NCBI RefSeq assembly: GCF_001577265.1
Contig: NZ_CP014517.1
Coordinates: 4,190,501 to 4,254,500 of the forward strand
Direction of reading: 5' to 3'
Length of the DNA: 64,000 nucleotides
Source: Variovorax sp. PAMC 28711
Lineage (GTDB): Bacteria; Pseudomonadota; Gammaproteobacteria; Burkholderiales; Burkholderiaceae_C
The notes beneath the pieces are model-generated. The model was given only the letters and a program-made list of their open reading frames with translations, was not told the origin of the DNA and ran no database searches. Below are positions 1 through 64,000 of this stretch, piece by piece (positions within the stretch are counted from its first letter, which is position 1; the number at the start of each line of letters is the position of its first letter). The translations under genes and the position numbers were made by a program.

Positions 1-623
1 TCGACAACGACGGCGTCATCGCCGACCTGCACACCCACATCGAAGCCGAGCTCGGCGAGGCACTCGCGGCACGCTACTGGGCCGGCCTCGAGGCACTGCG
101 GGACGAGCTCGGTTATGTCGACTACCTCGGCGCGGTGCAGCGCCTGCGCCGCGAGATGGACCCGCTGCAAATCAGCGATCCGCGCCTGCTGCAGATCGGC
201 CGCTACATGGTCGACTACCCGTTCGCCGACCGGCTCTATCCGGGCGCACTGCCGGCGCTCCAGTACCTCCAGACGACGGGCTCGGCCGTCATCGTTTCGG
301 ACGGCGACGTGGTGTTCCAGCCGCGCAAGGTCGAGCGTTCCGGCCTGTGGGGCGCGGTCGATGGGCAGGTGCTGATCTACGTGCACAAGGAGCACATGCT
401 CGAGACGATTGCGCAGCTGTATCCCGCGCGCCGCTACGTGATGATCGACGACAAGCTGCGCATCCTCGCGGCCATGAAAGCCATCTGGGGCGCGCGCCTG
501 ACGACGGTCTTCGTGCGCCAGGGGCACTACGCGCTCGACACCGAAGCCATCGCCGGCTTCGAGCCGGCCGACATCACGATCGAACGCATCGCCGACCTGT
601 CCACGCTGACGTGGACACACTGA
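1..623 (+). CDS. HAD-family hydrolase, 5' end outside the window
   Basis: The reading frame is already open at base 3 and reads [10 protein letters not shown], the acidic HAD motif I (DxDG-like), so only a few N-terminal residues are missing. About 206 residues are visible. The segment [15 protein letters not shown] contains the motif II region (VSDG) and a following Lys/Arg, and [11 protein letters not shown] carries the paired acidic residues of motif IV. The family transfers phosphate through an aspartyl intermediate; the substrate cannot be told from sequence. It ends 26 bp before the phosphoglucomutase gene on the same strand, so the two may be co-transcribed. Confidence 0.75.
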
Positions 624-649
624 ACACACCCGCACACGGAAGCCACATC

Positions 650-2305
650 ATGAGCCAGAAGATCAGCCCCCTCGCCGGCCACCCGGCACCCCAGAGCCTG
701 CTCGTCGACGTGCCGCGGCTCGTCTCGGCGTACTACACCGGACGGCCCGATCCCTCGGTGCCGGCGCAGCGTGTGGCTTTCGGCACGTCAGGCCACCGCG
801 GATCGTCGTTCGACAACGCGTTCAACGAGTGGCACGTGCTGGCTATTTCGCAGGCGATCTGCGATGACCGTCGGCAGAAGGGCATCGACGGCCCGCTATT
901 TCTCGGGATCGATACGCATGCGCTGTCGACGCCGGCGCTCTGCAGCGCGATCGAAGTGCTGGCGGCCAACGGCGTCGAATTGATGCTGGCCAAAGACGAC
1001 GAGTACACGCCGACGCCCGCCATCTCTCACGCCATCCTGGTCTACAACCGCGGGCGCACCGAGCACCTGGCCGACGGCATCGTCATCACGCCTTCGCACA
1101 ACCCGCCCGAGAGCGGCGGGTTCAAGTACAACCCGCCGAACGGCGGGCCGGCCGGCACCGATATCACGGGCGCGGTCGAGGCGGCTGCCAACCAGTTTCT
1201 CGCAAACGCGCTGGCGGGCGTGAAGCGCATGCCGCTCGCGCAGGCACTGCGGGCGTCGACCACGCATCGCCATGATTTCCTGACGACCTATGTCGAAGAC
1301 CTCGCTAACGTGGTCGACATGGACGCGATCCGCAGCGGCGGCGGCCCGCTCGCCGTCAACCCGCTGGGCGGCGCCGGCGTCCACTACTGGGGCGCCATTG
1401 CGGCCCGCTACAAGCTCGACCTCACCGTGCTGAGCGACGCGGTCGATCCGACGTTCCGCTTCATGACGCTCGACTGGGATGGCCGCATCCGCATGGACCC
1501 CTCGTCGCCGTACGCGATGAACAGCCTGATCGCGCTGAAAGACCGCTACCCGATCGCCTTCGCCTGCGACACCGACCACGACCGCCACGGCGTCGTCACC
1601 GCATCGGCTGGCCTGCTGCAGCCCAACAGCTATCTCGCGGTGATGGCCGACTACCTTTTCACGCACCGCCCGGAGTGGCCGAAGACCGCAGCGCTCGGCA
1701 AGACGCTGGTGAGCAGCAGCCTGATCGACCGCGTCGCCGCGAACGTGGGCCGCACGCTGTACGAAGTGCCGGTGGGGTTCAAGTGGTTCGTCGACGGGCT
1801 GGTCGACGGCTCGCTCGGCTTCGTGGGCGAAGAGAGCGCCGGCGCCAGTTTCCTGCGACGCGACGGCTCGGTCTGGACCACCGACAAGGACGGTCTGGCA
1901 CCGGCCCTGCTCTCGGGCGAGATCCGGGCACGCACCGGGCGCGACCCTGGCGAGCGCTACGCAGCGCTGACGGCGAAGCTCGGCAACCCGGTGTCGGATC
2001 GCGTCGACGCATCGGCCACGCCGGCGCAGAAAAAGCGCCTGTCGACGTTGTCGCCCGCGCAAATCCAGTCGAAGGAACTGGCCGGCGAAAAAATCACCCG
2101 CGTGCTGAGCAATGCGCCAGGCAACGGCGCTGCGCTGGGCGGCGTCAAGGTGATGACCGAGAACGGGTGGTTCGCGGCACGCCCGTCGGGCACCGAAGAC
2201 ATCTACAAGATCTACGGCGAAAGCTTTCTCGGCGCCGATCACCTCAAGCGCATCCTCGCCGAGGCACAACAAGTGGTCAACAGCGCCCTGGGCGACCCGG
2301 CCTGA
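650..2305 (+). CDS. pgm: Phosphoglucomutase (alpha-D-glucose phosphate-specific)
   Basis: Cytosolic interconversion of glucose 1-phosphate and glucose 6-phosphate, linking sugar-nucleotide synthesis with glycolysis. The 551-residue length matches bacterial Pgm. Four alpha-phosphohexomutase signatures are visible in order: catalytic serine loop [11 protein letters not shown] (Ser149), metal loop DTDHDRHG (about 307-314), sugar-binding loop GEESAGASF (about 393-401) and the C-terminal phosphate-binding [15 protein letters not shown]. The [11 protein letters not shown] form fits the Pgm subfamily rather than ManB/GlmM. The ATG at 650 is preceded by GGAAG, and the N-terminus ([13 protein letters not shown]) resembles known Pgm proteins. 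Confidence 0.95.
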
Positions 2306-2351
2306 AAGTCACTACCATCCGGGCACTCCAACCATTCAGAGGAATACACAA

Positions 2352-2756
2352 ATGTTCAAAAGTGACGATACCGGCAAGCTGGTCCTGCGCCTGGCGCTCG
2401 GCATCCTGATCCTGTTGCACGGCATCGCCAAGCTCAAGGGCGGCGTCGGCTTCATTTCCGGCCAGCTGACAGCACACGGTTTGCCCGCCGCGCTCGCCTA
2501 CGGCGCCTACATCGGCGAAGTCGTCGCGCCGATTCTGGTCATCGTCGGCTTTTTCACCCGGCCTGCCGCATGGATCATCGCGATCAACATGGTGTTCGCG
2601 ATTTTCCTGGTCCACATGGCCGACCTCGGCGCCATGACCAAACAAGGCGGTTGGGCGCTCGAACTGCAAGGCATGTTCCTGTTCGCCGCCATCGCGGTCG
2701 GTTTCATGGGCGCTGGCCGCCTGAGCCTGGGCGGCAGCACCGGCAAGTTCAACTGA
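2352..2756 (+). CDS. DoxX-family inner-membrane protein
   Basis: A 134-residue protein with four hydrophobic segments (roughly residues 10-25, 50-67, 72-92 and 103-124) and the DoxX pattern of a first helix ending in HGIAKL, then a short amphipathic stretch. DoxX proteins are small membrane proteins linked to thiosulfate/quinone chemistry or redox stress in some bacteria; no substrate can be assigned here. A good ribosome-binding site (AGAGGAA) lies before the ATG. It is convergent with def, with a 10-bp gap. Confidence 0.8.
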   Translation: MFKSDDTGKLVLRLALGILILLHGIAKLKGGVGFISGQLTAHGLPAALAYGAYIGEVVAPILVIVGFFTRPAAWIIAINMVFAIFLVHMADLGAMTKQGGWALELQGMFLFAAIAVGFMGAGRLSLGGSTGKFN

Positions 2757-2767
2757 TCCGTCAGGGT

Positions 2768-3328
2768 TCAGTCGTCGTCGCCGGCATCGAGGCCTGGAAA
2801 CAGGACCTCGGTAAAACCGAAGCGCGAAAAATCGCGCACCCGCATCGGATACAGCTTGCCGAGCAGATGGTCGACTTCATGCTGCACGACTCGCGCATGG
2901 AACCCACTCACGGTGCGGTCAATCGGGTCGCCGTACGGATCGAAGCCGGTGTAGCGAATGCTGGCGAATCGCGGCACCACGCCGCGCAATCCGGGCACTG
3001 AAAGACAGCCTTCCCAGCCCTCTTCTTCGTCGTCGCCCATTGGCGTGATGACCGGATTGAGAAGCACAGTGCGCGGCACGATCGGCGCTTCGGGATAACG
3101 TGGATTCACCGAATCCGTCCCAAAAATAACGAGCTGCTGGTCGACCCCGATCTGCGGGGCAGCCAGGCCAGCGCCGTTGACGCTGTGCATGGTTTCGAAC
3201 ATGTCGCGCACCAACAGGTGCAGTTCGTCGGTGTCGAAGGCCGCCACCGGCTGCGCGATGCGCAGCAGGCGGAGATCGCCCATCTTGAGAATGTCGCGAA
3301 CGGTCAGGGCTGTTCCTTGTTGTTCCAC
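2768..3328 (-). CDS. def: Peptide deformylase
   Basis: Removes the formyl group from the N-terminal Met of new proteins. All three metallo-deformylase motifs are present: [10 protein letters not shown] (motif I), EGCLSVPG with the metal-binding Cys (motif II) and QHEVDHLLG with the two metal-binding His and catalytic Glu (motif III). The length of 186 residues is typical. The frame opens with a GTG at 3328 that overlaps the upstream lipoprotein gene by 25 bp; a shorter start at the Met of KMGDLRLL is possible but would remove the conserved [10 protein letters not shown]. It sits here with a lipoprotein gene rather than with fmt, so it may be one of several deformylases. Confidence 0.93.
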
Positions 3329-3756
3329 GATGGCTGCACCACTGCGCCAGGACCACGTGCCGACGGGGGCACGACGAACGGGCGGGGCACGCCTTGCGGT
3401 GCACGCGCTGCGGGCTGCGGCTGAATAGGACGGCCCGGTCCGACGCCGGGCGCATAGCCGCCACCAGGACGCGGCGGCGTGTAGCCGGGTCGGCCACCGT
3501 AATACCCGTTGCCGCCTCTCCCGCGCCCGTCGTAGTACGGTTGCCGGTAAGGCTCACGGTAATACGACGAACCGCCGCCGTAATAGCCACCGCCCTGGAT
3601 GTAGACGGGCGGCGCGACCACCACCGGCGACGGATCGGAATAGTACGGCTGCGAATAGCCGCCGTCCCCGTAGTACCCGGGCCCGGCAACGCAGCCGGTC
3701 AACGTGACGACGGCACCCATGGCGGCGACAAGGCCGAGCGATCGAATTCTGTTCAT
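3304..3756 (-). CDS. Gly/Tyr/Pro-rich lipoprotein
   Basis: 150 residues with a lipoprotein signal peptide ending in lipobox LTGC (Cys22). The mature part is low complexity: Tyr- and Gly-rich to about residue 90, then Pro-rich, with no recognisable domain. It is probably anchored in the envelope and partly disordered. The ATG at 3756 follows CAGGAG. The gene overlaps the start of def downstream by 25 bp, suggesting translational coupling. Function unknown. Confidence 0.75.
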
Positions 3757-3844
3757 GGCATAACTCCTGTGACACCTGTTTCAACGGCCTACCGTAAACC
3801 TTGTTGACTGCGCTTGTGTGAAGCCAGGTAACCTGCGGTAAGCA

Positions 3845-6031
<2,187 letters not shown>

Positions 6032-7666
6032 TCAGCGCTGTGGACGGATGCGATAGATCGCGTTGTTCAGGTCGGCACTCATGTAGATCGAGCCGTCGCG
6101 CCCCACGGCCACACCCGTCACCACATAGGGCGGCGGCATGCCGGGCCCGCCGGCCATGCCGATCGGCAGGTTCTCGGCCACCGTGCGGCGCTGGCCGTCG
6201 ACCGCGTCGATCTCCACAAGCCGCCGCGCCGCACTTTCCGCCACGATGAAACTGCCCCACGGGGTCTGCGCCACGCCTTCCGGGAGCGCGAGTCCTTCTG
6301 CGACGGTGCGCGACGCACCGCCGTCGAGCGGCACGCGGGTCAGTTTGCCGGCGGCCTCGGTGACATAGAGCGCGCCGTCCTGGCCCAGCACCATCTGGAC
6401 CGGCCCGCCCAATCCGCTGGCCAGCACTTTCTTGTCGGCGAACTTGGGGCCACTGGCGCGAGTGATCGAGCCCGTGGCGATCTCCGCGTACACCACGCTG
6501 CCATCGGCCATCGGAATCGCGTCGTAGGGCGCCTTCAGCCCGTGGATCGTCTCGACGGTCTTGAGCGTCTGGCGGTCGACCAGCTGCACGGTGCCGGTGA
6601 ACCACGACGTCAGCGCGAACAGCCTGGCCGACAACCCCACGGCAAACGGATAGTCGAGATCGGGATCGCGCTGCATGCGGAACACGTCGCGCACCGCGCC
6701 GTTGCGCACATCCACCTGCCGGAAGCCGAAGACGTCGGCCACCCAGAGGTCGTCGCCGTCGATCTTCAGGCCGGCGGGCAGGGCCACCTTGCCGCTCGTC
6801 AGGGTCCGCAGGTCGCCGGTGGCCGGATTGAACGCCTGGATCTGGTTGTTGGCCATGTTCGACACGTAGACCGTGCCGTCCGGCGCGATCGCGAGGTTGT
6901 CGAGCGACGGTTCGAGTTGTTTGGCAACGGTCTTGCGCCCCGTGGCGAGGTCGACCTTGACCAGCTCGCCGGAGCGGGTGTCGACCACCCACAGGTTGCC
7001 CTTGCCATCGAGGTTGGCGGCGGCCGGAATCTTGAAGCCCTCCGCGATCACGGTCATGTTGCCGTTGGCCGGATCGATCCTGACCACCTGGCCCTTGAAC
7101 CACAGCGGTCCGTAGAGCATGCCGTCGGGACCGACCTCGAAGCCGTTGAAACCGCCCATGTCTTTCTTGATGAGCCGCGGCGGCGCTTTGCCTGCGCGAT
7201 CGATCTCCCACAGCGCATCGCCGAGGAACACCTGCGACGCATAGAGCTTGCCGTTGCGCCGGTCGAAGTCCAGCGAGTTGAGGCCGGGAAGATCCTTCGC
7301 CAGCACCTGCATCGGTGCGCTGTCGCTCTCGCGGTAGCGCAGCATGCCCATGAGGTAGTTGGTCCACGCGAGCTCGCCGCGCGCGCCGACCGCGATGTCG
7401 TCGGCTTGTCCTTCGGGCCCGGGGACCAGCACCTTTGCAGCGCCGGTCGTGCGGTCGACTTCCCACAGCGAGCTGCCGACGACCGAGCCGGCCAGCAAGC
7501 GGCCCTTCTGGTCGACCGCCAGCCCGTGGACGCCCGCGAACGACGACGGTGCGACCAGCACTTCGGGCGCCGCCCAGGCCGCGGGCCGCGTCGGCGGCGA
7601 GGTGCAGGCGCCGAGCAACGCCAGCGCAGCGCCGAGCCATGCGGCCCGGAAGGTGGTTTTTTTCAT
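6032..7666 (-). CDS. SMP-30/NHL-like beta-propeller lipoprotein
   Basis: 544 residues. The start is the ATG at 7666 with RBS GAGGAGA directly before it; the frame is open further upstream, but that part is Arg/Ser-rich and not protein-like. The N-terminus is a lipoprotein signal (LLGACTSPP). The rest is a run of short repeated blades with phrases such as VHGLAVDQKGRLLAGS, APDGTVYVSNMANNQI and GQDGALYVTEAAGKLTRV, typical of SMP-30/gluconolactonase or NHL/YVTN six-bladed propellers. Some relatives hydrolyse lactones, but no activity can be assigned. It probably faces the periplasm. The position between ligA and zipA looks like an insertion into the conserved smc-zipA-ligA group. Confidence 0.75.
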   Translation of the reverse strand: MKKTTFRAAWLGAALALLGACTSPPTRPAAWAAPEVLVAPSSFAGVHGLAVDQKGRLLAGSVVGSSLWEVDRTTGAAKVLVPGPEGQADDIAVGARGELAWTNYLMGMLRYRESDSAPMQVLAKDLPGLNSLDFDRRNGKLYASQVFLGDALWEIDRAGKAPPRLIKKDMGGFNGFEVGPDGMLYGPLWFKGQVVRIDPANGNMTVIAEGFKIPAAANLDGKGNLWVVDTRSGELVKVDLATGRKTVAKQLEPSLDNLAIAPDGTVYVSNMANNQIQAFNPATGDLRTLTSGKVALPAGLKIDGDDLWVADVFGFRQVDVRNGAVRDVFRMQRDPDLDYPFAVGLSARLFALTSWFTGTVQLVDRQTLKTVETIHGLKAPYDAIPMADGSVVYAEIATGSITRASGPKFADKKVLASGLGGPVQMVLGQDGALYVTEAAGKLTRVPLDGGASRTVAEGLALPEGVAQTPWGSFIVAESAARRLVEIDAVDGQRRTVAENLPIGMAGGPGMPPPYVVTGVAVGRDGSIYMSADLNNAIYRIRPQR

Positions 7667-7769
7667 GGTTGTCTCCTCGCGCAGAGGTGCGCGAAGGCAA
7701 TCTAGCGGCCGTCCGGAGGCCGCGGCAACCGGGCTTTCCCGGCGCCGGGACGCGTGCGCGACTCCGGCG

Positions 7770-8867
7770 TTAGCTGAAGAGCCGGCGCGCGAGCGGCGAT
7801 CCGGCCGCGAGGTCGCGCGCTTCGAGCGTGTCGTAGAGCTGTTCGAGGTCGGCACCGATCACGTCCATGGTCTCGTCGCGCAGCAGTTGCCCGTCGCCGT
7901 CGGTCACGACGCCATCCATGTCGCGCGCCAGCGAGGCGGCGGCTTCGCGCATGCGGCGGAACGGCTCTTCGCCGCGGTCCACTTGCGGCACGTCGAGGCT
8001 CAGGGTCAGTTCGCGAATCGCCGATTGCGCCGGGTCATCGGCCAGCGCAGCTTGCGTGTCGAAGGACAGGCCGAGGATCGGTGGCAGGCCGGCTTCGGAG
8101 GTCGGCAAGACCATGCGGCCGGGGATGATCCCCGCCACGAAGCCCAGGCGTGCCGCGTTCTGCTGCACGTAGCCAGGGCTCCAGGCCGCGTGCAGGGCGC
8201 GCAGCACGAAACCGAGCTGCGCGTCGTGCCCGCTCGCGAACTGATCGAGTTCGCGCGCACGCGAGACCTCGTCGAGCATCTCGGGAAATTCCGGGGCGCC
8301 ATTGAGCGCGTCGGCGAAGGCCTGCGCCTTGACGACGAACTCCGAATATTCGATTTCGTTGAGCGCGCCGGTGCGATTGGCCAGCTGCACGCCGACCTGG
8401 AACGCGCCGTAGCGCTGGCCGGGCGCGGGCATTTCCCATTCGCCGGTGTGCTCGTTGAGGCCCTCGATCGCGACCGGCTTGCTGCCGGCGCGGCGCGTCG
8501 CGGGCATCGCGGCGATGGCGGCGTCGCCCGAGGCGAGACCGTCGAGCGACACGGGGGCGATGACGTCGATCAGCGGGTCGAGGCCACCACGGCGGTCCGC
8601 CGTCGGGATCGGCAGCGCCGTGGGCGCCGGCAGATCGGGGTCGAACAAGGGCTCGTGCCGCTCGTTGCCCGGTGTCGGATACGGATCGCTGTGCATCACC
8701 GGGTCTTCAGGCGACAGCGGCGCCGGCATCGTGCCCCGGGGCAGTTCGCCGTCGACGGCATCGGGCTGGCGCGGCGCGTTGCGGCGTGAACTCCAGGCGT
8801 TGTAGCCGATGACGGCCGCGAGGACGAGGCCGCCGAGGATCGCCAGGGCGACGGTGAGATTGCTCAT
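7770..8867 (-). CDS. zipA: Cell division protein ZipA homologue (FtsZ-binding)
   Basis: 365 residues: one N-terminal transmembrane helix (TVALAILGGLVLAAVIGY), a Pro-rich linker, and a C-terminal domain of the ZipA FtsZ-binding type (residues about 190-360, from GAFQVGVQLANRTGALNEIEY). It tethers the Z-ring to the inner membrane. The start is 19 bp downstream of smc, the same order as in other Burkholderiales, which supports the call although the sequence is diverged from enteric ZipA. Confidence 0.85.
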   Translation of the reverse strand: MSNLTVALAILGGLVLAAVIGYNAWSSRRNAPRQPDAVDGELPRGTMPAPLSPEDPVMHSDPYPTPGNERHEPLFDPDLPAPTALPIPTADRRGGLDPLIDVIAPVSLDGLASGDAAIAAMPATRRAGSKPVAIEGLNEHTGEWEMPAPGQRYGAFQVGVQLANRTGALNEIEYSEFVVKAQAFADALNGAPEFPEMLDEVSRARELDQFASGHDAQLGFVLRALHAAWSPGYVQQNAARLGFVAGIIPGRMVLPTSEAGLPPILGLSFDTQAALADDPAQSAIRELTLSLDVPQVDRGEEPFRRMREAAASLARDMDGVVTDGDGQLLRDETMDVIGADLEQLYDTLEARDLAAGSPLARRLFS

Positions 8868-8886
8868 GGTGCGGGCGGGTGCGGGA

Positions 8887-11800
8887 TCAGGCAGCTTCGA
8901 CGAGCGACACGGCGGATTCCATGTCGACCGCCACGATGCGCGACACGCCCTGCTCCTGCATCGTCACGCCGATCAACTGTTCGGCCATTTCCATGGCGAT
9001 CTTGTTGTGACTGATGAAGAGGAACTGGGTTTCGCGGCTCATGGCGGTGACGAGTTTGGCATAGCGCTCGGTGTTGGCGTCGTCCAGCGGCGCATCCACT
9101 TCGTCCAGCAGGCAGAAAGGCGCAGGGTTGAGCTGGAAGATCGCGAACACCAGCGCAATCGCGGTGAGCGCCTTCTCGCCGCCCGAGAGCAAATGGATGG
9201 TCTGGTTCTTCTTGCCGGGCGGCTGCGCGAGCACCTGCACGCCGGCATCGAGGATTTCGTCGCCGGTCATGACGAGCCTCGCATTGCCGCCGCCGAACAA
9301 CTCCGGGAACATGCGGCTGAAATGCTCGTTGACCACCTTGAAGGTGCCGCCCAGCAGTTCGCGGGTCTCGCCGTCGATCTTGCGTATCGCGTCTTCCAGC
9401 GTGCCGATGGCCTCGTTCAGGTCGGCCGATTGCGCGTCGAGGAAGGTCTTGCGCTCGGTGGCCGTGGCCAGTTCGTCGAGCGCCGCCAGATTGACCGCGC
9501 CGAGTGCGGCGACTTCGCGGTGCAGACGGTCGATCTCGCCCTGCAGGCCGGTCAGCTTGACCTTGTCGGTGTCGATGGACAGCGCGACCGCTTCGAGATC
9601 GGCCTCCGCATCGGTCAGCAGCTGCTGGTACTGCTCGAAGCCGAGACGCGCGGCCTGTTCCTTCAGCTGGAATTCGGTGATGCGCTGGCGCAGCGGATCG
9701 AGCTCGCGCTCGAGCGTCAGCCGCCGCTCGTCGCTGGCGCGCAGCTTCTGCGTGAGGTCGTCGTACTGGCTGCGCGTCGCGCCGAGCGCGGTCTCGCGTT
9801 CCAGCTTGAGCGACAGCGCGTCTTGCAGGCCGGCCTGGGCTGCGGCGTCGGACAGGCGTCCGAACTCCGCGCGAGCGCGCTCTTCTTCGTCGGCCAGCGC
9901 GACGTTCTGCTGCGCGGCCGTTTCGATGGCGCGGTTCAGCTCGCCGCGGCGGGCTTCCAGCGTGCGTTGCGAGAACGTCGCCTCCTGTGCCTGGCGTTCC
10001 AGGCTGCGGTGCTGTTCGCGCGCGGCGTTGAGCGCACGACCGGCTTCGATCACGCGCTCGTCGAGTTGCGCGTGGCGCTCCTGGCTGTCGGCCAGCTGCA
10101 TGTCGAGCTCCTCGAAGCGCGACTCGGCGGCGAACCGCTTTTCCTGCAACTCTTCGAGCTGCGCATCGACCTCGCCGAGGTCGTTGGCGAGCTGCTCGCT
10201 GCGCGCGCGCGTCTGCTCGGCCAGTTGCGACAGGCGCAAGGTTTCAACCTGCAGCTCATGCGCGCGCGACTGGGTTTCGGCGGCTTCACGGCGCGCACCG
10301 ACCAGCCGCGAAGCGGCATCCGCGTATGCGGCCTCGGCGCGGACCAACGCGGTGCGCGACTCGTCGTTGATGAGGGTCTGGGCACGCAGCTGACGGTCGA
10401 GGTTTTCCATCTCCTGCTGGCGCGCCAGCAAGCCGGCCTGCTCGGAATCCTGCGCGTAGAAGCTCACGCTGTGCAGCGACACGGCATGGCCGCTCTTTAC
10501 ATAGATGACTTCGCCGGGCTGCAACTGGTCGCGCTGCGCCATCGCATCGTCGAAGCTCTGCGCCGTGAGGCAGCCGTGCAGCCATTCGACCAGCAAGGCC
10601 TGGAGGCCGGCGTCGTTCAGCCGAAGCAGGTCCGACAGGCGGGGCAAGGCGCCCTGCCCGGTCGACACGCCTGCGGCGGGCGGACTGTAGAACGCGAGCT
10701 TGGCGGGCGGCGCGTCGTTGCCGAAGGCGCGCACCATCTCGAGCCGGCTGACTTCAAGTGCGCCCATGCGTTCTCGCAGCGCGGATTCGAGGGCGCTCTC
10801 CCAACCCTGCTCGATGTGGATGCGGCTCCACAGCCCCTGCAGGCCTTCGAGGCCGTGCTTCGCGAGCCACGGCGCGAGCTTGCCGTCGGTCTTGACCTTT
10901 TCCTGCAGCGCACGCAGCGCCTCGAGCCGCGCCGACAGCTCGGCATGGCGGGCGCCCTCGGTGTTGACGGCCTGCTGCCGCGTCCGACGGTCGTCGTCGA
11001 GTTGCGGTACGTTGTCTTGAAGCTCCTGCAAGCGGGCTTCGGCTTCGGCGGAGGATTCCTGTGCCACGTCGAGTTGCGATTGCAGTTCGAGCAGACGTGC
11101 TTCATCGGGTGCGGCCAGGGCGTTCTTGTCGGCGCGAAGGCGTTCGCTGCGCTGCGTGAGCTGGCGGTTCTGGTCTTCGATGTTGCGCTGGTCGGCCGCC
11201 AGCACCTGGATCTGCTGCTGCACCTGCGTCACCGTCGCGCGCTGGGCATTGGCTTCGGTCTGCGCACGTTGCTGCGCTTCTTCGAGCTCCGGCATGCGTG
11301 CGTCATGGTCTTCCAGTTGCGCGGCCAGCGTGATGGCCTGCTCCTCGGCGGTGACGCCCTGGCCCGCCAGCGTTTCGATTTCGGCCTCGGCATCTTCACG
11401 GCGCGTGCCCCATTGCGCGATCTGTTCGCGCAACTGGACAAGGCGCTGCTCCACCCGCTGCCGCCCTTCGACCACGAAGCGGATCTCGCCTTCGAGCCGG
11501 CCGACTTCTGCGCTCGCTTCGTAGAGCTTGCCCTGGGCCTGGTTGACATGGTCGCCGGCGGCATAGTGCGCCTGGCGCACGGTTTCGAGTTCCGATTCGA
11601 TGCGGCGCAAATCGGCGGTGCGCGACTCGAGATCGTTCAGCGCCTTGCCCGCATCGGCCTTGACCTTCGCCTGGTCGTTCTCGCTCTCGCCGCGCTTCAG
11701 GAACCACAGCTGGTGCTGCTTCTTCGTGGCATCGCCCTGCAGCGTGTTGTAGCGCGCGGCCACCTCGGCCTGCTTCTCGAGTCGCTCCAGATTGGCGTTG

Positions 11801-12402
11801 AGTTCGCGCAGGATGTCTTCGACGCGCGTGAGGTTCTCGCGCGTGTCGCCGAGCCGGCTTTCGGTCTCGCGGCGACGCTCCTTGTACTTCGACACGCCGG
11901 CCGCTTCTTCGAGGAACAGGCGCAGCTCTTCGGGCTTGGACTCGATGATCCGGCTGATCGTGCCCTGCCCGATGATCGCGTAGGCACGCGGGCCGAGGCC
12001 GGTTCCGAGGAACACGTCCTGCACGTCGCGCCGACGCACCGGCTGGTTGTTGATGTAGTAGCTGCTGGTGCCGTCGCGCGTCAGCACGCGCTTGACGGCG
12101 ATTTCGGTGAACTGCGCCCACTGTCCGCCCGCACGGTGGTCGGCGTTGTCGAACACCAGTTCGACGCTCGATCGGCTGGCCTGCTTGCGCGTCGTGGTGC
12201 CATTGAAGATCACGTCCTGCATCGACTCGCCGCGCAGTTCGCTGGCGCGCGATTCACCGAGCACCCAACGCACCGCATCCATGATGTTCGACTTGCCGCA
12301 ACCGTTCGGGCCGACCACGCCGACGAGTTGGCCGGGCAGCAAAAAATTGGTGGGCTCAGCGAACGATTTGAAGCCGGAAAGCTTGATGGAGTTGAGACGC
12401 AC
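8887..12402 (-). CDS. smc: Chromosome segregation ATPase SMC
   Basis: Chromosome-condensing ATPase. The frame extends upstream, but the family N-terminus is RLNSIKLSGFKSF, so the GTG at 12402 is chosen, giving 1171 residues, the normal size. Walker A GPNGCGKSN is at residues 31-39; two long Glu/Arg/Ala-rich coiled coils flank a hinge near residues 500-660; the C-terminal ABC half has signature LLSGGEKALTAIALVFAIF and Walker B CLLDEVDAPLDDAN. There is no strong Shine-Dalgarno before this GTG, and a small hairpin sits just upstream. Confidence 0.96.
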   Translation of the reverse strand: MRLNSIKLSGFKSFAEPTNFLLPGQLVGVVGPNGCGKSNIMDAVRWVLGESRASELRGESMQDVIFNGTTTRKQASRSSVELVFDNADHRAGGQWAQFTEIAVKRVLTRDGTSSYYINNQPVRRRDVQDVFLGTGLGPRAYAIIGQGTISRIIESKPEELRLFLEEAAGVSKYKERRRETESRLGDTRENLTRVEDILRELNANLERLEKQAEVAARYNTLQGDATKKQHQLWFLKRGESENDQAKVKADAGKALNDLESRTADLRRIESELETVRQAHYAAGDHVNQAQGKLYEASAEVGRLEGEIRFVVEGRQRVEQRLVQLREQIAQWGTRREDAEAEIETLAGQGVTAEEQAITLAAQLEDHDARMPELEEAQQRAQTEANAQRATVTQVQQQIQVLAADQRNIEDQNRQLTQRSERLRADKNALAAPDEARLLELQSQLDVAQESSAEAEARLQELQDNVPQLDDDRRTRQQAVNTEGARHAELSARLEALRALQEKVKTDGKLAPWLAKHGLEGLQGLWSRIHIEQGWESALESALRERMGALEVSRLEMVRAFGNDAPPAKLAFYSPPAAGVSTGQGALPRLSDLLRLNDAGLQALLVEWLHGCLTAQSFDDAMAQRDQLQPGEVIYVKSGHAVSLHSVSFYAQDSEQAGLLARQQEMENLDRQLRAQTLINDESRTALVRAEAAYADAASRLVGARREAAETQSRAHELQVETLRLSQLAEQTRARSEQLANDLGEVDAQLEELQEKRFAAESRFEELDMQLADSQERHAQLDERVIEAGRALNAAREQHRSLERQAQEATFSQRTLEARRGELNRAIETAAQQNVALADEEERARAEFGRLSDAAAQAGLQDALSLKLERETALGATRSQYDDLTQKLRASDERRLTLERELDPLRQRITEFQLKEQAARLGFEQYQQLLTDAEADLEAVALSIDTDKVKLTGLQGEIDRLHREVAALGAVNLAALDELATATERKTFLDAQSADLNEAIGTLEDAIRKIDGETRELLGGTFKVVNEHFSRMFPELFGGGNARLVMTGDEILDAGVQVLAQPPGKKNQTIHLLSGGEKALTAIALVFAIFQLNPAPFCLLDEVDAPLDDANTERYAKLVTAMSRETQFLFISHNKIAMEMAEQLIGVTMQEQGVSRIVAVDMESAVSLVEAA

Positions 12403-12408
12403 GACGTG

Positions 12409-12424
12409 TTGGCTTTTTTGCCAA
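12409..12424 (-). promoter_or_regulatory. Small hairpin just upstream of the smc start
   Basis: TTGGC and GCCAA arms with a six-base homopolymer loop lie 6 bp upstream of the smc GTG, where the ribosome-binding site would be. It could influence initiation, but the 5-bp stem is weak and may be chance. Confidence 0.25.
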
Positions 12425-12496
12425 GGTGTTGATTTGTAAGGAAAAACGCATGCGGAATGCGGTGCCGCCCGAAGCGCCGATGATAACGTGCGCACC

Positions 12497-13255
12497 ATGA
12501 GCGAATCACCGAATCCCACCCCCTTCGCGCATACCCGCTGGCCTCTGGCAGCGCTGGCGTTGGCGCTTGCATTGAACGGCTGCGGCGCCATGCGAACCAC
12601 GGAGCGCGCCGATACCTATACCGGCAATGAATGGTTGCAATCCGGGACCAATCGTGTCGCCAATCTGGCGCTGCGCGACAACCTGCAATCGGTACGACGC
12701 GTGCAACTCACGCTGTACCGGCGCAACCCGCGCGAGTGGCGCAAATGGGCGCCCAGCGCCGAGGAGGCCATTAAGCGCACCTGGGATGCGGCCCTGCAGG
12801 GCACGCCCTTGCCGGAGTGGCGCGGCACGACGGGCATCGAGGCCATCCGGCTGGCGTTCGACAACGGGTCGCAAGGGTTCCAGGGCGATCGCATCGCGGC
12901 ACTGGTGTACGGCTGGGCCTCCATGCTCAAGCAGGCCAATGGCGACACCTGGGAGCAGAAGATGCTCGACGGCGTCGATGCCGAGAACGCCTACCGCGCA
13001 GCGCGCAACTTCGAAATCTCGTTGTGGCTGCTCGGCTCCAAAAGCGGCGCCGATGGCCAGCCGCTGCTGCTCGCCACCGAGATCAGCGAGCGCGGCCGCA
13101 ATCTGGTAGCCGACCGTGAGCTCTCGAAAGTCACCGCGCGGCTCGATCTGATGGCGGCGCAGGCCGATGAAAAGTACCGGCGGGCGGCGCTGGATTTCAG
13201 CCAGAACTGGATTCTGGGCAGTCTCGGCCCCCTGATTGCACTGACCAAACCTTAG
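12497..13255 (+). CDS. Hypothetical lipoprotein divergent from smc
   Basis: 252 residues. A signal peptide ends in lipobox LNGC (Cys28). The mature protein has an Arg/Trp-containing stretch (LYRRNPREWRKWAPSAEEAI) and is mostly helical by composition, ending in FSQNWILGSLGPLIALTKP. An upstream in-frame GTG at 12488 is possible, but the ATG at 12497 gives a better signal peptide. Probably attached to the outer membrane; family not recognised. Confidence 0.7.
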   Translation: MSESPNPTPFAHTRWPLAALALALALNGCGAMRTTERADTYTGNEWLQSGTNRVANLALRDNLQSVRRVQLTLYRRNPREWRKWAPSAEEAIKRTWDAALQGTPLPEWRGTTGIEAIRLAFDNGSQGFQGDRIAALVYGWASMLKQANGDTWEQKMLDGVDAENAYRAARNFEISLWLLGSKSGADGQPLLLATEISERGRNLVADRELSKVTARLDLMAAQADEKYRRAALDFSQNWILGSLGPLIALTKP

Positions 13256-13281
13256 GAAACAAATTTCTTTTTAAGCTATTT

Positions 13282-13299
13282 ACGGTAATATCTTTCCGT
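13282..13299. promoter_or_regulatory. Imperfect inverted repeat at the hipB-like start (candidate operator)
   Basis: ACGGTAA and TTTCCGT are 6/7 complementary around a 4-bp spacer and overlap the GTG start of the antitoxin-like gene. They lie in a locally AT-rich patch unlike the surrounding DNA. HipB-type proteins usually repress their own operon through such sites; binding here is inference. Confidence 0.4.
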
Positions 13300-13618
13300 G
13301 AATAAAAAGGAACTCACGCTTGCACTCGTCGCCCGCCGTGACGCCGCTGGGCTCTCGAACGCCGCGATCGCGCTTCGCTCCGGCCTGACCGACCGGTCGG
13401 TCCGCAATGCGCTCGGCCTGCAAGGCAACCCGCAGCTGTCGTCGCTGCTGGCGCTGGTCGACGCGCTGGGGCTCGAACTGCAGCTCGTGCCCAAGGGCTT
13501 CGGCGCCAGCGCCGAGGCCGATCCGGACTACCGGCCCGTCACCACGCGCATCGGCGCTGCCGTGGCACGCGCGCCGGCCGCCCCGTCTCCCGTCCGCAAG
13601 CGGGCCAGCGCGGCATGA
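13298..13618 (+). CDS. HipB-like helix-turn-helix protein (antitoxin candidate)
   Basis: 106 residues starting at GTG. An XRE-type HTH is visible in the first 60 residues (LVARRDAAGLSNAAIALRSG, then a recognition-helix region TDRSVRNALG), followed by a basic, Ala/Pro-rich tail. It overlaps the HipA-like gene by 4 bp (ATGA), the usual hipBA arrangement. It is likely a DNA-binding antitoxin that binds the kinase and represses the operon. Confidence 0.75.
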   Translation: MNKKELTLALVARRDAAGLSNAAIALRSGLTDRSVRNALGLQGNPQLSSLLALVDALGLELQLVPKGFGASAEADPDYRPVTTRIGAAVARAPAAPSPVRKRASAA

Positions 13619-14916
13619 ACGTCAAGATCCTCGAGATTTCGCTCGGCGCCCGGCGCTTCGGCAAGCTCTTTCAGTACGCCGACCTGTGCCGCTTCGTCGC
13701 CGAGCCGGCGCTGGCCGCCGATCCGCCGCTCGAGGTGCTGTCGCTGTCGATGGTGGCCGGCGACGTTGCGGGCCAGTCCGGTTTGTGGCGCGACGTGAAG
13801 AACCCGCTCTTCAATGCCCAGGGCGGACGCCTGCCGACCTTCTTTCAGAACCTGCTGCCCGAGGGCGTATTGCGCACGCACATCGCGCAGTTGCGCGGCT
13901 GCCGCGACGACGATCACTTCGAGCTGTTGGCTGCCTGCGGCGGCGACCTGCCCGGCGCGGTCGGCGCACGGCCCGTCGCGGTCGACCGCGCGACATTGCA
14001 GCGCCTGGTCACGCAAGACCAGGACGCGCTCGAAATGTCGGTGGTCGAGATTCCGTTGCCGCAAGGCATTTCGGTCTCGGGTGTGCAACCCAAGCTGGGG
14101 CTGCGTCGCCAGGGCGGGCGGTACGTGGCGCGCACCCGCGCGGGCGCCAGCACACGCGTGATCGCCAAGCTCCCGGTGGTCGGGCAGCCGCACATGCCGC
14201 GGCTCGAAAAGCTCTCGCTCGACATGGCCGCCGCCGCGGGCGTCGAGGTGTGCCATGCCGAGCTGGCGCCGCTCTCGGCCATCCATGCGGAGCACAGCTA
14301 TGCGTTGCCCGACGAGTCCGACTTTCTCGCCGTCACCCGCTTCGACCGCGACGGCGCGCGTCGCATCCACTTCGAAGACTTCGCACAGGTGCTCTCGATC
14401 GACCCCCTGAACAAATACAGCGCGAGCTATCTCGAAATGGCGCTGGCGATGCAGGCCTTTCCGTCGTTGGGAGAAGACGCTGTACTGGAACTGCTGCGGC
14501 GCCTCGCCGTCAACGACCTGCTCGGCAACCCCGATGGGCACCTGAAGAACTTCGGCGTGCTTTACCCCGACGGCATGGCGCCGCGCCTGGCACCGGCCTA
14601 CGACATCGTGGCCTACGCGGCGCTGCAAGGCGTCGAAGGGCACGCGCTGCCGCTGATGCCGAGCGCGGCAGGCGCGGTGCGCCCCGCCCGCCGCACCGCG
14701 CTTTTCACGCCGACCACCTTGCGCGCGTTTTGCGCGGCTGCCGCGCTGCACGAGCCGCTGGTGCGCAAGCTCATCGCCGACACCAGCCGCCGTGCACGCG
14801 ACCGCTGGCCCGCCATGATCGAGGGCTCCAGCCTGCCGCCAGCCTGGCAAAAACGGCTCCGGCAGCGCTTGCAGGCGCATCCTTTCCTGCAAGGTCTTGC
14901 GCGGCGCGGCACCTAA
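13615..14916 (+). CDS. HipA-like Ser/Thr kinase toxin
   Basis: 433 residues with the HipA fold: N-terminal HipA_N region (GLWRDVKNPLFNAQGGRLPTF), a Gly-rich loop ISGVQPKL-like element (SVSGVQPKLGL), the catalytic segment NDLLGNPDGHLKNFG matching the HipA NxDxHxKN pattern, and the metal-binding DFG-equivalent PAYDIV. HipA phosphorylates GltX and other targets, causing growth arrest. The pairing with an upstream 4-bp-overlapping HTH gene supports a type II toxin-antitoxin module. Key residues are intact, so it should be active. The target is not known. Confidence 0.82.
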   Translation: MNVKILEISLGARRFGKLFQYADLCRFVAEPALAADPPLEVLSLSMVAGDVAGQSGLWRDVKNPLFNAQGGRLPTFFQNLLPEGVLRTHIAQLRGCRDDDHFELLAACGGDLPGAVGARPVAVDRATLQRLVTQDQDALEMSVVEIPLPQGISVSGVQPKLGLRRQGGRYVARTRAGASTRVIAKLPVVGQPHMPRLEKLSLDMAAAAGVEVCHAELAPLSAIHAEHSYALPDESDFLAVTRFDRDGARRIHFEDFAQVLSIDPLNKYSASYLEMALAMQAFPSLGEDAVLELLRRLAVNDLLGNPDGHLKNFGVLYPDGMAPRLAPAYDIVAYAALQGVEGHALPLMPSAAGAVRPARRTALFTPTTLRAFCAAAALHEPLVRKLIADTSRRARDRWPAMIEGSSLPPAWQKRLRQRLQAHPFLQGLARRGT

Positions 14917-14967
14917 AATGCTTTGCTGCTTTCTTCCACCCTTCTCCCAACTTTTTCCAGGCACTTC

Positions 14968-15660
14968 ATGAGCTCCATCAATTTCATCGGCGGCGAAAAA
15001 GGCGGCGTCGGCAAGTCGGTCACCGCACGGGTGCTTGCGCAATATTTCATCGACCACAGCAAGCCGTTCACCGGCTTCGACACCGACCGGTCGCACAGCT
15101 CTTTCACGCGTTTCTACGAAGGGTTTGCGTCGCCGGTGGTGGTCGACAGCTTCGAAGGGCTCGACACCATCGTGAACAGCTTCGAGACGAACCCCGCGCA
15201 GAGCGTGATCGTCGACCTGGCCGCGCAAACGCTGGCACCGCTGTCGCGCTGGATCAAGGAGTCGGACCTGTTCGACGTGTTCGCCGAACTCGGCGTGGCA
15301 GTCAATTTCTGGCATGTGCTGGACGATGGCAGGGATTCGACCGACCTGCTCGGCACGCTCATCGACACCTTCGGGAGTCGGCCCAACTACATCGTGGTGC
15401 AGAACTATGGCCGCGGCAGCGACTTCGGCATGCTGCTGGCATCGCAGGCGCTCGCCAAGGCCACGGCGAACGGGGCGCGCGTGATCGCGCTGCCGCGCCT
15501 GCACGACGCCAGCATGCGCAAGATCGATTCGCAGAACACCAGTTTCTGGAAAGCCGTGAACGACCGCGAAGGCCCGCATGCGCTGGGCCTGCTGGAACGC
15601 CAACGCGTGAAGAGCTGGCTGACGACCACCTACGCGGCTTTCGACACCCTGCCGCTCTGA
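14968..15660 (+). CDS. ParA/MinD-like P-loop ATPase (orphan)
   Basis: 230 residues from the ATG at 14968 (the frame opens earlier, but GGEKGGVGKSVTARVLAQYF should be close to the N-terminus). This is a deviant Walker A of the ParA/MinD/Mrp class, followed by FDTDRSHSSF and VIVDLAAQ in the Walker A' and B positions. No ParB or parS-like gene is adjacent, so chromosome partitioning is unlikely; similar orphan ATPases occur near mobilization genes. It lies 51 bp after the HipA-like gene. Confidence 0.7.
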   Translation: MSSINFIGGEKGGVGKSVTARVLAQYFIDHSKPFTGFDTDRSHSSFTRFYEGFASPVVVDSFEGLDTIVNSFETNPAQSVIVDLAAQTLAPLSRWIKESDLFDVFAELGVAVNFWHVLDDGRDSTDLLGTLIDTFGSRPNYIVVQNYGRGSDFGMLLASQALAKATANGARVIALPRLHDASMRKIDSQNTSFWKAVNDREGPHALGLLERQRVKSWLTTTYAAFDTLPL

Positions 15661-15681
15661 GTCAGCAACCCGAAGCAACGA

Positions 15682-16569
15682 ATGCAGAGACGAGTTTTTT
15701 CACTGGCCCTGACCGCCGGATTGGCGGCCATGGCGGCCCGCGCCACTGCCAGCGACCTGAGCCGTCCTGACGGCACCGGCGACTTGAAGGCGGCACTTCA
15801 GCGCATCGAGCAGGCGAGCGGCGGGCGCCTGGGCGTGTGCATGCTGGACACCGCGAGCGGACGCCGCATCGGATACCGCGCCGCCGAACGCTTCCCGATG
15901 TGCAGCACCTTCAAGCTGCTCGCGGCGGCCCGGGTGCTACACCGCGTCGATGCTGGCCAGGAAGAGCTCGCGCGTGCGGTGACGGTGGCGCGCGCCGACA
16001 TCGTGCCGCATTCGCCGCTCACCGAACCGCATGTCGGCGGCACGATGACCCTGGGCGCACTCTGCGAAGCGACCATCACCCAGAGCGACAACGCGGCGGC
16101 CAACCTGATGCTGGCCAGCTTCGGCGGCCCGACCGCACTCACGGCCTATGTGCGTTCACTGGGCGACAGGACGACGCGCCTCGATCGCAACGAGCCCAGC
16201 CTGAACGAAGCGATCGCCGGCGACCCACGCGACACGACGACACCCGCGGCCATGCTCGGCCTGACGCGCAAACTGGTGCTCGGCGATGCGTTGAAGCCCG
16301 CTTCGCGCGAGCAATTGCGCGATTGGCTGCTGGCCAACAAGACCGGCGACCGGAAGCTCCGCGCCGGCCTCCCGGCTGGCTGGAAAGTGGGTGACAAGAC
16401 GGGCGGGGGTGCCTTCGGCACCAACAACGACGTGGGCGTCGTCTGGCCGCCGAATCGCCCGCCGGTTCTCGTCGCGGCCTATCTCACGCAGACCGCGGCG
16501 GCGCTCGAACAACGCGACGCCGCACTGGCTGCGGTGGCGGCCTTGATTCCGGATTTCGTCGGCGCCTGA
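15682..16569 (+). CDS. Class A beta-lactamase
   Basis: Hydrolyses beta-lactams in the periplasm through an acyl-serine. 295 residues with an export signal (MQRRVFSLALTAGLAAMAARATAS, Sec or weakly Tat-like). All class A motifs are intact: CSTFK (Ser70/Lys73), SDN (QSDNAA), EPSLN (Glu166 loop) and KTG (DKTGGGAFG). Cys precedes the catalytic serine, as in several chromosomal and carbapenemase-type enzymes, but the KTG region has no Cys238 partner, so the carbapenemase disulfide is absent. A second Cys sits before SDN (LCEATITQSDN). Spectrum cannot be inferred. No ampR-like gene is adjacent. Confidence 0.92.
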   Translation: MQRRVFSLALTAGLAAMAARATASDLSRPDGTGDLKAALQRIEQASGGRLGVCMLDTASGRRIGYRAAERFPMCSTFKLLAAARVLHRVDAGQEELARAVTVARADIVPHSPLTEPHVGGTMTLGALCEATITQSDNAAANLMLASFGGPTALTAYVRSLGDRTTRLDRNEPSLNEAIAGDPRDTTTPAAMLGLTRKLVLGDALKPASREQLRDWLLANKTGDRKLRAGLPAGWKVGDKTGGGAFGTNNDVGVVWPPNRPPVLVAAYLTQTAAALEQRDAALAAVAALIPDFVGA

Positions 16570-16581
16570 AGCGCTGGCGTG

Positions 16582-17081
16582 TCAGGCGCTGCGTGCGCGC
16601 TTGAAGATCAGCACCAGCAACAACAGCGCGAAACCGACGAAGCACACGAACGACCAGTTCGCGATCGACAGACCGAGGAGGGTCCAGTCGATCTTGGTGC
16701 AGTCGCCGCTGCCGCGAAAGATCATAGGAATGGCGCGCTGCAACGGGAAGGTCTCGATCATTCCGTAGATGTCGCGACCGCAGGAGCCGAACTCCGGCGG
16801 ATACCACTGCAGCCAGCTCTGGCGCGCGGCGGTGTAGGCACCACCGATCGCGACGATCAGTGCCAGCACCGCCCCGGTGGACTGCAGGCGGCGCCCGCTC
16901 GCCAGCGCCGTCAGTCCGGCAATCAGTCCCACCAGGATGAGTGCGTAGCGCTGCACGATGCACATCGGGCAGGGCTCGAGTCCGACGACATGCTGCAGAT
17001 AGAAGCCGAATGCCAACATGGCCACGCAGGCCACGGTGATCAGCGCGAACGCGCGGCGCGGCGCGCCGAAGTACCAATCGA

Positions 17082-17085
<4 letters not shown>
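16582..17085 (-). CDS. dsbB: Disulfide bond formation protein B
   Basis: Inner-membrane protein that reoxidises DsbA using quinone. 167 residues, four predicted membrane helices. The first periplasmic loop carries CPMC (Cys39, Cys42), and the second has the pair in FGSCGRD and [10 protein letters not shown]. Its start overlaps the end of cysA by 4 bp (ATGA), so it is the last gene of the sulfate-uptake operon. Confidence 0.93.
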
Positions 17086-18176
<1,091 letters not shown>

Positions 18177-18188
18177 GGTTCTTCTCTC

Positions 18189-19091
18189 TCAGGCCGCAGA
18201 CGCTGGCGTGGGTCGTTCGGGCGGCAGCTCCGAAATGGCCTTCATTTCGCGCTCGTGGCGCCATTCGATGACCGACTTGATCACCAGCGTGACCAGCGCG
18301 AGGATGGCCAGCAGCGACGCCACGGCGAACGCAGCGACCGACTGGTATTCGTTGTAGAGCACTTCCACGTGCAGCGGCATCGTGTTGGTCTGGCCGCGAA
18401 TGTGGCCCGACACCACCGACACCGCGCCGAACTCGCCCATGGCACGTGCGTTGCACAGGATCACGCCGTACAGCAGGCCCCACTTGATGTTGGGCAGCGT
18501 GACGCGCCAGAAGGTTTGCCAGCCGGTCGCGCCGAGCACGATCGCCGCCTGCTCTTCGTCGGTGCCTTGCGCCTGCATCAGCGGAATCAATTCGCGCGCG
18601 ATGAACGGGAAGGTCACGAACACGGTCGCCAGCACGATGCCGGGCACCGCGAAGATGATCTTGATGTCGTGCCCGGCAAGCCACGGGCCGATCCAGCCCT
18701 GCGCGCCGAACACCAGCACGTAGATCAGGCCGGCCACCACCGGCGACACGGCGAAGGGCAAATCGACCAGCGTCGTCAGGAACGACTTCCCGCGGAACTC
18801 GAACTTGGCGATGGCCCACGCCGCCGCCACGCCGAACACGAGGTTGAGCGGCACCGCGATGGCCGCCGTGATGAGCGTGAGTTCGATCGCGCTCCAAGCG
18901 TCGGGCTCCTTGAGCGCCTCGACATACGCGCCCCACCCTTTGCGCAACGCCTCGGTCGCCACGGCCGCCAGCGGCAGCACGAGGAACAGGAACATGAACG
19001 CCAGCGCGATGCCGATCAGCGTCCATCGCACCCAGGGCGCTTCGGTCGTGCCGGCGCGCGCGCGACGGATCACCTTGGCGGGCGCACTCAC
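18189..19091 (-). CDS. cysW: Sulfate ABC transporter permease CysW
   Basis: 300 residues with six hydrophobic helices and the EAA loop ([20 protein letters not shown]), plus the sulfate-permease ending [15 protein letters not shown]. It starts at a GTG that overlaps the cysT stop by 4 bp (GTGA), indicating translational coupling. It forms the heterodimeric channel with CysT. Confidence 0.95.
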
Positions 19092-19978
19092 AACGGTGCT
19101 CCCGCGCGGCGGCGCTGCCAGGTTTGCAGTCCGTTGATAACGAGCAGCAGCAGGAACGAAATCACCAGCATGACCAGCGCGACCGCCGTGGCGCCGGCGT
19201 AGTCGTACTGCTCGAGCTTGCCGATGATGATGAGCGGCGTGATCTCGGACACCATCGGCATGTTGCCGGCGATGAAGATCACGGAGCCGTATTCGCCGAT
19301 GGCGCGCGCGAAGGCCATCGCGAAGCCGGTGAGCAGCGCGGGCGTGATGGTCGGCAGGATCACCTTGGTGAAGGTCTGCAGCCGCGTGGCGCCGAGCGAC
19401 GTCGCGGCTTCTTCGAGTTCTTTCTCGGTGTCTTCGAGCACCGGCTGAACGGTGCGAACCACGAAGGGCAAGCCGATGAAGATCAGCGCGATCACGATGC
19501 CGGCCGGCGTGAAGGCCAGCTTGATGCCGTGCGGCTCGAGGAACTGGCCGATCCAGCCGTTGCCGGCGAGAAGCGCCGTGAGGGAAATGCCGGCCACCGC
19601 GGTCGGCAAGGCGAACGGCAAGTCGACCAGCGCGTCGACGATGCGCTTGCCCGGAAACTTGTAGCGCACCAGCACCCAGGCCACGAGCAGGCCGAACACC
19701 AGGTTGACCAGCGCCGCGATGAGCGAAGCGCCGAACGTCAGCCGGTACGACGCCATGACGCGCGGCGCCGTTACCGCGACCCAGAATTGGTCCCAGGTGA
19801 GCGTGAAGGTCTTGAACACCAGCGCCGACAACGGCACCAGCACGATCAGGCTCAGATACAGCACCGTGTAGCCGAGCGTGATGTTGAAGCCTGGCAATAC
19901 ACGCCGGCCAGCACGCTGGCCCGGACGTGAAAGCCGCGCCACCGCGGACGGCAGCGCCGAAGAAGCGACCCCGGTCAT
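19088..19978 (-). CDS. cysT: Sulfate ABC transporter permease CysT
   Basis: 296 residues with six predicted helices, EAA loop ([20 protein letters not shown]) and the family segment [17 protein letters not shown]. The first 25 residues are Arg-rich and cytoplasmic. It begins directly after the sbp stop codon, so all genes from sbp onward are contiguous. Confidence 0.95.
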
Positions 19979-20980
19979 TTACTTCGCGCCGGGCGTGTAG
20001 AGCTTGTCGAACTGGCCGCCGTCGTTGAAGTGGACCTTTTGCGCTTCACCGAGGCTGCCGAACAGTTCCTGAACCGTGAAGAGCTGCAGCGGCTTGAAGG
20101 TCGCGGCGTATTTCTTCAGCACGGTTTGCGAGCGCGGGCGCAGCGCATGCTTGGCCGCGATGTCCTGTGCTTCTTCGGAATAGAGCCAGTCGAGGTAGGC
20201 CTTGGCGATCTCGCCGCTGCCCTTCTTGGCGGTCGTGCGTTCGACCACCGCCACCGGGTTCTCGGCCACGATGCTGATCGACGGGTAGATCGAATCGACC
20301 TTGCCCGTACCGAATTCGCGGTCGATCGACACCACTTCGGATTCGAAGGTGATCAGCGCGTCGCCGATGTTGCGCTGCAGGAAGGCCGTGGTGGCATCGC
20401 GACCGCCGCGTGCCAGCACCGGCGTGTTCTTGAACAGCTTGCCGACGAATTCAGCCGCCTGTGCATCGGTGCCGCCCTTCTTCTTCACGTAGCCCCAGGC
20501 CGCGAGGTAGGCGTAGCGCCCGTTGCCACCGGTCTTGGGGTTGACGATCACGACCTGCACGCCCGGCTTGATGAGGTCATCCCAGTCCTTGATGCCCTTG
20601 GGATTGCCGTTGCGCACGAGGAACAGCATGGTCGACGTGGTCGGCGATGCGTTGTCCGGGAATTTCTTCTGCCAGTCCTTCGCGACCACGCCCACGCCCG
20701 CGAGGAAATCGATGTCGGTCGTGGTGTTCATGGTCACGACGTCGGCGTCGAGGCCGTCGGCCACGGAGCGCGCCTGGGCGCTCGAACCGCCGTGCGACTG
20801 ATCGATCTTCACGTCCTTGCCGGTGGTCTTCTTGTAGTGCGCCACGAAGGCCGCGTTGTAGTCCTTGTAGAACTCGCGGGCCACGTCGTACGACGCATTG
20901 AGCAACGTGGTCTGGGCGGAAGCGACACCGCTCGCGGCGAAGGCGAGGACGGCAAGGGCAGTCTTGATTCTGGAAGTCAT
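19979..20980 (-). CDS. sbp: Periplasmic sulfate-binding protein
   Basis: 333 residues with a Sec signal peptide (cleavage near GVASA/QTT). Sulfate-binding family landmarks include [48 protein letters not shown] and the C-terminal [13 protein letters not shown]. It delivers sulfate to CysT/CysW. It overlaps the hydrolase gene upstream by 4 bp, so that gene may be first in the operon. Confidence 0.95.
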
Positions 20981-21522
20981 GTGGTTGCCAAGGTTTCTAC
21001 GGAAGTCAGCGACTCAAGCAGGGCCAGGCCGAGCGGCCACTCTCCATGTCCCGAGTCGGTGTTGATGTGGCCCGCATTCTGCATGCGGACAAATTCACTG
21101 CCCCAGGCCCGGGCGTAGGCACCCGCCAGCCGAACGGGGCAAAAAGGATCGTTGCTGCTCGCGACCACGATGCTGCGATACGGCAACGCGCCATAGGGCA
21201 CCGGCGCGAAGTCGTGCAGCACGGCGCGACGTTCGGGGTCGGCCGGCGCCACGAGGAGTGCACCCTGGATGCGCTCCGCGGCTTCGGGCGGCAGATGCGA
21301 CGTCGCGATGCAGCCGAGGCTGTGCGCCGCGATCACCACGGGCTCGTCGCTCGCCAGCACCAGCCGCGCCAGCGCGCCGACCCACGCAGTGCGCGTAGGC
21401 CTAACCCAGTCGTCCTGCAGCACGCGCACCGCGCCCGGCATGCGCGCCTCCCACAGGCTCTGCCAATGGCCGGGCCCGGAGTCGCGCCAGCCCGGCACGA
21501 TGACGATGCGAGGAGCCGTCAC
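20977..21522 (-). CDS. RBBP9/YdeN-type alpha/beta hydrolase
   Basis: 181 residues starting at GTG. The pattern VPGWRDSGPGHWQSLWE at the N-terminus, nucleophile AHSLGC (Ser68), acid SSNDPFC and His in NAGHINTDSGHG match the small serine hydrolases of the RBBP9/YdeN (DUF3089-like) group. No signal peptide. The substrate is unknown. It overlaps sbp by 4 bp; linkage to sulfur metabolism is by position only. Confidence 0.8.
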   Translation of the reverse strand: MTAPRIVIVPGWRDSGPGHWQSLWEARMPGAVRVLQDDWVRPTRTAWVGALARLVLASDEPVVIAAHSLGCIATSHLPPEAAERIQGALLVAPADPERRAVLHDFAPVPYGALPYRSIVVASSNDPFCPVRLAGAYARAWGSEFVRMQNAGHINTDSGHGEWPLGLALLESLTSVETLATT

Positions 21523-21531
21523 AGGGTCGCT

Positions 21532-22173
21532 TTACTTGTTCGGCTGCGGCGTGATGCGCAGGTAGGGCTTGATCGCCTTGTAGCCTTTGGGAAAGCGCTC
21601 GGCGATCTCGGCCGGGTCCTGGATGCTCGGCACGATGACGACGTCGTCGCCGTCCTGCCAGTTCACCGGCGTCGCCACCTTGTGGCTGTCAGTGAGTTGC
21701 AGCGAGTCGATGACGCGCAGGATCTCGTCGAAGTTGCGGCCCGTGCTCGCCGGGTAGGTGAAGGTGGTGCGCAGCACGTGCTTCGGATCGATGATGAACA
21801 CGCTGCGCACCGTGGCCGTGGCCGACGCGTTCGGGTGGATCATGTCGTAGAGGTCGGCGACCTTCCTGTCGGCGTCGGCCAGGATCGGGAAATCGACCGT
21901 GGTGTTCTGCGTCTCGTTGATGTCGGCGATCCATTCCTGGTGCTTGGCCGCAGGGTCGACGCTCAAGGCGATCGGCTTGACGCCGCGCCTTGCGAACTCA
22001 CCGGAGAGTGCCGCCGTCTTGCCCAGTTCGGTGGTGCAGACGGGCGTGAAATCCGCCGGATGCGAGAACAGCACCACCCACGCATTGCCCGCCCATCCGT
22101 AGAAATCGATCGGGCCGACGCTCGAGTCCTGCGTGAAATTGGGGGCGGTGTCGCCGAGTCGAAGGGTAGCCAT
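21532..22173 (-). CDS. 1-Cys peroxiredoxin (LsfA/Prx6 type)
   Basis: 213 residues. The peroxidatic Cys46 is in FTPVCTTEL; there is no 2-Cys resolving Cys, and the long C-terminal arm (PNWQDGDDVVIVPSIQDP region) is typical of the Prx6/LsfA group. It reduces peroxides. LsfA was named from its induction under sulfate limitation in pseudomonads, which suits the position beside the sulfate-uptake operon. The RBS GGAG lies 6 bp before the ATG. Confidence 0.9.
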   Translation of the reverse strand: MATLRLGDTAPNFTQDSSVGPIDFYGWAGNAWVVLFSHPADFTPVCTTELGKTAALSGEFARRGVKPIALSVDPAAKHQEWIADINETQNTTVDFPILADADRKVADLYDMIHPNASATATVRSVFIIDPKHVLRTTFTYPASTGRNFDEILRVIDSLQLTDSHKVATPVNWQDGDDVVIVPSIQDPAEIAERFPKGYKAIKPYLRITPQPNK

Positions 22174-22236
22174 GGTCGCTCCAGGAGGATGGGAGCGGCG
22201 ATTGTCCGGAGCTTCCTTCGGATAACAAACGAATAT

Positions 22237-23187
22237 CTAATTGTTTGAATATGGCGTTTTTCGCATAACGACCGGCGTCGGGGTGTGCGGCTCGTCGGCG
22301 TTGAGGTGCGCCGCCAGGAAGTCGATCAGATGGCGCACGGCCGGCATCAGCGCGCGGCGCGCCGGGAAGACGCAGTGCGAAATCGCGGGCGGCAGCCCCC
22401 ATTCGGGCAGAAGCGTGACCAGACGACCGGCGGCGAGGTCGTCGCGGCACATGTAGTCGGGCAGCATCGCCATCCCGATGCCGTCCAGCACCGCGAAGCG
22501 CACCGTCGCCAGATCATCGACCAGATAGCGCGGCGCGGCCGTGTGCGAATACACGGCACCGTTGGGCCCCTCCAGGCGCCAGGTCGAGCGGCCGTCGACG
22601 GCCGACATCGCCACCGCATCGAGCCTCGCGAGATCGGCCGGCACGCTCACCGGCCCCTGCCGCGCGATCAGATCGGGCGCCGCGACCAGCAGCCCGCGAC
22701 TCAGGCCGAACGATTTCGCCACGAGTGTCGTGCTGTCCTCGATCACGGGCCGCACCCGCAGCGCCAGGTCGACGCCCTCTTCCACCGGATCGACCGGCCG
22801 GTTCAACACGCGCATGTCAACCTTCACCAGCGGATAGCGGCGCATGAATTCGGGGAGCAACGGCCCGACGGCGCTCTGCGCCAGCGTGACGGGGCAGCTG
22901 AAACGCACCGTGCCGCGTGGCTCCGTCTGCACCTGGGCGACCGCCTCGGACGCCGCCTGCGCCGCATCGCGCATGGCGGCGCAATGGCGAAGGTAGATCT
23001 CACCGGCCGGCGTAAGCGACAGGCTGCGAGTGCTGCGCTGCATCAGTTGCACGCCGAGCTGGGCCTCCAGCTCCGCGACGCGGCGCGAGAGGCGCGACTT
23101 GGGGATGCCGAGTGCCCGGCTGGCCGCCGCGAAGCCGCCACGCTCGGCCACCTCGGCGAAATAGACCATGTCGTTGAGGTCTTGCAT
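22237..23187 (-). CDS. LysR-family transcriptional regulator
   Basis: 316 residues: N-terminal winged HTH (MVYFAEVAERGGFAAASRAL, then GIPKSRLSRRVAELEAQLGV) and a substrate-binding domain. It is transcribed divergently from azoR across 126 bp and lies 63 bp upstream of the peroxiredoxin gene on its own strand, so it may control either. The inducer is unknown; related regulators often respond to electrophiles or quinones. Confidence 0.88.
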   Translation of the reverse strand: MQDLNDMVYFAEVAERGGFAAASRALGIPKSRLSRRVAELEAQLGVQLMQRSTRSLSLTPAGEIYLRHCAAMRDAAQAASEAVAQVQTEPRGTVRFSCPVTLAQSAVGPLLPEFMRRYPLVKVDMRVLNRPVDPVEEGVDLALRVRPVIEDSTTLVAKSFGLSRGLLVAAPDLIARQGPVSVPADLARLDAVAMSAVDGRSTWRLEGPNGAVYSHTAAPRYLVDDLATVRFAVLDGIGMAMLPDYMCRDDLAAGRLVTLLPEWGLPPAISHCVFPARRALMPAVRHLIDFLAAHLNADEPHTPTPVVMRKTPYSNN

Positions 23188-23213
23188 GCGATGACTGTCC
23201 TGTTTTTGGAACG

Positions 23214-23232
23214 AACTGACTGATTTTCAGCT
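23214..23232. promoter_or_regulatory. Candidate LysR-type binding dyad upstream of azoR
   Basis: AACTGA and TCAGCT (5/6 complementary) are separated by 7 bp in the divergent spacer between the LysR gene and azoR. The location is right for an LTTR activation/repression site; binding is inference. Confidence 0.3.
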
Positions 23233-23313
23233 ACTTATCACCCACTCGCAACAAAAATAGAATTCTGACAACGCCGGCCACCTTGAGCGCCGACTCTTTG
23301 AAAGCCATTGATC

Positions 23314-23964
23314 ATGAAGCTGCTCCACGTCGATTCCTCCATCCTGGGTGCCCACTCGGTGTCCCGCCTGCTCACCGCCGAAATCGTCGCCGCCTGGGTG
23401 GCCTCGCACCCGGACACGCAAGTCAAGCACCTCGACCTCGCCGTCAATGCGCCGGCGCATTTCGACGCGAATTCGATCGGCATCAAGACCGGCCTGCAGG
23501 CCGAGCCGACCGAAGCCCAGCGCCGCGAGAACGCCGTGTCCGAACAGCTGGTGACCCAGTTCCTCGCGGCCGACGTGCTGGTGATCGGCGCGCCGCTCTA
23601 CAACTTCAGCATTCCGACCCAGCTCAAGGCCTGGATCGACCGCCTGGCGCAAATGGGCCGCACCTTCAAGTACACCGACAAGGGCCCCGTCGGCCTGGCG
23701 GGCGGCAAAACGGTGATCGTGGCTTCCAGCCGCGGCGGCGTGTACTCGACCACCGACGGCGGCCAGGCCGCGGAACACCAGGAGAGCTACCTCAAGGTGG
23801 TGTTCGGATTCTTCGGCATCACCGACGTGCGCTTCGTGCGCGCCGAAGGACTGGCAATGGGCGACGCCGTGAAGGCCGCCGCACTGACGTCCGCCCGCTC
23901 GGACATCGACGTAGCGGTCGGCAAGGCCGCTGCGAATCAGGACAACGCCGCCATCGCTGCCTGA
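23314..23964 (+). CDS. azoR: FMN-dependent NADH azoreductase
   Basis: 216 residues from the ATG at 23314. The flavodoxin-like fold starts [40 protein letters not shown] and SSRGGVYS are standard AzoR elements for FMN binding. It reduces quinones and azo compounds with NADH by two electrons, protecting against quinone stress. An in-frame TTG 6 bp earlier is less likely. Divergent LysR control is probable. Confidence 0.93.
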
Positions 23965-23978
23965 GCGCGCAACGCGCC

Positions 23979-24014
23979 CATGCAAAAAGCCCGCTCGCGC
24001 GGGCTTTTTGCATG
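23979..24014. terminator. Bidirectional Rho-independent terminator
   Basis: A perfect 16-bp inverted repeat with loop TCGC contains GCCCGC/GCGGGC flanked by A-run and T-run, so it ends with a U-tract in both directions. It serves azoR from the left and the convergent FMN reductase gene from the right. Confidence 0.9.
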
Positions 24015-24027
24015 CGTCGATCGGCGC

Positions 24028-24582
24028 TCAGCCGTTGTGCGTCTTGACCCACGCAACGTATTTGTCGACCCAGGTCTGCAGGAACTTCTTCGTCGCTTCG
24101 TTGCCGATGTGGCCCTTGTCGTCGAACAGGTCGTCCTTGTTCTGGATGAAGGCTTCGGGCTGGCCGAGCGTGGGCACATCGAGGTAGGCCAGCACATTGC
24201 GCAGGTGCTGTTGCGCCAGCGCGGTGCCGATGGCGCCGACCGACACGCCGATCACGCCGGCCGGCTTGCCGCCCCACGCGCTCTGGCCGTACGGCCGCGA
24301 TGCGTGGTCGATGGCGTTCTTCAACACGCCGGGAAACGAGCGGTTGTATTCGGGCGTAATGAAGAGAAGCCCTTGCGCCGCGGAAATTTCGGTCTTCAGG
24401 CGCTTGACCGAAGCGGCCTGGTTGCCGTCGTCGTCCTGGTTGTAGAGCGGCAGATCGCCGATCTCCAGATGCTCGAACGTGAAGTCGGCGGGCGCCAGGT
24501 GCGCGAGCGCCAGTGCCAGCTTGCGGTTGAAGGAATCCTTGCGCAGGCTGCCGACGACGACGGCGATCTTGAATTGGCTCAT
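24028..24582 (-). CDS. NADPH-dependent FMN reductase (ChrR/YieF-like)
   Basis: 184 residues with flavin phosphate loop GSLRKDSFNRKLA and the family motif TPEYNRSFPGVLKNAIDH. Related proteins reduce quinones, chromate or azo dyes in the cytosol with NADPH. It converges with azoR, giving two flavin reductases side by side. Confidence 0.88.
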   Translation of the reverse strand: MSQFKIAVVVGSLRKDSFNRKLALALAHLAPADFTFEHLEIGDLPLYNQDDDGNQAASVKRLKTEISAAQGLLFITPEYNRSFPGVLKNAIDHASRPYGQSAWGGKPAGVIGVSVGAIGTALAQQHLRNVLAYLDVPTLGQPEAFIQNKDDLFDDKGHIGNEATKKFLQTWVDKYVAWVKTHNG

Positions 24583-24667
24583 GGGGGCTCCGATGAAAGT
24601 GAGGGACGGGGAACAGTAACAAAGACGCGCATGATCGACTTCCCCTTTCCAGATCAGGAGTCAGCAA

Positions 24668-25612
24668 ATGCGGTTTCTCGTGGTGGGTGCAGGCGCACTC
24701 GGTGGCTATTTCGGTGGACGGCTGATGGCCGCGCAACGCGACGTGACCTTCCTGTTGCGGCCCCGCCGCGCCGCGCAGCTCGAGCGCACCGGGCTGGTGA
24801 TCCGCAGCGCGATGGGCGACCTTCACCTGGCATCGCCGCCGCATGTACAGTCGGCCGGCCTCGACAAGCCCTACGACGTCGTCATCGTCGGCTGCAAGGC
24901 CTACGACCTCGCCGAGACGATGGAATCGTTCGCGGCGGCGGTCGGTCCGGAAACCGTCATCCTGCCGCTGCTCAACGGCATGCGCCACCTCGATCAACTG
25001 GCCGAGCGCTTCGGCAAGGAGAAGGTGCTGGGCGGCTATTGCATGATTTCGGCGGCGCTCGACGACGAAGGCGCCGTGCTTCACATGGGCGAGATGCACG
25101 GCCTGACCTTCGGTGAACTCGACGGCGCCGCATCGGTCCGCGTGGCCACCATCGCCGCGCAGTTCGAAGGCACCCGATGCGCCGCGACCGCCAGCAACAC
25201 GATCCTCCAGGAGATGTGGGAGAAGTGGGTGTTCATCGCCTCGTTGGCGAGCCTCACGAGCCTGATGCGCGCCACCGTCGGCGACATCGTCGAGGCGGGC
25301 GGGCAAGACGTCGCACTGGCGCTGTTCGCCGAATGCAGTGCCATCGCTGCGCACCATGGCTTTGCGCCGCGTCCGCCGGCCGTGGAGCGTGGCCGCACCC
25401 TCCTCACGACCGCTGGATTGCCGCTCACTGCCTCGATGTACAAGGACATCGCGCGGGGCGCGGCCGTGGAAGCGGATCACATCGTCGGCGACCTGCTTGC
25501 GCGGGCCTCGACCGACGCCGCTGGTGGGGCGGTGCCCGCCGTGCTGCGCACCGCCTACGTCCACCTGAAGGCGTACGAAGCGCAGCGCGCACGCCGCGCC
25601 GCTATGGCCTGA
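24668..25612 (+). CDS. 2-dehydropantoate 2-reductase (ketopantoate reductase family)
   Basis: 314 residues. The N-terminal Rossmann loop is GAGALGGYFGGRL; the catalytic Lys/Asn/Glu region is recognisable around NTILQEMWEKWVFIASLA and the C-terminal helical domain around AVEADHIVGDLL. PanE/ApbA reduces ketopantoate to pantoate with NADPH in coenzyme A synthesis, but the family has many paralogues, so the physiological substrate is not certain. RBS AGGAGT precedes the ATG. Confidence 0.85.
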   Translation: MRFLVVGAGALGGYFGGRLMAAQRDVTFLLRPRRAAQLERTGLVIRSAMGDLHLASPPHVQSAGLDKPYDVVIVGCKAYDLAETMESFAAAVGPETVILPLLNGMRHLDQLAERFGKEKVLGGYCMISAALDDEGAVLHMGEMHGLTFGELDGAASVRVATIAAQFEGTRCAATASNTILQEMWEKWVFIASLASLTSLMRATVGDIVEAGGQDVALALFAECSAIAAHHGFAPRPPAVERGRTLLTTAGLPLTASMYKDIARGAAVEADHIVGDLLARASTDAAGGAVPAVLRTAYVHLKAYEAQRARRAAMA

Positions 25613-26924
25613 GGACCGTCTCGCCCTTCAGCGCGCCCACGTCGCGGATGGCGATGCTGTGCCGCTTCCATCCGGCCCAGGTGCGCTTGAAGTTGATCAG
25701 CGAGACGAAGTAATAGACCGCCTTGAACATGAAGAGCGAGCGCCGGTAGCCCGGCGCCGGGTCGGCATCGGCGGCCAGCAACGACATCAACCCCTGCTTG
25801 GCATTGAAGATGTTTTGCGGGTGCATGAACATGTCGCGAATCGTCGGGTTCGTGACCCGATAGATGAACCACGAATAGTCGCGCGGGCCGTCGCGCATCT
25901 TCTTTTCGACGGCCTGCCGCGCCGCACGCAGCTCGGCCGGCCGGTCGAGTGCCGTCTCGACCATCGCGGCACCGTCGAATGCGTTCTGCATCGCCAGGTA
26001 CACGCCCGACGAGAACATCGGGTCGATGAAGGTGTAAGCGTCGCCCAGCATGAGATAGCGGTCGCCGGTCGCGTGCGTGCTGGAATAGGCGAAGTTGCCG
26101 GTGGCGTGCACCGCGTCGTCGACCAGCGTCGCGCCTTTCAGGCGGTCGTTCAGCTCGGGGCACATCGCGATGGTGTCGAAGAAGTAGTCCTTCAACGGCT
26201 TGTCGCGGGCCTTGAGGTAATAGGCCCAGCACACAGCGCCGACACTGGTGGTGCCGTCGGCCAGCGGAATGAACCAGAACCAGCCGTGCTCGAACCAGCA
26301 GATGCTGATGTTGCCTTCACGCTTGCCCTCGAGCCGCCGCGCATCGCGGAAGTGGCCGAACAGCGCGGTGCTGTTGTGCCGGGGGTTCTTCTTCTTGCTC
26401 TTGAATTTGTTGGCAAGCACGGTGTCGCGCCCGCTCGCATCGACCACGAAGCGCGCGCGCCAGGTGCGCGTGGCGCCGTCGTCGAGCACCGCCCGCACGG
26501 TGGCGCCGTGGTCGTCGAAATCGACCTGGCTCACGCGTGCACCTTCGATGGCGGTCGCGCCCTTCGTGGCGGCATTGCGGAACAGCAGCTCGTCGAGGTC
26601 GGAGCGGCGCACCTGCCAGGCCGAATCCTTCGACGGGTCCCAGCCCTCCGAGAAATCGACGTAGCTGCAGTAGTCGAGGTCGGGCGGCACGAATTCGATG
26701 CCGTACTTGGGCATGCCGATCTTGTCGACCTGGTCGCGCACGCCGAGCTTTTCGAAGAGTTCCACATTGCCCGGGAGCAACGATTCGCCGATGTGGAAGC
26801 GCGGGTGATGCGCCTTTTCGAGCAGCACCACGCTGCGTCCCTGTGCCGCCAGCAAGGCCGAAATGGTCGAGCCCGCCGGCCCGCCGCCGACCACCAGAAC
26901 GTCGCACGTGTCCAAAGCCTCCAT
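25602..26924 (-). CDS. Flavin-dependent halogenase-like FAD oxidoreductase
   Basis: 440 residues from the ATG at 26924 (a TTG at 26933 is also in frame). GGGPAGST near residue 13 binds FAD; FHIGESLLPGN and GDAYTFIDPMFSSGV are conserved in the halogenase/geranylgeranyl-reductase superfamily. WFWFIPLADG matches the WxWxIP motif that keeps flavin-dependent halogenases from acting as monooxygenases. Lys and Glu catalytic positions were not verified. No biosynthetic cluster is adjacent, so the substrate is unknown. The gene follows the DsbA-like gene with almost no gap and its 3' end overlaps convergent panE by 11 bp. Confidence 0.8.
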   Translation of the reverse strand: MEALDTCDVLVVGGGPAGSTISALLAAQGRSVVLLEKAHHPRFHIGESLLPGNVELFEKLGVRDQVDKIGMPKYGIEFVPPDLDYCSYVDFSEGWDPSKDSAWQVRRSDLDELLFRNAATKGATAIEGARVSQVDFDDHGATVRAVLDDGATRTWRARFVVDASGRDTVLANKFKSKKKNPRHNSTALFGHFRDARRLEGKREGNISICWFEHGWFWFIPLADGTTSVGAVCWAYYLKARDKPLKDYFFDTIAMCPELNDRLKGATLVDDAVHATGNFAYSSTHATGDRYLMLGDAYTFIDPMFSSGVYLAMQNAFDGAAMVETALDRPAELRAARQAVEKKMRDGPRDYSWFIYRVTNPTIRDMFMHPQNIFNAKQGLMSLLAADADPAPGYRRSLFMFKAVYYFVSLINFKRTWAGWKRHSIAIRDVGALKGETVLRP

Positions 26925-26929
26925 TGCGC

Positions 26930-27490
26930 TCAACCTTCCAAAAGTGCCTTGTCGATGGCCTGGTGCAGGTGCTCCAGGCCGAACGACACGTCACAAAAAA
27001 CACCGTTCACGTAGAAGCTCGGCGTCGCCCGCACATGCAACGCGGTCGCGCCCTGCATCTGTTCCTGCACGCGTTGCAGGTAGACGTGATCGCGCATCTC
27101 GTTCTCGTAGCGCGCCATGTCCAGACCGAGGTCTTGCGCGTACTGCTTCAGGTGCTTCTCGTCCAGGTGCTGCTGGTTGTCGAACAGCTTGTCGTGGTAC
27201 GGCCAGAACTTGCCTTGTGCGCCCGCGGCCTCAGACGCTTCGGCCGCCAGCTCGGCGCGCGGATGCACTTCGCGCAGCGGAAAGTGGCGGAACACGAAGC
27301 GCACCTGCGGCCCGAAATGCGCCAGCACGATCTTCAGCGCGGCATGCGCCTGCCCGCAGGACGGGCACTCGAAGTCGCCGTATTCGACGAGCGTCACCTT
27401 CGCCTTCGCGGTGCCGTGGATGTGATCGGTCGCGCTGTCGGGCGCGAGCAGCAGATGGGGAGGAATCGATGAGGAGGTCATGGTTGCCAT
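26930..27490 (-). CDS. DsbA-family (thioredoxin_4) disulfide oxidoreductase
   Basis: 186 residues with active site ECPSCGQ and cis-proline segment RATPSFYVNG. There is no signal peptide, so it is probably cytosolic, like DsbA-fold proteins that act with organic or metal substrates. Met at 27490 or 27481 could both be the start. It lies 19 bp downstream of the serine acetyltransferase gene and runs directly into the halogenase-like gene, so the three genes probably form an operon. Confidence 0.85.
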   Translation of the reverse strand: MATMTSSSIPPHLLLAPDSATDHIHGTAKAKVTLVEYGDFECPSCGQAHAALKIVLAHFGPQVRFVFRHFPLREVHPRAELAAEASEAAGAQGKFWPYHDKLFDNQQHLDEKHLKQYAQDLGLDMARYENEMRDHVYLQRVQEQMQGATALHVRATPSFYVNGVFCDVSFGLEHLHQAIDKALLEG

Positions 27491-27509
27491 TGTGGACTTT
27501 TGCGGCTTC

Positions 27510-28415
27510 TCAACAAGGCGATTGCGGCTGCAGGCTGGCCTGCGTCACGCTGGCGCCCGCCGGCACGTGGTCGGTGACCCAGACGTTGCCGCCGATGGTC
27601 GCCGCCTTGCCGATGGTGACGCGCCCGAGGATGGTGGCGCCGGCGTAGATCACGACGTCGTCCTCCACCACCGGATGGCGCGGCATGCCCTTTTGCAGGT
27701 TGCCTTCGGCGTCCGTCGGAAAGCGCTTGGCGCCCAGCGTGACGGCCTGGTACACCCGCACCCGCTTGCCGATGACGGCGGTTTCGCCGATGACGACACC
27801 TGTCCCATGGTCGATGAAGAAGCCCGCGTCGATCTGCGCCCCGGGGTGGATATCGATGCCGGTCTGGCTGTGCGCCGCCTCGGCCACGATGCGCGCCAGC
27901 AGCGGCAAGCCGAGCCGATAGAGGCAATGCGCCAACCGGTGGTGAATCATGGCGAGCACGCCGGGATAGCAGAGCAGCACTTCGTCCACGCTGCGCGCCG
28001 CCGGATCGCCCTGGTAGGCCGCGAGCACGTCGCCATCGAGCAGCCGGCGGATGCCAGGGAGCGCGAGGCCGAATTCGCGAACCGCCGCCGTGGCCTGAAG
28101 ATCGACCGCCGCCTCGTCGCGCGGCTGGTGCCGGGCGACGTAGTGCAGTTCCAGCGTTGCCTGCACGCGCAGCGACTGCAGCGCCGAGTCGAGCGTGTGC
28201 CCGACATAGAAATCCTCGCTCTCGTGCCGCAGGTCCGGCGGGCCGAGCCGCATCGGAAAGAGCGCGCCCTTGAGCGACTCCACCACCTGGGTCATGGCGT
28301 CGCGCGAGGGAAATTCACGACCGCCCGGATCGCGCGCGCGCCGCTGCGAATCACGCCATTCATCGCGCACCTGGTGCAACTGCTGCACGATGTCGCTGAC
28401 TTCGAATTGAGACAT
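27510..28415 (-). CDS. epsC: Serine O-acetyltransferase (EpsC type)
   Basis: 301 residues. The C-terminal half is a left-handed beta-helix with hexapeptide turns (IHPGAQIDAGFFIDHGTGVVIGETAVIG) and the active-site His (IDHGTG). It makes O-acetylserine, the acceptor for sulfide in cysteine synthesis, complementing the sulfate reduction genes at 44.7-49.8 kb. The N-terminal helical domain is the longer EpsC kind rather than E. coli CysE. Confidence 0.88.
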   Translation of the reverse strand: MSQFEVSDIVQQLHQVRDEWRDSQRRARDPGGREFPSRDAMTQVVESLKGALFPMRLGPPDLRHESEDFYVGHTLDSALQSLRVQATLELHYVARHQPRDEAAVDLQATAAVREFGLALPGIRRLLDGDVLAAYQGDPAARSVDEVLLCYPGVLAMIHHRLAHCLYRLGLPLLARIVAEAAHSQTGIDIHPGAQIDAGFFIDHGTGVVIGETAVIGKRVRVYQAVTLGAKRFPTDAEGNLQKGMPRHPVVEDDVVIYAGATILGRVTIGKAATIGGNVWVTDHVPAGASVTQASLQPQSPC

Positions 28416-28488
28416 TGAAAAGTCCTCCAGCCGCCTATTGTTGCGGCTTCGGGCCGAACGCGCAGCGGCTGCAGCGTCGGCAGTGCCG

Positions 28489-29688
28489 CTACTTCGAGCG
28501 GAAGACGATTTCCTTCATGCGCGCGAGCTTGGGCGAAACGACCGGCACCGTCAGCATCGTGCTCGCCACGGCCATCAGCAACAAGGCGGTGAAGGCCTCG
28601 TTCGTGATGATCGCCTTGTCGAGCAGCACGTTGGAAAAGATGATCATGATGAGGGCCTTGGTCTGCAACAGCCAGCCGATGAGAGAGCCCTCGCCGGGCT
28701 GCCAGCGAAGGATCTTGCCCGCGATGTGCGTACCGATCAGCTTGCCGCTGACCGAAGCCACCAGCAGCACGGCCGCCACCACGAACACCGCGCCGCCGCC
28801 CACCTGCCAGTTGGTGCGCAGGCCGGTGCTCAAGAAGAACACCGGCATCATCACCAGCAGCACGTTGTGGCGCAGCCAGTCCATCTGCTTCTGGTCGAAC
28901 CAGTCCGAATCCATGACCGCGCCCGCGATGAAGGCACCGACCATGTAGTGCAGGCCGCACCAGTCGGCACCGAGCCCGCACGCGGCGAGCCAGATCAGCC
29001 CGGCGTACCAGCGGTCTTTTTCGGGGATACGCACCATGAGCCAGCGAAACGCGGCGCTCGCGAGCGCGAAGACGACCAGGAACCCGGCCTGCTTGCCCAC
29101 GCGCTCCCAGTCCATCAGGATCAGTGTGAGCACACCCCAGATCGCGATGTCGTCCACGCTCGCATAACGCAGGATGCGCTGGCCGATCGGCTGCCGCAGG
29201 ATCTGGATCTTCTCCATCAGCAGGATCAGGATCGGCAAGGCCGTGACCGCGCACGCCATGCCGATGCCCAGCACGAACTGCCAGGTCAGCGCCTTGGGGC
29301 CGATCCAGCCCGGATACATCAGCATGCCGACCGCCGCGACACTGCCGAAGAGCAGCGGCACACCGAGCGCCAGGCCGGCCGTCACGCCACTTTCGTAGCG
29401 ATGTTCCCAGGCCTTTTTCAGATCGAGCTCGATGCCGGCGATCCACACGAACAACATCACGGCCCACTGTGCGATCGCGTTGAGCGACTGGATCACCGGC
29501 GCGTTGAACACGAACTTGTAGTAGTCGGGAAACAGCGCGCCGAGCACGCCCGGCCCGAGCAGGATGCCCGTGATGATCTGCACCACCACCAAGGGCGCGA
29601 AGTACTCCGTGCGACCGAGCCGCCAGATGAGGTACGGCGCGGTGAAGATGATCAGCATCGCGATCAGGAATATCTCGGAGGTGCTCAT
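28489..29688 (-). CDS. Cation/proton antiporter, CPA2-like
   Basis: 399 residues with about 11-12 hydrophobic helices. GILLGPGVLG near the N-terminus and the paired acidic region YASVDDIAIWGVL in the middle match monovalent cation:proton antiporters. There is no C-terminal TrkA-N domain. The cation cannot be predicted. Confidence 0.85.
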   Translation of the reverse strand: MSTSEIFLIAMLIIFTAPYLIWRLGRTEYFAPLVVVQIITGILLGPGVLGALFPDYYKFVFNAPVIQSLNAIAQWAVMLFVWIAGIELDLKKAWEHRYESGVTAGLALGVPLLFGSVAAVGMLMYPGWIGPKALTWQFVLGIGMACAVTALPILILLMEKIQILRQPIGQRILRYASVDDIAIWGVLTLILMDWERVGKQAGFLVVFALASAAFRWLMVRIPEKDRWYAGLIWLAACGLGADWCGLHYMVGAFIAGAVMDSDWFDQKQMDWLRHNVLLVMMPVFFLSTGLRTNWQVGGGAVFVVAAVLLVASVSGKLIGTHIAGKILRWQPGEGSLIGWLLQTKALIMIIFSNVLLDKAIITNEAFTALLLMAVASTMLTVPVVSPKLARMKEIVFRSK

Positions 29689-29807
29689 GGGCGGTGAAAG
29701 ATCTGAAATTGGAATCGCCGTATTTTCAGCGAGCCGAGACGCTCGACCGGCAAGCGGCTAACCTCTCCATCGCCTGCCCTCATCCGACCTGAAGCGAGTT
29801 GCTGCCC

Positions 29808-30476
29808 ATGATCGTTCTCTACCACTGCGTCAGTGCCCGCTCGTTCCGTCCGCTATGGATGCTGGAAGAGCTCGACACCCCGTACGAGCTCAGGATGCTT
29901 CCATTTCCGCCACGGGTTCTGGATCGGTCTTACCTTGCGATCAATCCCCTGGGGACCATTCCCCTGCTCATCGACGGGTCGACGCGCATGACCGAATCCG
30001 CAGCCATCTGCCAGTACCTCTGCGCGTTGAAGACGCCCACGTCGTTCCAGATCGAAGCCGGCGAGGAGCACTTCGGCGCCTACCTCAATCACCTGCATTT
30101 CGGCGAGGCAACGCTCACGTTTCCCCAGACCCTTGTGCTCCGGTACGCGCACTTCGAGCCCGAGCATTTGAAGCAGCCGGCCGTTGCCAACGACTACGCC
30201 AAATGGTTTCTGGCCAGGTTACGAACGCTGGAGCCCCACCTCTCACAACACGCCTACCTTTGTGCCGACCGCTTCACCGCAGCCGACGTGTCCGTCGGGT
30301 ACGCCCTGATGCTGGCCGACTACCTGGGGATGGCGCCTCGATTCACGCCTGCGGTCGCGGCGTACTGGGGGCGACTCAGGGAGCGCGAGGGCTTTCGCCG
30401 CGCACTGAACGCGCAGGAACAGGCCGCGCTGCTGCAGAACGTTGCGACGACCCCCTCGCCGACTTTGACGGCTTAG
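29808..30476 (+). CDS. Glutathione S-transferase family protein
   Basis: 222 residues from the ATG at 29808. The N-terminal thioredoxin-like domain has the glutathione site NPLGTIPLLI and TESAAICQYL; the C-terminal helical domain contains DRFTAADVSVGYAL. Substrate unknown. It is likely cytosolic. Confidence 0.88.
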   Translation: MIVLYHCVSARSFRPLWMLEELDTPYELRMLPFPPRVLDRSYLAINPLGTIPLLIDGSTRMTESAAICQYLCALKTPTSFQIEAGEEHFGAYLNHLHFGEATLTFPQTLVLRYAHFEPEHLKQPAVANDYAKWFLARLRTLEPHLSQHAYLCADRFTAADVSVGYALMLADYLGMAPRFTPAVAAYWGRLREREGFRRALNAQEQAALLQNVATTPSPTLTA

Positions 30477-30548
30477 CGTCTTCGGCGTAGGCGGGGACCA
30501 GGCGCCACAGAAAATCACGCCCTTTGTCTCGTTCTTCGAAGGCTCCGA

Positions 30549-30722
30549 ATGCGCGTCGCTCCCCTCCTCCAACTGGCGCTGGCGCTCGTCTGCGCCGCAG
30601 CCGTCCCAGCGGTGAACGCGCAGACCTACCCCGCCCGCCCCGTGCACATCACGGTCGCGAACACGCGGGGCAGTTCACCCGATTTTTTGGTGCAAGCGGA
30701 TCACTTCTGCTTGTTGGTGTAG
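30549..30722 (+). pseudogene. Truncated start of a Bug/TctC-type solute-binding receptor gene
   Basis: A 57-codon frame begins with a clean signal peptide (cleavage near VNA/QTYP) followed by YPARPVHITVANTRGSSPD, which resembles the start of Bug/TctC receptors (YPxRPIxxxVPxxxGGxxD). It should continue for about 320 residues but instead runs antisense into the 3' end of the second sulfate-binding gene and stops. It is a remnant cut by a deletion or rearrangement at about 30690. Confidence 0.6.
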
Positions 30723-31747
30723 ATCTGGTCGAAGGTGCCGCCATCGGCGAAATGCGCCTTGTCGGCCTTCGCCCAGCCGCCGAACGCCTGGTCGATGGTG
30801 ACCAGCGTCAGTTTGGGGAACTGCTTGTCGTACTTGGCCTTCGCCTTGTCGCCGGTCGGGCGGTAGAAGTTGCGCCCGGCGATGTCCTGGCCTTCGTCCG
30901 AATAGAGGTACTTGAGGTATTCCTCGGCCACGGCGCGGGTGCCCTTCTTGTCGACCACCTTGTCGACCACGGCCACGCTGGGCTCGGCCAGGATGCTGAT
31001 CGACGGCGCGACGATTTCGAACTTCTCGGGGCCGAATTCTTTCAGCGCGAGGGAGGCCTCGTTTTCCCAGGCCAGCAGCACGTCGCCCACGCCGCGTTGC
31101 ACGAAGGTGATCGTGCTGCCGCGCGCGCCGGTGTCGAGCACCGGCACGTTCTTGAAGAGATTGCCGACGAATTCCTGCGCCTTGGCATCGCTGCCGTACT
31201 TGCGCTTGGCGAATTCCCACGCCGCGAGGTAGTTCCAGCGTGCACCGCCCGAGGTCTTCGGGTTGGGGGTGATGACCTGCACGCCCGGCTTCACCAGATC
31301 GTCCCAGTCCTTCAGGCCCTTGGGATTGCCCTTCTTCACGAGGAAGACGATGGTCGACGTGTAGGGCGCCGAGTTGTGCGGCAGGCGCTTTTGCCAGTCG
31401 GCCTTGACGAGGCCGCCGTGCGTCACCAGCGCATCGATGTCGCCGCCGAGGGCCAGCGTGGCCACGTCGGAATCGATGCCGTCGATGATCGAGCGGGCCT
31501 GCTTGCCCGAACCGCCATGCGACTGCTTCACGGTGACGTCCTGGCCGGTCTTGCCCTTCCAGTAGGCAGCAAACGCCTTGTTGTAGTCGACGTAGAGCTC
31601 GCGCGTCGGGTCGTACGACACGTTGAGCAGCGTGACCGGCGCCGCGCCCTGCGCGAAGGCCGGGAACGACGCCATGGTCGTCAGGGCCATGGCGCTGGCG
31701 ATGCTGGCAGCGAGGGAAAGCTTGATAAAGTCGCGGCGAAGGCTCAT
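30701..31747 (-). CDS. Second periplasmic sulfate-binding protein (orphan)
   Basis: 348 residues from the ATG at 31747. Family landmarks are [35 protein letters not shown] and [18 protein letters not shown]. The signal peptide begins [14 protein letters not shown], which has the Tat pattern RRxFxK, unlike the Sec signal of the sbp in the transporter operon. No permease or ATPase is adjacent, so it probably uses the CysTWA complex. Its 3' end overlaps the Bug remnant. Confidence 0.9.
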
Positions 31748-31883
31748 GGTGTTCTGCTCAAAATGCATATCAATGAAGCCGCCGATTCTGAATTCGGCAT
31801 ATTGAAACTGGAACAACCGAGTTGTCAGTTCTAAATAGCGAAATCAACTAAGACACCCCCTCGACATCAAAGGCAGGCATCCA

Positions 31884-32153
31884 ATGGCTCGTATGGTTCA
31901 GTGCGTCAAGCTCGGCAAGGAAGCCGAAGGCCTCGACTTCCCGCCCTATCCCGGCGATCTCGGCAAGCGCCTGTGGGAAAGCGTCAGCAAGGAAGCCTGG
32001 GCCGAATGGCTCAAGCAACAGACCATGCTGGTGAACGAAAACCGGCTGAACCTGGCGGATCTGCGCGCGCGGGAGTACCTGAAGCGCCAGATGGAAAAGC
32101 ACTTCTTCGGCGACGGCGCCGACGCGGTGCAGGGCTACGTCCCGCCGACCTGA
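31884..32153 (+). CDS. yggX: Fe(2+)-trafficking / oxidative damage protection protein
   Basis: 89 residues, the usual YggX length. [21 protein letters not shown] at the N-terminus contains the conserved Cys, and the rest ([19 protein letters not shown]) is characteristic. It helps maintain labile iron and protects Fe-S clusters, fitting a neighbourhood rich in Fe-S and redox genes. Confidence 0.95.
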
Positions 32154-32156
32154 GCT

Positions 32157-32254
32157 CACCCCCAGTCTTCGCGCACTTCGTGTCGCTTCGCCAACCCCCT
32201 CGCCGGGGGCAACACCAGCAGCCCGGCAAAGCCGGTTCTGCGGTGTTCCTGGAA
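32157..32254 (+). repeat. 98-bp dispersed intergenic repeat, copy 1
   Basis: 94 of 98 bases match the copy at 50162-50259. It contains CCCCCTCGCCGGGGG and an AACACC...GGTGTT inverted repeat enclosing CCGGC-AAA-GCCGG, so the RNA can fold into nested stems. Both copies start a few bases after a stop codon and end a few bases before the next ATG on the same strand, here yggX to mnmC. Confidence 0.9.
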
Positions 32255-32259
32255 AAGTC

Positions 32260-34068
32260 ATGACCGAACCCGTTTCCTGGCGTGCAGACGGCGTTCCGCA
32301 GAGCGCGCGCTTCGACGACATCTATCACACCGAAACCGGCGCGCTCGCGCAGTCGCGGCATGTGTTTCTCGGCGGCTGCGACCTGCCCGAGGCGTGGGCG
32401 AATCGGCCGCAATGGCTGATTCTCGAAACCGGATTCGGTCTCGGCCTCAGTTTCCTGACAACCTGGCAAGCCTGGCGCGATGACCCGGAGCGCCCACGGC
32501 TGCTGCATTTCGTCTCCATCGAAGCCCATCCGGTCGGGGCCGACGACCTCATGCGCGGCGCGGCGGCTTACCCCGAACTCGTGGGGCTGGCCGAAGCGCT
32601 GGCCGCGCAGTGGCACGGACTGCTGCCGGGCTTTCACCGCCTCGCCTTCGACGAAGGGCGCGTGCTGCTCACGCTGTGCGTCGGCGATGTGCAGCCCATG
32701 CTGCGCGCCCAGCGCTTCGAGGCCGACAGCATTTTTCTCGACGGCTTCAGCCCGCAGTGCAACCCCGACATGTGGTCGCCCGAAACGCTCAAGGCGGTTT
32801 CGCGCTTCGCCCGGGTCGGCACCGGCATCGCGACCTGGACCATCGCGCGCGCGGTGCGCGATGCCTTGGCGCAGAACGGTTTCAAGGTCGAAAAACGCCA
32901 GGGCCTGCCGCCCAAGCGCGATTGCCTTCGCGGCGTGTTCGCGCCCGAATGGACGGTTCGGCGGCGCGGTGCGCTGCCGGAACGTATCGACATGCCGGGC
33001 CACTGCGCGGTGATCGGCGCGGGGCTGGCCGGTGCTGCGGTGGCCGCGAGCCTGTCGCGCCGCGGCTGGCGCGTGACGGTGCTTGACGCCGCCGACCACG
33101 CGGCGGCGGGCGCTTCCGCCTTGCCGGTCGGCATGCTCGCGCCCCACGTGTCGCCGGACGACGCGCTGCTCTCGCGCCTCACGCGGGCAGGCGTGCGCGC
33201 CACCTGGACCGAACTGGCGCGGTTGCTCGAACACGGCACCGACTGGGCTGCCACCGGCGTGCTGGAGCGCCGTTCCGATGGCGATGTGCGGGTGCCCGCG
33301 GGCTGGCAGGCCGACGGCCCCAACGAATCGTTCCCGGCGGACGCGACCTCGCTCCGGCACGCGCGCGCGGCGTGGGTGCGGCCCCGCGCGCTGGTCGGCG
33401 CCTGGCTGCGCGAGCCGGGCATCGATGTGCGCCATGGCGCACAGGTGTCGCGCCTCGAACGTGCGGGCGCCGGCTGGCGGCTGGTCGACGCGGCAGGCGC
33501 AATGCTGCTCGACGCCGATCGCGTGGTCATCGCGGGCGGGATCGGCAGCGCGACCCTTGCGACCGCCCTTCCCCTGCAGCCGGTGCGGGGTCAAGTGGAA
33601 TGGGGTCACGCGGCGTCCGGGCTCGCCGCGCTCCCGGCCACGCCAACAAACGGCGATGGCCACCTGATCGCGCGCGTGCCCGATACGAACGGCAGCGCGC
33701 TCTGGCTGACCGGCGCGACCTTCGACCGCGACAGCACCGATCTTGGGCCGCGCGAAGCAGACACCGGCGTGAACCGCGTTCGCCTCGCCCGGCTGCACCC
33801 CGAAGCCGCCGCAGCGCTGGCGACTGCGTTTGAAGGTGGCCGCACGCACACCTGGGTCGGCGTGCGCTGCGCCTCCGCAGATCGCCGGCCGCTGGTCGGC
33901 CCACTCGACGAAACCGCACTGCCCGGCGTCTGGGTCAGCACCGCGATGGGCTCCCGCGGGCTCACCTTCGCCGCCCTGTGTGCAGAACTGCTCGCGGCGC
34001 ACTGGCACGGCGAACCACTGCCGTTGCCAACCACACTTTCGCGATCTTTGGACACACGCCGGCTTTGA
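32260..34068 (+). CDS. mnmC: Bifunctional tRNA 5-methylaminomethyl-2-thiouridine biosynthesis protein
   Basis: 602 residues, two domains. The N-terminal part is an AdoMet methyltransferase (LILETGFGLGLSFLTTW, FLDGFSPQCNPDMWS); from about residue 245 there is a FAD-dependent oxidoreductase (VIGAGLAGAAVAASLSRRG). Together they convert cmnm5U to mnm5U at the wobble position of tRNA. The start ATG lies 5 bp after the dispersed repeat, which appears to supply the upstream context. Confidence 0.95.
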   Translation: MTEPVSWRADGVPQSARFDDIYHTETGALAQSRHVFLGGCDLPEAWANRPQWLILETGFGLGLSFLTTWQAWRDDPERPRLLHFVSIEAHPVGADDLMRGAAAYPELVGLAEALAAQWHGLLPGFHRLAFDEGRVLLTLCVGDVQPMLRAQRFEADSIFLDGFSPQCNPDMWSPETLKAVSRFARVGTGIATWTIARAVRDALAQNGFKVEKRQGLPPKRDCLRGVFAPEWTVRRRGALPERIDMPGHCAVIGAGLAGAAVAASLSRRGWRVTVLDAADHAAAGASALPVGMLAPHVSPDDALLSRLTRAGVRATWTELARLLEHGTDWAATGVLERRSDGDVRVPAGWQADGPNESFPADATSLRHARAAWVRPRALVGAWLREPGIDVRHGAQVSRLERAGAGWRLVDAAGAMLLDADRVVIAGGIGSATLATALPLQPVRGQVEWGHAASGLAALPATPTNGDGHLIARVPDTNGSALWLTGATFDRDSTDLGPREADTGVNRVRLARLHPEAAAALATAFEGGRTHTWVGVRCASADRRPLVGPLDETALPGVWVSTAMGSRGLTFAALCAELLAAHWHGEPLPLPTTLSRSLDTRRL

Positions 34069-34088
34069 CAACGCGGGGAGAATGCCGG

Positions 34089-34991
34089 ATGGCCATCCGC
34101 TACGACATCAAACACACCACGATTTATCGGTACAACGCGCCCGTCACGTTCGGCTTGCACCGCGTGATGTTCCGGCCGCGCGACAGCCACGACCTGCGGG
34201 TGCTGGCCACCGATCTCAAGGTCAGCCCCAACGCGAACATCCGCCTGATCCAGGATCCGCACTCCAATTCGGTCGCGCTGGTGCAGCCGATGGGCGAGGC
34301 GACGGAGTTGAAATTCGTCTGCTCCTTCACCATCGAACAGGTGCCGTCGCGCCTGGACGAGCTCGCGCTGCATCCCGCCGCGGAATTTCTCCCCTTCGCC
34401 TATTCGGTGCCCGACCGGCTCGACCTCGAGCACTACCTGCGTCCGCACCACGACGATCCGCAGGGCGAGCTGATCCGCTGGGCGCACCAGTTTTTGCAGA
34501 CCGATTCGCCGAACAGCACGCGCGATGTGCTGGCCCGCATGAACGCGCACATCGGCAAGAGCCTGACCTACACCGCGCGCGACGAAGAAGGCACCCAGAC
34601 GCCGCTGGAAACGCTGCAACTCGGCAGCGGCAGTTGCCGCGACTACGCGCTGCTCATGATGGAAGCCGCGCGTCGCCTCGGCGTGGCGACGCGCTTCGTG
34701 TCGGGCTACCTGTACGACGCGGCGCTCGACGCGCCCGCCAGCGGCGCCCCGGTCGACAGCGGCGTCACCGGCGCCGGCTCGACGCACGCCTGGATGCACG
34801 CCTACCTGCCGGGTGCCGGCTGGGTCGCCTATGACCCAACCAACAACCTGATGAGCAGCAGCCAGCTCATCCGCGTCGGCGTGGCGCGCGACCCGGCACT
34901 CGCCGCCCCGATCTCCGGCAGCTGGTTCGGTGACGCCGACGCCTACGAAGGCATGACCGCCACCGTGCAGGTTCGGCGCGTTTCATCCTGA
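34089..34991 (+). CDS. Transglutaminase-like cysteine protease family protein
   Basis: 300 residues from the ATG at 34089 (RBS GGGGAG). The N-terminal beta domain (YDIKHTTIYRYNAPVTFG) and catalytic triad are visible: Cys in GSGSCRDYALLMM, His in THAWMHAYLPG and Asp in AYDPTNN. Proteins of this bacterial group are often next to DUF403/alpha-E genes, but none is present here. Cytosolic; the substrate is unknown. Confidence 0.88.
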   Translation: MAIRYDIKHTTIYRYNAPVTFGLHRVMFRPRDSHDLRVLATDLKVSPNANIRLIQDPHSNSVALVQPMGEATELKFVCSFTIEQVPSRLDELALHPAAEFLPFAYSVPDRLDLEHYLRPHHDDPQGELIRWAHQFLQTDSPNSTRDVLARMNAHIGKSLTYTARDEEGTQTPLETLQLGSGSCRDYALLMMEAARRLGVATRFVSGYLYDAALDAPASGAPVDSGVTGAGSTHAWMHAYLPGAGWVAYDPTNNLMSSSQLIRVGVARDPALAAPISGSWFGDADAYEGMTATVQVRRVSS

Positions 34992-35118
34992 GAAGCGGCA
35001 GCGCGTAGGACGGCGCGCCTTCCATTGCTCCATCAGGGAAAGCACCGAAACAAAGGTATTCACGTCCCCCTAGTCTCTGTCCGCCGCGAGGCAATCCTAA
35101 AAATAACGGAGACAAGAC

Positions 35119-36672
35119 ATGGACAAAAGACACCTGCCTCTTCTGGTGGCCGCGACGCTTTCCCTGGCCGCTTGCGGCGGAGGCGGCAACAACAACGGCG
35201 CGTTCTTTCCGATCGCCGCGGCACCCGCTCCCGCACCGACGCCAGCGCCCGCACCACCACCCGCCCCGGCACCTGCACCCGCGCCTGAAGAAACCCGCAT
35301 CCAGGACACCCGGACGTTTACACCGTCGGCGGCCGACGCCTCGGCGACCACCTTCGCCGCGCTGAAGACCGACGCCAGCGACACGGTCGACAACACCACC
35401 ACCAGCCGCTGGTCCGGCGTGCTCGGCGGCGCGCTCTATCACGTCGAGGTGCCGGCCGACTGGAACGGCAAGCTCGTGATGTATGCGCACGGCTACCGCG
35501 GCGAAGGCAGCGTGCTGACCGTCGACGATGCCCCGGGCATGCGCCGCTACCTCATCCAGAACGGCTACGCGTGGGCGGCTTCCAGCTACAGCAAGAATTT
35601 CTACGACGTGCGCGCCGGCGTCGAAGACACCAACGCGCTGGCGCTCGAGTTCAACACGATCGCCGCCGCCAACGGCCGCACCCTGGCCGCGCCGAGCAAG
35701 GTGTACATCACGGGCGTGTCGATGGGCGGGCACATCACGGCCGCCGCCATCGAAGACGAAGCGTTTGCCACTGCGAAAAACAAGATCAAGTACAACGGCG
35801 CCGCGCCGATGTGCGGCGTGCTCGGCGACACGGAGCTGTTCGACTATTTCGCCGGCGCGCAGGTCACGGCGCAGGTGCTGGCCTCGGTGCCGAAATACCC
35901 GTTCGCCAACTTCGGCGACATCTCGGGGCTGGTGACCAGTGCGCTCTTCACGGGCTACCCTTCGAATCCGCTGGTGCCCACCACGCCGACGGGCGTCAAG
36001 TTCCAGAGCGTCGTGAAGAACCTGACCGGCGGGGAACGCCCCATCGCCGGGCAGGGCTACCTGTACGGCGGCACCATCCCGGTCGTGTTCAGCGTGTTCG
36101 GAAGCGACGGCACCGTGAACGGCATCCTGAACAAGAGCGTGGTCGACACCAACCGCTTCAGTTATCTGGTTGATGGCGACGCCAGCACCACGACGACGCT
36201 GAATACGACGTCGCTCAAAATCACGGCGGCGGCCGATGCGAACCGCCTGCGCACCGATGGATTGCGCTGGATTCCGAAGACCAACGGCGAGTTCAAGATC
36301 CCGGTGGTCACGCTCCACACGCTGGGCGATTACTACGTGCCGTTCAGCATGGAACAGATCTACCAGAAGCGTGTTGCGGCCAAGGGCAACACCGACTGGC
36401 TGGTGCAACGCGCCGTGCGCGGTGCGTCGCATTGCGACTTCACGGCCGCGGAGCAGTCGGAGACCCTGGATGCGATGCTGAAATGGGAACAAGGCGGGGC
36501 CAAGCCCGGCGGCGATGACGTGGTGACGCCAGCCACCGTGGCCGCTGCCAGTTACGGCTGCACCTACACCCGGAACACGATCGGCCCGGATGACCAACCG
36601 CTTCCGGACGGCACCGTCGCCAAATTGCGTTATTTGATCGAGCAAACCACAGCTCCCTGCCCAACTCCGTGA
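35119..36672 (+). CDS. Lipoprotein alpha/beta hydrolase
   Basis: 517 residues. Lipobox LAACG at the N-terminus is followed by a (AP)-rich linker, residues about 37-57, likely spanning the periplasm or surface. The catalytic region has an oxyanion loop YAHGYRGEG, nucleophile GVSMGGH and a late His (GASHCDF), with candidate acid in [10 protein letters not shown]. Function could be an esterase or peptidase; the acyl substrate is not known. Confidence 0.8.
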
Positions 36673-36681
36673 CCCTCAGCC

Positions 36682-37107
36682 TCAGCGCTGCCGCATCGGC
36701 ATCCGATCGATTTCCGCGAACACCGCCGCGAGATCGACCGACGGCCCTTCAGTCATCTTGACGCCGCCGTCCTTGCCGACCAGCAGAAAGGTCGGCGGGC
36801 CGGCGCCGTCGAGCTTGAGGGCCGCCAGCAACGCGCGCGTTTGCGCAGGCCGCAGTGGCACCGCGTTGCGGCGACCATCGCCCGCGGCCACCGTGTAGAG
36901 CACCATCTCGCGGTCGATGAACGCCTCGCGCGTGGCGGTTTGCTTCAGGGCGGCGTCGATCCTGCGCAGCAGCGGATCGTCCTGCGCCGGCACGACCACC
37001 ACGATCGGCCGCGTCTTCCAGCGCTCGGCCACCAGCGGATTGACATCGGCTGCCGCCGGCAGCGCAGCCAGGCCCAGGGCTGCCGCGATCAGGAGTGCGT
37101 GGTTCAT
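36682..37107 (-). CDS. DUF4174-domain periplasmic protein
   Basis: 141 residues from the ATG at 37107 with a signal peptide (ALPAAAD). The segments RPIVVVVPAQDDPLL, FIDREMVLYTV and FLLVGKDGGVKM fit the DUF4174 family, a thioredoxin-like fold lacking the CxxC pair. It is convergent with the upstream lipoprotein gene (9-bp gap) and divergent from the extensin-like gene. Function unknown. Confidence 0.8.
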   Translation of the reverse strand: MNHALLIAAALGLAALPAAADVNPLVAERWKTRPIVVVVPAQDDPLLRRIDAALKQTATREAFIDREMVLYTVAAGDGRRNAVPLRPAQTRALLAALKLDGAGPPTFLLVGKDGGVKMTEGPSVDLAAVFAEIDRMPMRQR

Positions 37108-37194
37108 GCGGTCGATGATCGTCCGAACCTCCGACCCCCGCGTCGGTCGAATGCCGACGACATCGCCGGACACACGCGTCAAAGCTCGCTTCTC

Positions 37195-37935
37195 ATGAAA
37201 TTCACTCTCGCACGCGGCATCGGGTGGAGCCTGGCCCTTGCCGCCGCTGCACTCGCCTTCGGGCTCTACAGCGGCGCCATCGTGGTGCCCGCGCGCTACG
37301 ACCCGTGGGCGCCGCTCGACGTGACCGCGCCGCCCGATGCGCTCACCGGCTTCAAGCTGTCTCGCGCCCAAACAGACCCGGCCCGTTGCAAGGCAGCCCT
37401 TGCGCAAACCGGCATGCAATACGACGCGGTGCCGGACCGAACGACCGGCCCCGGATGCGGCTTCGACAACGCAGTTCGGCTGCGCCAGGCCGGCGTGCGA
37501 TTCGGGGCGCCGCTGACCCTGAGCTGCCCGATGGCGCTCTCCTTCGCCATGTGGGAGCGACACGCCTTGCAACGGGCTGCTGCCGAGCGCTTCGGGCAGC
37601 CGGTGGCCGCCATTGAGCACCTCGGCAGCTACGCGTGCCGCAACATCAACCGCGGCGAAGGCGCAACGCCCGGCGCCTCGCGCAGCCGCCACGCCACGGC
37701 CAATGCACTCGATGTCTCCGGCCTGACGCTGCGCGATGGCCGGCGCTTCTCGGTGCAGAAGAACTGGGCTGCCGCCAACGAAAACAGCGCCGCGCCCGAT
37801 GAGGGCGCGGCGCTGCTGCGCGATGCGCATCGCGGAGCCTGTCGCTATTTCGACGGCGTGCTCGGCCCCGACTACAACGCGGTGCACCGCGACCATTTCC
37901 ATCTCGAGACGGGCGGCTTCTCGATGTGCCGCTAG
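37195..37935 (+). CDS. Extensin-like C-terminal domain protein
   Basis: 246 residues from the ATG at 37195. An N-terminal membrane/signal segment is followed by the extensin-like C-terminal domain: LGSYACRNINRGEG, SRHATANALDVSGL and the HxH ending VHRDHFHLE, with conserved cysteines. The domain resembles zinc-dependent cell-wall peptidases of the MEPS/VanY type, so a role in peptidoglycan is likely. Converges with the histidine kinase gene. Confidence 0.85.
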   Translation: MKFTLARGIGWSLALAAAALAFGLYSGAIVVPARYDPWAPLDVTAPPDALTGFKLSRAQTDPARCKAALAQTGMQYDAVPDRTTGPGCGFDNAVRLRQAGVRFGAPLTLSCPMALSFAMWERHALQRAAAERFGQPVAAIEHLGSYACRNINRGEGATPGASRSRHATANALDVSGLTLRDGRRFSVQKNWAAANENSAAPDEGAALLRDAHRGACRYFDGVLGPDYNAVHRDHFHLETGGFSMCR

Positions 37936-37948
37936 CCAGCGTCGGCCT

Positions 37949-39427
37949 TCAGGCGCTCGCCAGCTGGAACCGGAACACCGCGCCCTTCTCGGCCTGTTGC
38001 ACCAAGCGAATGTCGCTGCCGTGCAGCTGCAGGATGCGCTGCACGATGACCAACCCGAGTCCGCCGCCCGAACCGTCGCCCCGGCCACCGCTCATGAACG
38101 CGGGCCGCGTGAACAAACCCTTGCGCAGCTCGTTCGGGATGCCCGGCCCGGTGTCGCTGATCTGCACCTGCACGCCGGCCTCGGCCGCACGCAACTGCAC
38201 TTCGATGCGGCCGCCCGACGGCGTGTGGCGGATCGCGTTGTCGAGCAGGTTGGTCAGCACGCGTTCGATCATGCCGAGATCGGCGCTCACGACGGGCAGG
38301 CCGGGCGCGATGTCGGGCGTGAGTCGCTGCTGGCGCGCCTCGGCGGCCAGCTCGAATTTCTGGAACACGTCCTGCACCAGGTCGGCCAGCGCGAAGCTTT
38401 CCTTCTCGGGCCTGACCACCCCGTATTCGAGCCGCGCCAGCTCGAACAGCTCCTGCGCGAGACGGCCGACCTTGCGGCTCTGGCCGAGCGCGATGTCCAG
38501 GTAGCGCCGGCGCTCGGCCTCGTCGAGCGTGCCGGACTTGATGAGCAGCGTTTCGAGATACCCGTGCAGCGAGGTGAGCGGCGTGCGCAGGTCGTGCGAG
38601 ATATTGGCGAAGAGTTCGCGGCGCTGCTGGTCCTGCAGCGTGAGTTCGCGCCACTGCTCGGTGATGCGCTGCGTCATTCGCGCGAAGGCGTCCCCGAGCA
38701 GCGCGATCTCGCCGCCGCTGCGCGCCAGGCGCTCGAAGGTCGGCGCTTCGCGCGCGAGCGCCTCGATGCCGTCGGTCTCGAATCGCCGGACCGCCGCCGT
38801 CAGTTCGCGCAACGGCCGGGTGATGAGCCAAAACGCCGACAAGCCTGCCAGCAAGCCGAGCAAGGCCACCAGCGCCATCGACCACAGCGTGGTGCGCAGC
38901 ACGTTGTCGGCCGACACGTTCGCGGCCAGCGCGTCGTGCGCTTCGCCTTGCAGCACGACGTAGACGTAGCCGGCGTCCTGGCCATCGACCTGCAGCGGCG
39001 CCGCATCGAACACCTTGCGCGTGCCGGTGCCGCGCGGATCGTCGCCCACGATGGGCAAGCGCTCGCCGGCCAGCAGGCGCCGGATCGGCGCGGTGTCGAC
39101 CCGTTCGCGCTTGAGGCGACCGGGCGGCGCGTCCTGCGCCACCACGCGGCCGTCGGGTGCCAGCAGGTAGACCTCGACGCTCGGGTTCACGTCCATCAGC
39201 TTGCCGAACAGCGCGCGCACCGCGTCCTGGTTGAGGCCGCCGCGCGCCATGAGCTCGGCGCTGCCAGCGATGCGCGCCGCGAGCCCGCCCGACAAGCGCT
39301 GGACCACCTCCTGCTCGTACTGCCCGCTCGATCGCATCTGCAGCCACGCCGACGCGCCGCAGCAAGCGAGCAGCAGCAAGGCGAACACGATCGACAACTT
39401 GCGCGACAGCGTGGCGCCGGCCGTCAT
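37949..39427 (-). CDS. Sensor histidine kinase
   Basis: 492 residues from the ATG at 39427. Two membrane helices (about 11-28 and 178-198) flank a periplasmic sensor domain; a HAMP-like region follows, then H-box ISHDLRTPLTSLHG, N-box LTNLLDNAIRHTP and G-boxes DTGPGIP and GGGLGLVIVQ. It overlaps the response-regulator gene by 4 bp (ATGA). The divergent molybdoenzyme and methionine-sulfoxide genes suggest it senses envelope oxidation or a related stress. Confidence 0.9.
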   Translation of the reverse strand: MTAGATLSRKLSIVFALLLLACCGASAWLQMRSSGQYEQEVVQRLSGGLAARIAGSAELMARGGLNQDAVRALFGKLMDVNPSVEVYLLAPDGRVVAQDAPPGRLKRERVDTAPIRRLLAGERLPIVGDDPRGTGTRKVFDAAPLQVDGQDAGYVYVVLQGEAHDALAANVSADNVLRTTLWSMALVALLGLLAGLSAFWLITRPLRELTAAVRRFETDGIEALAREAPTFERLARSGGEIALLGDAFARMTQRITEQWRELTLQDQQRRELFANISHDLRTPLTSLHGYLETLLIKSGTLDEAERRRYLDIALGQSRKVGRLAQELFELARLEYGVVRPEKESFALADLVQDVFQKFELAAEARQQRLTPDIAPGLPVVSADLGMIERVLTNLLDNAIRHTPSGGRIEVQLRAAEAGVQVQISDTGPGIPNELRKGLFTRPAFMSGGRGDGSGGGLGLVIVQRILQLHGSDIRLVQQAEKGAVFRFQLASA

Positions 39428-40149
39428 GCGTGGCCCTCCGCCGTCGCCGGCGCGGCCAGCTTGTAGCCGCGGCCCCACACGGTGAGGATGCGTCGCGGGT
39501 CGGCCGGATCGGTCTCGACCTTGGTGCGCAAACGGTTGATGTGCGTGTTGACCGTGTGCTCGTAGCCGTCGTGCTGGTAGCCCCAGACCTGGTTGAGCAG
39601 ATCGAGCCGCGAGAACACCTTGCCCGGATGGCGCGCGAAGAAATACAGCAGATCGAACTCGCGCGGCGTCAGTTCGATGGCCTTGCCACCGACGCGCACT
39701 TCACGCGCCATCGGGTCGATCTGCAGGCCGGCGAGATCGAGGCTGCCCGCGTCGAGCCGCGCGTTGCGTACCATCGCATCGGTGCGGCGCAGCAGTGCCT
39801 TGACGCGCGCGACCAGCTCTAGCACCGAAAAGGGTTTGGCGAGGTAATCGTCGGCACCGAGCTCGAGGCCCAGGATGCGGTGAACCTCGCTCGACCGCGC
39901 GCTGGTGATGATGATCGGCGTGTAGCGCGTCATGGCACGGGCGCGGCGGCAGATTTCCAGTCCGTCGATGCCCGGCAGCATGAGGTCGAGGATCAGCGCG
40001 TCCCAGCTGCCGCGCTCCAGCGCACGCATGCCGGCATGGCCGTCAGCGGCGTGCTCGACGGCATAGCCTTCGTCGCGCAAATGCATGCGCAGCAGTTCGG
40101 CGATGTGGGCGTCGTCCTCGACGATCAGTACGCGCTTGGGGGTGTCCAT
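39424..40149 (-). CDS. OmpR-family response regulator
   Basis: 241 residues. Receiver domain with acidic pocket VEDDAHIAE, phosphoacceptor in LILDLMLPGIDG and Lys in AKPFSVLELVARV; the C-terminal winged helix is the OmpR/PhoB kind (ELTPREFDLLYFFARHPGKV). It lies 96 bp from the divergent cytochrome b gene and likely controls both directions. Confidence 0.93.
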   Translation of the reverse strand: MDTPKRVLIVEDDAHIAELLRMHLRDEGYAVEHAADGHAGMRALERGSWDALILDLMLPGIDGLEICRRARAMTRYTPIIITSARSSEVHRILGLELGADDYLAKPFSVLELVARVKALLRRTDAMVRNARLDAGSLDLAGLQIDPMAREVRVGGKAIELTPREFDLLYFFARHPGKVFSRLDLLNQVWGYQHDGYEHTVNTHINRLRTKVETDPADPRRILTVWGRGYKLAAPATAEGHA

Positions 40150-40151
40150 GC

Positions 40152-40168
40152 CGCGATTGTCCCGCGAT
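40152..40168. promoter_or_regulatory. Direct repeat CGCGAT with 11-bp spacing (candidate OmpR-type half-sites)
   Basis: CGCGAT occurs twice with 11 bp between equivalent positions (40152-40157, 40163-40168), the spacing that OmpR-family dimers favour. It lies immediately upstream of the regulator start, so it would suit autoregulation, but two 6-mers in GC-rich DNA can arise by chance. Confidence 0.3.
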
Positions 40169-40183
40169 ACAGGCGCTGGAGTT

Positions 40184-40210
40184 ATCACGATTCTTTGAAC
40201 TTTGCGTGAT
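40184..40210. promoter_or_regulatory. ATCACG-N15-CGTGAT dyad in the divergent promoter region
   Basis: A perfect 6-bp inverted repeat in an AT-richer patch between the response regulator and cytochrome b genes. It could be a regulator or sigma-factor site; function is inferred only from position. Confidence 0.35.
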
Positions 40211-40245
40211 GAATCCGGGAGCGGGCCGGCAGAAGAATCCGCTCC

Positions 40246-40896
40246 ATGAACAGCGCCGCACCCTCCGCCACGACGCCCCTGCGCAGCACGCCGATTCATC
40301 CGGCATGGATGCGCACCACCCATTGGCTCAATGCGCTGGCGGTGCTGGTGCTGGTCACCAGCGGATGGCGCATCTACAACGCGGCGCCCTTCTTTCCGCT
40401 TGCGATTCCCGGCGCGATCACGCTGGGCGGCTGGCTCGGCGGCGCGCTGCAGTGGCACTTCGCGGCGATGTGGCTGCTCGGCTTCAACGGCATCGTCTAC
40501 CTGGTGCTCAACGTGACGAGCGGGCGTCTCGCACGCAAGTTCTTTCCGGTGTCGCCAGGGGCCGTGTGGCACGACGCGCTCGCCGCGCTTAGGGGCACGC
40601 TGTCGCACGCCGACCCGCGCCGCTACAACAGTGTGCAGAAGCTTGCCTACCTGTTCGTGATGCTCGACCTGACGCTGCTGGTGCTGTCGGGCCTGGTGCT
40701 CTTCAAATCGGTGCAGTTTCCGTTGCTGCGCGAACTGATGGGTGGCTATGAGTCTGCGCGCCGCGTTCATTTCTTCGCGATGGTCGGCATCGTCGGTTTC
40801 GTGGCCGTCCACCTCGTGATGGTGGCGCTGGTCCCCCGCACGCTGCTGACCATGGTCCGCGGCGGCCGCGCCACCGATGCATCGGAAGCCTCATGA
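40246..40896 (+). CDS. Cytochrome b membrane subunit for the MsrP-like molybdoenzyme
   Basis: 216 residues with four main hydrophobic helices and His residues in helices (TTHWLNALAV, QWHFAAMWLL, VHFFAMVGIVGFVAVHL) suited to bind two b hemes. It resembles the cytochrome b561-like partners of YedY/MsrP-type enzymes. It would pass quinol electrons to the periplasmic molybdoenzyme encoded next, with which it overlaps by 4 bp. Confidence 0.85.
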   Translation: MNSAAPSATTPLRSTPIHPAWMRTTHWLNALAVLVLVTSGWRIYNAAPFFPLAIPGAITLGGWLGGALQWHFAAMWLLGFNGIVYLVLNVTSGRLARKFFPVSPGAVWHDALAALRGTLSHADPRRYNSVQKLAYLFVMLDLTLLVLSGLVLFKSVQFPLLRELMGGYESARRVHFFAMVGIVGFVAVHLVMVALVPRTLLTMVRGGRATDASEAS

Positions 40897-41684
40897 AAAT
40901 TTTCAAAGCACCCACCGTGACGGGCATCGACGGCGACGCGGTCGTGCGCGAAGCCCGCTCGCTCATCGCGAGGCAGCTCGACCAGCCCGCGCGGCGCGCC
41001 TTCATGCAACGCACGCTCACGCTCGGCGGCCTGTCCTTGCTCACCGGCTGCAGCATCACCGACCGGCCGCAAGTCGATGCCGCGCTGACACGCATCTCGC
41101 GCCTCAACGACGAGGTGCAGGGTTGGCTGTTCGACCCGAACCGCATGGCGCCGACGTACCCGGATTCGATGATCACGCGCCCGTTCCCGTTCAATGCCTA
41201 TTACGGCGAGGACGAGATCCGCGAAGTCGACGAGGCCAGCTACCGGCTGGAGGTGACTGGCATGGTCGCCGACAAGAAGAGATGGACCCTGCCCGAGCTG
41301 CGCGCCATGCCGCAGGAAGACCAGGTGACACGCCATATCTGCGTGGAAGGCTGGAGCGCCATCGGCAAGTGGGGCGGCGTGCGCTTCGCCGATTTTCTCC
41401 AGCGCATCGGCGCCGACACGACCGCGAAGTACGTCGGCTTCAAGTGCGCCGACGACTACTTCACCAGCATCGACATGCCGACCGCGCTGCATGCGCAGAC
41501 GCTGCTCGCGCTGACGTACGACGGCCAGCCGCTGCCGCCGAAATACGGCTTCCCGATGAAGCTGCGCATGCCGACCAAGCTTGGCTACAAGAACCCCAAG
41601 CACATCCAGGCGATCTTCGTCACCAACACCTACACAGGCGGCTACTGGGAAGACCAGGGCTACAACTGGTTCGGAGGCAGTTGA
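40893..41684 (+). CDS. MsrP/YedY-like molybdopterin oxidoreductase
   Basis: 263 residues, sulfite-oxidase fold. The molybdenum-ligand Cys is in RHICVEGWSAIGKWGG. GYWEDQGYNWFGG closes the protein, as in cytochrome-linked relatives. An arginine-rich stretch RRAFMQRTLTLGGLSLLTGC around residue 30 looks like a Tat signal with lipobox-like Cys, so export after cofactor loading is expected. MsrP reduces methionine sulfoxide in periplasmic proteins; the homologous YedY1 repairs a Met-rich peptide oxidised by hypochlorite. The substrate here is inferred from neighbours. Confidence 0.85.
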   Translation: MKIFKAPTVTGIDGDAVVREARSLIARQLDQPARRAFMQRTLTLGGLSLLTGCSITDRPQVDAALTRISRLNDEVQGWLFDPNRMAPTYPDSMITRPFPFNAYYGEDEIREVDEASYRLEVTGMVADKKRWTLPELRAMPQEDQVTRHICVEGWSAIGKWGGVRFADFLQRIGADTTAKYVGFKCADDYFTSIDMPTALHAQTLLALTYDGQPLPPKYGFPMKLRMPTKLGYKNPKHIQAIFVTNTYTGGYWEDQGYNWFGGS

Positions 41685-41771
41685 GCCGACAAGGCCCGAC
41701 TGCCGACGAAAAGCGCGAGGCCGTGTTCATCCGAACCGAGCCGATTTGAAAACCCAACTGAAGGACTTCAC

Positions 41772-42053
41772 ATGAACAAGCTCACCGCAACCCTCCTGGC
41801 CACCTGCATGGCACTCGGCACCGCGTCGGCCTTCGCCGCGGACGACATGGCGAAGGACGCCATGGCCAAGGACGGCATGAAGAAAGATTCGATGGCCAAG
41901 GACAACATGTCCAAAGACTCGATGGCCAAGGACGGCATGAAGAAAGATTCGATGGCCAAGGACAACATGTCCAAAGACTCGATGGCCAAGGACGGCATGA
42001 AGAAAGACAGCATGTCCAAGGACACCATGGGCAAGGACGCGATGAAGAAGTAA
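41772..42053 (+). CDS. Methionine-rich MXKDX repeat periplasmic protein
   Basis: 93 residues: a Sec signal peptide cleaved near AFA/ADD, then 13 pentapeptides of the MxKDx form with 14 Met in 71 mature residues and one every five positions. It matches the pentapeptide MXKDX family. RBS GAAGGA precedes the ATG. Position between an MsrP-like enzyme and a DipZ/MsrA pair suggests that its methionines are oxidised by reactive chlorine or oxygen species and then reduced, as proposed for MrpX in Azospira. Confidence 0.85.
   Translation: MNKLTATLLATCMALGTASAFAADDMAKDAMAKDGMKKDSMAKDNMSKDSMAKDGMKKDSMAKDNMSKDSMAKDGMKKDSMSKDTMGKDAMKK
41862..42008 (+). repeat. 60-bp tandem repeat inside the MXKDX gene
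   Basis: Two exact consecutive 60-bp units occupy 41881-41940 and 41941-42000; partial units flank both sides. The unit encodes four pentapeptides, so slippage changes the protein by 20 residues without breaking the frame. Confidence 0.9.
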
Positions 42054-42101
42054 GGCGCATCGCCTGACGCCCCGCTCGCACGATTCAACCGGAGCCTTGA
42101 G

Positions 42102-43370
42102 ATGACCCTCTTCATCCTGTCGTACCTGAGCGGCGCGCTCACCCTCTTCGCGCCCTGCATCCTGCCGGTGGTCCCGTTCGTCTTCGCACGGGTCGATCAG
42201 CCTTTCCTGCGCAACGGCCTGCCCATGCTTGCGGGCATGGCGGTGACGTTCGCCGGGGTGGCGAGCCTGGCCGCCGTCGGCGGGGCGTGGGCAATGCAAG
42301 CCAACGAATACGGGCGGATCGCCGCCCTGCTGGTGCTGGCGGTGCTCGGCATCACCCTGCTGCTGCCGGCCGTGAGCGCGCGGCTGCTGCAGCCGGTCGC
42401 GGCCCTGGGCGCACGCCTCGCCGAAACCGCACAGGTCCGGCAGCGCGGCGCCTCGGGATCGGTGCTGCCGTCTTTCGCGCTCGGTGTCGCAACCGGGTTG
42501 CTGTGGGCGCCCTGCGCCGGTCCCGTGCTGGGGCTGGTGCTGACCGGTGCCGCCATCGAGGGCGCCAACGTGCGCACCTCCCTCCTGTTGCTGGCTTACG
42601 CCGCCGGCGCAGCCACCTCCCTCGCACTCGCCCTTTGGGCTGGCGGCCGATTTTTCGCAGCGATGAAGAAGTCGCTCGGCGTCGGTGAATGGGTGCGCAA
42701 GGGTTTGGGCGTCGCGGTGCTGGCCGGCGTTGCCGCCGTCGCGCTCGGCCTGGACACGGGCTGGCTGGCGCAAGGCGGCTCCGCAGGCACGGCGTCGCTC
42801 GAGCAGCGCATGCTGCAACGCTTTCAGCGCCCGATGGCCGCCGCCGGCAGCGAAGCCAACGCAGGCGGCATGATGACCGTGCAGGCCCCAGCACGTCCGC
42901 TCCTGGACTTGCCGGTCGAAGGCAACATGCCTTCGATCGACGGTGCGGTGCAGTGGCTCAATTCCCCGCCATTGACGAAGGAAGCGTTGCGCGGCAAGGT
43001 CGTGCTGATCGACTTCTGGACGTACTCATGCATCAATTGCAAGAACGCATTGCCCCATGTGCGCGAGTGGGCTCGCAAATACAAGGATGATGGCTTGGTG
43101 GTGATCGGCGTGCATTCACCGGAATTTGCGTTCGAGAAGAACATCGACAACGTCAAGCGTGCGCTGGGCGAGCTGGATGTGGCGTTTCCTGTCGCGGTGG
43201 ACAACAACTTCACCATCTGGCGGGCCTTCTCCAATCAGTACTGGCCGGCCCACTATTTCATCGATGCAAAGGGTCGCATCCGTTTTCACCATTTCGGTGA
43301 AGGCGAGTATCAAAAATCAGAGCAAGTGATCCGGCAACTGCTGGACGAAGCGCGAAAGGAAAAGACATGA
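42102..43370 (+). CDS. dipZ: DipZ-like thiol-disulfide protein (CcdA domain fused to periplasmic thioredoxin domain)
   Basis: 422 residues. Residues 1-220 are a CcdA-like membrane domain with paired cysteines in FAPCILPVVP and WAPCAGPVLG; after a linker the C-terminal redoxin domain has TYSCINCKN (CxxC) and PAHYFIDAKG. It carries reducing power from the cytosol to the periplasm. It overlaps msrA by 4 bp, so it probably recycles the exported MsrA. Confidence 0.92.
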   Translation: MTLFILSYLSGALTLFAPCILPVVPFVFARVDQPFLRNGLPMLAGMAVTFAGVASLAAVGGAWAMQANEYGRIAALLVLAVLGITLLLPAVSARLLQPVAALGARLAETAQVRQRGASGSVLPSFALGVATGLLWAPCAGPVLGLVLTGAAIEGANVRTSLLLLAYAAGAATSLALALWAGGRFFAAMKKSLGVGEWVRKGLGVAVLAGVAAVALGLDTGWLAQGGSAGTASLEQRMLQRFQRPMAAAGSEANAGGMMTVQAPARPLLDLPVEGNMPSIDGAVQWLNSPPLTKEALRGKVVLIDFWTYSCINCKNALPHVREWARKYKDDGLVVIGVHSPEFAFEKNIDNVKRALGELDVAFPVAVDNNFTIWRAFSNQYWPAHYFIDAKGRIRFHHFGEGEYQKSEQVIRQLLDEARKEKT

Positions 43371-44071
43371 AAGCACGGACATTGGCCGCCGCAACCGTGG
43401 CCGCTGCCACCCTGGTGTGGCACGCCGCCCCTTCTTCCGCTGAGCCGGCGCGACGCGTTCCCGCAGCGGCGGTCGACCTGCCCGCCGCGACCAGCAACAA
43501 GACCGAAACCGCCGTCTTCGCCGGCGGTTGCTTCTGGGGCGTTCAGGGCGTGTTCCAGCACGTCAAGGGCGTGAGCAATGCGGTCTCGGGCTACGCAGGC
43601 GGCGCAGCCTCCACCGCGCGCTACGACGAGGTCGGCTCGGGCCGCACCGGCCACGCAGAGGCGGTTCGCATCAGCTACGACCCCAAGCAGATCAGCTACG
43701 GCAAGCTCCTGCAGATCTATTTCTCGGTCGCGCACGACCCGACCGAACTTAATCGCCAGGGGCCGGACACCGGCACGCAATACCGCTCGACCGTGTTCCC
43801 GGAAAACGCCGAGCAGGCCCGGATCGCCAAGGCCTACATCGGCCAGCTCGACCAGGCGAAGACCTTCGGCAAATCGCTCGCGACCACGGTTGAGCCACAA
43901 AAGACGTTCTTCCCGGCCGAGGCCTACCACCAGGACTTCCTCACGCTGCACCCGAACCATGGCTACATCGTGGTCAACGATCTGCCCAAGATCGAGGACT
44001 TGAAAAAACTGTTTCCGGAGAACTACCGGGCCCAGCCCGCGCTGGTCAATGCGGGGCGCGGCAGCTCCTGA
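43367..44071 (+). CDS. msrA: Exported peptide-methionine (S)-S-oxide reductase
   Basis: 234 residues. An N-terminal signal peptide (HAAPSSAEPA) places it in the periplasm. The catalytic loop GGCFWGVQG contains the essential Cys, and TGHAEAV, GTQYRSTVF and YHQDF are standard MsrA motifs. Reduction of the S-epimer of Met sulfoxide complements MsrP, which takes both epimers. Thiol supply likely comes from DipZ. Confidence 0.95.
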   Translation: MKARTLAAATVAAATLVWHAAPSSAEPARRVPAAAVDLPAATSNKTETAVFAGGCFWGVQGVFQHVKGVSNAVSGYAGGAASTARYDEVGSGRTGHAEAVRISYDPKQISYGKLLQIYFSVAHDPTELNRQGPDTGTQYRSTVFPENAEQARIAKAYIGQLDQAKTFGKSLATTVEPQKTFFPAEAYHQDFLTLHPNHGYIVVNDLPKIEDLKKLFPENYRAQPALVNAGRGSS

Positions 44072-44187
44072 GCCGGCGAGTGTCGGATTCGAACAATAGT
44101 CAACGCACTGTGAATTAGTGCGCTTGTGGCGAGCGAAACAGATGGTTACAACGGAGGTTCCTGATTGGATCCCGAAAGGACCCCGCC

Positions 44188-44451
44188 GTGAACCTCGACC
44201 GTGTTGCCCTGATCGTTGACGAACCCATCCCCGGCCACTACTACTGGATCCTCCAACGGGAAGACGGCGTGCAGTGCCGCGCCGTGGCCGCCGCCGAGGG
44301 GCCTCTGCCCAGCCATGGGCTGGCCCTGATGGCTGGCACCACGGCGATGCAACACCGCATGCAAGCCCAGGTGCTCGACCGACGCGCACTCCCGCCGGTG
44401 CAGGATTACGAGCAGCCGCACATCGACTTCGCGCCGACCACGCTGCAATAA
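44188..44451 (+). CDS. Hypothetical protein
   Basis: 87 residues from a GTG with RBS GAAAGGA 7 bp before. The sequence begins MNLDRVALIVDEPIPGHYYW and ends in a charged tail; no family recognised. A terminator-like hairpin follows, so it may be a separate transcript. Confidence 0.5.
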   Translation: MNLDRVALIVDEPIPGHYYWILQREDGVQCRAVAAAEGPLPSHGLALMAGTTAMQHRMQAQVLDRRALPPVQDYEQPHIDFAPTTLQ

Positions 44452-44471
44452 GCGGCCTGCTGCGCCAGCGC

Positions 44472-44492
44472 CCCGGACTGCAACGGTCCGGG
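44472..44492 (+). terminator. Hairpin with weak U-tract after the small hypothetical gene
   Basis: CCCGGAC and GTCCGGG arms with a 7-base spacer, followed by a short T-rich run. Suits termination before the cysI promoter region; the T-run is weak. Confidence 0.5.
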
Positions 44493-44597
44493 CCCTGTTT
44501 CTAGAATCCCCGTTCGGCCGTTTGCGCCGACCGGCCGCTCCTTCTCCAGAATCGGCTCCCGATCGCCCCGCAACCCGCGTGGGCGCTGGTGAATATG

Positions 44598-44648
44598 CTT
44601 ATCCGCATAAGGCGCGAACCAGAAAATCGTTTGTTTCCATATGGCGCG
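44598..44648 (+). promoter_or_regulatory. Dyad and direct repeats upstream of cysI
   Basis: CTTAT-CCGC-ATAAG is a perfect 5-bp dyad (44598-44611). CATAAGGCGCG (44606-44616) and CATATGGCGCG (44638-44648) are a near-identical 11-bp direct repeat 32 bp apart, about three helix turns. This lies 36-86 bp before the cysI start, the place for CysB-type control of the sulfate reduction operon. Assignment to CysB is inference. Confidence 0.35.
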
Positions 44649-44683
44649 CTTTTACAGTTCTCCAGAAGAACCTGTCCACCACG

Positions 44684-46465
44684 ATGTACCAATACACAGA
44701 CTTCGATCGCCACTTCGTGCATCAGCGCGCGGCGCAATTTCGTGACCAGCTCGAACGCTGGCAATCCGGTCGGTTGACCGAAGACGAGTTCAAGCCGCTG
44801 CGCCTGCAGAACGGCTGGTATGTGCAGCGCTATGCGCCGATGCTGCGCGTGGCGGTGCCGTACGGCGAGCTGTCGAGCCGGCAGATTCGCGTGCTCGCGA
44901 CAATTGCCCGCGACTACGACGAGCCCGAAGCCGCCGTCTACAAGACCGCGCTGCAGACGCAGGGCAAGTTGGGCACGCAAAAATTGCCGACGCACTACGC
45001 GCACTTCTCGACGCGCCAGAACGTGCAATACAACTGGATTCCGCTGGCCAAATCGGCCGACGTGATGGACCTGCTCGCCTCGGTCGACATGCACGGCATC
45101 CAGACCAGCGGCAACTGCATCCGCAACATCACGAGCGACGAGCGCGCCGGTATCGCGATCGACGAGATCGCCGACCCGCGCCCTTTTGCCGAAATCATGC
45201 GGCAGTGGAGCACGCTGCACCCCGAGTTCGCCTTCCTGCCGCGCAAGTTCAAGATCGCCATCACCGGCGCGACCGAAGACCGCGCCGCCACCGGCTGGCA
45301 CGACGTGGGCCTGCATCTCGTGAAGAACGACGCGGGCGAACTCGGCTTTCGCGTGCAGGTGGGTGGCGGCATGGGCCGCACGCCGATCATCGGCAGCGTG
45401 CTGCGCGAGTTCCTGCCCTGGAACCAGATCATGAATTACCTGGAAGCCGTGGTGCGGGTCTACAACCGCTACGGCCGCCGCGACAACATCTACAAGGCGC
45501 GCATCAAGATCCTGGTGAAGGCCGAAGGCCAGCGCTACATCGACGACGTCGAGGCCGAGTACCAGCAGATCCTCACGCACGACGGCGCACCGCACACCAT
45601 CACGCAAGCCGAGTACGACCGCGTGGCCGCCTCCTTCGTGCCGCCGACGCTCGCCACCCGGGTGCTGCAACGCGCCGAACAAACCGACGCGGCCCTGCGC
45701 GCCTTTGCGGCCGACGACGTGCAATTCGCACGCTGGCTCGCACGCAACGTCGCACCGCACAAGAACCCCGCGCTGCGCGCCGTCACGCTGTCGTTCAAGC
45801 GCCTGCACCAGGCGCCGGGCGACGCGGACGCCGACCAGCTCGACACCATCGCCCGCCTGGCCGATCGCTTCTCCGCCAGCGAAGCGCGCGTGACGCACGA
45901 CCAGAACGTCGTCTTGCCGTGGGTGCATGCCGAAGACCTGCACGCGCTGTGGCTCGCCGCGCGCGAAGCCGGTTTCGCGAGTGCCAACGTGCACTTGCTC
46001 ACTGACATGATCGCCTGCCCCGGCGGTGACTTCTGCGCGCTGGCCAATGCGCGCTCGATCCCCATCGCGGAAGCCATCACCGAGCGCTACCAGGACCTCG
46101 ACGAGCTCGACGACCTCGGCGAGATCGACCTGCACATCAGCGGCTGCATCAACAGCTGCGGCCACCACCACAGCGGCCACATCGGCATCCTGGGCGTCGA
46201 CAAGGACGGCAAGGAGTGGTACCAGGTCACGCTTGGCGGCTCCGACGGTTCGCTGCTCAGCGGCACGCCGCAAGCCGGCAAGGCGGTCGGCCCTTCGTTC
46301 TCTGCGGCCGAAGTGCCCGAGGTGATCGAAGCCGTGCTCGGCACCTACCGCGACACCCGCAACGCCGGCGAGACCTTCATCGACACGCTGCGCCGCGTCG
46401 GCCACGACCCGTTCAAGGCTTCGGCCAACGGGGCGCGCATCAAGGTGGAGGCCACGGCAGCATGA
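44684..46465 (+). CDS. cysI: Sulfite reductase, siroheme/4Fe-4S subunit
   Basis: 593 residues from the ATG at 44684 (MYQYTDFDRHF). The cluster-siroheme cysteines are seen as ACPGGDFC (CxxxxxC) and SGCINSCGHHH (CxxxC) in the C-terminal half; two ferredoxin-like/nitrite reductase repeats span the protein. It reduces sulfite to sulfide with six electrons. Because no cysJ flavoprotein is nearby, the electrons may come from ferredoxin (FdxA and its reductase at 49.8-51.3 kb). First gene of a tight operon; it overlaps the DUF934 gene by 4 bp. Confidence 0.95.
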   Translation: MYQYTDFDRHFVHQRAAQFRDQLERWQSGRLTEDEFKPLRLQNGWYVQRYAPMLRVAVPYGELSSRQIRVLATIARDYDEPEAAVYKTALQTQGKLGTQKLPTHYAHFSTRQNVQYNWIPLAKSADVMDLLASVDMHGIQTSGNCIRNITSDERAGIAIDEIADPRPFAEIMRQWSTLHPEFAFLPRKFKIAITGATEDRAATGWHDVGLHLVKNDAGELGFRVQVGGGMGRTPIIGSVLREFLPWNQIMNYLEAVVRVYNRYGRRDNIYKARIKILVKAEGQRYIDDVEAEYQQILTHDGAPHTITQAEYDRVAASFVPPTLATRVLQRAEQTDAALRAFAADDVQFARWLARNVAPHKNPALRAVTLSFKRLHQAPGDADADQLDTIARLADRFSASEARVTHDQNVVLPWVHAEDLHALWLAAREAGFASANVHLLTDMIACPGGDFCALANARSIPIAEAITERYQDLDELDDLGEIDLHISGCINSCGHHHSGHIGILGVDKDGKEWYQVTLGGSDGSLLSGTPQAGKAVGPSFSAAEVPEVIEAVLGTYRDTRNAGETFIDTLRRVGHDPFKASANGARIKVEATAA

Positions 46466-46851
46466 ACAAGACGCTCCAACTCGTCGCTGCCGAAGACCAC
46501 ATCGACAACGGCGACCCGAAAGTGCTGCAACTGGGCAACGACGCCGATCCGCTCGCCATCGAGAACTGCCTGCAGGACGTGGAACGCATCGACCTGCACT
46601 TCCCGAAGTTCACCGACGGCCGCGCCTACAGCCAGGCATTCCTGCTGCGCCGCCGCCTCGGCTTCCAGGGCGACATCCGCGCCACCGGCGATGTGCTGAT
46701 CGACCAACTGGTGCAGATGGAACGCACCGGCTTTTCGAGCGCGGTGCTGAAGGAAGGCGTCGACGCCGCCGATGCACAACGCCAGTTCGACCGTTTTCCC
46801 CGCTTCTATCAGGGCGATGCGGTGCAGACGGCGCCGCATTTCGCAGCATGA
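46462..46851 (+). CDS. DUF934 protein (sulfite reductase-associated)
   Basis: 129 residues. FTDGRAYSQAFLLRRRLGFQGDIRATGDVLIDQ is the family core. DUF934 genes are consistently linked to cysI in betaproteobacteria and are thought to assist sulfite reduction. Overlaps both neighbours by 4 bp, so translation is coupled. Confidence 0.9.
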   Translation: MNKTLQLVAAEDHIDNGDPKVLQLGNDADPLAIENCLQDVERIDLHFPKFTDGRAYSQAFLLRRRLGFQGDIRATGDVLIDQLVQMERTGFSSAVLKEGVDAADAQRQFDRFPRFYQGDAVQTAPHFAA

Positions 46852-47468
46852 GCCTCGACCTCGCACACATCAACGCCGACCTCGGCCGCAACGCACAGGG
46901 CCTCGTCGACTGGGCCATCGGCCTGGGTCAGACGCCGATCGTCACCACCAACTTTCGCCCTTTCGAGGCAGTGATCCTGCGCATGGTGTCGCGCGCGAAA
47001 CCCGACGTGCCGGTGGTGTGGATGGACAACGGCTACAACACCGAGGCCACTTACCGCTTCGCCGACGAAGTCACCCGGCTGCTGGGCCTGAACCTGCACA
47101 TCTACCTGCCGCGCCGGTCGCGCGCGCACCGCGAGGCCGTCGAAGGCCCGACGCCGGCGCTGGACGATCCGCGCCACGCTGCGTTCACCGAAGAGGTCAA
47201 GCTGGAGCCGTTTGCGCGCGCGCTGCGCGAGACGGCGCCCAAGGTGTGGTTCACGGCCCTGCGCGCCACCGACACCGCCGTGCGCGCACAGATGGACCCG
47301 GTCAGCCTCAACCCCGACGGCCTCATCAAGGTCGCGCCGCTCCTGCACTGGTCGTCCAAGGACCTGCACGACTACTGCGTGGAACACGGCCTGCCGAACA
47401 ACTTCGACTACGTGGACCCGACCAAGGGCGAAGACAACCGCGAGTGCGGCCTGCACATCGCGCACTGA
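46848..47468 (+). CDS. cysH: (Phospho)adenylylsulfate reductase CysH
   Basis: 206 residues, a PAPS-reductase/PP-ATPase fold. WMDNGYNTEATYRFADE and the catalytic C-terminal ECGLH are present. The CC...CxxC cysteines that bind a 4Fe-4S cluster in APS-type CysH are absent: only two Cys exist, in DYCVEHG and ECGLH. This looks like the E. coli cluster-free PAPS form, but no APS kinase (cysC) is in the window and CysN carries no kinase domain, so the substrate (APS or PAPS) is unresolved. It reduces the sulfonucleotide to sulfite using thioredoxin. Confidence 0.88.
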   Translation: MSLDLAHINADLGRNAQGLVDWAIGLGQTPIVTTNFRPFEAVILRMVSRAKPDVPVVWMDNGYNTEATYRFADEVTRLLGLNLHIYLPRRSRAHREAVEGPTPALDDPRHAAFTEEVKLEPFARALRETAPKVWFTALRATDTAVRAQMDPVSLNPDGLIKVAPLLHWSSKDLHDYCVEHGLPNNFDYVDPTKGEDNRECGLHIAH

Positions 47469-47497
47469 CGCGCCCGTATTCACAACAAAGCCATCCG

Positions 47498-48451
47498 ATG
47501 AACGCCCGTACCGAACCCGACCTGCTGCTGCCCCCGATGCACTCTCCCGCGCAACTGTCCAACACCCAACTCGACGCGCTCGAGGAAGAAGCGATCTTCA
47601 TCCTGCGCGAAGTCGCCGGTGCCTTCGAGCGCCCCACCCTGCTGTTCTCGGGCGGCAAGGATTCGCTGGTGCTGCTGAAGTGCGCCGAGAAGGCTTTCGG
47701 TTCCGGTCGCATTCCGTATCCGCTGCTGATGATCGACACCGGCCACAATTTCCCCGAAGTCACGGCCTTTCGCGATCACCGCGCGAAGGAACTCGGCGCC
47801 GAACTCATCGTGCGCAGCGTCGAGGATTCGATGGCGCGCGGCACCGTGCGCCTGGCGCATCCCGGCGAATCGCGCAACGCACACCAGTCGGTCACGTTGC
47901 TCGAAGCCATCGAAGAGTTCCGCTTCGACGCGCTCATCGGCGGTGCCCGGCGCGACGAGGAAAAGGCGCGCGCCAAGGAGCGCATCTTTTCGCACCGCGA
48001 TTCGTTCGGCCAGTGGCAACCCAAGGACCAGCGCCCCGAACTGTGGACGCTGTTCAACACGCGCCTCGCACCGGGCGAACATTTCCGCGTGTTTCCGATC
48101 TCGAACTGGACCGAGCTCGACGTCTGGCAATACATCGAGCGCGAGAACGTCGAGCTGCCGTCGATCTACTACACGCACAAGCGCGAAGTGGTCGAACGCC
48201 GCGGCCTGCTGGTGCCGGTGACCGAACTGACGCCGCCACGCGCCGGCGAAACCGTGCAGACGCGCGACGTGCGCTTTCGCACCGTGGGCGACATCACCAC
48301 CACCTGCCCGGTCCAGAGCCTCGCGGCCGATGCTGGCGACGTGGTGATCGAGACACTCACGGTCGACGTGAGCGAGCGCGGCGCGACGCGCATGGACGAC
48401 ATGACCTCCGAGGCTTCGATGGAGAAGCGCAAGAAAGACGGGTATTTCTGA
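47498..48451 (+). CDS. cysD: Sulfate adenylyltransferase small subunit
   Basis: 317 residues from the ATG at 47498. PP-loop LLFSGGKDSLVLLK binds ATP; MIDTGHNFPEV and GGARRDEEKARAKERIFS are CysD hallmarks. With CysN it makes APS from sulfate and ATP. The stop TGA shares one base with the cysN ATG (TGATG). Confidence 0.95.
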   Translation: MNARTEPDLLLPPMHSPAQLSNTQLDALEEEAIFILREVAGAFERPTLLFSGGKDSLVLLKCAEKAFGSGRIPYPLLMIDTGHNFPEVTAFRDHRAKELGAELIVRSVEDSMARGTVRLAHPGESRNAHQSVTLLEAIEEFRFDALIGGARRDEEKARAKERIFSHRDSFGQWQPKDQRPELWTLFNTRLAPGEHFRVFPISNWTELDVWQYIERENVELPSIYYTHKREVVERRGLLVPVTELTPPRAGETVQTRDVRFRTVGDITTTCPVQSLAADAGDVVIETLTVDVSERGATRMDDMTSEASMEKRKKDGYF

Positions 48452-49785
48452 TGAGCGATGTTCTTGAACTTTCCCCCGCGGCGGTCGCCGCCGACACCGG
48501 CACCGCCCTGCGCTTCATCACCTGCGGCAGCGTCGACGACGGCAAGAGCACCCTGATCGGGCGCCTGCTGGTCGACAGCAAGACCGTGCTGCAAGACCAG
48601 CTCGCCGGCGTGCAGCGTGGCGGCGAAACCGACTTGGCCCTCTTGACCGACGGCCTTTCGGCCGAACGCGAACAGGGCATCACGATCGACGTGGCCTATC
48701 GCTACTTCTCCACCGCCAAACGCAAGTTCATCATCGGCGACGCGCCGGGCCATGAGCAGTACACGCGCAACATGGTGACGGCCGCCTCGGCCGCCGATGC
48801 CGCGGTGGTGCTGGTCGACGCGACCAAGCTGGCCTGGGCCGCCGAGGTCGAAGACGGCGAGGTCGTCAAGCGCGAACTGCTGCCGCAAACCCGCCGCCAC
48901 ACGCTGCTGTGCAACCTGCTGCGCGTGCAGTCGATCGTGTTCGCGGTCAACAAGCTCGATGCCATCGCCGATGCCGATCTGGCGTTTGAACGCATCTCGG
49001 CGGCGCTTACCGGCTTCGCCAAAGCGGCCGGCGTCAAGGTCGCTGCCATCGTGCCGATCTCGGCGCTCAAGGGCTGGAACGTCGCTACACCCTGCGCCCA
49101 ACAAGCCGACTGGTGCGGCTACACCGGTCCGACGCTGCTCGACCTGCTCGAAGCCCTGCCCGTCACGGTGCAGGACGAGGCCGTGCCCTTCGCGTTCCCG
49201 GTGCAGTGGGTCGAAAAGTTTTCGTCTTCGGCCGACACCTCGCAAGGCCGCCGCATTTTCTGGGGCCGCGTGGCCAGCGGCCATGTCGAACCCGGCCAGC
49301 GCATCACCGTGCTGCCGAGCAACCAGACCGCCACCGTGGCACAGGTGCTGAGCCATACGCGCGCGCCGAAGTCGGTGCACGCAGGCCACAGCGCGGGCAT
49401 CGTGCTGGACCGCGAACTCGACGTGTCGCGCGGCGACTGGCTGCTGGCGCCCGACGCGTTCGAGCCGACCCGCGAGATCACCGCGACCATCGCCTGGCTC
49501 GACGACGAGCCGCTCGTCGCGGGCCGCGTCTACTGGGCGCTGCAGGGCCATCGCTGGGTCAAGGCCAAGGTCGCGCGCATCGTCGATCGCGTGAACATCA
49601 CGACGCTCGAATCCGAGCCAACCGCGCAACTCGAAGCGAACGCGATCGGCGATGTGGTGCTCTCGTTGCAGCAGCCGCTGGCCGTGTTGCCGTTCGCCCA
49701 ATCGCGCGCGCTCGGTTCGCTCGTGCTGGTCGACACCGCCTCGCACAAGACCTCTGCAGCCGTGCTCGTACAGGCGTCCGCCTGA
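48451..49785 (+). CDS. cysN: Sulfate adenylyltransferase large subunit (GTPase)
   Basis: 444 residues with G1 [10 protein letters not shown]3 [13 protein letters not shown] and G4 NKLD (FAVNKLDAI). EF-Tu-like domains follow, ending in the [20 protein letters not shown] tail. GTP hydrolysis drives APS formation by CysD. There is no C-terminal CysC (APS kinase) domain; the length is that of CysN alone. Confidence 0.95.
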
Positions 49786-49828
49786 ATCGTTAAAATCTAG
49801 GGTTTTCCCCGCTCCGCTCACCAGAACC

Positions 49829-50158
49829 ATGACTCACGTCGTCTCCGAATCCTGCATCCGTTGCAAATACACCGATTGCGTCGACGTGTGTCCTGTGGAC
49901 TGCTTCCGCGAAGGTCCGAACATGCTGGTGATCGATCCGGACGAGTGCATCGACTGCGCCGTCTGTATTCCCGAATGCCCGGTCAACGCGATCTACGCCG
50001 AAGAAGATTTGCCGGCCGACCAGCTTGCCTTCATCAAACTCAACGCCGAACTGGCGCTGGCCGATGGCTGGAAAAGCATCACGAAGCGCAAGCCGGCGCT
50101 GCCCGACGCCGACGACTGGAAAGACAAGACCGACAAGATCGGCGAACTGGTCAAGTAA
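49829..50158 (+). CDS. fdxA: Ferredoxin, 3Fe-4S/4Fe-4S (FdxA)
   Basis: 109 residues. [19 protein letters not shown] and [17 protein letters not shown] place two clusters, and the long C-terminal tail ([16 protein letters not shown]) is FdxA-like. It probably carries electrons for CysI or other redox enzymes, with the type-2 reductase encoded next. Confidence 0.92.
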
Positions 50159-50161
50159 GCA

Positions 50162-50259
50162 CACCCCCAGTCTTCGCGCACTTCGTGTCGCTTCGCCAAC
50201 CCCCTCGCCGGGGGCAACACCAGCGGCCCGACGAAGCCGGTTCAGCGGTGTTCCTGGAA
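50162..50259 (+). repeat. 98-bp dispersed intergenic repeat, copy 2
   Basis: Matches the copy at 32157-32254 at 94 of 98 positions. Here it fills the gap from the fdxA stop almost to the ferredoxin reductase ATG. Three of the four differences fall in the inner half of the second stem, one opposite a difference on the other arm. Confidence 0.9.
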
Positions 50260-50264
50260 CAGAA

Positions 50265-51290
50265 ATGCATGCCCCAATCGAAACTGATGCGCTGATCATC
50301 GGCGCCGGCCCGGTCGGGCTGTTCCAGGCGTTCCAGCTCGGGCTGCTCGAAATTTCCAGCCACATCGTCGACGCGCTGCCCGCAGCGGGCGGCCAGTGCG
50401 TGGCACTGTACGGCGACAAGCCCATCTACGACATTCCGGGCACGCCCGTCACCACGGGCCGTGCATTGGCGCAGTCGTTGCTGCAGCAGGTGGCGCCGTT
50501 CAAGCCGCAATTTCATTTCGGTGAGCAGGTCGCGACGCTGGCGAAGCAGGCTGATGCGCGCTGGCTTCTTGGTACCAGCGGCGGTTCGTCGTTCGTGGCG
50601 AAGACCGTGTTTCTCGCAGCCGGCGTCGGCGCTTTCGTGCCCCGGCGCATTGCGATCGACGACATCGCGCGATTCGAGGGCCAGCGCCTTTTCTATCACC
50701 CCGAATCGCTCGACCGCTTCGCCGACCAGGTGGTGGTGGTCAACGGTGGCGACGACGCTGCACTCGACACCGCGATCGCGCTGACCGGCCTGGCGAAGCA
50801 GGTCACGCTGGTGCATCGGCGCGATGGTTTCCAGGCCGACCCGGCACGGGTCGATGCGATGCGGGCGCTGGTCGCCGATGGCAAGCTGGGGTTTGCGGTC
50901 GGACAACCGTCAGCGTTCGATGGCGAGACGCTGCAGATCACGAAGCCCGACGCGAGCACGCTCGATCTGCCGCTCGATGCGCTGATCGCCTGCCTCGGAA
51001 TTTCGCCGAAGCTTGGGCCGATCGCCGATTGGGGCCTCGCGCTGGAACGCAAGCAGGTACCGGTCAACACCGCGACGTTCCAGACGTGTGAGCCCGGCGT
51101 GTTCGCGGTGGGCGACATCAACACCTATCCGGGCAAGAAGAAGCTCATCGTGTGCGGCTTTCATGAAGCCACGCTGGCGGCCTGGGGCGCCACCGACATC
51201 GTGTTCCCGGGCCGATCGATCCCGCTGCAGTACACGACGACCAGCACGCGCCTGCATACATTGCTCGGCGTGGACCACCTGGCTCGCTAG
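50265..51290 (+). CDS. Ferredoxin-NADP+ reductase, thioredoxin reductase-like (type 2)
   Basis: 341 residues. FAD motif IIGAGPVGLFQAF, NADP motif NGGDDAALDTAIAL, and ending VFAVGDINTYPGKKKLIVCGFHEA are diagnostic of the TrxR-like FNR group; no CxxC is seen. It would reduce FdxA with NADPH. The start is the ATG at 50265, 5 bp after the repeat. Confidence 0.93.
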   Translation: MHAPIETDALIIGAGPVGLFQAFQLGLLEISSHIVDALPAAGGQCVALYGDKPIYDIPGTPVTTGRALAQSLLQQVAPFKPQFHFGEQVATLAKQADARWLLGTSGGSSFVAKTVFLAAGVGAFVPRRIAIDDIARFEGQRLFYHPESLDRFADQVVVVNGGDDAALDTAIALTGLAKQVTLVHRRDGFQADPARVDAMRALVADGKLGFAVGQPSAFDGETLQITKPDASTLDLPLDALIACLGISPKLGPIADWGLALERKQVPVNTATFQTCEPGVFAVGDINTYPGKKKLIVCGFHEATLAAWGATDIVFPGRSIPLQYTTTSTRLHTLLGVDHLAR

Positions 51291-51300
51291 AATTCGACCA

Positions 51301-51320
51301 CCTTGCGCACAAGCGCAAGG
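51301..51320 (+). other. Perfect 8-bp hairpin before the riboswitch
   Basis: CCTTGCGC-ACAA-GCGCAAGG follows the ferredoxin reductase stop by 10 bp. Lacking a T-run, it is not a standard terminator but could help end the upstream message or insulate the aptamer. Confidence 0.5.
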
Positions 51321-51322
51321 CC

Positions 51323-51413
51323 GCTAGGGGTGTTGACGCACGGAGTTCTGCTCTGCGCCGAGACTGAGAAAGTCCCTTTGAACCTGATTGAGGTAATCCT
51401 CGCGCAGGGAAGC
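51323..51413 (+). promoter_or_regulatory. TPP (thiamin pyrophosphate) riboswitch
   Basis: The aptamer core is clear: GGGGTG near the 5' end, CTGAGA, CCCTTTGAACCTGAT, GGTAAT and GCAGGGAAGC, with P1 arms GCT/AGC at the edges. It binds TPP and usually shuts down thiamin biosynthesis or transport genes. Here the only downstream gene is a TonB-dependent receptor, starting 84 bp after the aptamer. Confidence 0.93.
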
Positions 51414-51429
51414 ATGTCGAACAAGCCGC

Positions 51430-51474
51430 GGCGCACCTCTCGGTGCCGCACCAAGCTTTCGCAGGCCGACCTGC
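51430..51474 (+). promoter_or_regulatory. Candidate expression-platform hairpins downstream of the riboswitch
   Basis: Two stems follow the aptamer: GCGGC/GCCGC with CACC/GGTG and one bulged base, and GCAGG-CCGA-CCTGC (51461-51474). Neither has a T-run, so translational or Rho-dependent control is more likely than simple attenuation. Confidence 0.4.
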
Positions 51475-51496
51475 CATCACGTCCTGAAAGAACGTC

Positions 51497-53671
51497 ATGG
51501 CAAACCACCACGTCATCCCGAAGAAATCCGGCAAGCCGAAATGGCCCGCCGCACCTGTCCCGCGCGCACTCGCCGCCATGGTGCTGATCGCCGCCGGCAG
51601 CAGCAGCTACGCGCAAGACGCGACGCTGCCCGCCATCACCGTCACCGACCAGAGCACGCCGAAGCAGATCGACATCAGCGGCTTCGGCGACGTGCCGCTG
51701 CGCGAGCTGCCGCTCTCGGCCACGGTCATCGACAACCAGCAGATCCAGGCCAGCGGCGCGCGCCGCCTGGCCGACCTTGCGCAGTTCGATTCGTCGGTCA
51801 CCGATGCCTACAACTCCGCCGGCTATTGGGACTACCTCACGGTGCGCGGCTTCGTGCTGGACAACCGCTTCAACTACCGGCGGGAGGGCCTGCCGATCAG
51901 CGCCGAAACGTCGATCCCGCTCGACAACAAGGAGCGCGTCGAGATCCTGCGCGGCACCAGCGGCATCCAGGCCGGCACCAGCGCGCCCGGCGGGCTCGTC
52001 AACTACGTCGTCAAGCGACCGACCGCACAAGACCTGCGCGAAGTGCGCGTGGAAACGACCAGCCGCGGCAGCCTGCTCGGCGCCATCGACCTCGGTGGCC
52101 GCTTCGGCAGCGAGCAGCAGTTCGGCTATCGCCTGAACGTGGCCGCTGAAAACCTGAAGCCGCTGGTGCACAACCTCGACGGCAACCGCAAGCTCTTGTC
52201 GCTCGCGGCCGACTGGCGCATCACCCGCGACTCCATCCTCGAAGCCGAGATCGAATACAGCCGGAAGACGCAACCCAGCCAGAACGGCTACAGCCTGCTC
52301 GGCAACGTGCTGCCGCAACCGGTCGACCCGCGCATCAACCTCAACAACCAGCCCTGGTCGCAGCCTTCGGAATTCGGCGCGCTCACCGGCACGTTGCGCT
52401 TCACGCAGTCCCTCAATGCCGACTGGCGCTGGAGCGCGCAGCTCGGGCAGCAGCGCCTGAAGACCGACGACCGCCTCGCCTACGCCTTCGGCTGCAGCGC
52501 CGAAGGCAACTACGACCGCTACTGCAGCGACGGCACTTTCGACTTCTACGACTTCCGCAGCGAGAACGAGCGCCGTACGCAAACCGCCGGGCAGATCAAG
52601 GTAAACGGCAACGTCATGACCGGCGGAGTGAAGCACGAGCTCGGCTTCGGCATCCTTCAAAGCCGGGTGCGCAACCGCTTCCAGGACCAGGCCTACAACT
52701 ACGTCGGCACCGGCAACGTCCTGGGCACCGCCATCGTGCCCGCCGACCCCACGCTCACCGACGCGAGTACCAACCGCGACGAAAAATCGACCGAGCTCAC
52801 GCTTCAGGACGCCATCCGCTGGAACGACCAGTTCACCACCTGGCTCGGCGTGCGTCACACGCGCCTCGACCGCGGCAGCGTGCGCACCGACGGCTCGCGC
52901 CCGACGCAGTACGACCAGAGCGTGACCACGCCGTGGGTCGCGGCGAGCTACGCGGTCCAGCCTGGCCTGCTGGCCTATGCAAGCTGGGGCAAGGGGATCG
53001 AATCGCAGGTCGTGCCGAACAAGATTTCGCAGTACGCCAATGCCGGCGAAGCGCTGCCCGCGCTCGCATCGAAGCAGTGGGAATTCGGCTTCAAGGGCGG
53101 TGACAACGCACTGAACTGGCAAGTCGCGTACTTCAACATTTCGCGCCCGATGACCAACATCGACACCTGCAACAACAGCGGCGCCGACTGCACCGGCCAG
53201 TACGACGGCCGCGCGGTGCACCGCGGCCTCGAAGCCAACGCGCAATGGAACACCGGCCCCTGGCGCCTCGCCGGCGGCGTGACCTTCATCGACGCCAAGC
53301 GTCGCGACAGCACGCTCTCCCCGAGCCTGAACGGCGAGCATCCGACCAACGTGCCGAGCCAGGTCGTGCGCGCACAGGTCGGCTACCGCATCGCTGCCGT
53401 GCCCGGCCTCGAAGTGCAAGGTCAGCTCTCGCACGAAGGTCGCCGCAACGTGCTGCCCGATGGCTCGATCCGCCTGCCCGGCTGGACCCGCTTCGACGCC
53501 GCGCTGCGCTACGACACCCGGCTCAACAACGTGAACACCAGCTGGACCATCGCCGTGGAAAACGTGGCCGACAAGCGCTACTGGAAAGAGTCGCCCTACC
53601 AGTTCGGCCACGTCTACCTGTTCCCCGGCGCACCCCGCACGCTGCGCCTCGCCTTCACTGCGTCGCTTTGA
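51497..53671 (+). CDS. TonB-dependent outer-membrane receptor under TPP riboswitch control
   Basis: 724 residues. A basic N-terminus, a signal segment cleaved near SSYAQ, a TonB-box-like ITVTDQ, a plug domain (LRELPLSATVIDNQQIQASG, VEILRGTSGIQAGTSAPGGLVNYV) and a 22-strand barrel with late receptor motifs. The family name would be siderophore receptor, but the TPP aptamer in the leader points to uptake of thiamin or a precursor. No thi genes are adjacent. Confidence 0.9.
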   Translation: MANHHVIPKKSGKPKWPAAPVPRALAAMVLIAAGSSSYAQDATLPAITVTDQSTPKQIDISGFGDVPLRELPLSATVIDNQQIQASGARRLADLAQFDSSVTDAYNSAGYWDYLTVRGFVLDNRFNYRREGLPISAETSIPLDNKERVEILRGTSGIQAGTSAPGGLVNYVVKRPTAQDLREVRVETTSRGSLLGAIDLGGRFGSEQQFGYRLNVAAENLKPLVHNLDGNRKLLSLAADWRITRDSILEAEIEYSRKTQPSQNGYSLLGNVLPQPVDPRINLNNQPWSQPSEFGALTGTLRFTQSLNADWRWSAQLGQQRLKTDDRLAYAFGCSAEGNYDRYCSDGTFDFYDFRSENERRTQTAGQIKVNGNVMTGGVKHELGFGILQSRVRNRFQDQAYNYVGTGNVLGTAIVPADPTLTDASTNRDEKSTELTLQDAIRWNDQFTTWLGVRHTRLDRGSVRTDGSRPTQYDQSVTTPWVAASYAVQPGLLAYASWGKGIESQVVPNKISQYANAGEALPALASKQWEFGFKGGDNALNWQVAYFNISRPMTNIDTCNNSGADCTGQYDGRAVHRGLEANAQWNTGPWRLAGGVTFIDAKRRDSTLSPSLNGEHPTNVPSQVVRAQVGYRIAAVPGLEVQGQLSHEGRRNVLPDGSIRLPGWTRFDAALRYDTRLNNVNTSWTIAVENVADKRYWKESPYQFGHVYLFPGAPRTLRLAFTASL

Positions 53672-53735
53672 TGCATTGCCACGTCGCGCAGCTTTTGAAG
53701 CCTCAAAAAACCACGCTATAATTTGAGGCTGCTGT

Positions 53736-53811
53736 TCCTCGATAGCTCAGTTGGTAGAGCGCCGGACTGTTAATCCGTAGGTCCCTGGTTCGAGCCCAGG
53801 TCGAGGAGCCA
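53736..53811 (+). tRNA. tRNA-Asn (GTT)
   Basis: 76 nt. Acceptor TCCTCGA pairs with TCGAGGA; D-arm GCTCAGTTGGTAGAGC; anticodon stem around GACTGTTAATCC with anticodon GTT; T-arm GGTTCGAGCC; CCA is encoded. The last seven bases GGAGCCA are repeated at 59911-59917. Confidence 0.97.
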
Positions 53812-55155
53812 ATGATGTACGGAGCTGGGCACTCTTGTAGTGCCCAGCTCGCTACTCCCAGCAGCTGCAGCTAGCAGCGTCGCTTTTTTCCCCTGCATCG
53901 TCACCATCTTTCCGTCGAAGCGAATCTCGCCGACGAACTCATGCAGGTAGCGTTTCGAGAAGCCGCCCTCCCGGTCTGTCAGGCGCGCACGTAGCGCAGC
54001 GCCAAACGCTTCGAGCTTCTTCGAGGACAGTGCAGCGACCGGCATTTCCTTGCTTCGTCGAGCTCCAGCCATTTCCAGCAAGACCGCATCGCGCCGTGAC
54101 TTCAGCTTCTGAGCCCGGCTGCGCAGCATGTCGTCCATAGGCAGCAGGTCCTTCTCCACCGCGTCGTAAAGGCGGTTCGTTGCCGTCTCCAACTCGTTGA
54201 GCTCCCGCTGGAGCATCCCGATTGTTTCGTCCTGGCGGGAATGAGCGCTCTTGAGGTGCCCTTTCATTTCACGCAGCATTTCTTTCAGGCGCTCTGGCGT
54301 GAGCACCTTGTCCGCAAACGCATCGAGCACGAGGCGGTCCATTTTTTCCATCGGCACAGCTGGGGTGCAGCAAGCGCCCGAGCTTTGGCCGATCCGCGTG
54401 TTGCACTTGTAGTAGCGATACCGCCCGCCTTTTCCGGTGGCGGTGGTCATTCCTGCGCCGCAGTTGGCGCAGCGTAGCAACCCGGTCAGCAAGGTCGGGC
54501 TGCTGACGACGCGAGCCGGTGTCACTGCAGGCGAGCGCTCATGGCGCTTACGCGCGACTTCCATGAATACCGGCTTAGCAATGAGGGAGGGAATGCTCAC
54601 CACTACCCACTCGTCCTGTGGCTTGAGCTCGTTGGTGCGCATGTTCTTCTTGTTGAAGATTCGGTCACCGACGTATGCCGTATCGCAGATCAGTTGGTGA
54701 ACGCGTGTCCGGGTCCACTTAGCGCCACGCAACAACACTCCGCGCTCGTTGAAGTAGGCCGCGATCTGCTTGCAGCCCATGTCACGCCCTTGTAACCCCT
54801 GCGAATACAGCTCAAACATCCGGCGCACTGTCGGCGCCTCGGCCTCATCGATGACCAGCCGTTTCTTCCGACCCTTGGCCGCTGGAAGATCGAGCTCCTC
54901 CGTTTTGTAGCCAAAGGGCGGCTTAGACCCGTTGAAGTTGCCTTGACGGGCGTTCTCGTTCATCGCCCGTAAGGTGTGCTTCCCGTTTTCTTTGCTCTGG
55001 TACTCATCGAACATAGAGAAGATGCGGCGCGCCATCTCCCCCGATGGATCGTCGCTGGTCTGCTGGGTGATCGACAGCAGCTTGACGCCCGCCTTGTTCA
55101 GCTTGCGTTCATACAGCGCAAACTCGATGAAGTCGCGGAAGAAGCGCGACAGGCT
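53770..55155 (-). pseudogene. Serine recombinase, C-terminal part (split by IS3 insertion)
   Basis: 461 residues beginning [16 protein letters not shown], then the recombinase domain (GMARRIFSMFDEYQSKEN-like), a four-Cys zinc ribbon (CANCGAGM...YYKCNT...CC) and a C-terminal coiled coil. The final residues LDLGSNQGPTD are encoded on the antisense of tRNA-Asn, so the integrated form reads out of the element into host DNA. Joined with 56477-56710 it would restore a ~539-residue enzyme. Confidence 0.9.
53805..53811. other. Left attachment repeat (attL)
   Basis: GGAGCCA, the tRNA discriminator-CCA end. In the circular form the recombinase frame would pass here into the right-end sequence. Confidence 0.6.
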
Positions 55156-55208
55156 GTGTGAACCGCACCGGGATTTGTGGAGGCTCCACCCTTTGAGAAG
55201 ATGGAGCC

Positions 55209-55532
55209 ATGAACAAGTCGAACAAGTTCTCACCTGAGGTCCGCGAGCGCGCGGTGCGCCTGGTGTTGGAACACCGCGGGGAGTACCCCTCGCTGTGGCT
55301 GGCGGTCGAATCGATTGCCCCGAAGATCGGCTGCGTGCCGCAGACGCTGCTGACATGGGTCAAGCGTCACGAGATAGATTCCGGCGCGCGCGATGGCGTA
55401 ACGACGTCGGAGGCGCAGCGCGTCAAAGAGCTCGAACGCGAGGTCAAGGAATTGCGCCGGGCCAACGAGATCCTGAAGGTGGCGAGTGCGTTTTTCGCCC
55501 AGGCGGAGCTCGACCGCCGATTCAAGTCCTGA
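55209..55532 (+). CDS. IS3-family OrfA (helix-turn-helix protein)
   Basis: 107 residues. An N-terminal HTH of the IS3/IS911 OrfA type ([33 protein letters not shown]) and a leucine-zipper-like tail ([20 protein letters not shown]). TTTTTC at 55491-55496 is the likely -1 slippage site giving the OrfAB transposase. Confidence 0.92.
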
Positions 55533-56437
55533 GAGAGCTCATCGACGAGCATCGCGATACGTTCGGGGTCGAGCCGATCTGCAAGGTTTTGCAGATCTCC
55601 CCGTCCGGGTATCGACGGCATGCGGCGCTTCGTCGCGAGCCGGAACGGCGCTGCGCACGAGCGCAGAGCGATGACATTCTTGCAACAGAGATCAAGCGCG
55701 TCTGGCAAGCCAACATGCAGGTCTACGGCGCCGAGAAGGTCTGGCGGCAGTTGGCTCGCGAAGGCACAGCGGCGGCCCGATGCACGGTTGAACGGCTGAT
55801 GAAACGCCTCGGACTTCGCGGCGTCATGCGGGGCAAAGTCGTACGAACGACGATCAGCGACCGCAGGGCGCCGTGCCCGCTGGACAAAGTCAACAGGCAG
55901 TTCAAGGCCGACAGGCCGAATCAGCTTTGGGTCTCGGACTTCACGTACGTCTCTACCTGGCAAGGCTGGCAATACGTGGCCTTCGTCATCGACGTCTACG
56001 CCAGACGCATCGTAGGCTGGCGAGTCAGCAGTTCGATGACGACAGACTTCGTCCTTGATGCCCTGGAGCAGGCACTGTACGCAAGGCAGCCGGAACGCGA
56101 TCGAAGCCTTGTGGCGCACTCCGACAGGGGCTCGCAATACGTCTCTGTCCGCTACAGCGAGCGGTTAGCAGAGGCCGGCGTGGAGCCGTCGGTTGGCAGC
56201 AAAGGCGACAGCTACGACAACGCTCTGGCCGAGACGGTCAACGGTCTCTACAAGGCCGAATTGATCCATCGCCGGGCGCCTTGGAAGACGAAGGAGTCCT
56301 TGGAACTCGCGACGCTCGAATGGGTGTCTTGGTTCAATCACCATCGACTGCTGGAGCCCATTGGCTACATCCCGCCCGCCGAGGCTGAGGCAAACTACTA
56401 CCGGCATCTCGCCGAGCAGGCCGTCATACCGGCCTGA
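55529..56437 (+). CDS. IS3-family OrfB transposase (DDE)
   Basis: The -1 frame continues from OrfA and encodes the rve/DDE catalytic domain: [14 protein letters not shown] (first D), [10 protein letters not shown] (second D) and [15 protein letters not shown] (E), all intact. No good start codon is seen (a CTG lies at 55529), so it is probably made mainly as the frameshifted OrfAB fusion. Confidence 0.92.
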
Positions 56438-56476
56438 CTTAAACCAACTGGCCTCTACGAAACCCGGTGCGGTTCA

Positions 56477-56710
56477 GTGCACGATGATCGCCGTATAGGG
56501 GGACGGCTTAAGTGTCGCGTCCGCGATCATCTGCTGGAACTCGGGTCGCCGGTCATCGGTGGCAGATGCTCCCGCCTCGATGTACTCCTTGCCGATGGGC
56601 TGGCCGTTGCGCTGGCACCAGTCGCGCATCTGTCGCAGCTGGTCAGGAATCGAGAGATCCTTGTCCGCCTGCTTGGTAGTGGATACGCGTGCATAGAGCG
56701 CAACGGCCAT
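56477..56710 (-). pseudogene. Serine recombinase, N-terminal part
   Basis: 78 codons, MAVALYARVSTTKQ: the nucleophilic Ser is in ARVST. SIPDQLRQMRDWC and EAGASATDDRRPEFQQMI are typical of the resolvase domain. It ends AIIVH at the target duplication; the IS supplies an immediate stop. The upstream 47-residue gene ends 6 bp before. Confidence 0.92.
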
Positions 56711-56716
56711 TTTTCT

Positions 56717-56860
56717 TCACTCCGCGTTGTCCTGCAACGCAATCAAGTCTCTGAGCAACTCGGGCAGCAGATCCGCGAGCAGCTTCATCTCGCGCGCTGT
56801 CACCGGAGCATCGTCTTCGAGATCTACAACGACCTCAAGGTGGTGCGTGGGTTCTTTCAC
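56717..56860 (-). CDS. Small ORF coupled to the recombinase (47 residues)
   Basis: Begins at GTG (MKEPTHHLEVVVDLEDDAP), with GGAGG about 9 bp upstream. Its start overlaps the preceding gene's stop (GTGA), and it stops 6 bp before the recombinase ATG. Acidic and Leu-rich (MKLLADLLPELLRDLIAL). Function unknown; the tight coupling suggests a helper of the recombinase. Confidence 0.6.
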   Translation of the reverse strand: MKEPTHHLEVVVDLEDDAPVTAREMKLLADLLPELLRDLIALQDNAE

Positions 56861-57090
56861 TCATTGGGCACCTCCTTCCTTTGCACGTATCGGCCTGCCC
56901 TGTCCACACCTCCATCCCTCTCAACCATCAACCGCTCCAAATCCGTCTCCAGTCCTTCGCGACCGAACTCGTCGAGCAGCAAGCCTCGAAAAGCCCGGAA
57001 CTGCGATTCAGGCAGTGCCGCCTCGGCAATGCGCAGCACCCGGTTCTTGCGATGGTTCAACAGGGCGAGGATGGCAGCAAGGCTCACCAT
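56857..57090 (-). CDS. Small ORF between rep-like and recombinase genes (77 residues)
   Basis: The ATG overlaps the end of the Rep-like gene by 7 bp, and the TGA overlaps the next GTG. The protein (MVSLAAILALLNHRKNRVL) has no recognised domain. Real by operon position and coupling rather than by homology. Confidence 0.55.
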   Translation of the reverse strand: MVSLAAILALLNHRKNRVLRIAEAALPESQFRAFRGLLLDEFGREGLETDLERLMVERDGGVDRAGRYVQRKEVPNE

Positions 57091-58169
57091 TGCCCCAACC
57101 TCATCTGCGTTGCCCGCTTCTCCACGTCCGTGCGCCAGGTCAACGGGTTATGCACAAGGCGAAGCAGAGCATCGAGTTCATCAAGTGCTTCTGCATGAGA
57201 AACCCACGGCAGCCCTCGCCGCACAGCGTCGATGGCAGCCGTGCGTTTCAAATAGCCATCCACACTGGAAGCCAAACGAATCAAGCGTTCTTTGAGCAGC
57301 GCAGCTTGATCGACCTCACGGATGACGCCCTGAGCTGGCAAGTCGTCGACATGGTCCTGCAGCAGCAGCCATAGTGGATGCAGCGGCCACCGCGAGCGAT
57401 TCGAATCGTTCTGCGGGACCCGCAGTGTTGTGTGATCGTGGACGAGATAGCGCAGCACATCGCCTGCGCCGTCGAACAAGTCCTGAAAGCTGCGTATGGA
57501 AAACCGCCGCAAAACGTCCTTGCGGACTTGAAACTCGATGCGCCACACGTTGGCGTTAACGCCTCCCCACAGCTCGTGAAACCAAGTCTTCTGGCTTGCC
57601 TCCTGAATCTCCGCCGACTTGTCGTAAATACGCAGGACGGTATCGCCTTCGCCAAATCGCAGTGTCTGCAAGCGTCGATCCTTGCGGTGCTGTGCGTCCT
57701 TCGCGGCCAGTGTCACGAATGAGTCTTCGTCGAAATCGACCACTGGCAACTCCACGTCAAAGGTGAAATCCACACGCGACAGTGATTCCTCAGGGCCATG
57801 GGACATGCGCACTGCGGTTGCCCAGTCCCGCATCTCGCGATGCAGGGCCTGTGCACCCTTGTGCCATAGCGCGTGACTGCGATACGTCACGTAGAAACCG
57901 GGATTGTTGAACTCGCCGAACTGGATCGCGGCTTCGCCGTTCTCCATCAGGAAGGGATAGCCTGAGCCGGTCCCATGACCGGCGAGCATGAACTCCTTGC
58001 CACCGAGCTCCAGCAGCACGGGATCACGCCGTTTTGAAGCCTTCATCGCCTCACGCTTGGCGCCGATCGTCTCGAAGTCCAGCAGGCAACCGAGCGAGGG
58101 CCGAAAGTAGTAGGCAGCTTCGACGGTGTCGAGGCCGGACAGGAGAAGTCTCACCGCCGACTCTCCCAC
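57084..58169 (-). CDS. Rep-like replication initiation factor
   Basis: 361 residues from a GTG. SRVDFTFDVE and VWRIEFQVRKDVLRRF match segments of the Rep_trans/replication initiation factor family, found in plasmids, filamentous phage and ICE relaxase/Rep proteins. The catalytic Tyr was not pinpointed. Overlaps the RHH-like gene upstream by 19 bp. Probably starts replication of the excised circle. Confidence 0.72.
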   Translation of the reverse strand: MGESAVRLLLSGLDTVEAAYYFRPSLGCLLDFETIGAKREAMKASKRRDPVLLELGGKEFMLAGHGTGSGYPFLMENGEAAIQFGEFNNPGFYVTYRSHALWHKGAQALHREMRDWATAVRMSHGPEESLSRVDFTFDVELPVVDFDEDSFVTLAAKDAQHRKDRRLQTLRFGEGDTVLRIYDKSAEIQEASQKTWFHELWGGVNANVWRIEFQVRKDVLRRFSIRSFQDLFDGAGDVLRYLVHDHTTLRVPQNDSNRSRWPLHPLWLLLQDHVDDLPAQGVIREVDQAALLKERLIRLASSVDGYLKRTAAIDAVRRGLPWVSHAEALDELDALLRLVHNPLTWRTDVEKRATQMRLGQW

Positions 58170-58597
58170 TCTCTCGCCTGCTCAGCGTCCATCTCATCCG
58201 CCGTCATTTCCTCAATGACGACCAGCTCGGTTTTAAAGAACTTCTCGGGTTGATCGTTGCCCAGATCCTTCTCCAGCTCAAGGTAATGCTTGTTCGTGAG
58301 AACTTGAAAGCGGCCGATGGGCCCGACCTCCTCGAACACCTTTACCGTCGGCCCATCCGGCGTGCCGATGCGGTCGATTTGTCGGCCCGCGATGGATGGA
58401 AGCGCAGATGCCAAGTCCTCGAGCGCAGTGGACAGCAGATCGCCAACGATCTGCGTCCGCGTCTTGGTTGGGTACATCTCGGCGATGGCCGCAAGCTTGG
58501 CGGCCACGTGGACGGGGAGGCGAAAGGACGACTGCTTGGAAGTGAGTCGCGTGTTGTCTGGCGCGGACCAGACCGAGTGGAGCTGCTTTGACTTCAT
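58151..58597 (-). CDS. RHH-like DNA-binding protein
   Basis: 148 residues. SSFRLPVHVAAKLAAIAEMY, then TRTQIVGDLLSTALEDL, looks like a ribbon-helix-helix domain; the rest is acidic. As the first gene of the element's operon it probably regulates the operon or copy number. Confidence 0.6.
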   Translation of the reverse strand: MKSKQLHSVWSAPDNTRLTSKQSSFRLPVHVAAKLAAIAEMYPTKTRTQIVGDLLSTALEDLASALPSIAGRQIDRIGTPDGPTVKVFEEVGPIGRFQVLTNKHYLELEKDLGNDQPEKFFKTELVVIEEMTADEMDAEQAREWESRR

Positions 58598-58610
58598 GAA
58601 AACCTTCCGG

Positions 58611-58636
58611 ATGTTGCGACAAGTGTTTCACAACAT
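58611..58636. promoter_or_regulatory. ATGTTG-N14-CAACAT dyad upstream of the RHH-like gene
   Basis: Perfect 6-bp arms lie 13-39 bp before the start codon, in AT-rich DNA, a natural place for autoregulation by the RHH-like protein. Inference. Confidence 0.35.
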
Positions 58637-58792
58637 TTTTTTGAATGTCAATCATAATTTGGCTTCGGCCGGGTACGGGTTGCCCACCGCGTCGGGCGCG
58701 CGTGCGGGAGTCGCAAGCGCCGCCCACCCACCCGCCGCCGTGGACAACCCTACAAGTGCGGAGTTACGAAACACATAGAAACAAGTAGGATG

Positions 58793-58832
58793 CCCGTTTT
58801 GTACCCGTAGACCCCCGTGTTACATAAACGGG
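58793..58832. promoter_or_regulatory. CCCGTTT / AAACGGG dyad upstream of the cargo gene
   Basis: A 7-bp perfect inverted repeat with a 26-bp spacer, 25 bp before the cargo ATG. It could be an operator or a leader stem. Inference. Confidence 0.3.
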
Positions 58833-58857
58833 ACCGTTTTCACCTAAGGCACAGTAA

Positions 58858-59859
58858 ATGGCTCAAATCAACATCAGAATAGAAAATCAACTGAATGCCG
58901 TAGGCGACGAAGTTTCCGCATTGATTGCCGTTGTCAGGCCAATTCTTCAAGGGCTTTTGTATGCTCTTAAGCATGAAGTTGTTGCAGAAGTGGGAGGTTT
59001 TGAGAAAGTCAAAGTGCTAATGCTTCCCCGCTTATACCGGCCAGGAGACGGTGACATCGGAATATGCTTTGAATATGCAGTTCACGACGCCGTAAAACGA
59101 AAAGATGCAAAGGTGGTTGAAAAGATTCAAGATGCCATGCAGAAGCACTGTAAGGTTCCTGGAAAAAAATTGGCATCAATCCTTTTTGGAGCCGAGAAAA
59201 GTGGTTCTCTTAGACTTATAGACACTGCGCACGACTTATTGACCGATGAATCAAGATTGCTGACCGGCGCCCAAGCGCAACCACCGAAACTAAAGCGCTA
59301 CATCAACCAACTTGCAGCAGCCTTTCGACGACCCACCACCCGACTCTATTTGCCCGCGAGCATTAGTGGCGCTTGGAAGGCAGACCTTTTTCTTGGCATG
59401 ACCGACTCTGACAGGTGGGTTGGAACGACAGTCAAAATTAATCCAGCGCAGCTAGAAGGTGCTACGGGTCTAAGAGTCGGCATAGTTCCTTCTCGTCAAG
59501 GTGGCAGCGATAAAATTATATTAGATGGCGCAAAGAATTTAATTGTTTGCCCACTGCCATATGACGCCGCCTTCATGGAATTATTCTATTCGGCTTGGAT
59601 AATCGTTCAGCAATTCATCGCTGCCGACGCAAAACTTCCAAAAGAAGCTTCGCTCCCGACAGCTCCCCAACGAATGGTCGCTCGATTATTAGAGGAGCGT
59701 AGAAACTTTCCGTTAGTTGATGTGATCGAAGCGCTACAACCTCTTGCACAGCCCGAGCTTTTGGAAACATCGCCGAAAGAAAAACCTGCCGAATCGAAAA
59801 GAGAAGAAGAAGCGCTTGTGGACACTCTGATAGCACCCGTATCACGAGTGCTTACTTAA
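58858..59859 (+). CDS. AT-rich cargo gene of unknown function
   Basis: 333 residues, with RBS TAAGG 8 bp before the ATG. Codon and base usage are far more AT-rich than anything else in the window. The middle part is distinctive: KADLFLGMTDSDRWVGTTVK, then KIILDGAKNLIVCPLPYD and FMELFYSAWIIVQQF. The acidic and Lys residues around GTTVKIN could belong to a nuclease-like fold, but this is not demonstrated. It is the only cargo of the element, so a defence or addiction role is possible. Confidence 0.75.
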   Translation: MAQINIRIENQLNAVGDEVSALIAVVRPILQGLLYALKHEVVAEVGGFEKVKVLMLPRLYRPGDGDIGICFEYAVHDAVKRKDAKVVEKIQDAMQKHCKVPGKKLASILFGAEKSGSLRLIDTAHDLLTDESRLLTGAQAQPPKLKRYINQLAAAFRRPTTRLYLPASISGAWKADLFLGMTDSDRWVGTTVKINPAQLEGATGLRVGIVPSRQGGSDKIILDGAKNLIVCPLPYDAAFMELFYSAWIIVQQFIAADAKLPKEASLPTAPQRMVARLLEERRNFPLVDVIEALQPLAQPELLETSPKEKPAESKREEEALVDTLIAPVSRVLT

Positions 59860-59910
59860 AAGACTAGGCGTTAAACTGCACCACCCAGTTCTCAGCATCG
59901 CTTGCGCTGG

Positions 59911-59917
59911 GGAGCCA
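59911..59917. other. Right attachment repeat (attR)
   Basis: GGAGCCA, identical to the tRNA 3' end at 53805-53811. Host sequence with a terminator follows. Confidence 0.55.
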
Positions 59918-59940
59918 TACACAAGCCGCATGGCCACTGG

Positions 59941-59974
59941 AAAGCCCGCTATTTAATCGATAGCGGGCTTTTTT
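59941..59974 (+). terminator. Rho-independent terminator, probably the original tRNA-Asn terminator
   Basis: GCCCGCTAT and ATAGCGGGC, 7-base loop, then six T. It lies 24 bp past the right attachment repeat. Confidence 0.9.
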
Positions 59975-60218
59975 CCTTTTGGACGGCAAAGTCGAGTCGT
60001 ATCACGATTCATGTCACCACCCATTGATGGCGCCCGCGTGTGAATTTGGCAGCGGTGAGGACACCCCCGTTTGGAACGATGTGTGTCAGAACCCATTGGT
60101 CCCAACGAGCGACAGCACAGGGCACAAGCCGCGCTCGGTGCTCAAACGAATACTCCCCAGCAACGACGGCTGGCCGAGCAGCCGCAGCAGCCATCGCGAA
60201 CGCTCCGGCCTACAGAAA
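59975..60218. other. Gene-free stretch with probable IS debris
   Basis: No intact gene is seen. The run containing GGTGAGGACACCCCCGTTT recalls the outer ends of IS66-family elements, and the adjacent sequence holds an IS66 transposase remnant. Confidence 0.4.
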
Positions 60219-60361
60219 TCACGCGCGCTCGGTCTCGTACAAGTCGCCGAAGAACTTCAGCGCCCGTTCGGCGCCGCATTCTTAGTGTCTGCATGCAGCT
60301 CGAGGAACTTGCGCCGTGCGTGGGCCGCGCAGCCGACCTGGCTCACGCCGTGCGCGAAGCT
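60219..60361 (-). pseudogene. IS66-family TnpC transposase remnant
   Basis: The minus strand reads SFAHGVSQVGCAAHARRKF, then LELHADTKN, stops, and one frame further continues ERALKFFGDLYETERA. This is the AHARRKF region of IS66 transposases, carrying a frameshift and stop. Only about 45 codons remain. Confidence 0.8.
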
Positions 60362-60848
60362 CCGGTGCAGCGTCTACGTCGACCCCCACCGTGGTCATGC
60401 TCATTGCCGCGGCGAGCCGAATTTCGTTGGTTATTCCGATGACCCCTGTCAGCGATGCGATGCATTGCTCGGCGCCCTGCTTCTGGAATGGCCAATCAAG
60501 TTGGCCTGCCAGCGTGACCCACCCGTCGTGGGCATCCACGTACACAGAGCCGACCGGCAGATAGGTAATCCACTCGATCACGTTCTGTGCGGAGCGTGCG
60601 ATGTCGGCATCTGTTCGAATGCTTGATTGCGCCAATTCGACATCGACCTCGTCCACCACCGCCTTCACGCCTCCTACCCGTTCGATCGCATGCTGCGCCC
60701 TCCACTTCTCCGTATAAGTGCCGACGCAACCACTCAGCAAGACCACTCCGGAATCAACTTCGATTCCGATGAACGACGCGTCGACGGAGGGCTCCGAGGC
60801 GAGTTCGGCCAGCACGTCGCGCCGGAGTCGGGCATCTGTTTTCTTCAT
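60282..60848 (-). CDS. BON-domain protein, C-terminus replaced by IS66 sequence
   Basis: 188 residues from the ATG at 60848 (RBS AAGAGGCG). Two BON domains are visible (VLAELASEPSVDASFIGIEV; ...VEWITYLPVGSVYVDAHDGW). A third BON domain would follow in the usual three-domain proteins, but after about residue 162 the frame runs out of phase through the IS66 remnant and stops. BON proteins bind phospholipids and often join stress regulons. The shortened protein may still fold. Confidence 0.8.
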   Translation of the reverse strand: MKKTDARLRRDVLAELASEPSVDASFIGIEVDSGVVLLSGCVGTYTEKWRAQHAIERVGGVKAVVDEVDVELAQSSIRTDADIARSAQNVIEWITYLPVGSVYVDAHDGWVTLAGQLDWPFQKQGAEQCIASLTGVIGITNEIRLAAAMSMTTVGVDVDAAPELRARREPGRLRGPRTAQVPRAACRH

Positions 60849-60952
60849 TGCATTGCGCCTCTTGTTGCAAAACCTGAGCATCGCGCGCACGACACGCCGG
60901 GTCTGTGCGCTGGCGAACAGTCGAAATTCCACAATGCGACCAACATGCTGCA

Positions 60953-61213
60953 ATGCCCGCTGCATCTCCCTCACCACCGCTGTTGCAAGCCCGGCCGCTG
61001 ACCGTGCACAGTGCGCGCGTCACGACGCCCGTTCGCTATGTGGCAGCGGACGGCCAGCGCCACACCATCCCCAGGGGCCCCTGCCTGATCGAAAAGATGG
61101 ACGGCCCTGTGGTTGAGGTGATCTGGGGTGCCAAAGGCCAGAACTGCACCACGCTCCCGATCGATGACGTGGAGAACGCCGAGGCGCGGGGCGACCTGGT
61201 CCTGCTCGACTGA
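60953..61213 (+). CDS. Hypothetical protein
   Basis: 86 residues from an ATG; a GTG at 61004 is also possible. The C-terminal 60 residues (TPVRYVAADGQRHTIPRGPC and NCTTLPIDDVENAEARGDL) look like a compact conserved beta domain; no function recognised. Confidence 0.5.
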   Translation: MPAASPSPPLLQARPLTVHSARVTTPVRYVAADGQRHTIPRGPCLIEKMDGPVVEVIWGAKGQNCTTLPIDDVENAEARGDLVLLD

Positions 61214-61339
61214 AGCCTACCGGCAGGCAGATCGTCGGCGGCGGACCGGCGGCCCATCGCACGGCGAGCCGAACGGCTACTCGGACCCGGACCGAGAGCC
61301 CGAGCGAGAAAGACTTGTATTTTTCCAGCGCATGATTTT

Positions 61340-62032
61340 TCAGCCCAATTGCTGGGCGTAGACCGCCGCGTCGGCGCCATAGCAACTGCAGGCGGCCTTC
61401 TCCAGCCCACTGCGGTCGAGGATCGCCATGTGACCGCGCGTGTAACCGATCAGGCCGGCGTTCTGCAAGGCGCCGGCCGCGGCAGTGACGCCCACGCGGC
61501 GCACGCCCAGCATGTACGCGAGGAATTCCTGGGTCACACGGAATTCGTCGGCGTGCGCGCGATCCTGGCTCATGAGAAGCCAGCGCGCGAGACGCGGCGC
61601 GATGAGGTGGTAGCGCAGGCACGCGGCCGACGAGGCGAGCTGTGTCATCAGGACATAGACATACCGCCCCATCACGCGCTGGAGTGAGGGGCTTTGCGGC
61701 CACACGCGCCGAAAGGCCGCCACATCGGCCCGCCACGCAGTGCCGGCCCCCTGCACCAGCGCCTGCAGCGGCGCGCGCGCCACGCCGAGCGCCAGGTGTG
61801 CGCCCAGCATGCCTTCTCGCCCGATCATGCCGACCTCCAGGCCCGGGTGGTCGTCGGTGTTGGTCACGAGCGAAATGAAGCTGTCCACCGGGAAATGCAC
61901 ATGTCGAAGTGTTTCGCCTGGCCGGCAGAGCACGTCGCCGAGCACGAGCTCGATCGGCTTGCAGATGGAAAGCAGTCTCACGCGCTCCTGGCGTGGGAGC
62001 ATGTGGATCAAATGGTTCTGGTCATTGGGCAA
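61340..62032 (-). CDS. Crp/Fnr-family regulator
   Basis: 230 residues. TTG at 62032 with the strong RBS AAGGAGA 6 bp before is the best start. A cyclic-nucleotide-binding-like domain (LVLGDVLCRPGETLRHVHFP) and C-terminal HTH (RVTQEFLAYMLGVRRVGVTA) are seen. The Fnr cysteines are not present in the expected places, so a 4Fe-4S sensor is unlikely. Confidence 0.85.
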   Translation of the reverse strand: MPNDQNHLIHMLPRQERVRLLSICKPIELVLGDVLCRPGETLRHVHFPVDSFISLVTNTDDHPGLEVGMIGREGMLGAHLALGVARAPLQALVQGAGTAWRADVAAFRRVWPQSPSLQRVMGRYVYVLMTQLASSAACLRYHLIAPRLARWLLMSQDRAHADEFRVTQEFLAYMLGVRRVGVTAAAGALQNAGLIGYTRGHMAILDRSGLEKAACSCYGADAAVYAQQLG

Positions 62033-62091
62033 GCGGGTCTCCTTGGGGAAACCTACCTTGGGGCCATTTCGCACCGCCGACTGTCTGCCAG

Positions 62092-62104
62092 CGCACATAG
62101 TGCG
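62092..62104. promoter_or_regulatory. CGCAC-ATA-GTGCG dyad upstream of the first Crp/Fnr-like gene
   Basis: Perfect 5-bp arms, 60 bp before the TTG start. GCGCACATAG here also occurs in the upstream region of the second regulator. Confidence 0.35.
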
Positions 62105-62169
62105 AATCGCGCGACATCGTCGACGCCATTCGCACCTTGGCGCTCGGGCGCTGATAGTTTTCATCGGCT

Positions 62170-62379
62170 GTGGGGGAACTTCTAGCCAACCAGATGGACC
62201 GTCTCCACGCTTGCCCCGCGCAAGATCAGCTGACCGAGCGCGAATACCAGGTGCTCTGCTTGACGACCCACAGCGACCTGACCTCCAACGCGTTCAACAA
62301 CCGGCTCATCCCCTGCGCTCGCGTCCCCGTGCTCAAACCGCCATCTCGTCGGGCAGCAAGCGTTCGTACTCCGTTTTGA
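62170..62379 (+). pseudogene. LuxR-type HTH remnant
   Basis: The frame contains DQLTEREYQVLCL, the entry to a LuxR C-terminal HTH, but the recognition helix that should follow is lost and the sequence becomes unrelated (TTHSDLTSNAF). Probably the leftover of a response-regulator gene between the two Crp/Fnr genes. Confidence 0.4.
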
Positions 62380-63049
62380 CCACCGCGTAGCACTCGCAGC
62401 TGCGCTCCTCGATGCCGGGACGATCGAGCACCGTGATGTGCCCCCGGGCGTACTGGATCAAGCCGGCTTTCTGCAGCTTGAGCGCACTCTCGGTCACCCC
62501 CTCGCGCCGCACACCGAGCATGTTGGCGATCAGTTCCTGGGTCATGACCAGTTCGTTGCCCTGCAGCCGGTCCAGGCTGAGCAGCAGCCAGCGGCACAGC
62601 TGCTGGTCGAGCGAGTGGTGGCGATTGCACACAGCCGTCTGCGCCATCTGCGTGATCAGGGCTTGCGTGTAGCGCAGCAGCAGATGAAGGACCGGGGCGC
62701 GTTTGAACTCCTCCTTCATCACCTCTGCGGCGAGGCGGAATGCACGGCCAGCGCTCTGCACCACGGCACGACTGGTGGTCGACTCACCCCCCATGAAGAG
62801 CGAGATGCCGACCACGCCCTCGTTGCCGACCACCGCAATCTCCGCCGATGCGCCGTTCTCCATCACGTAGAGCAGGGAGACGATCGACGTGGTGGGAAAG
62901 TACACGTGGCTTTGCACACTCCCCGACTCGTGCAGGACCTTGCCGAGCGGCAACGAAACCATCTCGAGCTGGTCGCGCCAGCGCGACCACTCCGCCGCGG
63001 GCAGCGAGGAGAGCAGATGGTTCCGCATCGGATCGATCGAATTCGGCAT
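62333..63049 (-). CDS. Crp/Fnr-family regulator
   Basis: 238 residues from the ATG at 63049 (RBS AAGGAA). A ligand domain (VLHESGSVQSHVYFPTTSIVSLLYV) and an HTH (LVMTQELIANMLGVRREGVTESAL). Paralogous to the 61340-62032 gene with clear similarity in the HTH. Signal unknown. The paralogues may share targets because their promoter regions share a motif. Confidence 0.88.
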   Translation of the reverse strand: MPNSIDPMRNHLLSSLPAAEWSRWRDQLEMVSLPLGKVLHESGSVQSHVYFPTTSIVSLLYVMENGASAEIAVVGNEGVVGISLFMGGESTTSRAVVQSAGRAFRLAAEVMKEEFKRAPVLHLLLRYTQALITQMAQTAVCNRHHSLDQQLCRWLLLSLDRLQGNELVMTQELIANMLGVRREGVTESALKLQKAGLIQYARGHITVLDRPGIEERSCECYAVVKTEYERLLPDEMAV

Positions 63050-63212
63050 GGAGAGAGATTCCTTGGCATGGCTCGCTCGACCGACTGCGGTCGCGGGGCT
63101 CTGTTCGCTTTCGCACTTATAGAGTGGTTGCGAAATGGAGTCCAGCGAAGGGTGGCGTTGTGTCCAATTTGACGCAGTCGCTGGGGAGGCGTGCAAATGA
63201 ATCGCATCGCTA

Positions 63213-63228
63213 TGTGCGCTATCGCACA
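63213..63228. promoter_or_regulatory. TGTGCG-CTAT-CGCACA palindrome, CRP-type spacing
   Basis: TGTG-N8-CACA, the spacing of Crp/Fnr sites, 164 bp before the second regulator. Suggests autoregulation or cross-regulation by the two Crp/Fnr proteins; inference. Confidence 0.45.
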
Positions 63229-63340
63229 GACCGAATGCACCAATCAGTCGATGAAGCTCAGCAGCTTGGGCACGTCCGGGTTCGGCTTCGACGTCACCGA
63301 CCGCCCCACGCCGCGCTCGGACAGGTCGCACCCCGACTGG

Positions 63341-64000
63341 CTATCGCCACGACAAGATCATCGAGAAATAGCCGCCGATCAGCGCCAGAACGGTGGTGAG
63401 CGCGTAGCTCACCGGATAAGGGACGGCGGCAACGGAACTATCGGATTCCTCCATGATGGCGTTCAGACCTGGCGTGCTGTTGCGCGCGCCCGTGGTGGCA
63501 CCGGCGGAGATGATCGAATTGAGGCCGAAGAGCTTGATCCCGACCCAGAAGGCGACCAGCGGCGGCACGAGTGCGCCCGCGAGGCCGATGAGCGCGAGCC
63601 ACAGAATGGTGTCTCCGCTGAGTGCGGAGATGACCTTGGGGCCGACATTGGCGGACAGCACCGCCACGAAGGCGTTCAAACCGAAATCCTGCAGGAAGCT
63701 GCGGGCACCTTCGTGCACTGGACCGCCGAACTCCGGATTGCGGCTGCGGAAATAGCTGACGCATACGCCCGCCATGATGACGCCGGCCGACGTTCCAAGC
63801 GCAAAGGGTATGCCGGATACCGTGACCGTGAAGATACCCACCAGATAGCCCACCAACATCGCGAGCGCGAGGTAGGGAACCTCGGACTTCATCGTCGGCA
63901 GGATGACGTGGCCGCCCAGCCCTTTCGCCGTTGTTCTGAGCGCTGCGTCCGGCCCGGTCAGGCGCAAGACGTCGCCGAAGCGGACATCGCTTTTCGGGCC
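63341..64000 (-). CDS. YidE/AspT-family membrane transporter, 5' end outside the window
   Basis: 219 residues visible, open to the window edge. Starts with the end of a TrkA_C-like domain (SDVRFGDVLRLTG) followed by five or six membrane helices (VPYLALAMLVGYLVGIF; FALGTSAGVIMAGVC; SIISAGATTGARNSTPGL). This is the second half of the YidE/aspartate-alanine exchanger architecture. Substrate unknown. Confidence 0.8.
   Translation of the reverse strand, partial: GPKSDVRFGDVLRLTGPDAALRTTAKGLGGHVILPTMKSEVPYLALAMLVGYLVGIFTVTVSGIPFALGTSAGVIMAGVCVSYFRSRNPEFGGPVHEGARSFLQDFGLNAFVAVLSANVGPKVISALSGDTILWLALIGLAGALVPPLVAFWVGIKLFGLNSIISAGATTGARNSTPGLNAIMEESDSSVAAVPYPVSYALTTVLALIGGYFSMILSWR

Follow-up and report, generated by a model that had tools for sequence, protein, structure and literature searches.

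The tRNA-Asn gene of the 64-kb window (the whole stretch of DNA analysed here) raises the question whether the DNA behind it is a mobile element and, if so, what becomes of a recombinase gene that ends inside the tRNA once that element leaves. The initial annotation had proposed an element bounded by GGAGCCA repeats, with a recombinase whose C-terminus is remade when the ends are rejoined, and comparative sequence data support this reading of the element, of where it ends and of the change at the C-terminus. We regard the element together with its remade tail as close to assured. The best explanation as a whole, of an element at the tRNA-Asn 3′ end with its own recombinase gene across attP and a native tail that exists only in the circle, is very probably right.

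The element and its boundaries

The element, whose features are collected in Table 1, extends from the GGAGCCA at 53805, at the 3′ end of tRNA-Asn, to the GGAGCCA at 59911, and measures 4.8 kb without its insertion sequence. As stand-alone evidence the repeat was rejected: the window holds five copies on two strands (GGAGCCA at 53805, 59911, 17639 and 55203, TGGCTCC at 22918), about the chance rate for a 7-mer in 64 kb, and therefore the repeat by itself carries no weight. The ends that it was taken to mark do agree with empty sites in the genus. The initial annotation had proposed looking in related strains for an empty tRNA-Asn, and such sites were found: the 62 bases past 59917 match DNA directly 3′ of tRNA-Asn in 15/18 same-genus loci (a match being counted above the 95% shuffle level, at the best site per locus), whereas a control of 62 bases inside the left end matches there in 1/18. 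No match to the 62 bases past 59917 was obtained in L014, L017 and L018, of which L018 is the single locus that matches the left interior better, and a 19th locus (L004), in which the tRNA pattern was unmatched, was left out of the count. Of 101 genomes in the genus, only the window's own has a close recombinase, and the sole further relative stands at 37%. Core and ends recur in elements of Polaromonas (L022) and Rhodoferax (L033), two independent close relatives, and these elements as well as the genus empty sites speak for a defined mobile element. Uninterrupted relatives occur in Polaromonas eurypsychrophila and Rhodoferax sediminis. With an empty tRNA site in relatives and an intact tRNA when occupied, the locus classes as a tRNA-integrated genomic element. 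The compact tail-to-tail fit of the rejoined recombinase frame and the cargo gene, earlier held to be strong support for the boundaries, exists, the stop at 59864–59866 (minus strand) lying four bases by eye from the cargo stop at 59857–59859, but taken alone it is weak and we rejected it as strong boundary evidence.

Table 1. Features assigned in and around the element (window coordinates)
Feature	Position	Strand	Basis or remark
tRNA-Asn (GTT), integration target, attB half left intact	53736..53811	+	ARAGORN
Left GGAGCCA core copy, CCA end of the tRNA; putative attL	53805..53811	+	sequence
Large serine recombinase, C-terminal portion (Recombinase and Zn ribbon, after the last part of the Resolvase domain), antisense into tRNA-Asn	53770..55158	-	
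Inverted repeat GAGCTGGGCACT-N5-AGTGCCCAGCTC, left attP arm, within recombinase coding region	53822..53850	.	by eye
IS3-family insertion sequence, two transposase ORFs (HTH_Tnp_1, rve), interrupts recombinase	55159..56476	+	3-bp target duplication GTG
Recombinase, N-terminal piece, ARVST motif with catalytic serine; S10 invariant in relatives	56477..56710	-	
sm2, 47-aa ORF, GTG start, candidate directionality factor	56717..56860	-	coordinates by eye; relatives in 4/26 loci searched
sm1, 77-aa ORF	56857..57090	-	relatives in 7/26 loci searched
Rep_trans-like protein, replication initiator or relaxase-like	57084..58169	-	weak match, under Pfam cut-off in window member
148-aa protein, first gene in conserved operon	58151..58597	-	small DNA-binding look by eye
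Cargo gene, family phrog_30306	58858..59859	+	family match
Right attP arm; from TGG 59915–59917 encodes circle-form tail WLPSASDAENWVVQFNA and stop	59864..59917	-	
Right GGAGCCA core copy; putative attR	59911..59917	+	sequence
Native DNA 3′ of tRNA-Asn, with terminator-like inverted repeat	59918..59979	+	genus comparison

The gene that runs into the tRNA is predicted to encode a large serine recombinase (Resolvase, Recombinase and zinc ribbon domains, catalytic serine), present here as a split copy. PF00239, PF07508 and PF13408 were matched on the two pieces, each searched separately, and the profile matches the structures of YokA, TP901-1 and A118; R8 is invariant among the relatives along with S10, and all 42 of 42 aligned recombinases have W526, encoded by the complement of the tRNA's CCA. 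The IS3-family insertion, overlooked in the first reading, splits the gene after approximately codon 78, and the window copy therefore cannot make an intact recombinase and is inert in cis. As for the remaining genes, the Rep_trans-like protein makes the element a candidate integrative and mobilizable element: PF02486 was matched in 8/9 members of that family (best E 6.9e-07), the window member scoring 17.4 against a cut-off of 29.6. Family searches gave no match for the 148-aa protein, and PADLOC returned nothing for the three proteins submitted.

Recombinase tails in the integrated and circular forms

In the chromosome the recombinase frame goes into antisense tRNA, as first described, and ends ...VHHWLLDLGSNQGPTD. 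This arrangement is not peculiar to the window element and recurs across a large clade of recombinases: in 23/33 related loci the ORF enters the 3′ end of a tRNA gene (Asn, Arg, Ser, His, Glu, Thr) in antisense. Of the other ten, seven have tails of this kind at a truncated tRNA or the edge of a contig, one is on a circular contig and two are without the C-terminus. Sorted by tail motif, 224 homologues comprise 205 with antisense-tRNA endings, 4 with circle-type tails, 9 ‘other’ and 6 ‘no anchor’, and the length of the antisense tail depends on the tRNA (13, 9, 14, 3 residues and more). A scan of viral contigs gave three distant relatives (27–31%). Homologues P0027 and P0059 have a common LRT...RLAA tail, for which tandem elements are perhaps the source; scanning 15 regions for it returned, among matches with the TGGCTCC core, L035 alone, again.

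Read in frame, the right-hand core of the window gives the circle-form tail of Table 1, and the right ends of the close relatives give WLPYPGHAENWSVVMSIN (Polaromonas) and WLLVTCDAENWELGFSIT (Rhodoferax). Metagenomic recombinases P0007 and P0009 carry circle-type tails as written (WLPEAVDSENWQIEFTA and WLPGNVESENWELVLIP; P0001, by contrast, is tRNA-tailed), the contigs that hold P0007, P0009 and P0032 measuring 1905, 7183 and 5545 bp, and genomic DNA holds one joined attP (L037:7019), reading ...VPTSSIGWGAGRDEDANWSASLVP and then a stop; these cases uphold the claim that rejoining of the ends remakes the C-terminus. The joined attP sits in a frameshifted gene remnant. Contig G157:C43 closes on itself via a 141-bp exact overlap, its recombinase continuing into a non-tRNA tail. 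An att core inside the integrase frame, with another C-terminus in the predicted excised form, places the element among those with att in the integrase gene.

In-frame right-arm tails were found for 13 arms, in 11/27 regions, and right ends were not found in the other 16 regions searched, some of which are too short while in some the end lies perhaps past 20 kb. Taken by itself the right-arm search pattern is noisy: it hit 14 times on the plus strand vs 5 on the minus strand, with about 1.9 hits in Markov sequences; two of the 14 were discarded, one as a duplicate and one without a core match. Searching the 16 regions for the mirrored arm gave one convincing new end (L069) and located no recombinase tail for L073, L074 and L075. 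In the set of 17 tails (the four circle-tailed proteins as written and the 13 right arms), which are not independent because three arms share one contig, the fourth residue past the second W is L, I, V, M or F in 17/17, vs 6/17 in other frames. The stop falls 6–8 residues past that W in 16/17, to be read with a right-arm pattern that itself preset [NH]W and 3–12 residues after it. The conservation lies partly at the level of DNA, via the mirrored arm: relatives carry the GTGCCCA half of the left-arm inverted repeat in mirror image on their right arm, and the mirrored motif AATCTGGGCACT is common to left and right arms in several members.

What the tail exchange may do

In our view a small integrative element would have entered tRNA-Asn at its 3′ end by means of a large serine recombinase of its own, whose gene spans attP, with crossover taking place within the common TGGCTCC. 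In the circle the gene would close with a short native tail (W-x9-W, then 6–8 residues) supplied by the element's other end. Integration would separate this tail-coding end from the gene, which would then read some 41 bases of antisense tRNA and stop where it meets the complement of the anticodon loop, while the tRNA stays whole. That the exchange also alters the enzyme, and so acts as a built-in switch, we infer at roughly even odds; most likely the circle form would be integration-competent, and the tRNA-tailed form would be either weakened or in need of a directionality factor. Tentatively, with chances just short of even, the clade would be dedicated to tRNA 3′ ends, having moved among Asn, Arg, Ser, His, Glu and Thr. 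The DNA beyond the crossover would finish each integrase gene, with a conserved C-terminal peptide in the circle and with antisense T-arm and anticodon loop in the chromosome, and the tail would be a one-step latch, the circle enzyme competent for integration and the integrated one attenuated until a directionality factor (sm1 or sm2) is met.

A serious competitor, to which we give a good chance though one below even, is that the change of frame is neutral and incidental: attP would lie at the gene end as the enzyme's DNA recognition site, any open tail would work and both forms would be equally active. The right-arm conservation does in part track the mirrored recognition motif, and the antisense-tRNA tails are set by tRNA sequence and are not selectable as protein. 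Both tails are moreover predicted disordered, AlphaFold models of one circle-tailed and one tRNA-tailed recombinase (pTM 0.36 and 0.37) placing each at pLDDT <50, so that a folded role is without support. Yet the hydrophobic fourth residue and the placing of the stop persist past the DNA motif, in the recombinase frame and not so in others, which counts against this neutral reading. The reverse assignment, with function and selection on the side of the antisense-tRNA tail and the circle tail no more than a bridge over a short extrachromosomal stage, seems improbable: the preponderance of antisense endings favours it, in databases that hold mostly integrated copies, but the antisense tail changes with the tRNA used and the circle tail pattern is constant across tRNA types. 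An ancient stretch of genome in which an IS struck a resolvase gene, with no defined mobile element and a chance GGAGCCA repeat, would suit the 7-mer frequency and the broken recombinase but is contradicted by the genus empty sites, the confinement of the close recombinase to one genus genome and the Polaromonas and Rhodoferax elements, and is most improbable.

Related systems and implications

Exchange of an integrase C-terminus is already published, in rumA ICEs and phage Mx8. The streptococcal rumA ICEs likewise have an att site within a serine integrase gene, integration exchanging the 3′ part of this gene for the target's, whereby the excised form has another C-terminus, and their authors propose a functional difference between the two integrase forms; the target there is a protein gene, rumA, and a conserved circle tail is not mentioned in the accessible part of that report (PMC4701971). 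In phage Mx8 attP also lies within the integrase gene, and integration trades a 112-residue tail for 13 residues with altered activity or specificity, but the enzyme is a tyrosine recombinase (PMC6070905, PMC4701971). DsiB of the Dehalococcoides ssrA islands is, as here, a serine recombinase that runs over attL antisense into a structural RNA gene, with its stop outside the island, and is perhaps fully functional on the circle only, per its authors; it differs in its target (the tmRNA T-loop), its CcrB-like type and its small partner DsiA, and a circle tail is not shown in the portion of that account available (PMC3146451). The Islander survey of 2014, in its available sections, describes tRNA islands that like the present element keep the target gene intact, notes that the Mx8 and SSV integrases extend across attP, and states that serine integrases were not known to target tRNA genes (PMC4383910). 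The present clade does target them, in 30/33 loci examined with truncated tRNAs and one contig end counted, contrary to that view. New here would be this broad tRNA-targeting serine clade carrying a conserved circle-only tail, of which we found no description in the accessible parts of the open-access literature.

The arrangement accounts for many database recombinases with annotated ends of the ...GSNQGPTD type. Were the exchange of tails to change activity, recombination itself would write a natural directionality switch, one that paired natural proteins make testable and that would supply serine integrases for use at tRNA sites. The physical state of the element would then be written into its enzyme.

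Contents and boundaries of the element

The window covers positions 4190501-4254500 of one 4.32-Mb contig, and within it the element runs from the CCA end of tRNA-Asn to 59911, with a large serine recombinase directed into the tRNA gene. The recombinase gene is divided by an IS3-family element with a 3-bp target duplication (GTG), and this insertion holds a GGAGCCA copy of its own. Immediately upstream of the recombinase lie two small conserved ORFs of 77 and 47 aa, which are candidates for its directionality factor. The cargo protein corresponds to phrog_30306, has 2462 homologues at 1e-5, shares 56% identity with a hypothetical protein of Pseudomonas phage AUS531phi and perhaps has a role in defence. 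At the corresponding end, related elements have cargo of other kinds: a CAP12/Pycsar TIR effector, HicA/HicB and an HNH endonuclease.

Features of the window element and cargo regions of other elements
Feature	Coordinates	Strand
tRNA-Asn	53736-53811	
148-aa protein		minus
Rep_trans-like protein		minus
Two small ORFs (77 and 47 aa)	56717-57090	minus
Large serine recombinase		minus
IS3-family element	55159-56476	
GGAGCCA copy within the IS3-family element	55203	
Single cargo gene	58858-59859	plus
Cargo region, Rhodoferax element	L033:12993-14246	
Cargo region, Polaromonas element	L022:4921-5639	
Cargo region, locus L069	L069:15805-16506	

The initial annotation took GGAGCCA repeats as the end marks; the 7-bp repeat alone is not significant, and the ends are backed instead by empty sites in relatives. 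Nineteen loci were read, L004 being left out as having no tRNA pattern, and in 15 of the 18 compared the sequence after tRNA-Asn resembles the DNA beyond 59917 (taking the best site at each locus, against the 95% level of shuffled sequence), versus only one of 18 for DNA inside the element by the same criterion. The empty tRNA-Asn that the annotation had suggested looking for is thus present in relatives.

Relatives and their tRNA targets

Matches were obtained in 6/399 genomes at family, 20/399 at order, 4/369 at class and 2/101 at genus level, the genome sets overlapping; the genus-level pair (1e-60) comprises the window's own genome and one match of 37% identity. Polaromonas (L022) and Rhodoferax (L033) have close elements bounded by the same core; their right ends lie at 4050 and 12730, respectively, and tRNA-Asn stands at the opposite end; the window genome and the Rhodoferax genome G294 belong to the same family. 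Of 33 loci, assembled from the taxon-level searches plus three loci from a separate search, 23 have a recombinase ORF that continues, in antisense, into the complete 3' end of a tRNA gene (Asn 13, Arg 5, Ser 2, His 1, Glu 1, Thr 1); at L059 the ORF passes through the tRNA. In six loci (L024, L039, L044, L046, L050 and L055; judged by eye) the antisense tail lies on a tRNA that breaks off close to the anticodon loop, as though another island, with its crossover at this point, had displaced both the 3' half and the serine element. As for the remainder, L047 is cut by a contig end, L035 lies on a circular contig, and L027 and L058 have no C-terminus. In both further cases examined, a recombinase with 42% identity on pSymB of S. 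meliloti and one with 39% on a faecal phage scaffold, the gene likewise runs antisense into a tRNA, namely tRNA-Arg and tRNA-Asn, respectively.

The best 120 of 3088 and best 120 of 2472 homologues gave 224 distinct proteins, including the window's own (P0067) and some of the 33 loci. Sorted by motif, 201 carry a tail of the antisense T-loop kind, four the tRNA-His form WGG and four a circle-type tail, of the sort that a right arm would encode when the ends are rejoined; nine end otherwise and six have no anchor. The anchor W, which complements the CCA of the tRNA, does not vary among 42 aligned recombinases. A second tail type (...LRT...RLAA) was seen in three recombinases (P0027, P0059 and L035:1998), one of them on a circular contig.

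Circle-type tails at right ends

Scanning 27 oriented regions, 443 kb in total, for a right-arm pattern returned 14 matches, versus 5 on the control strand and a mean of 1.85 in 20 Markov replicates. Discarding a duplicate (L071:8245) and a match without core (L075:2715) and adding a right end from a mirrored-arm search (L069:15669) left 13 right arms in 11 of the 27 regions, which with four circle-tailed proteins make 17 tails. Since the pattern preset [GEDA][NH]W with 3-12 residues behind it, those features are not findings; the pattern left open which residue stands fourth after W and how tightly the stop is placed. The fourth residue is L/I/V/M/F in 17/17 tails versus 6/17 in other frames, and the stop follows 6-8 residues on in 16/17 (11 in L069), versus 0 to 110 codons in other frames. 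For the DNA arms, neither result was reached in 4000 random draws, probabilities not to be taken literally because the arms are related and three come from one contig. The predicted circle tail of the window, WLPSASDAENWVVQFNA, agrees by eye at 10/17 positions with that of the metagenomic recombinase P0007, WLPEAVDSENWQIEFTA. The proposal that excision remakes the C-terminus is supported by these in-frame tails at 13 right arms and in four proteins.

Joined forms were also found. At L037:7019 a recombinase C-terminus is joined to a right arm and reads ...KKVGTARVPTSSIGWGAGRDEDANWSASLVP*, the gene upstream being a remnant open from 6899 only; this 14-kb contig holds three tRNA-His-type right arms (662, 2404 and 7019), which suggests tandem elements. 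Contig G157:C43 (42,410 bp), whose ORFs read as those of a probable phage, has a self-overlap of 141 bp; its recombinase (31% identity) terminates in WLPELVLLRTKTVEFKLPPRFYRKRLAA, and no tRNA was found in 20 kb of the contig.

Proposed mechanism and precedents

Read outward, the left arm has a motif (for example AATCTGGGCACT) at a distance of 11-22 bases from TGG; the motif is mirrored in the right arm, and the centre of symmetry, located by eye, is base four or five of TGGNN. Tail conservation is in part due to this mirrored DNA motif. Integration separates the recombinase gene from the end it has on the circle and lets the antisense strand of the tRNA complete it; excision gives the native end back. 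From phage Mx8 and the coding pattern, we infer that activity may change between the tail forms; the predicted structures, with pLDDT below 50 for both tails, do not help here. The principle of C-terminal exchange is already known from published precedents: rumA ICEs, in which, as in the present clade, a serine integrase swaps its C-terminus (PMC4701971), the circle-only idea for DsiB (PMC3146451), and altered activity in Mx8 (PMC6070905, PMC4701971). According to the Islander paper (PMC4383910), tRNA genes are not known as targets of serine integrases. The additions made here are a serine clade directed at tRNA genes, how widely it is spread, and its conserved circle tail.
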